From the IMG/VR virus record IMGVR_UViG_3300034073_002560, positions 1 through 27,941 of that record: a stretch of DNA of 27,941 nt, one strand, 5' to 3'. This document shows positions 1 to 27,941 of the stretch, piece by piece; position 1 is the stretch's first letter; each line of letters begins with the position of its first letter. This DNA is from a virus. The notes under the pieces were generated by a model that saw only the letters and a program-made list of their open reading frames with translations, had not been told where the DNA came from and did not search any database. The position numbers and the translations under genes are program-made.

Positions 1-2
1 TG

Positions 3-533
3 GATTATAGCGCCAGCATGTGTGGCCGTGGTGAGGCTGATAAAAGGGTGTTGGCTATCGCCTCCGCTGGTGCATTATACGACAGCATCAAGCCACTCGG
101 GGTGAATGTAGAGGTGGCAGGATTTAGTGAGGGGAATGAATACGGGGGAGCCGTAGCACACTTCCTGTTCGGGAAGTTTGGGGAGCACGTCAAGAGTGAC
201 ACATTGATGGAGCGTATGTGCATGCGCCATGGATATGAGCAGAACAGCGATGGGGAGAGTGTGGATATTGCTGCATCTCGACTGATGGAGCAGAGCAACG
301 CAAGAAAAATACTAATAGTATTGTCTGATGGATCGCCTTGCGCCCACACCAAAGGGAATCTTAGGGCACATCTCTCCCATGTTGTCAGTGAATGGGAGAA
401 GCATATTGAAATATATGCGGTAGGGATATTGGACAATAGCGTAGAACATTTCTACACCAATCATATGGTGGTTGACACCATCTCTGACCTGATGCCACGG
501 TTAACGGGCATTGTTAAAACCATTTTCAAATAA
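3..533 (+). CDS. VWA-domain protein, CobT-like (5' end outside window)
   Basis: This reading frame is open at the left edge, so only the last 176 residues are seen. The first codons spell DYSAS, the DxSxS metal-ion (MIDAS) motif of von Willebrand factor A domains, and a later VLSDGSP stretch gives the second acidic metal site. In the CobS/CobT family a VWA protein of this kind partners an AAA+ ATPase in a chelatase-type machine, and the next gene here is exactly such an ATPase, 13 bases downstream. What the phage pair does is not known; similar pairs in other phages are often labelled cobaltochelatase subunits by homology only. The VWA fold is well supported; the CobT label rests mainly on the neighbour. 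Confidence 0.75.
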   Translation, partial: DYSASMCGRGEADKRVLAIASAGALYDSIKPLGVNVEVAGFSEGNEYGGAVAHFLFGKFGEHVKSDTLMERMCMRHGYEQNSDGESVDIAASRLMEQSNARKILIVLSDGSPCAHTKGNLRAHLSHVVSEWEKHIEIYAVGILDNSVEHFYTNHMVVDTISDLMPRLTGIVKTIFK

Positions 534-546
534 TCGGAGAATAGAA

Positions 547-1656
547 ATGAGCGTTCGTTCACACATTACAGAAGAATTGATGGGGCGTATGGCAAAGAAG
601 GGAGTTTTTGCATCGGAAGAACCCACTGGTGTTAGTTTGGATAAGGGGGAGGAAAGTGTTTTACCAGTTGGTGATGAGTTGTTTGTGGAATATAAGCCAA
701 AGGAAGGGTGGATAAGATTTAGCGAATTGCTGAAGAAGGCTGGGATAAAAGCCAAGAAGCCTGCTGGTCAGCCCGATCCGTATGTAATGGCCCCATGGAA
801 TGATAGCGATTGGCCAGAGGAGGATAGAAAATATATTCCTAGTAAGGAAAAGGTGAAGGAGCGCATAGTTAATTGGGCTGTGGATAGTAAGATTGCGGAG
901 GCGCTATCCATGAATGCCAAGCCCATCATCACCAGCCCTCCCGGTGCTGGCAAGACTAGTGGTGTGGAATGGTGGTGCGCTGTTATGCGCTGGCCCTTTG
1001 TTCGATTCAATATGAATGGAAGCATTGAACCCGATGCCATCTTGGGCAAGATGCTGGTGAATAAGGAAGGCACCTATTGGCAGGATGGTCTCTACCCTGT
1101 AGCCCTCACCCGTGGATATGTAATTGTGGAGGATGAGTGGACTAAAGCCCCATCCTTCATCAACATGGCTACACAATGGTTGCGTGAGGAGGGAGGATGT
1201 CTACGCCTGTACGACAAGCCCACCGATCAGGTGGTGGTGCCGCATGAGCGGGCACGCATGGTATATACGGACAACACCCTTGGATTGGGTGATGGGATGG
1301 ATAAGTTTAGTGCTAGTAATATTCAGGACACATCCACCATAAATCGTCATGGCTACTTCATCCATGCCGACTACCTCCCAGAGGATGATGAGGTGAGACT
1401 GTTGAAGGTGTGGTTTGGGGATGGGATTACAGAGAAGTTTAGCCGTAAGCTGGTTAAGTTGGGCAACCTCATCCGCAAGGGATATGCTGTTGGTGAAATC
1501 ACCCTTGCATGGAGCCCACGTACCCTCAAGGCTGTAGCCTCCCTCTCCCTTGCCCATCAGGACAGTTGGTATGGGATTGAGAACGCATTTGTTAACGCCC
1601 TCGCTTCAGAGGACGAGCGCAACGCCGTCAAGGCTATCTATTCCCAAGTGTTCTAA
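547..1656 (+). CDS. CobS/MoxR-like AAA+ ATPase
   Basis: A 369-residue AAA+ ATPase. Walker A is SPPGAGKT (residues 130-137, with Ser in place of the usual first Gly). Walker B is VIVEDE (192-197), and a sensor-type TDNT lies near 241. About 110 residues precede the ATPase core. ATG 547 was chosen over an in-frame ATG 36 bases upstream because CGGAGA sits at the right distance before 547, and the upstream start would overlap the preceding gene. MoxR/CobS ATPases work with VWA proteins to remodel or load metal into targets, and the VWA gene is immediately upstream. Whether it acts in cobalt insertion, which could serve the B12-dependent reductase at 17371, is speculation. Confidence 0.85.
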   Translation: MSVRSHITEELMGRMAKKGVFASEEPTGVSLDKGEESVLPVGDELFVEYKPKEGWIRFSELLKKAGIKAKKPAGQPDPYVMAPWNDSDWPEEDRKYIPSKEKVKERIVNWAVDSKIAEALSMNAKPIITSPPGAGKTSGVEWWCAVMRWPFVRFNMNGSIEPDAILGKMLVNKEGTYWQDGLYPVALTRGYVIVEDEWTKAPSFINMATQWLREEGGCLRLYDKPTDQVVVPHERARMVYTDNTLGLGDGMDKFSASNIQDTSTINRHGYFIHADYLPEDDEVRLLKVWFGDGITEKFSRKLVKLGNLIRKGYAVGEITLAWSPRTLKAVASLSLAHQDSWYGIENAFVNALASEDERNAVKAIYSQVF

Positions 1657-1703
1657 TCATTCCTAATAATATTCTTGAGCAGGGATGCTCTGAGGGTAAA
1701 GAG

Positions 1704-2348
1704 ATGAGTGATAAATCTGCTGAAAAAGTTATTAAGAAGTTTCCACTGGGGTATAAGTGGGAGGTGCAGAAGAACATGGCAGAGGATGTTGCCTCTCCTA
1801 TTGGTTGTTATTTCTTCTGCTCCGATGGACCATGCCAGTTGATACACCACTCACATAAGGATGTACTTTCAATTCGCTCTAGTTGCCTTGGATATAGTGA
1901 ATCAATGGAGGAAATATTACTAATATTATGGGACATATACGCAGAGAATAAAGATGGGAAGGATTGGGACTTAATTAACTCCGACCGTATATGGGATGGC
2001 AAGTATGTTCCGAAGATAAGAGACAGCAATGTGGCTACAGGCATCGCCGATCCATTAGCCATGTTTGCTAATATATTTTGTAACAGGGTGGAGTGTAACA
2101 TGGTGGAATGCGGTGAGTGTACCCTTCAAATATACAAAAGACATTCAACAGAAGCAGACCCGATGCACACGGCCATACTCGACGTGTTCAGTTGGTTTGT
2201 GCATGGATACAGGAATGAATTATGTAGAGAGCACATAGTTAATGCAGGCATACGAAGAGGATGTACTGTTATGTTACTATCAGCGGAAACAGAGAAGGTG
2301 TTGGGGGTTGATGATGCACATGTAGCAAGATGCAATTACGACAGCTAA
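1704..2348 (+). CDS. Hypothetical protein, Cys-rich centre
   Basis: A 214-residue protein with no family I recognise. It has scattered cysteines, densest in the middle (FCNRVECNMVECGECTLQ), and no clear membrane segment. It lies between the CobS-like ATPase and the primase genes, 47 bases after the former. The start has a GAGGGTAAAGAG leader that recurs before the next two genes, so the three are likely translated alike. The Cys-x2-Cys spacing could bind a metal, but the pattern is not a known finger. Coding is supported by length, ribosome site and tight packing. Confidence 0.75.
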   Translation: MSDKSAEKVIKKFPLGYKWEVQKNMAEDVASPIGCYFFCSDGPCQLIHHSHKDVLSIRSSCLGYSESMEEILLILWDIYAENKDGKDWDLINSDRIWDGKYVPKIRDSNVATGIADPLAMFANIFCNRVECNMVECGECTLQIYKRHSTEADPMHTAILDVFSWFVHGYRNELCREHIVNAGIRRGCTVMLLSAETEKVLGVDDAHVARCNYDS

Positions 2349-2371
2349 TAAATAATAGTGAGGGTAAAGTG

Positions 2372-2581
2372 ATGGACATTGTTTCATATGATGATTTGAT
2401 AAACATGTTAAACATTCCTGATAGTATTGTGGAGGAGGAAGGATGGGAAGCACAGGAGTTGTTGTTGCGTCCCTGCTATTCAAAGCAGGAAGCAGACATG
2501 AGGTATTATGAACACAGGTTGAGAAGTGAGGATTCGTATTACCACCAATTGTTAGTTGATCTGTGCATAACAAAGAGGTAG
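2372..2581 (+). CDS. Small hypothetical acidic protein
   Basis: A 69-residue acidic protein that I do not recognise. The frame is open further upstream to ATG 2330, but ATG 2372 is preferred because AGGGTAAAG lies just before it and the upstream start would overlap the preceding gene. The leader and first codons (GAGGGTAAAGTGATGGACAT) nearly repeat those of the next gene, the primase, at 2581-2600. Its place directly before the primase suggests an early replication-module gene, with no further clue to function. Confidence 0.65.
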   Translation: MDIVSYDDLINMLNIPDSIVEEEGWEAQELLLRPCYSKQEADMRYYEHRLRSEDSYYHQLLVDLCITKR

Positions 2582-2592
2582 AGGGTAATGTG

Positions 2593-3402
2593 ATGGACAT
2601 ACCAAATCTTATTAAGAATAATTTTGCTTATATGAAAGAGGGAGAAAGCGAATACATCCACCATTGTAAAGAGGGAAAAGGGAATGACAAATTCAATATA
2701 AAAAGAGTTGAGGATGGTTGGCTATATCATTGTTTCCATTGTGGAATTGGTGGGAAGGTGAGAGATGGAGAGGATAGATATGCTTATATGAAATCCTCTC
2801 TTTCACATAAACCAGCAGCAAAGGATGAAGATAGAGACTCACCATACTCTTATGTGAAACTACCTGCTGATTTTACTGACACCATACCTAGCATTGCCCT
2901 TGGATATTTGTATCAATACATGGATGTGCTGTCCATCAAACGCCTTCATATAGGGTGGAGTGATTGGTATAAAAGAGTAGTGATTCCAATATATGAAGAT
3001 GGAGAATTAGTAAGTGTTCAATATAGAAAGATATTGGAATCAGATGATGGCCCTAAGTGGAAGAAATATGTGAAGGCTGATTGGAGACACTTCACATACA
3101 TGCAAGGGAATGACGAGTTGGTTGTGGTGGAGGATTGGATTAGTGGTGTTGTGATAAACAATCTAGGTAGATCAGTGGTGGTGTTGTATGGCACATCTCT
3201 TTCAGACAAAGTAATGAGATTTATTATTAGTAATAAAGAGAAATGGAACTCCATACTGATATGGCTAGATAACGACAACACAACAGTGAAGAAGAAACAA
3301 ACACAGATGGCAGCATCCCTATCCCTTGTGCTACCAACCAAAGTGATATATGCTGGTGACCCTAAGCGTAACCCAGGAGTATATACATGCACGCATTGTT
3401 AA
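2593..3402 (+). CDS. DNA primase, zinc finger plus TOPRIM
   Basis: A 269-residue primase that makes RNA primers at the fork. The N-terminus has a zinc-binding module with C25, C47 and C50 and nearby histidines. The core has the basic RVVIPIYE...QYRKI region (about 129-146) typical of DnaG/T7-type primases. TOPRIM motifs follow: VVVEDW (E180) and the D-x-D site WLDND (D226, D228). T7 gp4 joins primase and helicase in one chain; here the chain stops and a separate helicase gene begins 15 bases inside it. ATG 2593 is chosen because of GAGGGTAA upstream; an in-frame ATG at 2563 lies inside the previous gene. Confidence 0.85.
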   Translation: MDIPNLIKNNFAYMKEGESEYIHHCKEGKGNDKFNIKRVEDGWLYHCFHCGIGGKVRDGEDRYAYMKSSLSHKPAAKDEDRDSPYSYVKLPADFTDTIPSIALGYLYQYMDVLSIKRLHIGWSDWYKRVVIPIYEDGELVSVQYRKILESDDGPKWKKYVKADWRHFTYMQGNDELVVVEDWISGVVINNLGRSVVVLYGTSLSDKVMRFIISNKEKWNSILIWLDNDNTTVKKKQTQMAASLSLVLPTKVIYAGDPKRNPGVYTCTHC

Positions 3403-4643
3403 GTCTACTATCAAAGCGAGAAGCATATGAAGAGTTTGCTCCACTAGTTAATAAGGATAGTGTGAGTAAGGAGATATTGCAGATAGTGGAGGACATGGGA
3501 GCATATTACAAAGCCTTTCCAGCGAGAGACAGTGTGAGTTGGGAGGGGCTTTCCATACTGATAAAGGTGAAGTTGCACCCCAAGTGGTCTGCTGATAAGT
3601 ATGTGATACACGACTCCATCATTGCCGAGGCAGCAGCATATGAGATGGTGCCTGATGTAGAGTGGGTGTTGAAGAAAACATTATTAGAAAGAGAGATGGC
3701 AATCAAGGTAGGGGAGGCTGCATTACGGATTGCTGATGGGCATGGAGGAACCATCACAGATGTGTCCAAGTTGGTGGAGGAGTGGGAAGTTAAGGCTGAA
3801 ATGAATAAGCCAGAGGACACCATGCTGGTTACGGATAGTATTGAGGACATGGTTAGGTTGACATCTGCTAGTGCAGGGTATAAGTGGAGACTACCAGAAC
3901 TTAATGCAGCCCTTGGTCCTATTAACAAAGGGAAGCTGGTGATAGTTGCAGCACGGCCTGACACAGGGAAGAGTGGGTTTATGATGAGTGAAGCTACACA
4001 CATCCTCCTTCAACTACCAAAGGAGAAACACCTAGTGTGGTTTAACAATGAGGAGGAGGGAGTGGTAGTTAAGAAGCGTATCATCTGTTCCCTGCTAGGT
4101 ATATCAGGAGATGAGTTTGATGCCAACCCTGTTGCCACTAAGAAGATGGTTGAGGCGTTGATTGGGGACGTGGGACGCATAAAGTTTATTGATGCCCCAG
4201 CCCTAGACATTTTTACTATTAGTAAGTTTTTGAAGAAGTGGGATGCTGGATTGATTGTTATTGACCAGCTATGGAAGGTGCATGGGTTTGGGAAGATTGC
4301 TACTAATGAAGCCTCCCGTACCACCCTGCTGTATGGGAAGGCGAGAGAATGGGCAAAGCAATATGCCCCTGTGATGGTGGCTGCACAGGCAGGAGGGGAG
4401 GCAGGAGGGGAGAAGTGGATTGGGATGGAGCACATCTATGGCAGCAAGACGGGAGCACAGGGAGAAGCAGATGCCATCATTACTATTGGTAGAAGTTATG
4501 ACCCAGAGGTGAGAGCAGATGCTAGATTTATTAACATAGTAAAGAATAAGTTTCCTCATCCAGAGGATGAAGCACTACGCAATGGTAAGTTTGAGGTAAA
4601 AATCCACCCCACTATAGGTAGATATAGTGGATATGTTGAATAG
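3387..4643 (+). CDS. Replicative DNA helicase, DnaB/T7 gp4 type
   Basis: A 418-residue RecA-fold hexameric helicase expected to unwind the fork 5' to 3'. Walker A is ARPDTGKS (189-196). WFNNEEE (218-224) carries the catalytic glutamate, Walker B is LIVIDQ (D293), the H3 glutamine is in VMVAAQAGG (Q334), and an H4-like YGSKTGAQGEADAI follows. About 160 residues before the ATPase form an all-helical region. The start overlaps the primase stop by 16 bases, with CAGGAG upstream, so the two are likely translationally coupled and may form the two halves of a primosome. Confidence 0.92.
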   Translation: MHALLSLLSKREAYEEFAPLVNKDSVSKEILQIVEDMGAYYKAFPARDSVSWEGLSILIKVKLHPKWSADKYVIHDSIIAEAAAYEMVPDVEWVLKKTLLEREMAIKVGEAALRIADGHGGTITDVSKLVEEWEVKAEMNKPEDTMLVTDSIEDMVRLTSASAGYKWRLPELNAALGPINKGKLVIVAARPDTGKSGFMMSEATHILLQLPKEKHLVWFNNEEEGVVVKKRIICSLLGISGDEFDANPVATKKMVEALIGDVGRIKFIDAPALDIFTISKFLKKWDAGLIVIDQLWKVHGFGKIATNEASRTTLLYGKAREWAKQYAPVMVAAQAGGEAGGEKWIGMEHIYGSKTGAQGEADAIITIGRSYDPEVRADARFINIVKNKFPHPEDEALRNGKFEVKIHPTIGRYSGYVE

Positions 4644-4653
4644 GAGAAATGCT

Positions 4654-5943
4654 GTGTTCACATATTGTGTCATTGATCTTGAAACATCCATTCACAACAA
4701 TGGTGATGGCGCTGTGGGTAACATGGCGGCTAGCCCATTCAATAAAAAGAATTGGATAGTGCATGCTGGGATGAAGTTTGAACATCGTCCCCATTCATTT
4801 GTTTATTCATGCAAGGAAGAGTATGGTAAGTATGAACGTGGACAAATTATTGAGCCTGTTCTGCGAGCACTCCGGGCAAACAATGTGGACATGTTAGTGG
4901 GACACAATATCAAGTTTGATATTCTTTATCTACTACGTTATGAAGAGTTCCGTGATTGGTATTTGAATAACAACATTTCCATTATGGATACTATGCTGCT
5001 GGAATATATTATTACAGGACAGCATCACACCATGGCTTCTCTTGATTCATTGATTGAGAAGTATAAGGCAGGGGAGTTGAAAGACTCCCGCCTGAAAGAG
5101 CTATGGGTGAAGGGTGTTTCCACAGAAATGATTGATGATGACATTGTTCTGCCATACTTAGGACATGATGTGTTATCAACAGAGAAAGTGTTTAACTCGC
5201 AGCTAAATGTATTATCAGAAATAAACACACGCTACCCTGCCCAAACACCAGAGAAAATGTTTCGTTTGTGTGAAGTTCAGATGAGAGCCTTACAAGCAAC
5301 CATTATGATGGAACATTATGGGATGGCTTTTGATAAAGATGGAGCTACAGATTATGAGATACATGAGCTACGCCCACAGCTTAGAGAGGTGGCAACAAAT
5401 ATATTGGGGCTGGTTGAAGCATACCTTCCTGACCATCTGGAGGATGGGGTGACAGATGCTAACATCTCTACCCTATTATTTGGTGGTAAGAGAAAGGTAA
5501 AGGTGGATGTTGAAATGAAGGATGAGAACGGAGAGACAATTAGGTATAAGACAGGGACAAAAGCAGGTATGCCTAGAACTAAGAAGGGGACGGAGATTAG
5601 GGAATATCCACCAGCGTTTGATAGCACTGTGTTGACGATGTATATATCAAAATATGGAGAACTACCAGCACAGAATAAGACAACGGAGTTGTATGTAGTG
5701 AATGATAGTGTTCTTAGTAATATTAAAAAGATAATATTTGGGACGGGGGTTTTGTCATTGTGTGATATGGTGTTGGAATACAGGAAGCTGAACAAAGACA
5801 TCTCCACATATTTCAAAGCCTATTGTGCATTGACATGGCCCGATGATGGCTGCATACATCACTCACTACACCATGCTGTAACAGCAACAGGGAGACTATC
5901 TTCAGCTAGCCCTAACCTACAGAATGTAACATCTTCTGATTAG
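4654..5943 (+). CDS. DNA polymerase family A, exonuclease half
   Basis: The N-terminal part (429 residues) of a T7-type DNA polymerase. All three 3'-5' exonuclease motifs are present: IDLE (D8, E10), GHNIKFD (N85, D89) and YLGHD (Y168, D172). The chain ends in TGRLSSASPNLQNV plus four residues, which in one-piece family A polymerases leads straight into the palm; the palm is encoded by the next gene at 6077. GTG 4654 is preferred because AGGAG lies 7 bases upstream. In-frame starts at 4627 (GTG) and 4633 (ATG) lack a good ribosome site and overlap the helicase. The missing polymerase motifs mean it should need the second polypeptide to synthesise DNA. Confidence 0.9.
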   Translation: MFTYCVIDLETSIHNNGDGAVGNMAASPFNKKNWIVHAGMKFEHRPHSFVYSCKEEYGKYERGQIIEPVLRALRANNVDMLVGHNIKFDILYLLRYEEFRDWYLNNNISIMDTMLLEYIITGQHHTMASLDSLIEKYKAGELKDSRLKELWVKGVSTEMIDDDIVLPYLGHDVLSTEKVFNSQLNVLSEINTRYPAQTPEKMFRLCEVQMRALQATIMMEHYGMAFDKDGATDYEIHELRPQLREVATNILGLVEAYLPDHLEDGVTDANISTLLFGGKRKVKVDVEMKDENGETIRYKTGTKAGMPRTKKGTEIREYPPAFDSTVLTMYISKYGELPAQNKTTELYVVNDSVLSNIKKIIFGTGVLSLCDMVLEYRKLNKDISTYFKAYCALTWPDDGCIHHSLHHAVTATGRLSSASPNLQNVTSSD

Positions 5944-5987
5944 GAATATATAATATTATATATATACTATATCTCTATATATTCCTA
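5941..5987 (+). repeat. Perfect 12-bp inverted repeat over the stop codon
   Basis: TAGGAATATATA (5941-5952) and its exact complement TATATATTCCTA (5976-5987) enclose a 23-base AT-only-like loop. The left arm begins with the TAG stop of the polymerase exonuclease half. As RNA this would be a hairpin starting at the stop codon. There is no T-run after it, so it is not a standard terminator. Confidence 0.8.
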
Positions 5988-6010
5988 TATCCAGAAGTAG
6001 CTAATATCCT

Positions 6011-6035
6011 GGAGCATATACATAGTACATGCTCC
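6011..6035 (+). repeat. 7-bp inverted repeat in the polymerase gap
   Basis: GGAGCAT (6011-6017) and ATGCTCC (6029-6035) pair perfectly around an 11-base loop. T6010-A6036 extends the stem by one pair. ATAT-like arms further out (6003-6007 and 6037-6041) can pair if two bases bulge, giving a larger stem. Confidence 0.7.
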
Positions 6036-6051
6036 AATATTCCTAAACCAT

Positions 6052-6076
6052 CTAGGTATTCCTAGGAGAATATATA
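6052..6076 (+). promoter_or_regulatory. Ribosome site of the polymerase palm half, in a small hairpin
   Basis: AGGAG (6064-6068) stands 8 bases before ATG 6077, a strong ribosome site, so the palm half can be translated on its own. CTAGG (6052-6056) and CCTAG (6061-6065) form a 5-bp hairpin with a TATT loop that covers the first bases of this site, which could damp its translation. Confidence 0.55.
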
Positions 6077-6949
6077 ATGTCTAAGATTAAAGCATTCTTT
6101 AAGAGTAGATGGGGAAATGAAGGGAGTATAGTTAATGCAGATTATTCTCAGCTAGAAGTAATAGTATTGAGTGTTCTTAGTGGAGATAAGATATTGCAGG
6201 AAGATGTTAGGACAAAGGATATGCACTGTATGTCAGCAAGTTTCTTACTAGGAGAACCTTATGAGAGAGTTAAGAATGCTGTTACTGAAGGTGTTGCATA
6301 TTATGTTTCTGCCAGAAAGAAAGCTAAAGCATTGTCCTTTGCCCTTCAGTATGGTGCTGGTAGCACTACCCTTGCAGCTAATACAGGACTTCCTTTATCA
6401 CAGGTTACAACATTCATCTCTAACTATTATGATAGATATAAAATATTAAAAGCATATCAAGAGAAGTTAAGAGAAACTGTTTCAGCCAACTCTATCCCAT
6501 TCATCAATCATGGAGCTAAGGGACAACAATACATATCACACTATTGTTCTCCTACAGGAAGAGTGTATACATTTCTTCAGCAGCCTAGTACATATGGGGT
6601 GGAGCCTTTCAGCTTCTCCCCAACCACTATAAAAAATTACATGACGCAGGGAACAGCAACAGGAGACATAGTGCCTCTGGCTATAGCAGACCTATACACC
6701 AAGCTGTATTGCGGGAAAGGGAAGGAGGGGAATAGGGAGAAAATATTATTAGTAAATACTATCCATGATAGTGTGATGCTAGATGTGCACGATAAGGTGC
6801 TTGACAGGGCTATCCAGATGGTATATGATACCCTTACTGGAGTAGTAGGGAGGATTGAGGAGATATGGGAATGGGAGTTTCCTATGCCTCTGGGAGTAGA
6901 GGTTAGCGTAGGGAAAACTTGGGAATCACTTTCACCAGTAAAAGTTTGA
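6077..6949 (+). CDS. DNA polymerase family A, palm/fingers half
   Basis: The C-terminal part (290 residues) of the polymerase. Motif A is ADYSQLE (D22), motif B (finger O-helix) is RKKAKALSFALQYG (R80, K84, Y92), and motif C is IHDSV (H230, D231). These are the catalytic residues for two-metal nucleotide addition. It begins SKIKAFFKSRWGNEG, which in one-piece relatives follows directly after the PNLQN stretch that ends the upstream gene, so little or nothing is lost at the break. Combined length (about 719) matches T7-type polymerases. It has its own AGGAG ribosome site. The two chains probably assemble into one enzyme; a spliced or bypassed single chain cannot be excluded from sequence alone. 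Confidence 0.9.
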   Translation: MSKIKAFFKSRWGNEGSIVNADYSQLEVIVLSVLSGDKILQEDVRTKDMHCMSASFLLGEPYERVKNAVTEGVAYYVSARKKAKALSFALQYGAGSTTLAANTGLPLSQVTTFISNYYDRYKILKAYQEKLRETVSANSIPFINHGAKGQQYISHYCSPTGRVYTFLQQPSTYGVEPFSFSPTTIKNYMTQGTATGDIVPLAIADLYTKLYCGKGKEGNREKILLVNTIHDSVMLDVHDKVLDRAIQMVYDTLTGVVGRIEEIWEWEFPMPLGVEVSVGKTWESLSPVKV

Positions 6950-6958
6950 GGCACAACA

Positions 6959-7456
6959 ATGGCAGCAGTTAATGGTCAAGTAGAAAGCATCTCCACTAAG
7001 TTTGGCAAGTGGAGCATCCTAGTGAATGGAACGTGGTATGGCACTAAGGTGGAGTGGAAGCCCAAGATGGAAGTGAATAAGGGAGACACTGTGAGCTTTG
7101 ATGATGGTGGAGGGAAGTTTGTTAAGGCCCTGAAGGTGGTGGGTAGTGGTGTTACCACAGTGGTAGCTGGAGGTGAGGGTGGTGGTGCGTCACGCACAGC
7201 CCAGCCTGAAGTTGGACGTGTAGCATTGTCCCGTGACCGTGCTATCATCAGACAGAACAGCGTTACTAATGCCACTAATCTTATTAGTAACTTTATCAAG
7301 AACTATAAAACTCTTGAAGAGGCTATCGAGGCCGTCATCAGTACAGCCCAAGCCTTTGAACACTACTCTACCGGAGACATGGAAGTTGAGGAAGCAAAGC
7401 GTGCTATGGCAGAACTCTCTGCTGCTAGCGATGGGGAAGGAGAGGCCCCATTCTAA
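6959..7456 (+). CDS. SSB-like single-stranded DNA-binding protein
   Basis: A 165-residue protein with a likely OB-fold N-terminal part (alternating strands in about residues 1-65), a Gly-rich linker near 66-80, a helical middle, and an acidic end finishing EGEAPF. Bacterial and T7-like SSBs share this plan, with the acidic tail and terminal Pro-Phe docking replication partners. It follows the polymerase palm gene by 9 bases, the expected neighbourhood. No sequence motif by itself proves OB-fold identity, so the call rests on architecture, tail and position. Confidence 0.65.
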   Translation: MAAVNGQVESISTKFGKWSILVNGTWYGTKVEWKPKMEVNKGDTVSFDDGGGKFVKALKVVGSGVTTVVAGGEGGGASRTAQPEVGRVALSRDRAIIRQNSVTNATNLISNFIKNYKTLEEAIEAVISTAQAFEHYSTGDMEVEEAKRAMAELSAASDGEGEAPF

Positions 7457-7470
7457 ACGTAGCCATAGCC

Positions 7471-7794
7471 TTGGCTAAGGAGCAAGCATTACAGGGAAAG
7501 AAACATTCAGTGTGTGCTATCATCACTGACAGAAGAAACAACATCCTCTCAATAGGACTTAACAGTTACAACAAAACCCACCCTAAGCAAGCGTTCTTTG
7601 CTAAGAGGGTGGGGGAGGAGGAGAGGATATTTCTGCACGCTGAAATAGATGCCCTGATAAAGGCAGATATGGAGAAGGCAAGGAAGATATGGATTGCTAG
7701 GGTGGGGAGAGATGGGATTGTTAGGGCATCCTCTCCCTGCCCTATATGCTCCGCAGCATTATGTAAACATTCTCTGTCCATCATCAATACATAG
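7471..7794 (+). CDS. Cytidine/deoxycytidylate deaminase-like enzyme
   Basis: A zinc-dependent deaminase-fold protein of about 107 residues. The HAE motif (H56, A57, E58) and the PCPIC motif (C90, C93) supply the zinc ligands and proton-shuttle glutamate. In a phage with ThyX, MazG and ribonucleotide reductase it probably turns dCMP or a related nucleotide into the uracil form, a step towards dTMP. The start is uncertain. TTG 7471 keeps the conserved KKHSVCA strand but lacks a ribosome site and may depend on coupling to the upstream stop 15 bases before. GTG 7510 has AGGGAAAG upstream but would cut into the fold. Confidence 0.8.
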   Translation: MAKEQALQGKKHSVCAIITDRRNNILSIGLNSYNKTHPKQAFFAKRVGEEERIFLHAEIDALIKADMEKARKIWIARVGRDGIVRASSPCPICSAALCKHSLSIINT

Positions 7795-7802
7795 GTGATA
7801 AC

Positions 7803-8039
7803 ATGGCCGATCAATTTAATATTGATACGAAAAAGGCTGCTAAGTTGGCGGCAGATCATTGGGCATATGTTCGTAGTATGCTTCTCTCTCATGGTGAGGC
7901 ACATGGAGTGGTGACAAGATGCGGCTTTCACTATAAAGCAGCCTTTGTTCATGGGTGGAAGCATGCAATGGAGGAGGTGATGGATGTGCTGCTAGAGCTT
8001 GAGAAGGCAAACACTCACACCAGTAAAGAGGCTAAGTGA
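7803..8039 (+). CDS. Small hypothetical phage protein
   Basis: A 78-residue, mostly helical protein ending in a Lys/Glu-rich tail. The middle has a YKAAFVHGWKHAMEE stretch resembling a short HG-KH signature I associate with small phage proteins of unknown function. TAGGTGATAACATG gives a ribosome site, and the gene lies 8 bases after the deaminase. No enzymatic motif is seen. Confidence 0.7.
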   Translation: MADQFNIDTKKAAKLAADHWAYVRSMLLSHGEAHGVVTRCGFHYKAAFVHGWKHAMEEVMDVLLELEKANTHTSKEAK

Positions 8040-8040
8040 T

Positions 8041-8235
8041 ATGGCTACTTCAGCAACAACATCCAAGGGCAACACAGCGTATGTGTCCAGCTGTAAATGT
8101 TCCCATGAGTTTCAGGATATGTTCTACGGAAGAGGGCTACGTCTTTTTAATAAGACAGAGCAGAAGGGAGCTGGAGACAATATGGTGAAGTGTCGCTGTA
8201 CTGTCTGCCTTTCAGTGAAGGACATTAAGCGTTAA
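8041..8235 (+). CDS. Small Cys-rich zinc-ribbon-like protein
   Basis: A 64-residue protein with two Cys pairs, CKC near residue 18-20 and CRCTVC near 51-56. The HEFQDMFYGRG segment between them is typical of a small phage protein family of unknown function. The cysteines could bind one zinc. ATG 8041 is preferred to an in-frame start 42 bases upstream that lies inside the previous gene; AAAGAGG precedes it. It follows the previous stop almost directly. Confidence 0.7.
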   Translation: MATSATTSKGNTAYVSSCKCSHEFQDMFYGRGLRLFNKTEQKGAGDNMVKCRCTVCLSVKDIKR

Positions 8236-8242
8236 CATAAAT

Positions 8243-8344
8243 GCCGGGGTTGCTAATGTTGGAATAAGAGGGAGCCTTATAAACTCCTAAAGCAATCTCC
8301 AGATAAGAGATGTAACGTGGGTTCGATTCCCACCCCCGGTACCA
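8243..8344 (+). tRNA. Atypical tRNA gene, 102 nt, anticodon uncertain
   Basis: The acceptor stem GCCGGGG/CCCCGGT (7 bp, G1:U72), T arm GTGGG-TTCGATT-CCCAC, A73 and an encoded CCA are all canonical. The lower half allows two foldings. In the first, GGAGC-CTTATAA-ACTCC is the anticodon arm (one C:A mismatch, U33 present, anticodon UAU), followed by a 29-base variable region with an ATCTC/GAGAT stem. In the second, GCT (8252-8254) and AGC (8291-8293) close the D arm around an extra hairpin, ATCTC-CAGATAA-GAGAT is the anticodon arm (anticodon GAU but A at position 33), and the variable loop is a normal GTAAC. Neither is fully standard. It lies 19 bases before an RNA ligase gene. Confidence 0.65.
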
Positions 8345-8363
8345 CAATCCATGGGAGACTACC

Positions 8364-8912
8364 ATGTTCAAGCCTTGGCCTAAAATTCCTAGATTGTCCA
8401 ATGAAAAGTTTTCCATCACTGAGAAGATAGATGGGACTAATGCTTGTATTGTGTGTTCGTACACAAATGAAACATGCAACCCACCCATCGCAACCATCCT
8501 TACTGAGGTTGGGCCTTTGAATATCTGGGCACAATCTCGTACCCGGTTTATAACCCCAGAGAGCGACAACTTTGGTTTTGCTAAGTGGGTACAGAATAAT
8601 TCTTTGGAGTTGGCGACCATTGGTCAGGGGCACCATTATGGTGAGTGGTGGGGACAGGGAATCCAGAGAGGATATGGAATGCCAGAGAAAGTGTTTAGTC
8701 TGTTCAATCCATTCATCACATCAAGTGTTACTAGGAATGTTCCTGTTCTGGCTGATGACATTTCATTTGAAATGCTCCCCACCATCATTGAAGATTGTCG
8801 CAGGTTCCTCCTCACTAAGGGAAGCCTAGCTAATCCAGGGTATGATAAGCCAGAAGGACTCATTGTACATGCCAAGCTGTCTCACGTAAGGTTTAAGATA
8901 ATTTTCCAGTAG
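8364..8912 (+). CDS. Minimal RNA ligase (Rnl family)
   Basis: A 182-residue nucleotidyltransferase of the RNA/DNA ligase superfamily. Motif I is EKIDGTN with the AMP-accepting K21, an SRTRF stretch (58-62) follows, motif III is GEWWG (E94), a FSLFNPF stretch resembles IIIa, motif IV is EGLIVH (E164), and a motif V-like RFK ends at K178. The chain stops four residues later, so there is no C-terminal domain as in T4 Rnl1 or Rnl2. The GEWWG and KxDGTN forms favour RNA ligase over DNA ligase. It probably seals nicked RNA. Its place between an odd tRNA and a cluster of tRNA-like RNAs suggests tRNA repair or maturation. No polynucleotide kinase is seen in the window. Confidence 0.85.
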   Translation: MFKPWPKIPRLSNEKFSITEKIDGTNACIVCSYTNETCNPPIATILTEVGPLNIWAQSRTRFITPESDNFGFAKWVQNNSLELATIGQGHHYGEWWGQGIQRGYGMPEKVFSLFNPFITSSVTRNVPVLADDISFEMLPTIIEDCRRFLLTKGSLANPGYDKPEGLIVHAKLSHVRFKIIFQ

Positions 8913-8937
8913 TGCGAACCAACACTCGGAGTGTGTT

Positions 8938-9126
8938 ATGAACAGAGCAGAGAGACGTAGGCGTACTAGGATTAAATGGAAACAAAGGGCTTCATATAAT
9001 ATACAGCACAAGAAAGTGAGGGAAACCCCCACACCATGCTCTTGCGAGATGTGTGGCAATCCAAGAAAGTGGTTTAAGGAAACTACATTACAGGAAAAGA
9101 TTAGTTTGTCTTCCCCTTCTTACTAG
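8938..9126 (+). CDS. Small basic CSCxMCGNPRK protein
   Basis: A 62-residue protein with a very basic start (MNRAERRRRTR) and a CSCEMCGNPRKWFKE motif at about 34-48. I associate this signature with small phage proteins of unknown function. The three cysteines could bind zinc, and the basic N-terminus suggests nucleic acid binding. A CGGAGTG ribosome site precedes ATG 8938. It comes 25 bases after the RNA ligase, so the two may be co-transcribed. Confidence 0.7.
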   Translation: MNRAERRRRTRIKWKQRASYNIQHKKVRETPTPCSCEMCGNPRKWFKETTLQEKISLSSPSY

Positions 9127-9136
9127 GAATACTAAA

Positions 9137-9301
9137 ATGAATTTCCAAAATGAGCTAATACTAGCCCTAGAAGACATGATTGGTTTGGTGTTGTTTAAGG
9201 ATGAGTTTAGGGATGATCCTATATTGCATCATGCTATACAGGTGTATAGAATAGTGGTAGAGTCGGGGGCAGTTGATTCAGCATTCTATGAAGATGATTA
9301 G
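9137..9301 (+). CDS. Small hypothetical acidic protein
   Basis: A 54-residue acidic helical protein (MNFQNELILALEDMIG...), not recognised. ATG 9137 is chosen because ACTAGGAATACTAAA supplies an AGGA ribosome site; the frame stays open upstream to 9053 but would overlap the previous gene. It is the last coding gene before the 571-base RNA-rich stretch. Confidence 0.6.
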   Translation: MNFQNELILALEDMIGLVLFKDEFRDDPILHHAIQVYRIVVESGAVDSAFYEDD

Positions 9302-9374
9302 TGTATAAAAGGTTACACGCCTCTGCTTGCAAGCGCACCATGTAGGCATGATGTTGTACAGCATACATGCACAG
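9302..9374 (+). other. Non-coding leader of the RNA cluster
   Basis: No convincing gene. Right after the upstream stop, GTGTA (9301-9305) and TACAC (9314-9318) can form a hairpin. GCTTGCAAGC (9325-9334) is a perfect palindrome. CATGTA and TACATG (about 9339-9369) can close a longer imperfect stem. It is probably the 5' part of the structured RNA region that follows. Confidence 0.4.
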
Positions 9375-9408
9375 CCTGAGCATGCTTCCTATAAAAACGG
9401 CTCAACTA
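9375..9408 (+). repeat. RNA leader repeat, copy 1, before first tRNA-like gene
   Basis: It begins CCTGAGCATG, has an AAAAAC run and ends GCTCAACTA one base before the tRNA-like 5' end at 9410. TGAGC (9377-9381) can pair with GCTCA (9400-9404). Alternatively GCATG (9380-9384) pairs with CATGC upstream (9366-9370). The two pairings exclude each other. A second copy stands at 9711-9739. Confidence 0.6.
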
Positions 9409-9409
9409 T

Positions 9410-9490
9410 GACAACCGTGGTGTAAAGGTAGCACCCGCTAGGGTAAACTCCGGGGCGGGGTACAGGTTCGACTCCTGTCTGTTGTCACCA
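9410..9490 (+). tRNA. tRNA-like RNA, normal D and T arms, odd anticodon region
   Basis: The D arm GTGT-AAAGGTA-GCAC has A14, G18G19 and A21. The T arm ACAGG-TTCGACT-CCTGT, U8, A73 and encoded CCA are canonical. The acceptor is 8 nt per side, GACAACCG/CTGTTGTC, with 6 bp, one C:U mismatch and a G:C pair. The anticodon region (9435-9461) is 27 bases where 23 are usual and gives no clean 5-bp/7-nt arm. The best folds are a CCGCT/GGCGG-type stem with a 14-base loop, or CTAGG/CCGGG with one A:G mismatch and loop GTAAACT. So the amino acid cannot be assigned. It ends 3 bases before the next tRNA-like RNA. Confidence 0.6.
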
Positions 9491-9493
9491 AAT

Positions 9494-9597
9494 GGGGACG
9501 TTAGGACAACTCTGACTTGGGGGTATCCCGTACACGGGAAGTGGTTCAGAATTTACCTAAGTCAGCGTGGTGGGCGCGAATCCCACAGTCTCCACCA
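9494..9597 (+). ncRNA. tmRNA-end-like, alanine-acceptor-like RNA without message domain
   Basis: The 5' end GGGGACGTTA and 3' end GTCTCCACCA form an acceptor stem with G3:U70 and A73, the alanyl-tRNA synthetase identity elements. The ends resemble, from memory, bacterial tmRNA (GGGGACGTTA...CCGTCTCCACCA). The T stem is GTGGG/CCCAC, but the loop is CGCGAAT, losing T54 and T55. In place of a D stem there are 11 bases. In place of an anticodon stem there is a 10-bp helix (9512-9521 with 9556-9565, one G:U), as P2 does in tmRNA. Inside lies the hairpin TCCCG-TACA-CGGGA. There is no room for a tag reading frame. A decayed tRNA is the alternative. Confidence 0.5.
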
Positions 9598-9612
9598 CGG
9601 AAACCGGATGAA

Positions 9613-9706
9613 TTAAGCAGGCCGCAGATGGGCGCACTAAACCCCTATAGCATAGGGTAAACACCGCCTGAGATAGCTACTCAGCAGGTCAAGTGTCACT
9701 GCTTAT
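9613..9706 (+). ncRNA. Structured non-coding RNA between tRNA-like genes
   Basis: TAAGCAG (9614-9620) and CTGCTTA (9699-9705) form a 7-bp closing helix. Within it, GGCG/CGCC (9631-9634 with 9665-9668) encloses a strong hairpin CCCTAT-AGC-ATAGGG (9643-9657). CTGAG-ATAGCTA-CTCAG (9668-9684) follows, with the size of an anticodon arm. The layout is cloverleaf-like, but there is no T arm and no CCA. It may be a processed RNA, a linker or a decayed tRNA. Confidence 0.35.
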
Positions 9707-9710
9707 GTAT

Positions 9711-9739
9711 CCTGAGCATGATACAAAACTGCTCAACTA
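9711..9739 (+). repeat. RNA leader repeat, copy 2, before last tRNA-like gene
   Basis: CCTGAGCATG...AAAACT...GCTCAACTA ends one base before the tRNA-like 5' end at 9741, as copy 1 does at 9410. TGAGC (9713-9717) pairs with GCTCA (9731-9735), or TGTATC (9706-9711) pairs with GATACA (9720-9725); the two exclude each other. The shared core is identical while the flanking arm differs yet still pairs. Confidence 0.6.
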
Positions 9740-9740
9740 A

Positions 9741-9841
9741 GACACCTGTGGCTGAATATGGCAAAGGAATAGGGAGGAGTTGGTACCGAGGCGCAAGCCA
9801 TGCGCAGGCTTCGCGGGTTCGAGTCCCGTCAGGTGTCGCCA
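9741..9841 (+). tRNA. tRNA-like RNA with 8-bp acceptor and odd lower half
   Basis: The acceptor GACACCTG/CAGGTGTC pairs perfectly over 8 bp, followed by G73 and encoded CCA. The T arm is GCGGG-TTCGAGT-CCCGT. U8 and a Ser/Leu-like start (TGGCTGAATATGGCAAAGG) suggest a type II tRNA, but no matching D-stem 3' strand exists. No anticodon arm is found where expected. The only good hairpins are GCGC-AAGCCAT-GCGC and, overlapping it, AAGCC-ATGCGCA-GGCTT. The second has U33 and would read GCG, but it leaves one variable-loop base. An 8-bp acceptor recalls tRNA-Sec, yet no UCA anticodon is present. Amino acid unknown. Confidence 0.5.
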
Positions 9842-9872
9842 AATTCATTACTAGTACTAAAAAGGTGAGTGT

Positions 9873-10112
9873 ATGTCTTCTACTCTCTGGATAGAATACA
9901 GAAATGATGATACTAGATTACAGCCAGCTTACCCATTCGTGGAACATGAAGAAGGATATGGTTGGGTATTGGTTTGGGACGGAACTCAAACACGAATAGC
10001 ATGTAAGGTTTGGGATGACGATGAGAATAATGAGTGGCATTGGGCAGCAGACGATGGGGAGTGGCTAGACGCAATCACTCACTGGATGCCCTTACCACCA
10101 CCACCAATGTAG
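9873..10112 (+). CDS. DUF551-like small protein
   Basis: A 79-residue acidic, Trp-rich protein. The C-terminus AITHWMPLPPPPM matches the THWMPLP-type signature of DUF551, a short domain common in phage and prophage accessory genes with no known function. AAAAAGGTGAGTGT gives the ribosome site. It opens the accessory gene block after the RNA cluster; the next gene starts 9 bases later. Confidence 0.75.
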   Translation: MSSTLWIEYRNDDTRLQPAYPFVEHEEGYGWVLVWDGTQTRIACKVWDDDENNEWHWAADDGEWLDAITHWMPLPPPPM

Positions 10113-10121
10113 GAAATAGCA

Positions 10122-10439
10122 ATGAATATCACACCTGATTTTATTGGTAAGAATTTAGAGCTGTCTCCCCCTATGGGTGAGATGATGTGGGAGCAGGCAA
10201 TGGCAATGGATTGGCCTGACGGGTGGAGAGTACCCACGCGGGCAGAGCTTGTTACAGTGTATGACGAGGCAACAGAATGTGGACATAAGTTTTCAAACCA
10301 CTCGGATGTCTGGTCATCTTCCTCTCATGCTCCAGCTCATACGGGGGCATGGCTTGTGTACTTCGGCGTTGGCTATTCCGTCACTGGCAGCAAGTTTCTT
10401 TCACACATTGTCAGGTTAGTTAAGGAGGTGAGGAAATGA
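10122..10439 (+). CDS. DUF1566 protein, paralogue 1
   Basis: A 105-residue protein with the DUF1566 pattern: WPDGWRVPTRAEL (about 28-40), then WSSSSHA, then a strand pair ending VRLVKE. DUF1566 is a C-type-lectin-like (Lcl C-terminal) domain found in surface and phage proteins. No signal peptide is visible, so its site of action is open. A second copy of the same family is at 15345-15671 (WPDGWRLPTRIEL, WSTTSY, IRLVRE). It ends overlapping the next gene by 4 bases (ATGA). Confidence 0.8.
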   Translation: MNITPDFIGKNLELSPPMGEMMWEQAMAMDWPDGWRVPTRAELVTVYDEATECGHKFSNHSDVWSSSSHAPAHTGAWLVYFGVGYSVTGSKFLSHIVRLVKEVRK

Positions 10440-10729
10440 GTTACACAAAAGGCCCGTGGTCTTATGCCATTAGTGGAGATACCAACTACGCGAGGATATA
10501 TTTGCACGGATTTGGTCGCATGGACCCCATTCACGGTGGGGACTCGTTGTGTGGATACTGTGGAGAAGCAAATGCTAGACTCATCTCGGCCGCTCCAGAT
10601 CTTCTGGAGGCATTGGAGGAAGTACTGGATAATTGGAGGTATTGCGCCTCTTTAATGGAAGGCAGGGAAGCATATGACAAAGCAAGATCTGCTATTGCTA
10701 AAGCTAGGGGGCAGGTAGATGAGCGTTGA
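10436..10729 (+). CDS. APDLLEALE-type small phage protein, paralogue 1
   Basis: A 97-residue protein with the motif ANARLISAAPDLLEALEE (about 45-62), common among small phage accessory proteins of unknown function. It starts with TKGPW and ends with an Ala/Lys-rich helix (AIAKARGQ). Its start overlaps the DUF1566 stop by 4 bases with AGGTGAGGAA upstream. A paralogue follows at 10835-11107. Confidence 0.75.
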   Translation: MSYTKGPWSYAISGDTNYARIYLHGFGRMDPIHGGDSLCGYCGEANARLISAAPDLLEALEEVLDNWRYCASLMEGREAYDKARSAIAKARGQVDER

Positions 10730-10799
10730 AACATATATACCAGCAATATTTATAGTTCTCATTACAGCAGTGTCGTGTTTTGCTATCTTTTGTCACTAG
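10719..10799 (+). CDS. 26-residue membrane peptide
   Basis: A tiny frame starting at ATG 10719 inside the end of the previous gene. It consists almost entirely of one hydrophobic segment (YIPAIFIVLITAVSCFAIF) with MSVET before it and CH after it. A G-rich ribosome site (GGGGGCAGG) precedes the ATG. It fits the pattern of tiny single-span phage membrane peptides whose roles are mostly unknown. The hydrophobic content and the coupled start support it; its shortness limits confidence. Confidence 0.45.
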   Translation: MSVETYIPAIFIVLITAVSCFAIFCH

Positions 10800-10834
10800 A
10801 GATGTTACCAATCAGGTAAACTAGAGGTGGTTAA

Positions 10835-11107
10835 ATGAGTCGCACAAAAACCCCCTGGAGGGTTGAAATATATTTTGAGCCATTTAATTCGCACACCCAT
10901 ACTTACCAAGTGGTGAGCGATGACGGGTTAATTGTAGCAAAGTGTGGAACTGGAGGCTCAGAGGTAGCAAATGATGCCAAACTAATAGCCGCAGCCCCCG
11001 ATCTGCTGGAGGCGCTGGAGGAAATCCTAGGCTGGCAATCGCTGGCACCAAAGTCGGTAGTTGAGCGAGCACATGCTGCAATAGCCAAGGTTAAGGGGGA
11101 GAAATGA
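10835..11107 (+). CDS. APDLLEALE-type small phage protein, paralogue 2
   Basis: A 90-residue protein sharing the TKxPW start, the AKLIAAAPDLLEALEEIL core (about 49-66) and the AIAKVKG end with the gene at 10436, so the two arose by duplication. Their first halves differ. The AGAGGTGGTTAA ribosome site is good. Function unknown. Confidence 0.75.
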   Translation: MSRTKTPWRVEIYFEPFNSHTHTYQVVSDDGLIVAKCGTGGSEVANDAKLIAAAPDLLEALEEILGWQSLAPKSVVERAHAAIAKVKGEK

Positions 11108-11151
11108 AATACAGAAATAAATTAAAACATAAGCAAGTACAGCACAGGTGA
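11104..11151 (+). CDS. Possible 15-residue basic peptide
   Basis: ATG 11104 overlaps the upstream stop (ATGA) after GGGGGAGAA. The frame gives MKYRNKLKHKQVQHR, very basic. It may be a translated leader that keeps ribosomes moving between genes, or chance. No other evidence is available at this size. Confidence 0.25.
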   Translation: MKYRNKLKHKQVQHR

Positions 11152-11155
11152 AGAA

Positions 11156-11200
11156 ATGAACGAGTATGTAGTTATACCTAGAGGAGGGAAAGAACCATGA
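11156..11200 (+). CDS. Possible 14-residue peptide coupled to next gene
   Basis: ATG 11156 follows AGGTGAAGAA closely, and its stop overlaps the next start (ATGA at 11197-11200). The peptide is MNEYVVIPRGGKEP. Its end contains the AGAGGAGGGAAAG ribosome site of the next gene, so its translation could control that gene. Equally it may be chance. Confidence 0.25.
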   Translation: MNEYVVIPRGGKEP

Positions 11201-11406
11201 GATGCCCGATGTGTGGAAGCAAAGAGTGCTGTGGTGGGGAAATGAACATTGAAGTTCAAGCGCTGCAACAGGCGCTTGAAGGCTTGCTCACCATCGCAGG
11301 ATACGTGACTATGTCGGACATGGAATTGCGTGAAGAAATGCTGCAAGGTAATGAGGTAGCAAAGCCAATCCTCGTTGCACGGGCGGCGTTACGAGGCGAG
11401 GTATAA
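11197..11406 (+). CDS. Small zinc-knuckle-like protein
   Basis: A 69-residue protein starting MRCPMCGSKECC, a Cys-x2-Cys...Cys-Cys cluster that could bind zinc, followed by a helical acidic body (ALQQALEGLLTIAGY...). A strong GAGGAGGGAAAG ribosome site precedes it. Not recognised as a named family. It lies just upstream of the tRNA-Arg promoter region. Confidence 0.65.
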   Translation: MRCPMCGSKECCGGEMNIEVQALQQALEGLLTIAGYVTMSDMELREEMLQGNEVAKPILVARAALRGEV

Positions 11407-11428
11407 CTGTAGCGCCTAACTATCACCA

Positions 11429-11458
11429 TTGCACATCAAATAGCATAATGTTATGCTA
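11429..11458 (+). promoter_or_regulatory. Sigma70-like promoter with palindromic operator before tRNA-Arg
   Basis: TTGCAC (11429-11434) and TATGCT (11452-11457) stand 17 bases apart, a workable -35/-10 pair. TAGCATAA-TG-TTATGCTA (11441-11458) is a perfect 8+2+8 inverted repeat covering the spacer end and the -10. Transcription would begin near 11464, just before the tRNA 5' end at 11468. The palindrome looks like a repressor or activator site, or a short hairpin. Confidence 0.45.
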
Positions 11459-11467
11459 ACAATATAA

Positions 11468-11544
11468 GTCCCCGTAGCTCAATAGGATAGAGCAACAGCC
11501 TTCTAAGCTGTAGGTTGCAGGTTCAAGCCCTGCCGGGGACGCCA
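11468..11544 (+). tRNA. tRNA-Arg (anticodon UCU)
   Basis: A complete canonical cloverleaf: acceptor GTCCCCG/CGGGGAC, D arm GCTC-AATAGGATA-GAGC, anticodon arm ACAGC-CTTCTAA-GCTGT with anticodon TCT, variable loop AGGTT, T arm GCAGG-TTCAAGC-CCTGC, G73 and encoded CCA. It reads AGA (and AGG by wobble), which is frequent in several genes here such as the methyltransferase at 21842. It is the only fully normal tRNA in the window and contrasts with the odd ones at 8243-9841. Confidence 0.97.
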
Positions 11545-11562
11545 ATCATACTAGGAATATTT

Positions 11563-11751
11563 ATGTCTATTTCATACTCACTAGAACTTCTCTATCATTA
11601 CAGATGCAGTGAATGTAATAAGTGGTGGAGTGTTGCTGATATGACCCCTGTTCCTAACACAACATGTCCACATTGTGGGAACACCAGTATACCATTCCCT
11701 ATAGAAAACACATTAGAGGTGGGGTATGCAAACACCAGAGAGATGCTGTGA
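11563..11751 (+). CDS. Small zinc-ribbon protein
   Basis: A 62-residue protein with two Cys pairs, CSEC (about 16-19) and CPHC (about 35-38), spaced as in a zinc ribbon. ATG 11563 follows ACTAGGAATATTT; the frame runs upstream into the tRNA, which rules out earlier starts. The end overlaps the next gene by 26 bases. Probably a nucleic acid or protein binding module; function unknown. Confidence 0.7.
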   Translation: MSISYSLELLYHYRCSECNKWWSVADMTPVPNTTCPHCGNTSIPFPIENTLEVGYANTREML

Positions 11752-12031
11752 TGATTGTTTCTGGGCAGAGAGACACAAACACCATACAGCCGTGTTAGCT
11801 GATGAGGTGTTTCTATGTACTTATGGAGTGTGGGCCAAACATCCTGTTCCCTACGATTGGGTGTGTGAGAATTATATATACAGATATGGAAAACTAGGCT
11901 ATTGTCTAACATGGAAGCATAATAGGTATGGGATAGAGGAACGCCACCTCTCCTCTCTGCCACTGGCCTTACAAAATACAATCAAAGAAACAGTGCATAT
12001 TATGCCTAATAAAATAGAGGAGGGAAGATGA
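11726..12031 (+). CDS. Hypothetical Cys/His-rich protein
   Basis: A 101-residue protein with an N-terminal cluster CCDDCFWAERHKHH and further cysteines near 31, 47 and 60, which together might bind a metal. The AGAGGTGGGGT ribosome site lies inside the end of the previous gene. No family recognised. Confidence 0.65.
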   Translation: MQTPERCCDDCFWAERHKHHTAVLADEVFLCTYGVWAKHPVPYDWVCENYIYRYGKLGYCLTWKHNRYGIEERHLSSLPLALQNTIKETVHIMPNKIEEGR

Positions 12032-12204
12032 GCAAGATACCAAACCCTGGCAGTGATGAGGCTGTAGACATGGGATGTATATGTCCTGTGCTGGATAATG
12101 ATTATGGTAATGGGCTCCCATATTTAGAGGGAGCATTCTGGATAACACAAGGGTGCCCTATTCATGCTCCAGATATTATAGAAGAGGAAGAAGATGAAAC
12201 TTGA
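12028..12204 (+). CDS. 58-residue NPGSDEA...CxCP protein
   Basis: A short frame starting ATG 12028 after GAGGAGGGAAG and overlapping the previous stop by 4 bases. It reads MSKIPNPGSDEAVDMGCICP at its start, then DNDYGNG, then FWITQGCPIH and an acidic tail. The NPGS...GCxCPVxDNxxGxG...GCPxH pattern recurs in small phage proteins of unknown function, which supports coding despite the size. Three cysteines and a histidine could bind zinc. Confidence 0.75.
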   Translation: MSKIPNPGSDEAVDMGCICPVLDNDYGNGLPYLEGAFWITQGCPIHAPDIIEEEEDET

Positions 12205-12466
12205 AATTGAAATCACAGAGGAAGAAATCCGTAGTGCTATAGAGCGTAAGGTTAGGGTGGCTGTGGCAGACCAAGCTAGCAACTACGGCACAGATGTGTA
12301 CATAAAGGAACAAGTTAAGGCTCGTTGGAAAGCAGCTGTCGATGCTTTAATACAGGAGGCTTTAGGCGATAGCTCCCGACTACGCACAAAGATAGCGAAT
12401 GAGTTGGAAAGAAAGTTGAGAGCACAACTGAACGCTGCCATTAAGAGCAAAGAGAGAGCAACATGA
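12194..12466 (+). CDS. Helical charged small protein
   Basis: A 90-residue protein, highly charged and predicted by eye to be almost all helix (EIEITEEEIRSAIERKV...ELERKLRAQLNAAIKSK), possibly a coiled coil. It starts within the end of the previous gene after GAGGAAGAAG and ends overlapping the nuclease start by 4 bases. Its coupling to the nuclease suggests a related role, but no function can be named. Confidence 0.65.
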   Translation: MKLEIEITEEEIRSAIERKVRVAVADQASNYGTDVYIKEQVKARWKAAVDALIQEALGDSSRLRTKIANELERKLRAQLNAAIKSKERAT

Positions 12467-13302
12467 AAGCCCTAATTGATGGAGACATCATCTTATATGA
12501 GATAGGGTATGCTGCTGATGGTGCCTCCTACACTGTAAAGCATAAGGGGGTTAGTGTAGAGTTTGGAGGAAAGCGAGAGGCAAATGAATATTGTGAACGC
12601 CTCTCCATCCCCACAGATATTATTAAGAAAACTCTTAATCCTGTGGAAGATTGGTTGGTAAGGAAGATGGTAGACAACCTTATCTCCTCCATAACCACCA
12701 CAATCTCCACCTCCCTATCACGTCCCACCTCTCCTGTGGTGTACATCTCTGGTCCCACTAACTTCCGCACTACCCTAGCAACTAGGGCTGTATACAAAGG
12801 GAATAGAGACAAGGATAAGAAGCCCCACCATTACGAATACATTAAGGAGTATTTGAAGGAAGAGTATAGGGCTATTGTCAGCAAGGGAGTTGAGGCTGAT
12901 GATATGTTAGGGCTGGCTATTGATGATGAGAGTGTGTTATGTTCAAGGGACAAAGACCTGCTGATGGTTCCGGGATGGCATTTCAATTGGAAGGGCGAGG
13001 GAGTGTTTAATATTTCCGGGGAAGATGCTCTCAAACATTTTCATTGCCAGTGTTTGACAGGGGATAAGGTGGATAATATTATAGGACTAGAGAGGGTGGG
13101 GCCTGCCACAGCAGCAAAGATATTGAAGCCTGCCACTACGATTAAGGGACAATGGGAGATTGTTAAGCAGGAGTATGACGAGAGGCTTGCTGATGGGAGA
13201 GCGGCACTAGAGGAGAATGGCATGCTGCTATGGATACAACAGAGGGAATTGAAGGATTGGTCATTAGACAACTACCAGGACTTTCTATCTACTTTTTACT
13301 AG
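12463..13302 (+). CDS. 5'-3' exonuclease, FEN/PIN-like
   Basis: A 279-residue nuclease of the FEN family. Metal-binding acidic residues appear in order: LIDGD (D6, D8), VEADD (E144, D146, D147), SRDKD (D163, D165) and GDKVDN (D201, D204). A helix-hairpin-helix GLERVGPATAAKIL (208-221) follows for DNA backbone binding. T5- and T7-like phages use such enzymes to remove RNA primers or degrade host DNA. The start overlaps the previous gene (ATGA). Length fits the small phage members of the family. Confidence 0.88.
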   Translation: MKALIDGDIILYEIGYAADGASYTVKHKGVSVEFGGKREANEYCERLSIPTDIIKKTLNPVEDWLVRKMVDNLISSITTTISTSLSRPTSPVVYISGPTNFRTTLATRAVYKGNRDKDKKPHHYEYIKEYLKEEYRAIVSKGVEADDMLGLAIDDESVLCSRDKDLLMVPGWHFNWKGEGVFNISGEDALKHFHCQCLTGDKVDNIIGLERVGPATAAKILKPATTIKGQWEIVKQEYDERLADGRAALEENGMLLWIQQRELKDWSLDNYQDFLSTFY

Positions 13303-13310
13303 GAGGAAAC

Positions 13311-13703
13311 ATGCCTAGGAGTGCCCCTAGAACGCCCTCTAAGAGGCGTACACCCCCGTTCCCTAATTGGGAAGCATGGACTACAGCTAGGTTCTGGGGA
13401 TGGCTTAGATCGCAGCTCAGGAAGGCGTGGCTTAGGTGGCCTCCTAGGTATGCAGCATTAGGGAGAAGCAAACATTCAACAGCAGAAGGACAGAGATGGA
13501 AGTGTGAGTTGTGTGGAGATATGTTTAGGCAGAAGGATGTAGAGGTAGATCATATTTCTCCTGTTGGTCAGCTGAAAGACTACGAAGACTTGCCTGTATT
13601 TGTAGCCAACTTGTTTACATCTGAAGACAAGTTGAGGGTATTGTGTAAGCAATGTCATTCAGCAGTTACAGCAGAGGCAAGGAAGAGTAAGGAGGAAGTA
13701 TGA
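13311..13703 (+). CDS. HNH endonuclease
   Basis: A 130-residue HNH nuclease. The zinc cysteines are CELC (C65, C68) and CKQC (C112, C115), the catalytic histidine is in VDHISP (D80, H81), and N100 and H116 complete the HNH fold. The N-terminal 60 residues are Arg/Lys/Trp-rich. GGAGGAAAC precedes ATG 13311, while an in-frame start 81 bases upstream lies in the exonuclease gene. It could be a homing-type free-standing nuclease or a replication/recombination nuclease; its fit between coupled genes favours a resident role. Confidence 0.85.
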   Translation: MPRSAPRTPSKRRTPPFPNWEAWTTARFWGWLRSQLRKAWLRWPPRYAALGRSKHSTAEGQRWKCELCGDMFRQKDVEVDHISPVGQLKDYEDLPVFVANLFTSEDKLRVLCKQCHSAVTAEARKSKEEV

Positions 13704-13888
13704 AGGATGTGTTAACACAGGATGAATTATTCTGCCTAATTTCTTCCACTCTTTCTGCTATGGATATAGTGGAGGACTTAGAGATACAGGAGATAGAATT
13801 ACTAGAAAGATTTAAGGATAGGGTAGGGGAGCACAGATGGAAGTGGTACGAGATAGAGAACAATTGGTATAAGGCTATGAGGAAATGA
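13700..13888 (+). CDS. Small hypothetical protein
   Basis: A 62-residue acidic helical protein, not recognised. The strong AAGGAGGAAGT ribosome site lies in the end of the HNH gene, and the start overlaps that stop by 4 bases, so it is coupled to the nuclease. Confidence 0.6.
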   Translation: MKDVLTQDELFCLISSTLSAMDIVEDLEIQEIELLERFKDRVGEHRWKWYEIENNWYKAMRK

Positions 13889-13891
13889 AAC

Positions 13892-14134
13892 ATGACAGCA
13901 AAGATTCTCCCATTCAAACTAGAGAAAGATGGATATGCCACACCAAAAAGTGTATTGGAAGAGATGTTAGCCAGCGAGGATGTGTTGGATGGAACTAGCA
14001 TCATCCTGACCGTGCTGCCAGACAACACGCTCAATTTCACTATTGCTTCTAATGCTTCAATAAATCTGCTGGAACTACAGGGCTTCTGTAAGATATTTGA
14101 AAACTTCGTATATAACGAAATGTGGGGAGATTGA
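13892..14134 (+). CDS. Small hypothetical protein
   Basis: An 80-residue protein of mixed strand and helix (TSIILTVLPDNTLNFTIAS), with no family recognised. It starts 3 bases after the previous stop with AGGAAATGA upstream, and ends one base before the ThyX start, so it belongs to the same transcript as ThyX. Confidence 0.65.
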   Translation: MTAKILPFKLEKDGYATPKSVLEEMLASEDVLDGTSIILTVLPDNTLNFTIASNASINLLELQGFCKIFENFVYNEMWGD

Positions 14135-14135
14135 A

Positions 14136-15083
14136 ATGTACAAAACTATTGTTGATGGGGAGGGTGGTATGGTGGTGAAGGTGGTGGCACATTCCATTGC
14201 CAACGATATTCCCATCATCACATACGAACTAACATACCCTCGCTTCATTCATTCAGAGCTGATGACACACAGAATGTTCAGCCGTAATGCTTCTAGTAGT
14301 AGAGCCATCCCTGCTATTAAGCTAATTAGTAGTGTGTGGGACAACCCAGCAATGCCAATTCATTGGGGGAAGAATAAGGCAGGGATGCAGGCTGATGAAG
14401 AGTTGGGAGATAGGATGAAGTATGCAGCACAAGAAGAGTGGGATAAGGCTAGCAGCCGTGCATGTAAATCTGCTAGGGCTCTAGCAGTGTTGGGAGTACA
14501 TAAACAAATCACCAATCGTATTCTAGAGCCCTTTCAATTCATGCACACTGTTGTTACAGCAACAGAATGGGACAACTTTTTCTTACTAAGAACACATAAG
14601 GATGCACAACCAGAGATACAAGAGTTGGCTAACCTGATGAAGAAGGCTATGCTACACAGCACACCAGAAGAATTGGCTGTTGGTCAATGGCATCTTCCTT
14701 ATGTACCAAAGTATGATAGGGAAGGTAATCCTTCCTACTATGACGATGTAGAGACGGCTATTAAATGTTCTGCTGCTCGCTGTGCTAGGGTTAGTTATAT
14801 GAAGCACGACAATACAGCCCCTTCTATTGAGGAAGACCTAGACCTATACAACATGCTAGCCATGCGTCCCTGCAATGTTAAGGGGAAGGAGTTTGGGGAA
14901 CACGACCCCGTACACCTCTCTCCATTAGAGCATCAAGCAACACCAATGCGTATGCCTTATGTCCCCACAGCCCTCGTCCCAGAGTGGGAGAAGGGCCTTA
15001 CACATGTCTCTTCTGATGGCAGAGCATGGAGTGGTAATTTCCATGGGTGGTTGCAGCATAGACAACTTATTGCTGTAGAATAG
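14136..15083 (+). CDS. thyX: Flavin-dependent thymidylate synthase ThyX
   Basis: A 315-residue ThyX-family enzyme, which methylates dUMP to dTMP using FAD, NADPH and methylene-folate. The family signature region reads FIHSELMTHRMFSRNASSSR (38-56): the usual RHRx7S becomes THR-MFSRNAS-S, keeping H45, R46 and serines 53-55. It is longer than bacterial ThyX (often 220-250), as in some phage forms. ATG 14136 is chosen over an in-frame ATG at 14097 because GGGGAGATTGAA precedes it and the earlier start would overlap the previous gene. It acts with the deaminase, MazG and reductase in nucleotide supply. Confidence 0.85.
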   Translation: MYKTIVDGEGGMVVKVVAHSIANDIPIITYELTYPRFIHSELMTHRMFSRNASSSRAIPAIKLISSVWDNPAMPIHWGKNKAGMQADEELGDRMKYAAQEEWDKASSRACKSARALAVLGVHKQITNRILEPFQFMHTVVTATEWDNFFLLRTHKDAQPEIQELANLMKKAMLHSTPEELAVGQWHLPYVPKYDREGNPSYYDDVETAIKCSAARCARVSYMKHDNTAPSIEEDLDLYNMLAMRPCNVKGKEFGEHDPVHLSPLEHQATPMRMPYVPTALVPEWEKGLTHVSSDGRAWSGNFHGWLQHRQLIAVE

Positions 15084-15120
15084 GGGAGAGGTTCCGCTAT
15101 AATCCTTTCGAGGTAAAGAA

Positions 15121-15348
15121 ATGAATCCTAAAGATAAGGCGTTACTAATAGTAAAAACCGCACTTGATAATGCGGAGGATAACCTACACCGTGCTACTAT
15201 GCAGTTTGTAAGAATGAGTGATGAACTCACTTTGAAGTATGGGCAGTCTGGGCGCACGTGTGGGGAGATTCTTGAGCAGTACCGAAGCGAAGTGGCGGCG
15301 TTGGAGGAGTGTGTAGAGTGGATTACCAGACTGGAGATGAGTGAATGA
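15121..15348 (+). CDS. Small helical hypothetical protein
   Basis: A 75-residue, mostly helical charged protein (DNAEDNLHRATMQFVRMSDEL...), not recognised. GAGGTAAAGAA gives the ribosome site. Its stop overlaps the next start by 4 bases. A TATAAT sequence lies at 15098-15103, but no matching -35 box was found. Confidence 0.6.
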   Translation: MNPKDKALLIVKTALDNAEDNLHRATMQFVRMSDELTLKYGQSGRTCGEILEQYRSEVAALEECVEWITRLEMSE

Positions 15349-15671
15349 GCATTGAAATAGACTATAAAGGTTCTACTCTGGAACTGTCTCGTCCCGTAGG
15401 CTTCATGGATTGGTATGAGGCCAAAGAACAAGAGTGGCCTGACGGCTGGCGATTGCCAACAAGGATTGAGTTAATGGGTCTTTTTGACGAGGCAGTAGAG
15501 GCAGATCATTTCTTTAGAAATAACGGAGAAACTTGGTCTACCACCTCCTACCACATTGCTCCTGAACGAGCATGGTGCGTGGATTTTTACAGCGGTGTTT
15601 GCTACGCCTTCACAAAGAACATTGCATGTAAGATTAGGTTAGTTAGAGAGACACCAATATGCAATTCGTGA
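15345..15671 (+). CDS. DUF1566 protein, paralogue 2
   Basis: A 108-residue protein of the same DUF1566 (lectin-like) family as the gene at 10122: WPDGWRLPTRIEL (about 31-43), ETWSTTSY, AWCVDFYSGVCYAF and IRLVRE. Both lack a signal peptide. Two copies 5 kb apart point to duplication. Its coupled start (ATGA) and overlap with the following tiny gene place it in a dense accessory block. Confidence 0.8.
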   Translation: MSIEIDYKGSTLELSRPVGFMDWYEAKEQEWPDGWRLPTRIELMGLFDEAVEADHFFRNNGETWSTTSYHIAPERAWCVDFYSGVCYAFTKNIACKIRLVRETPICNS

Positions 15672-15769
15672 TATTATTCCTAATATCGTTTTCCGTGGCC
15701 TTCACTCTTACGCATATATTTATTTGTTGTCAGTGTGCTTGTGAGAATAGGGGATGCTGCGATGAGTGA
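15659..15769 (+). CDS. 36-residue membrane peptide with Cys-rich tail
   Basis: ATG 15659 lies within the end of the DUF1566 gene. The peptide opens with a hydrophobic span (FVILFLISFSVAFTLTHIFI) and continues into a tail with seven cysteines (CCQCACENRGCCDE). It may be a membrane peptide or a secreted Cys-rich peptide. The end overlaps the next gene by 8 bases. The ribosome site is weak (GAGAGAC), so coupling is likely. Confidence 0.4.
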   Translation: MQFVILFLISFSVAFTLTHIFICCQCACENRGCCDE

Positions 15770-15923
15770 AACACTCGCGGTAGTAGTGCTCATAATGAGC
15801 GTGGTATTGTTGTCACTGTCTATGAAGTTGAAAGCGGAGCGCGACGAAATGAGGCTGCAAATGGTGCAGGCCGGGTGCATGGTGTACGACGTGAAGACGG
15901 GTAAGATGGAGGTGAAGAAATGA
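15762..15923 (+). CDS. Small single-span membrane protein
   Basis: A 53-residue protein with one N-terminal membrane span (LAVVVLIMSVVLLSLSM) followed by a charged cytoplasmic-type tail (KLKAERDEMRLQ...). ATG 15762 is preferred because GGGGATGCTGCG precedes it; a GTG 27 bases upstream is possible. It overlaps the previous peptide and the next start (ATGA). It resembles i-spanin-like or other small phage membrane proteins in shape only. Confidence 0.6.
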   Translation: MSETLAVVVLIMSVVLLSLSMKLKAERDEMRLQMVQAGCMVYDVKTGKMEVKK

Positions 15924-16129
15924 ATCTTCTATCCTTGGAGGAAGAGGCAGAGGCTTTTAGATTGATTGTTATGTCAGGTATGGATGTATGTTATACAGGC
16001 AATTGGGTGTTTATTTCCAGAGGAGATGATGAGCCTGCGGTTGTATTGCCAATAAATAACAATCCACATAGAGCCACTAGAGAAGCAATAATAAAGGCAT
16101 CAAAATTACTACAGCCATTGTGGGGATGA
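15920..16129 (+). CDS. Small hypothetical protein
   Basis: A 69-residue protein with a helical acidic start (LLSLEEEAEAFRL) and a strand-rich middle, not recognised. It has a GAGGTGAAGA ribosome site and 4-base overlaps at both ends, so it is part of a coupled run. Confidence 0.6.
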   Translation: MNLLSLEEEAEAFRLIVMSGMDVCYTGNWVFISRGDDEPAVVLPINNNPHRATREAIIKASKLLQPLWG

Positions 16130-16329
16130 AAGACATGAATGCTCCAATAGAATTACGTTGGGTGGTGAAGGCAGAGGGAGGGACAGCAAGGAGGGAATTA
16201 CAATATAGATGGTTGGAGATGGAAGGGAGGGAAGGTAAGTATTATTCTGATTGGGTGGGAGTGAAGGAGGTGTTAGGTGAGTGTGAGAAAAGGAACACTC
16301 TTACTAATAATTCTGACAGCGGTTGCTGA
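16126..16329 (+). CDS. Small hypothetical protein
   Basis: A 67-residue protein with a strand-rich pattern (ELRWVVKAEGG...RELQYRWLEM...), reminiscent of small phage proteins of unknown role. ATG 16126 overlaps the previous stop. ATG 16135 and GTG 16120 are alternatives. Its 3' end contains the ribosome site and start of the tiny gene at 16277. Confidence 0.6.
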   Translation: MKDMNAPIELRWVVKAEGGTARRELQYRWLEMEGREGKYYSDWVGVKEVLGECEKRNTLTNNSDSGC

Positions 16330-16369
16330 GATACACATCATAGCCAACTTCTGGCTAACACATTTCTGA
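16277..16369 (+). CDS. 30-residue membrane peptide
   Basis: A short frame starting with GTG 16277, 6 bases after a near-perfect AAGGAGG ribosome site (16264-16270). The peptide has a basic start (MSVRKG) and then one hydrophobic span (TLLLIILTAVAEIHIIANFW). It overlaps the end of the previous gene in another frame. The ribosome site, positive-inside start and span make it more credible than chance; it matches the other tiny membrane peptides at 10719 and 15659 in style. Confidence 0.5.
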   Translation: MSVRKGTLLLIILTAVAEIHIIANFWLTHF

Positions 16370-16378
16370 GAGGACATT

Positions 16379-16708
16379 ATGCCATTTGAAAACAAAGATA
16401 GTTTGCTACACTATGCCCTATTCACTTCCTCTACTGCCATCTATCCAAAGAACAAGGCAATGGAATACCTTGGCCTTGGGCTAGTGTCTGAAGCAGGGGA
16501 GGTGGCTGGGATTGTTAAGAAACTAATTCGTGATGATGCTTTCTCTATCGAATCTCTGATGGATGAGTTGGGGGATGTGATGTGGTATTGGGCACAGATT
16601 TGTGTGCATAATAACATCGACCCTGTTTCTGTGCTAGATAGAAATATGGAGAAGCTGTTGGACAGACAGCGCCGTAATGTTATTTCAGGGAGCGGAGACA
16701 AACGCTGA
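16379..16708 (+). CDS. MazG-like nucleotide pyrophosphohydrolase
   Basis: A 109-residue all-alpha NTP pyrophosphohydrolase. The metal-binding signature is SEAGE (E38, E41) and DELGD (E63, D66). Enzymes of this fold cleave (d)NTPs to (d)NMPs; phage members clear odd nucleotides, adjust pools or lower alarmone signals. GAGAGGAC precedes the ATG. The stop overlaps the next start. Confidence 0.85.
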   Translation: MPFENKDSLLHYALFTSSTAIYPKNKAMEYLGLGLVSEAGEVAGIVKKLIRDDAFSIESLMDELGDVMWYWAQICVHNNIDPVSVLDRNMEKLLDRQRRNVISGSGDKR

Positions 16709-16938
16709 TGAACAACATTAACATAGCAAGTAATGCTATTAAGAATAAATGCGAAAAGCTATACCAATACCGCACAGAAGTTGAGGAGAATGAGCAGGAT
16801 TATGAGCCTATATTCGTCAATAATACTAGAAATTCTAACCCATGTTACGTTCTTCCTGTTCTTATCTGGGCTTGTAGTTTGGTTGGGATTGTTGGTGTAA
16901 TCATTGTCATAGCAGTGGAGACATACAATGCGTGGTAA
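16708..16938 (+). CDS. Small single-span membrane protein
   Basis: A 76-residue protein with a charged N-terminal half of about 45 residues and a strong membrane span near the end (YVLPVLIWACSLVGIVGVII), then a short tail. The start overlaps the MazG stop (4 bases), and the end overlaps the next gene. Function unknown. Confidence 0.65.
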   Translation: MNNINIASNAIKNKCEKLYQYRTEVEENEQDYEPIFVNNTRNSNPCYVLPVLIWACSLVGIVGVIIVIAVETYNAW

Positions 16939-17179
16939 AGTAGCAAAAACCCTGAAGAAGATTGCTCGCTTAGAGTATTCTCTAAACATTCTAAACAGCT
17001 TTACGGAGCAGATGAAGGAGGAGTTTATGGCTCTACCAGAAGAGGAGAAGATGAAGATATTGTTTGCAGATGAAGGGAAGAAGATGGTGAAGCTAAACTA
17101 TAAGAAGTTAAAGCATAGTGTAGATAAGTGGGGCATCACCTATACACTACGCAATTCCCATGAGGTGTGTTATGGGTAA
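16928..17179 (+). CDS. Small basic helical protein
   Basis: An 83-residue lysine-rich protein with heptad-like hydrophobic spacing in the first half (LKKIARLEYSLNILNSF), possibly coiled coil. It is not recognised. It overlaps the membrane protein gene upstream by 11 bases and the zinc-finger gene downstream by 8. Confidence 0.6.
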   Translation: MRGKVAKTLKKIARLEYSLNILNSFTEQMKEEFMALPEEEKMKILFADEGKKMVKLNYKKLKHSVDKWGITYTLRNSHEVCYG

Positions 17180-17384
17180 TTCTTGGAAAGACTATGGACG
17201 TAGTGCTGTAGACAAGGTGATGCGGAAGAGTGTAGTTAGTGAGAGAAAGATAATGGAGAATAAGGTATGTCCTACTTGCGATGGGTATGGGTATTTCAAT
17301 GTGTCTGATAACGATGAAGGGCCTATCCAACCTGTCTTCTGTAAAACGTGCAATGGTGAAGGGGAAGTGTATGTCAAACTATGA
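17172..17384 (+). CDS. Small protein with DnaJ-type zinc motifs
   Basis: A 70-residue protein with two CxxCxGxG motifs, CPTCDGYG and CKTCNGEG, the zinc-binding repeat of DnaJ cysteine-rich domains. Two such motifs are enough for one zinc. No J domain is present. GAGGTGTGTT precedes ATG 17172, which is preferred over ATG 17160. It overlaps the reductase start by 14 bases, so it may be co-translated with that enzyme. Confidence 0.7.
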   Translation: MGNSWKDYGRSAVDKVMRKSVVSERKIMENKVCPTCDGYGYFNVSDNDEGPIQPVFCKTCNGEGEVYVKL

Positions 17385-20232
17385 GGAGAGAGCAGCAGAG
17401 ATAACGGAGGGGTATGGTAATTACATACACCTCTCCAGATATAGCCGTTGGATAGAGGAGGAGAATAGACGAGAGACATGGCCTGAAACTGTACGTCGTT
17501 ACATTACATTCTTCAAGGATAGGTTTAGTGAGCACGGTGATGTGTGTGCCCAGCTCGATATTGCAGAGCAATATATTCTTAAGAAGGAAGTGATGCCCTC
17601 AATGCGTTGTCTTATGACAGCAGGGAAAGCATTGGAGCGTGATAACATTGCTGGTTTTAATCCAGTGGTGGGTAATACAAAGGTGGTAGTACGCAACATC
17701 GGCAACATCCCAATTAAATATCTACATGAGGGAGAAACTTATGAGGTGTTGAATGTAAATAAAGAATGGACAGAAGCAACCTTTAAGTCGTATGGTATAC
17801 AAGACACTTACAAAGTGGTTACTAAACTCAACAGTAACACAGTGAAAGAAGTTGAATGTACTGCTAACCATCGCTGGGTATTGCTTGACGGGACTGTTAA
17901 GGCAACCTCTGAGTTATCTAAGGGTGATCGGCTACCATTTGCTTCAGCAAAGAAGCCAGAGATTGATGATGACTACTACTTAGGTATCCAGCATGGTATC
18001 GTGTACGGGGATGGTACAGCATCAAAAGCAGCAAAAAGAATTAAAGGATACGTTGTAAGATTGTGCGGACAAAGTAGAGAACTACTTTCCTACTTCAAAA
18101 ACTATCCTATCACGTACCCACCCTCTACAAATGGTGATCCATTAGTACAGATGTATGACGCATTTGCTGCCACACACGCTCTAAAAGAACTTCCTAGTAA
18201 TGGAGAGACAGACAGCTATTTACTTGGTTTCATCCGTGGGTGGATGGCTGCTGATGGTAGTGTTGGGAAGACTAGCTATGTTACCTTGTGTGTAAATGAC
18301 ATTGGTAAGAAGTGGTTGGAAACCTTTAGTGAAAGACTTGGTTTTGTAATACAACATATTAGAAAACAGTCTTCAGAAACCAATTATGGAAAGAGAACAC
18401 GCGATAGTTACATCATCTCTTTCAGTAGGAGTAGCATCACTGAGGATGATTTGCTCTGCTCATGGAAAAGAGAAAACTTCAAGTCGTTACAATCACACTA
18501 TGTAGTTTCTGAAGTAATCCCTACTGGAAATAAAGAGGAAGTGTTTTGTGCTGAAGTGCCTGAAACAAACACCTTCACTCTTGCTGGAGGATTAGTTACT
18601 GGTAACTGTTCAGCTATTGCTATTGATAATGTTAGGGCATTTGATGAGGTGTTGTATACACTGATGTGTGGCACAGGCGTTGGGTTTAGTGTGGAGAGAC
18701 AATATGTTTCCAAACTCCCAGAAGTTGCAGAAGCAATGTACCAAACAGACACGACAATCATTGTTGAAGATAGCAAGATTGGCTGGGCTAAATCCTACAG
18801 AGAACTCATCCAGCTTTTGTATGCTGGTCAGATGCCACGATGTGATGTGTCTAAGGTTCGGCCAGCAGGCTCTAGGCTCAAGACTTTTGGTGGACGAGCG
18901 AGTGGACCCAAGCCTCTGGTAGATTTATTCAAATTCACCGCTGATGTTTTTAGTAAGGCTGTTGGGCGTAAACTATCTAGCATTGAATGTCACGACATTG
19001 TATGTAAAATTGCAGAGGTGGTGGTGGTAGGGGGAGTGAGACGTAGTGCCCTCATTTCCCTATCCAATCTATCAGATGATAGAATGAGAGAGGCTAAGAG
19101 TGGTATGTGGTGGGATGCCAATCCACAGAGAGCATTGGCGAATAATAGTGCTGCGTATACAGAGAAACCAGACCTCTCTATATTTATGAAGGAATGGGTT
19201 AGTTTGTATAACAGCAAGAGTGGGGAGAGAGGGATAGTGAATAGGGTGGCTTTTGATAAGCAGGCTGCTAAGTATGGTAGGCGTGCTCCATATAATAATG
19301 GCTTCCTAACTAACCCGTGCGGTGAAATAATTTTGAGGAGTGGGCAAGTGTGTAACCTCACGGAGGTGGTGGTGAGGAGCTACGACAATTGGGAAACTCT
19401 ATCAGAGAAGGCAGAGATAGCTTCCTTCCTAGGAACATTACAGGCTAGCCTAACAGACTTCCGCTACCTTCGTAGTGTGTGGAAACGTAACACAGAAGAG
19501 GAAGCATTGCTAGGCGTTAGCCTAACAGGCGTGATGGACAACCCCCTAACCTACACAATAAACGCTAAATTAAAGGAGATGCTGAATGACCTACGCCAAA
19601 CAGTTGTGGACATTAACAAGAAATGGGCTGCCACTATCGGTATTGCTCCTTCTGCTGCTACTACTGCTAACAAGCCCTCTGGTACTGTTTCACAATTGGT
19701 GGATTGTGCCTCTGGCATTCATCCCCGGTACGCTTATCACTATGTGCGGAGAGTTCGTAACGACAAGAAAGACCCTCTTTCCCTATTGATGAAGGACATG
19801 GGGATTCCCTGTGAGGAAGACAAACTAAACCCTAACGCTTATGTATTCAGCTTCCCTATGCGTGCCCCAGAGGGAGCCATTACAACAGCCTCTCTTTCTG
19901 CACAGTCACATCTGGAATTGTGGAAGGTGTATAGGGATTATTGGTGTGAGCACAATCCCTCCGTCACTGTCAGCTATAGTGATGATGAGTTTTTGGGAGT
20001 GGGTGCATGGGTGTGGGAGAATTGGGAGAATGTAGGGGGGATTAGTTTCCTCCCTCGTAGTGAGCATGTATACGCTCAAGCACCCTATGAGGCTATTACA
20101 GAGGAGACATGGAAGGCTATGGTAGATGCTATGCCTAAGCTGGATTGGAGCAAGCTGAAGGAATATGAGAGTGAGGATAATGTTACTAATACAAAAGAAC
20201 TAGCCTGCACAGCAGGCCATTGTGAACTATAG
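17371..20232 (+). CDS. Class II (B12-dependent) ribonucleotide reductase with intein
   Basis: A 953-residue precursor that becomes a 638-residue enzyme after a 315-residue intein leaves. It reduces ribonucleoside triphosphates using adenosylcobalamin. Active-site residues match the Lactobacillus-type monomeric enzyme: first redox Cys in GFN/CSAIA (precursor C413, right after the intein), thiyl Cys and Glu in NPCGE (C650, E652), second redox Cys in CNLTE (C661, 11 residues later as in the family), and a C-terminal relay pair in ACTAGHC (C946, C951). ATG 17371 with AAGGGG upstream is chosen; the frame is open to 17281 but overlaps a gene. It supplies dNTPs with or without oxygen, provided the host makes or imports B12. 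Confidence 0.93.
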   Translation: MSNYEERAAEITEGYGNYIHLSRYSRWIEEENRRETWPETVRRYITFFKDRFSEHGDVCAQLDIAEQYILKKEVMPSMRCLMTAGKALERDNIAGFNPVVGNTKVVVRNIGNIPIKYLHEGETYEVLNVNKEWTEATFKSYGIQDTYKVVTKLNSNTVKEVECTANHRWVLLDGTVKATSELSKGDRLPFASAKKPEIDDDYYLGIQHGIVYGDGTASKAAKRIKGYVVRLCGQSRELLSYFKNYPITYPPSTNGDPLVQMYDAFAATHALKELPSNGETDSYLLGFIRGWMAADGSVGKTSYVTLCVNDIGKKWLETFSERLGFVIQHIRKQSSETNYGKRTRDSYIISFSRSSITEDDLLCSWKRENFKSLQSHYVVSEVIPTGNKEEVFCAEVPETNTFTLAGGLVTGNCSAIAIDNVRAFDEVLYTLMCGTGVGFSVERQYVSKLPEVAEAMYQTDTTIIVEDSKIGWAKSYRELIQLLYAGQMPRCDVSKVRPAGSRLKTFGGRASGPKPLVDLFKFTADVFSKAVGRKLSSIECHDIVCKIAEVVVVGGVRRSALISLSNLSDDRMREAKSGMWWDANPQRALANNSAAYTEKPDLSIFMKEWVSLYNSKSGERGIVNRVAFDKQAAKYGRRAPYNNGFLTNPCGEIILRSGQVCNLTEVVVRSYDNWETLSEKAEIASFLGTLQASLTDFRYLRSVWKRNTEEEALLGVSLTGVMDNPLTYTINAKLKEMLNDLRQTVVDINKKWAATIGIAPSAATTANKPSGTVSQLVDCASGIHPRYAYHYVRRVRNDKKDPLSLLMKDMGIPCEEDKLNPNAYVFSFPMRAPEGAITTASLSAQSHLELWKVYRDYWCEHNPSVTVSYSDDEFLGVGAWVWENWENVGGISFLPRSEHVYAQAPYEAITEETWKAMVDAMPKLDWSKLKEYESEDNVTNTKELACTAGHCEL
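17662..18606 (+). mobile_element. Class 3-type intein with LAGLIDADG endonuclease
   Basis: A 315-residue intein in frame. Block A is PVVGNTKV, so residue 1 is Pro, not Cys or Ser. Block B TANHRW has T67, H70 and W72. Block F is EVFCAEV with C296, and block G is GGLVTGN with T313 and terminal N315. W-C-T at these places is the triplet of class 3 inteins, where the block F Cys does the first step. The +1 residue is Cys, whereas Ser or Thr is usual in class 3. Two LAGLIDADG motifs, LGIQHGIVYGDG (107-118) and LGFIRGWMAADG (188-199), mark a DNA endonuclease for homing. Confidence 0.92.
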
Positions 20233-20243
20233 GAGAATATGAA

Positions 20244-20453
20244 ATGAGCCTATCAAAGAACATTGTAGGACGAGCATACATCACAGCAAACCAGGCCCAC
20301 AATCGTAACCCTGCTCTCCCTGTTATCACAGGGAAGATTAGGTTTGATGATGGAGATGAATATTGGATTGATTTCTGGCAGAGTAGGAATGGTGAGCCAA
20401 ATGTATTTACAGGAAACATCCTAGTACCACCAGTAAAGAAGGAAACAACTTAA
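20244..20453 (+). CDS. Small hypothetical protein
   Basis: A 69-residue protein with a strand-rich middle (ITGKIRFDDGDEYWIDFWQS), possibly a small beta barrel. ACTATAGGAGAATATGAA gives the ribosome site. It follows the reductase by 11 bases and touches the next gene (1-base overlap). No family recognised with confidence. Confidence 0.65.
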   Translation: MSLSKNIVGRAYITANQAHNRNPALPVITGKIRFDDGDEYWIDFWQSRNGEPNVFTGNILVPPVKKETT

Positions 20454-20659
20454 TGCCAATATACGATTATGAATGTAAGAATTGTGGCAGAGTGTTTGAA
20501 GACATATGTCTCACCACTGTTAGCCACGCTCCTCCTCCTATATGTCCTAGTTGTTATGCTATGAATGTGGAGAGGAAGGCTAGTGCCACCAAGAATGTTA
20601 AGTATTATGGTGGTGGGACATACAAGAAAGACTACAGAGATACAGGAGATTGGGCATGA
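20453..20659 (+). CDS. FmdB-type zinc-ribbon protein
   Basis: A 68-residue protein that begins MPIYDYECKNCGRVFE, the hallmark of the FmdB/CxxC-CxxC zinc-ribbon family, with the second pair in CPSC (about 32-35). It ends with a Gly/Tyr/Lys tail. These regulators or adaptors are common in phages and bacteria, and their targets are mostly unknown. The stop overlaps the next start by 4 bases. Confidence 0.8.
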   Translation: MPIYDYECKNCGRVFEDICLTTVSHAPPPICPSCYAMNVERKASATKNVKYYGGGTYKKDYRDTGDWA

Positions 20660-20865
20660 ATACAGGTTGGCAGAAAGACAAAGAGTGTGAGGGCTGCAAT
20701 GATTGTATGGAAGAGGAGAATGAGCGCAGCAAAGACACAACATTATTCAATATAAATGTTTCTGGTATGGGAATCCTTGGAAACATCACTCTACTACTAA
20801 TAGTGTTTTATGGTGACCCTGATATTGCTGATGGTATTATTCACTTTCTTCAATCGTTCAATTAA
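20656..20865 (+). CDS. Small protein with one membrane span
   Basis: A 69-residue protein with CEGC..C near residues 11-17 and a probable membrane or buried hydrophobic segment (MGILGNITLLLIVFYG) around 38-53. The start overlaps the FmdB-type gene. Function unknown. Confidence 0.6.
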   Translation: MNTGWQKDKECEGCNDCMEEENERSKDTTLFNINVSGMGILGNITLLLIVFYGDPDIADGIIHFLQSFN

Positions 20866-20917
20866 ACAATGACACATAGCACAAGGACGTGCATCATTCA
20901 CATAATAAGGAGGAGAT

Positions 20918-21403
20918 ATGAAACATTCTGGTATGGGATTTTCATCTGTCTTTGACGATATGTTTCAGCAGAGAAAAGATAATGTATTAAAGGTAAGTGA
21001 GGAATGGTATGTGTCCTCCACTCTCCCTATTTCATACATCCCTATTTCTGATTTGTCACCAATGGCTAGATCAAGGGAACACAAGACACATCAAGTGATG
21101 GTGAGTTTGATGAATAAAGGATTTTTATACAACCCTCTGGTGGTGTTTAGGCTAACATCCAATGATTGGAAACTCATCAAATCCTCCCTCCATCCTTCAA
21201 TGGATAGTCCTCCTTCAGAAGGATGGCATAACATGGTGATGTGTGGATGTAACAGATATGAGGCCGCTAAGAGATTGGGATATGGGGAGGTGGCATGTGT
21301 GATAGTGGGGAGTTGGGAAGCTGGGGTAGAGGTGTGTAAGAGAACAGAGAAAGACAAGAGATGGAAGACAGATGGTGTTGTCCTCCCTAAGCCTAAACAA
21401 TAA
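20918..21403 (+). CDS. ParB-like (ParB/Srx fold) protein
   Basis: A 161-residue protein with a ParB/sulfiredoxin-like core: ISDLSPMARSREHKTHQVM (about 44-62), a NPLVVF strand, then CGCNRYEAAKRLGY (about 109-122), equivalent to the GHRRxxAxKxLG box of ParB domains, and a following VACVIVGSW strand. The Arg of the box is kept; the Gly-His pair is replaced by Cys-Asn. No HTH domain follows, so it is not a partition protein as such. Phage ParB-like domains can be nucleases or DNA binders. AAGGAGGAGAT is a strong ribosome site. Confidence 0.7.
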   Translation: MKHSGMGFSSVFDDMFQQRKDNVLKVSEEWYVSSTLPISYIPISDLSPMARSREHKTHQVMVSLMNKGFLYNPLVVFRLTSNDWKLIKSSLHPSMDSPPSEGWHNMVMCGCNRYEAAKRLGYGEVACVIVGSWEAGVEVCKRTEKDKRWKTDGVVLPKPKQ

Positions 21404-21417
21404 TACTAGGAGAATAT

Positions 21418-21852
21418 ATGTCTATCTTTAAGACACATAATGTAGCAATCATTGCCTCACGTCATGTAGAGGTGTTGGTGGAGGAAGCATCGAAGATGAT
21501 GGATGCTGGATGGATATTGATGGGAGGGCTAGCCGTAGGGGAGCATGAGAAATTCCTCACCATGAAGCACCTCTCCCCTGCCCCAACAGGGGAATACGTC
21601 CCCTTTCAGGAACACTTCTTCCCTGTTGGTCTGCTGCCCCTTCCTACAGGGCCTTTAGAGCCCTCTTCCCCCCCTACCCACTACCCTGGTATGGGTGAGG
21701 GGGAGATAGCGCCTCCTAGCCCTTCCCAAGAGGCTACAGAGGCATCCCCATCCCCCACCTCTACCCAGCCAAAGGCTAAGAGAGGGAGACCCCCTAGACC
21801 CCCTACTTCCACCACCAGAAAAGTGCAGAAGGAGAAGAACAATGCCCACTGA
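21418..21852 (+). CDS. DUF1737-like protein with Pro-rich AT-hook tail
   Basis: A 144-residue protein. Residues 1-50 form a small domain with EASKMMDAGWILMGGLAV, similar to DUF1737 (a short GWxLxGG fold in small phage and bacterial proteins). Residues 52-125 are low-complexity, rich in Pro, Ser, Thr and Glu. The end KAKRGRPPRPP is a classic AT-hook core (RGRP), followed by a basic tail. AT-hooks bind the minor groove of AT-rich DNA. The tail DNA is unusually C-rich on the plus strand. TAGGAGAATAT precedes the ATG; the end overlaps the next gene by 11 bases. Confidence 0.75.
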   Translation: MSIFKTHNVAIIASRHVEVLVEEASKMMDAGWILMGGLAVGEHEKFLTMKHLSPAPTGEYVPFQEHFFPVGLLPLPTGPLEPSSPPTHYPGMGEGEIAPPSPSQEATEASPSPTSTQPKAKRGRPPRPPTSTTRKVQKEKNNAH

Positions 21853-22420
21853 AGGACGTTACCTAGAGCAATACCGTGAGATACATGCCTCCCGTAAGTA
21901 CGGGACTAGCAGCAATAAGATGGGAAGAGCTATAGGACTACTACTAGCTAAACACTATACATCTATATTCCCTGATAAAGATATTCCTAATAGTATATTA
22001 GATTATGGATGTGGACAATCTTCTACTATAGATGATATAGGACAATATCTAGATATACCTAAAGAGAATAGATATAAATATGATTGGGCTATTCCTGGGA
22101 TAGATAAGTTTCCTAATAAGAAAGTAGATGTATGGATATGTACTGATGTATTAGAACACATACCAGAAGAAGAACTACCTGAAGTAATGAGAGAACTAAA
22201 GAGCTTAGGAGGTATGGGATATGTTGTAGTACATACAGGGAAGGCTCTTAATTCTCTCCCTAATGGAGAGAATGCACATTGTACTATCTGGAATAAGGAA
22301 GAATGGAATAGTTATATTAAAAAATATTTCCCTGTTGTAATAGGTATTCCCTCAATAGCTGTAAACAGAGGAGATAATACAGCTACATTTATTGTACTCT
22401 CTTCTGCTAAACATAAGTGA
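21842..22420 (+). CDS. SAM-dependent methyltransferase, class I
   Basis: A 192-residue Rossmann-fold methyltransferase. Motif I is ILDYGCGQ (52-59), and a post-motif II TDVLEHIPEEEL (101-112) with the acidic DVLEH is typical of small-molecule methyltransferases (UbiE/Ubie-like group). There is no DNA methylase signature such as DPPY, so a sugar, lipid or small molecule target is more likely. Codon use is visibly AT-rich (ATA, AGA, TTA), unlike the upstream gene, which hints at separate origin. It is the last rightward gene, and its end overlaps the leftward gene by 14 bases. Confidence 0.75.
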   Translation: MPTEGRYLEQYREIHASRKYGTSSNKMGRAIGLLLAKHYTSIFPDKDIPNSILDYGCGQSSTIDDIGQYLDIPKENRYKYDWAIPGIDKFPNKKVDVWICTDVLEHIPEEELPEVMRELKSLGGMGYVVVHTGKALNSLPNGENAHCTIWNKEEWNSYIKKYFPVVIGIPSIAVNRGDNTATFIVLSSAKHK

Positions 22421-22982
22421 TGTAGCCTAGGGAAGATAGGGTAGAGAATATACCTCTCTCCCTATCTACTCTATGACAATCTACAATTAGTATTTGTTTA
22501 GTATGTCTCTCTCTAGTAAGGTATCCATCAAACCCCACTACATCTATATTCCCATAATGTTTTATACTTAATAACATTCCTACTAGTCCTGTAGTAGGCT
22601 TAATTCTTCTAGTAGTTCTTCCTGATAATTCCCATTCTTCTATGTCCATGTCTGTCTCTACTATCTTAACTATCTCTTCATATTCTTCTGGGCTAACACT
22701 GTAAGTGTTAGGGCTGGATGAATAGTAATGTGGGATATATGTTCTTCCAGAAGTATGGATTATAGTATTAGCTCTTTCTATATAAGGACGTATATCCCAT
22801 CTTCTCATAAGATAGTCTGTTAACCCACTATACCAAATTATGTATGGGTTATGCTCTTCCAGCTTATTCTTATTCAAATCCAATATCCCTCTATTACACA
22901 CTCCTATTACATCATATGTTTCATACATTGTTTCTAATATGTTTCCCTGTATTTCCCCTCCTCCTACTAATAACATTTTCAT
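22407..22982 (-). CDS. Sialyltransferase-like glycosyltransferase
   Basis: A 191-residue protein with a GT29/GT42-like plan. An N-terminal nucleotide-sugar strand and loop MLLVGGGEIQGN is followed, in the second half, by PTTGLVGMLLSI (129-140), a strand, VVGFDG (148-153) and a late histidine in DCHRV (H170). This is the order seen around the sialyl motifs and in bacterial Cst-type enzymes (P-T/S-TG...GFD...H). It would move a sugar to a surface or virion glycan, but donor and acceptor are unknown. It starts by a 4-base overlap with the holin stop. AT-rich codons match the methyltransferase opposite. The fold call is by motif order only. Confidence 0.5.
   Translation of the reverse strand: MKMLLVGGGEIQGNILETMYETYDVIGVCNRGILDLNKNKLEEHNPYIIWYSGLTDYLMRRWDIRPYIERANTIIHTSGRTYIPHYYSSSPNTYSVSPEEYEEIVKIVETDMDIEEWELSGRTTRRIKPTTGLVGMLLSIKHYGNIDVVGFDGYLTRERHTKQILIVDCHRVDRERGIFSTLSSLGYITYV
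22435..22466. terminator. Hairpin at the convergent gene ends
   Basis: GATAGGG (22435-22441) pairs with CCCTATC (22460-22466), and inside them AGAG (22443-22446) pairs with CTCT (22456-22459) with one bulged T. This gives an 11-bp stem and a 9-base loop. It lies just past the rightward methyltransferase stop and inside the last codons of the leftward gene. It could stop transcription from the left side, but there is no T-run on either strand. Confidence 0.35.
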
Positions 22983-23389
22983 TTACTAACACCCTTTATT
23001 TTCTCAGCAGTTCTTAGTCCTCCTAAGCCTAGGAGAGATAGAACAAGAGTCATCAGTTCTCCTGATTCCAATACAGGAATAACAACCCCTTCATATTCAT
23101 CTGGATTCATAGATACATATGCTCCTAACATAGGAGCTAGAATGAATTGATACCCTATCCCTATAGCACATATCCAGCCTAATGCTGGTCTCCATCCAGC
23201 AACAAACACTGTCCTATGTTTAGCCTCTTCAATGTTAGTCATAGCCTGAAGAATATGAGGCTGTTGTAATAGTTTCTGTACTTCTAATTCTGCTCTAAGC
23301 CTCTCCTCATCAGAGGTGAATAGGCCATCAAGCCCTTCCATTATTCCCTTAGTGATTCCTGTAATAGGATTAAGGTCTAGGACGCTCAT
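22979..23389 (-). CDS. Holin, 3TM family
   Basis: A 136-residue protein of the phage Holin_3TMs type. It has an amphipathic N-terminal part (residues 1-60) with an E/K-rich helix, then VAGWRPALGWICAIGIGYQFI (about 63-83), the GWRPxxGW signature of this family, and a second hydrophobic stretch ELMTLVLSLLGLGG (about 111-124). It should form holes in the inner membrane at lysis, letting the endolysin out. It sits between endolysin and the glycosyltransferase-like gene, coupled to both by ATGA overlaps. Confidence 0.85.
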   Translation of the reverse strand: MSVLDLNPITGITKGIMEGLDGLFTSDEERLRAELEVQKLLQQPHILQAMTNIEEAKHRTVFVAGWRPALGWICAIGIGYQFILAPMLGAYVSMNPDEYEGVVIPVLESGELMTLVLSLLGLGGLRTAEKIKGVSK

Positions 23390-23766
23390 AGCTTCTTCTC
23401 CTCACATTCCCCAACATCTCCCCATCTAGCCTGTCTCTTTCTCACATCAATGTGTGTGAATGTCCCATATCTCCCTATCCCATACTTCCCCTTGAATGTC
23501 TCCTCCAGCTCTCTCTGTACACACCTAGCATGTGTATTGGCTACAACAATATCTGCTGCCTCTCCTGTTAGGTGTTTACTTCCGGGCATCCCCCCTACTT
23601 TCGTGTTGTGTGCAGCACAACGTACACCAGAGTTAATATAAACAGGGGAGTCAAAATACTCTCTAATACTGTCGAGTACATCTAATAGCTCCTTATTAGG
23701 AATATAAAGCCCACATCCACACTTACAACACAACTCTTCTTCTGAAAAATATTTACTTAGTTTCAT
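23386..23766 (-). CDS. Endolysin, peptidase M15 family
   Basis: A 126-residue D-Ala-D-Ala-type metallopeptidase. Zinc ligands are in SKHLTGEAADI (H65, D72) and THIDVR (H105, with D107), preceded by the family's SGVRCAAHN. It has a CCKCGC cluster at 13-18 not needed for catalysis. There is no signal peptide, so export depends on the holin next door. It cleaves peptidoglycan cross-links or stem peptides. It is coupled by a 4-base overlap to the giant virion gene upstream and the holin downstream. Length is typical of small M15 phage lysins. Confidence 0.9.
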   Translation of the reverse strand: MKLSKYFSEEELCCKCGCGLYIPNKELLDVLDSIREYFDSPVYINSGVRCAAHNTKVGGMPGSKHLTGEAADIVVANTHARCVQRELEETFKGKYGIGRYGTFTHIDVRKRQARWGDVGECEEKKL

Positions 23767-26700
23767 GGCTTAGTTCCTAGTAGTGATGGTGTGAAGGTAT
23801 CAAATATGTTTTCCATTGTCTCTCTGCTTGGGGGGGTTTGAGACCTAGTTAGTCCACTCTTAGGTGTTGTTTGTATACTCTGTCCTAGTTCTGATGGCAA
23901 AGGATAGTCCCACTTTGCCCCTGTTCTTAATGTATTCTTTGACATATCAATCACAGGTAGATTGAGTAAGCGAGCAAACTTATTTGCCATAATCCTAAAT
24001 GTCTCTGCGTCCCCTCCCTTCTCCAATCTCTCTGGGTTTATGAATATTGCTCTTGGTATAATGTTTCCAGTGAATGATTCATGTGGGTATTCTGCCTTTC
24101 TATCGAATGGCATTCTCTCCAAGTCAGCAGTGCTCAATCCTTCCCCTGGGGAGTACCCATTTGTAATTTCATAATCTGGGACAATAGGAGGTTCAACACC
24201 AAACTCTTCATCCCACATTCCTTTAGAAGCCCTACTTGATCCTGTTTTAACTCTTCCTAGAAGTATACTTGTCCTATTCTGATAATCAAAGACAGTGACA
24301 TTCTTTAATTCACTAAACGCATCGCTATTAAAGTTACGTCTTGTTACACCCTCTCCTAGAATACCAATGGCTCCTATTGGTTGGTTTGCTGTACATGCTC
24401 CTCCAGATATACAGGTTATTTTTGGTAGCTCTGATAGGCGCTTTGCTAAATCATCTGCTCCCTCATACCCGGCATACGCCACTAACCCATGGTAGGTTAG
24501 GGATGTGTTTCCTCCCTCTTTTGCAAATTTTTCTAGTAGTTTTTCTACATCATCTACGTCCTTCTTTAATGCAGACAACCTAGAGGTTATCTTTTTCTCT
24601 GTGTCCATAACCCTACGGGCATTATCTTCAACACCATTCCAAAATTGTTTTCCTTGTTGACTGGCAGCGGAGGCAGAAGTGGTTGAATACATACTTCCTA
24701 GTTCTGCTGAAGACAACATATCTCCTGCCTCCCCAACCTTAAATCCTGCTTCTTGTGCTAAACTCATGTTTGAATCCATAGAGTAGTTAACTTTGTCAGC
24801 TACCATTGTTTTAACTATACTGCTACCATCTTGGTTTGTTTTGTAAACAGCCTTCACCACGGGAGTGAGAGCATTTTCTAATACTTGCATTAATATATCT
24901 TGTTCTTCTTTTGGTAAAGCTTTGAAATCAACATTACCATTGTTTTTACTTGTTACTCTTATGTCGCCCATTATATCTCTTACCCTTTCTTTAGCATCTA
25001 AATAAGCATTGCCTGGTATTTGATCCACCATACTAACAGTCCATCCTTCCAATTTAGGAAAAGGAGATAAGACACTTCTCTCTAAAATACGTTCTATGTC
25101 TGGGGCAACAGTAAAGCCATACTTATCACCAATCCTAACTATTTCCTGTGCTAAGTTTCGTGCTTCTTTGCTTGGGTTGGTGTTTGCTTCATCGTGTCGG
25201 ATTAAAAACTCATCTATCTGTTTAGCCACTTTATTCTGCCATTCTTTGTCCTTTGTTGTTTGTGCCACTCCATGAAATTCCCGTATAGCCTCTTTCTCAC
25301 TAAGCAATCCACTACGCAGCATCTCACCAATTTCTCCTAAATCCATAGACTTATTAAATAATACATTAACATCTACTGTTAATAACTTGGAAAGAGACTT
25401 TAAGAAGTCTGGTTCTGGTTTATACTCCTTCACTCCAAATGTTTTATACACATCTTCTATAGTAACTCCTTTCCATGTTTCTGGATTTTTCTGTATAGCA
25501 TCCAATAAATCCCTACTAGTAAGTGGTATGTATACCGATGTTTCACCAACAGTGCTACCTAACCTAGCAGCAGGAAACACAGGAATACCCATCTTCTGTA
25601 CTTCTGCTCCTGCTCTCAGCAATGCCCCAGTGTCTCCGGTTGCTGCTGCTTCTTCAGCCCCACGCTGAAGGAGCTGCACCACTTCGTCAATCTTCTCATC
25701 TCCATATCTCTGTCTGGCTTGTGTTATGGTTCCAATAATACCAGCCTGATCTTTTGCTGGACCTTTTAATAAAGAGCCTCCAGAGGCTTCCCTACCCATC
25801 AACTTAACTAATGAATAGGCTCCTGCTACAAATGGAGCAGCTGCTTTAGTAGCCATACCAATCTTACTAGCAATAAGGGTAGGGTCTGCAAAGCCCCCAG
25901 CAATAACAGAGGCATCATCTGGATTGGCTGACATAGCCCTAATAAGCTGTCTGTGTCCTCCTGGCCCTTCTCCATAGCCTTGTGTGTCATAGCCCTTGAT
26001 GCTTCTATACACATCACTGACAGCTCCCATAACATCTCCCGGCAGTCCTGCCACCACCCCTACACTCCCTGTCATAGCCTTTCTCATACCACTGTCTTCA
26101 TTGAGAGGGTTGGAGTGATAGCCAATGTCTCTCAAACTATCCTCTAACGTAGGCTCATACTCTGGACTAATAACAGGCTCCTCCACAACTTCCTGATAAT
26201 AGCTATCCAGATGTGCTCCCTCTCTAGCCAGCCTAGCTCTTCTAGCCCACACCTCTGCATCCCTCCCTTCTTCCATCTTCTCCCCTAATTGTTTTTCCCA
26301 ATAAGAAATAAAATCACTGGAGCTTCTTCCCTCCCCTTTATTAAGGGCCATATTCCGCTCTACATCGCTCGCTAAGGCTTCCTCATCTGTCCCCGCTACT
26401 CCCCTATTCCTAGCATTATTCCATATCTCTACAGCCCCTCTAGCGCCCTGCTGATGGGCTAGATAGAGGGTGGTGGGGGTGATAGGGACATTGTTTTTCT
26501 TTAACACCCTCGCATTGTCTTTTGCTAGGGCAATGAATGCAGCCTCACTCTTCCCTACATCACTACGATAGTCGTTCCCCTCTTCGTCTATCAGGCCATA
26601 TTGTTTCCCTGTTCCTTTTGTGAATTGATAGAGACCCCTAGCTCCTGTTGGAGAAACAGCTTCAGGATTGTTGCTGCTCTCAATATCCCTAACAGCAGCA

Positions 26701-27941
26701 GCCCATGCTGCAAAATCATCATTCTCATCTAGGCTTGTAATTCTATCTATGTCCTCCTCCACACTCCATCTCTCCTGCTCTTCCTCTCCTCCCCAACTAA
26801 CATCACTCCAGTCATCAGCCCTAACAGGGCCTCCCTCTGCATAGCCTCTTTCTCTCTTACGCTGTGCCTTCTCTTCCTTAGCCAGCTGTCTGTCAGCCCC
26901 TCCCAATAACCAATTATTGAATAGGCGTGTCCACCCATTAGCACTAAACATTCTGTCTCTCTGTGCATCTGTGAGAGGCTTATTCCCCTCATCTGTTAAA
27001 AGAGCCTTAGCCCCTCTATACAGGGGAGTGAGGAAGACAGTTTCAAATATCTGTACAGGAGGAGCCAATGCTGTTCCTATTCCAGCAGAGAGTCCCTTCT
27101 TATCAGCCATGTTTAGGGCATACTCTGTGATAGCAAATGTTTTTAGTAAGTTTACGGCCAATGAATAATCAATACTCATTGGGTCGGTTTCACCAGTCAT
27201 TAGTATGTGCTTTATCTCACTGGTAGTAGCGTTGCTGGCTCCTAACAATAGAGACATATATGTGAAATTACCAAGAGCACTAGCATAATTCTTCTCTGCA
27301 ATTTGTCTAAACACATCCTGTTTCATTCTATTAACCCAGCGTAACATGAATGATTTGAATGTGTATGCCCAACGCATGTTAGGATTGCTTAGGTATGCTC
27401 CTGTATGTTGTAATGGTGTGATGGGCTGTATCTTAGCTGTATCCATGAATACGGCTGTCTTCACATCTTGTGACACTACACCGTTTCGTAAGTCAGAGGT
27501 AAATTGTCTGAAGGATGGTTCATCAAAGAATTGTCCATACTTCTTATATAACTCGTCTACATTCTCTCTTGCTAATGTTCTTAGGTTACGCAAACTACCA
27601 TTGATGATTACAGACTTTCCTAACAAATCAGCACTAGTAAATCCTCCAGCCTTCAGCATCATGTTAGCAAACTTTCTAGTACCCATAGTTGAGATGTAGT
27701 CTTCTGCTACGAAGTTGGCAAAGCCCCACCCCTTAGCGTCTAGTTCCATCTTCACCCCAGGAGTGAGGGTTCTAGCCACTTCAATAAAATTATTCTTAAT
27801 ACCATTAAGGTAGGCTGGCTGTGCTAATTCTGATAGCTGTGTAATAGCTGCAATAGGATGGCCTAGAGCAATCCCTGTAACAATATCTCTTGCTCCCTGT
27901 AACCACTTATGTGGAGCCACCTCCCCCTTAGAGAACACTAG
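23763..27941 (-). CDS. Giant virion/ejection protein with lytic transglycosylase domain (N-terminus outside window)
   Basis: At least 1391 residues; the frame is still open at the right edge. A lysozyme-like SLT domain lies about 405-510, with catalytic Glu in VRDIESSNN (E420) and PTGARGLYQF as the conserved G-L-x-Q-F box. Before it are long helical segments (RWAYTFKSFMLRWVNRMK) and a basic EEKAQRKRERGYAEGG stretch. A hydrophobic Gly/Ala-rich region follows near 650-710, then long helical parts and a Pro/Thr/Ser-rich end. This resembles the very large internal or polyvalent proteins of podoviruses, which are ejected into the cell and open the peptidoglycan on the way. The stop overlaps the endolysin start (ATGA). 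Confidence 0.8.
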   Translation of the reverse strand, partial: LVFSKGEVAPHKWLQGARDIVTGIALGHPIAAITQLSELAQPAYLNGIKNNFIEVARTLTPGVKMELDAKGWGFANFVAEDYISTMGTRKFANMMLKAGGFTSADLLGKSVIINGSLRNLRTLARENVDELYKKYGQFFDEPSFRQFTSDLRNGVVSQDVKTAVFMDTAKIQPITPLQHTGAYLSNPNMRWAYTFKSFMLRWVNRMKQDVFRQIAEKNYASALGNFTYMSLLLGASNATTSEIKHILMTGETDPMSIDYSLAVNLLKTFAITEYALNMADKKGLSAGIGTALAPPVQIFETVFLTPLYRGAKALLTDEGNKPLTDAQRDRMFSANGWTRLFNNWLLGGADRQLAKEEKAQRKRERGYAEGGPVRADDWSDVSWGGEEEQERWSVEEDIDRITSLDENDDFAAWAAAVRDIESSNNPEAVSPTGARGLYQFTKGTGKQYGLIDEEGNDYRSDVGKSEAAFIALAKDNARVLKKNNVPITPTTLYLAHQQGARGAVEIWNNARNRGVAGTDEEALASDVERNMALNKGEGRSSSDFISYWEKQLGEKMEEGRDAEVWARRARLAREGAHLDSYYQEVVEEPVISPEYEPTLEDSLRDIGYHSNPLNEDSGMRKAMTGSVGVVAGLPGDVMGAVSDVYRSIKGYDTQGYGEGPGGHRQLIRAMSANPDDASVIAGGFADPTLIASKIGMATKAAAPFVAGAYSLVKLMGREASGGSLLKGPAKDQAGIIGTITQARQRYGDEKIDEVVQLLQRGAEEAAATGDTGALLRAGAEVQKMGIPVFPAARLGSTVGETSVYIPLTSRDLLDAIQKNPETWKGVTIEDVYKTFGVKEYKPEPDFLKSLSKLLTVDVNVLFNKSMDLGEIGEMLRSGLLSEKEAIREFHGVAQTTKDKEWQNKVAKQIDEFLIRHDEANTNPSKEARNLAQEIVRIGDKYGFTVAPDIERILERSVLSPFPKLEGWTVSMVDQIPGNAYLDAKERVRDIMGDIRVTSKNNGNVDFKALPKEEQDILMQVLENALTPVVKAVYKTNQDGSSIVKTMVADKVNYSMDSNMSLAQEAGFKVGEAGDMLSSAELGSMYSTTSASAASQQGKQFWNGVEDNARRVMDTEKKITSRLSALKKDVDDVEKLLEKFAKEGGNTSLTYHGLVAYAGYEGADDLAKRLSELPKITCISGGACTANQPIGAIGILGEGVTRRNFNSDAFSELKNVTVFDYQNRTSILLGRVKTGSSRASKGMWDEEFGVEPPIVPDYEITNGYSPGEGLSTADLERMPFDRKAEYPHESFTGNIIPRAIFINPERLEKGGDAETFRIMANKFARLLNLPVIDMSKNTLRTGAKWDYPLPSELGQSIQTTPKSGLTRSQTPPSRETMENIFDTFTPSLLGTKP

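Follow-up and report, generated by a model that had tools for sequence, protein, structure and literature searches.

It has been described that metagenomes contain irregular allo-tRNA-like RNAs (Mukai et al. 2017, as described in PMC7609411). According to the accessible part of PMC7609411, allo-tRNAs have a 12-bp acceptor branch of 8/4 or 9/3, and the irregular ones also of 9/4; the word 'phage' is absent from the main text of that article. For phages, the accessible part of PMC10264068 reports tRNAs with altered anticodon loops which evade host nucleases and replace cleaved host tRNAs. The RNA described here, at positions 9741-9841 of a virus record, would be best filed with the irregular allo-tRNA-like RNAs, to which it seems closest in kind, but it is 8/5 and phage-borne.

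The window, i.e. the whole stretch of DNA analysed, is a linear virus record of 27,941 bases. Its gene content and best polymerase matches put the virus near Zobellviridae, e.g., the Vibrio phages ICP2 and VP41s3. Genes for a CobS-like ATPase, a primase, a helicase, a split DNA polymerase and an exonuclease are present; the polymerase is distributed over two ORFs (4627-5943 and 6077-6949), and a 983-aa ribonucleotide reductase ORF (17281-20232) looks, by eye from its translation, as if it contained an intein. AUA is a common codon in the window: of 429 Ile codons counted over 25 ORFs, 160 are AUA. An RNA ligase gene (8364-8912; phrog_548; 46.9% to mycobacteriophage RNA ligases) adjoins tRNA-like RNAs and would be consistent with a repair of tRNAs that counters anticodon nucleases. 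The region 9302-9872 holds no listed ORF of at least 60 aa; its coding strand carries several tRNA-like RNAs. Across the window, ARAGORN called only 9410-9490 and 11468-11544.

The first-pass annotation had described 9741-9841 as a tRNA-like RNA with a perfect 8-bp acceptor, a T arm, G73 and CCA, and the sequence bears out each of these elements (Table 1). When a perfect 8-bp acceptor, a 5-bp T stem, a TTCRA loop and NCCA were demanded together, the combination matched once in the window and in none of 1000 dinucleotide-shuffled windows, both strands being scanned. The acceptor stem, T arm and CCA are thus those of a canonical tRNA, with an acceptor of 8 bp where the canonical length is 7. Folding software, which had been named as the check, gave no assignment as an ordinary tRNA: ARAGORN made no call at 9741-9841, and Rfam RF00005 scored 27.3 bits, below its cut-off of 29. 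Because of the shuffle test, the ARAGORN miss and the Rfam score below cut-off, we conclude that the upper half is real and that 9741-9841 is no ordinary tRNA.

Table 1. Features of the 9741-9841 RNA, of its neighbours in the window and of the related RNA in the phage record L030.
Feature	Coordinates	Strand	Basis and remarks
Acceptor, 5' strand GACACCTG, 8 nt	9741..9748	+	8/8 Watson-Crick with 9830-9837
Acceptor, 3' strand CAGGTGTC (9830-9837), discriminator G73 (9838), CCA (9839-9841)	9830..9841	+	sequence
T arm GCGGG-TTCGAGT-CCCGT	9813..9829	+	sequence; 5/5 pairs, the outermost G.U
Putative insertion between acceptor and D-like arm (preferred reading), ~25 nt	9749..9773	+	sequence; energies of hand-written structures; inference
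D-like arm GAGG-AGTTGGTA-CCGA	9774..9789	+	two G-C pairs, tandem G.A, canonical-type D loop AGTTGGTA
Anticodon-arm candidate GGCGC-AAGCCAT-GCGCA	9790..9806	+	4/5 pairs (4 G-C), A33 for U33, would-be anticodon GCC
Alternative helix TGGCT/AGCCA, 5' strand	9749..9753	+	3.3% of shuffles; paired in alignment to model R1
Alternative helix TGGCT/AGCCA, 3' strand AGCCA	9796..9800	+	3.3% of shuffles; alignment to model R1
Alternative hairpin AAGCC-ATGCGCA-GGCTT	9795..9811	+	pair probability 0.92-0.94, free ensemble
Leader hairpin CTGAGCATG...GCTCA	9712..9735	+	5 bases upstream of 9741-9841
Same leader hairpin CTGAGCATG...GCTCA, before 9410-9490	9376..9404	+	pattern and alignment
Same leader hairpin, before L030 mini-tmRNA	L030:11443-11471		pattern and alignment
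tRNA-like RNA, 8-nt acceptor strands (7/8 paired), CCA	9410..9490	+	ARAGORN: Phe (aaa)
tRNA-like RNA: G3.U70, A73, CCA, T loop CGCGAAT, 10-bp internal helix, one acceptor mismatch	9494..9597	+	sequence
79-nt tmRNA-like RNA	L030:11475-11553		Rfam tmRNA end to end, 66.3 bits (cut-off 47)

Like the irregular allo-tRNAs, 9741-9841 has a longer acceptor stem, would lie in a polycistron of irregular tRNAs and failed the ordinary tRNA rules, and the insertion in its lower half is a possible equivalent of their extra loop between acceptor and D stem. Unlike the allo-tRNAs, with which it was compared by description, its acceptor branch amounts to 13 bp. The combination of an 8-bp acceptor with a 5-bp T stem is also found in tRNA-Sec, but 9741-9841 has neither the 6-bp D stem nor the UCA anticodon, and no long variable arm can stand while the anticodon candidate is formed; Rfam tRNA-Sec gave no reported match at 9741-9841, lower-scoring matches of the same clan being removed by the tool. 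With the tRNA-like domain of tmRNA it has in common an acceptor and T arm without a decoding arm, and its leader is also that of the 79-nt RNA of L030; in contrast to tmRNA, it carries C3-G70 for G3.U70, G73 for A73 and no tmRNA D-loop motif. Rfam tmRNA likewise had no reported match there after removal of lower-scoring clan matches. As for the replacement tRNAs, to the extent that the accessible part of PMC10264068 describes them, 9741-9841 resembles them in being phage-encoded with a changed anticodon loop, but it has no loop fit for decoding.

Three mutually exclusive readings of the lower half were obtained: D and anticodon arms in tRNA register, a TGGCT/AGCCA helix, and the hairpin 9795-9811. 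In the register reading, which we prefer, the D-like arm and the anticodon-arm candidate would stand behind the insertion and in register with the T arm, leaving a variable loop of 6; the insertion contains a possible extra hairpin, GCT-GAATAT-GGC (9751-9762). The rule for this register, written post hoc after the element had been seen, was satisfied by 391 of 20000 shuffled middles (2%) and, among ordinary class I tRNAs from the compared records, by 39 of 67; longer tRNAs and tRNAs lacking a clear T arm had been dropped from this control. It is on this difference that we base the tRNA-register reading. The earlier statement that there is no recognisable anticodon arm and no closing D stem can consequently be kept in part: no standard anticodon arm was placed by the tools and the D stem is weak, but a 4-pair A33 hairpin (9790-9806) lies in register, as does a D-like arm with two G-C pairs and a loop of canonical type. 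Two overlapping, mutually exclusive hairpins had been seen as the only structures of this region; both exist (9791-9805 and 9795-9811), but TGGCT/AGCCA is a third option, and it excludes the two of them. The free ensemble favours hairpin 9795-9811 in a fold that breaks the T arm, which is formed 3% of the time. The middle of 9741-9841 folds no better than its own shuffles (z 0.08), a value that is no proof of absent structure because the middle of the RNA at 8243-8344 likewise gives 0.1 despite a structure supported by covariation. No 5-bp hairpin with a 7-nt loop, U33 and a purine at 37 was found within 9749-9812; therefore, ordinary decoding is unlikely whichever fold holds. A serine-type reading, with an 8/5 acceptor branch and 9795-9811 as variable arm, was also tried and stayed unproven, pair 2-71 being A-U and no anticodon arm being left.

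Among the records compared, the leader hairpin was found only before 9410-9490, before 9741-9841 and before the mini-tmRNA of L030; its pattern occurs once in the full L030 contig and not at all in four other relatives. The leader links 9741-9841 with a small group of tRNA-like RNAs across two distant phages. Mainly on the basis of the leader, together with common GACA...TGTC ends, 9410-9490 and 9741-9841 may be suggested to be paralogues. If they are, compensatory double changes separate them at acceptor pair 5 (A-U versus C-G) and T-stem pair 51 (A-U versus G-C), and acceptor pair 7 has changed between C.U and U-A. Such differences would lend modest support to helices having been kept during sequence drift. 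The anticodon region of 9410-9490 is itself unusual, with AAA and C37 in ARAGORN's placement. The third RNA, 9494-9597, is possibly the counterpart of the L030 mini-tmRNA; its tmRNA match is weak (9.2 bits versus a cut-off of 47). The upper half, which had been proposed to be kept in the odd RNAs of this region, is intact at 9741-9841 and less clean in these two neighbours, with one acceptor mismatch each.

Relatives had been proposed as a check on the acceptor pairing, and none carrying 9741-9841 was found in the searches. Blastn of 9735-9845 against phages matched 256 records, and the 40 of these 256 matches that were listed covered only the T arm and the 3' side of the acceptor. With 9720-9812 there was no match in phages, with 9300-9740 there were two short, weak phage matches and nothing usable, and with 9600-9845 against plasmids 5 records matched on the T-arm side only; exact patterns of 9741-9841 had no match in viral contigs and genome contigs.

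Polymerase relatives in IMG/VR were represented by the best 80 of 583 loci, and these together with others made up the 110 records (1.10 Mb) scanned for upper halves, the results for L001, a copy of window sequence, being left out. Among the 80 polymerase loci, L030 alone has a tRNA-like upper half that ARAGORN misses. L030 is the nearest relative found, with 41% polymerase identity as the best polymerase match; the near relatives L031 and L033 have closely packed ORFs at the corresponding place. In the 79-nt RNA of L030, 308 interior positions of the tmRNA model are reduced to 14 bases while G3.U70 and A73 are retained, and the gene neighbourhood matches that of 9741-9841. Judged by its alignment to the model, this RNA is a tmRNA pared down to the tRNA-like domain; therefore, RNAs reduced to the upper half occur in this phage group. 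Other RNAs missed by ARAGORN, with an intact acceptor and T arm and an enlarged lower half, were seen at L008:573-669, L011:1675-1786 and L020:7104-7225 (-). At L008:573-669 it is the D arm that is enlarged, and the RNA reads as a tRNA-Ser, scoring 40.1 bits with Rfam tRNA; the other two are below every Rfam cut-off there; L020 also carries a GOLLD RNA. Permuted-type tmRNAs were observed in Synechococcus phage S-CAM3 and Achromobacter phage JWDelta (L113, L114), the one of S-CAM3 being partly overlain by an annotated hypothetical protein.

The explanation that we favour, while holding it tentatively, is that 9741-9841 is an irregular phage tRNA, most likely non-decoding, whose acceptor/T half is maintained. 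It is based on the intact and unique upper half, the shared leader and the compensatory differences from 9410-9490, and its non-decoding part on the fact that standard tools place no anticodon arm. The register reading and the L030 RNA, reduced to an upper half, point the same way. Against the explanation stand the lack of a homologue in the searches, the post hoc nature of the register rule, the competing TGGCT/AGCCA helix, the T arm formed in 3% of the free ensemble, and a paralogy with 9410-9490 that depends mainly on the leader. The RNA would be transcribed together with the other members of the cluster 9410-9841, and tRNA-type maturation would follow, the acceptor/T minihelix directing the 5' cut at G9741 and the CCA being already encoded. 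The maintained part would be the 8-bp acceptor and the 5-bp T arm, and the rest a tRNA lower half displaced by the insertion of ~25 nt and damaged or changed where decoding needs it, namely by A for U33, the mismatch 27-43 and the weak D stem. If active, it would work by way of its acceptor/T half, serving as substrate or decoy for factors that recognise nothing beyond this half; candidates are RNase P, EF-Tu, anticodon-independent synthetases, and defences that cut tRNA ends or sense tRNAs. The upper half, the leader, the cluster and the failure of standard tRNA models are seen directly; expression, processing, loss of decoding and any function are what we infer for this RNA from its sequence. 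A lower half set free altogether, as had been proposed, was not upheld, weak D and anticodon arms in canonical register behind an insertion fitting as well.

The same damage could belong to a decaying pseudo-tRNA. On this view, an insertion or recombination scrambled the lower half of an ordinary phage tRNA that is now functionless, erosion not having reached the upper half so far. Phage tRNA arrays frequently lose genes, and the weak D stem, the mismatch 27-43, A33, the lack of a homologue in any search and a middle structured no more than chance all agree with decay, as do two tandem D-like segments which resemble a join between two tRNA halves. Since the searches gave no relative, we regard this as a real possibility, nearly as likely as the maintained tRNA. 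However, the acceptor (8/8), the T stem (5/5) and the CCA are all intact, the differences from the presumed paralogue 9410-9490 are compensatory, and the leader is common to 9741-9841 and the tmRNA-like RNA of the relative, all of which argue for maintenance.

A further fold to be weighed comes from the tRNA-Ile-like RNA at 8243-8344. Its family comprises 24 records in the phage collection and, with a strict pattern, 12 stretches in IMG/VR, and its hosts are Autographiviridae, Drexlerviridae, Schitoviridae, Ounavirinae and Stephanstirmvirinae phages. Across an alignment of 17 members, pairing holds in 98.9% of 442 cells and compensatory changes are present in 17 of 26 pairs, a covariation that none of 500 shuffles reached. 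The kept-upper, freed-lower pattern, which had been proposed for the odd RNAs of the window, fails here: the lower half is the conserved, covarying structure, the middle sequence being almost fixed and the acceptor free to vary. The helix after the acceptor is invariant or nearly so, and the hairpin loops CUUAUA and CAGAUAA stay unchanged in all 17 aligned members. The first, covarying hairpin presents the UAU (AUA) anticodon loop CUUAUA(C/A), with U33, and the second CAGAUAA, the tRNA-Ile GAU loop with A33. In the context of the second hairpin, the IleRS identity features A73, U12-A23, C29-G41, A37 and A38 are found. It is possible that such RNAs are charged via one hairpin and decode AUA via the other. 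ARAGORN misses them at the loci scanned (the window and L006-L025), and some depositors annotate tRNA-Ile. The literature search found no description of the family in the portions of the sources that were accessible; a metagenomic allo-tRNA-UAU with possible five-stem junctions is, however, mentioned in the accessible part of PMC7609411. These conserved RNAs near 9741-9841 deserve more attention than 9741-9841 itself.

Like the 8243-8344 family, 9741-9841 belongs to the same phage, is about 100 nt long, is missed by ARAGORN, and has a possible post-acceptor helix and an A at the U33 position of the hairpin before the T arm; unlike the family, whose acceptor has 7 bp, it contains neither the family hairpins with their two loops nor the sequence blocks. 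The idea that the two RNAs have a D-loop insert motif GGAATA..GGGAG in common was dropped, that stretch being unconserved among the 8243 relatives; a search with the pattern gave 3 loci, judged on inspection to be chance. In principle, 9741-9841 could be a working tRNA with an unusual fold of this kind, in which TGGCT/AGCCA, a helix resembling the post-acceptor helix of the family, encloses the middle and the anticodon hairpin sits in a non-standard place. The covariance model of the family (R1) aligns 9741-9841 with this helix paired (24.8 bits, E 4.5e-4), and the helix arises in 3.3% of shuffles. We consider this improbable: an ordinary tRNA-Arg obtains 37 bits with the same model, so that the score reflects mostly general tRNA-likeness, both family hairpins are absent, and the middle has no 5-bp hairpin with U33 and purine 37.

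Minihelices suffice for RNase P, and 9741-9841 might serve solely as processing punctuation, its minihelix directing RNase P and 3'-end nucleases and thereby freeing the RNA of 9598-9740 and the downstream mRNA. In its favour, the 143 nt of non-coding sequence at 9598-9740 begin directly after the CCA of 9494-9597 and end directly before G1 of 9741-9841; against it, the freed stretch is only weakly structured, and we consider the proposal quite improbable. Within it, 9606-9711 has a closing helix around AAGCAG/CTGCTT and a folding z of -1.06. An assembly artefact, with halves of two different tRNAs brought together in a chimeric contig, would agree with the single linear record and with D-like segments standing twice in tandem, but is scarcely credible, as unrelated halves would not yield a perfect 8-bp acceptor across the junction and the neighbours at 9410-9597 are likewise odd.

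Beyond the maintained irregular tRNA, a wider idea, which we regard as doubtful, is that the acceptor/T half is a common handle in a set of phage RNAs whose lower half has been swapped for other modules. The set would comprise the two Ile-type hairpins of 8243-8344, the tRNA-like domain of the tmRNA of the relative, and the 25-nt insertion with the A33 hairpin of 9741-9841, and such RNAs might be mimics that target the tRNA or ribosome-rescue machinery of the host, or defences watching it.

Standard tRNA finders miss 9741-9841, and the same blind spot conceals clearly conserved neighbouring RNAs. If 9741-9841 is expressed, phages would retain acceptor halves of tRNAs for non-decoding use, and arrays of irregular tRNAs, reported from soil metatranscriptomes, would now be found in a phage genome.
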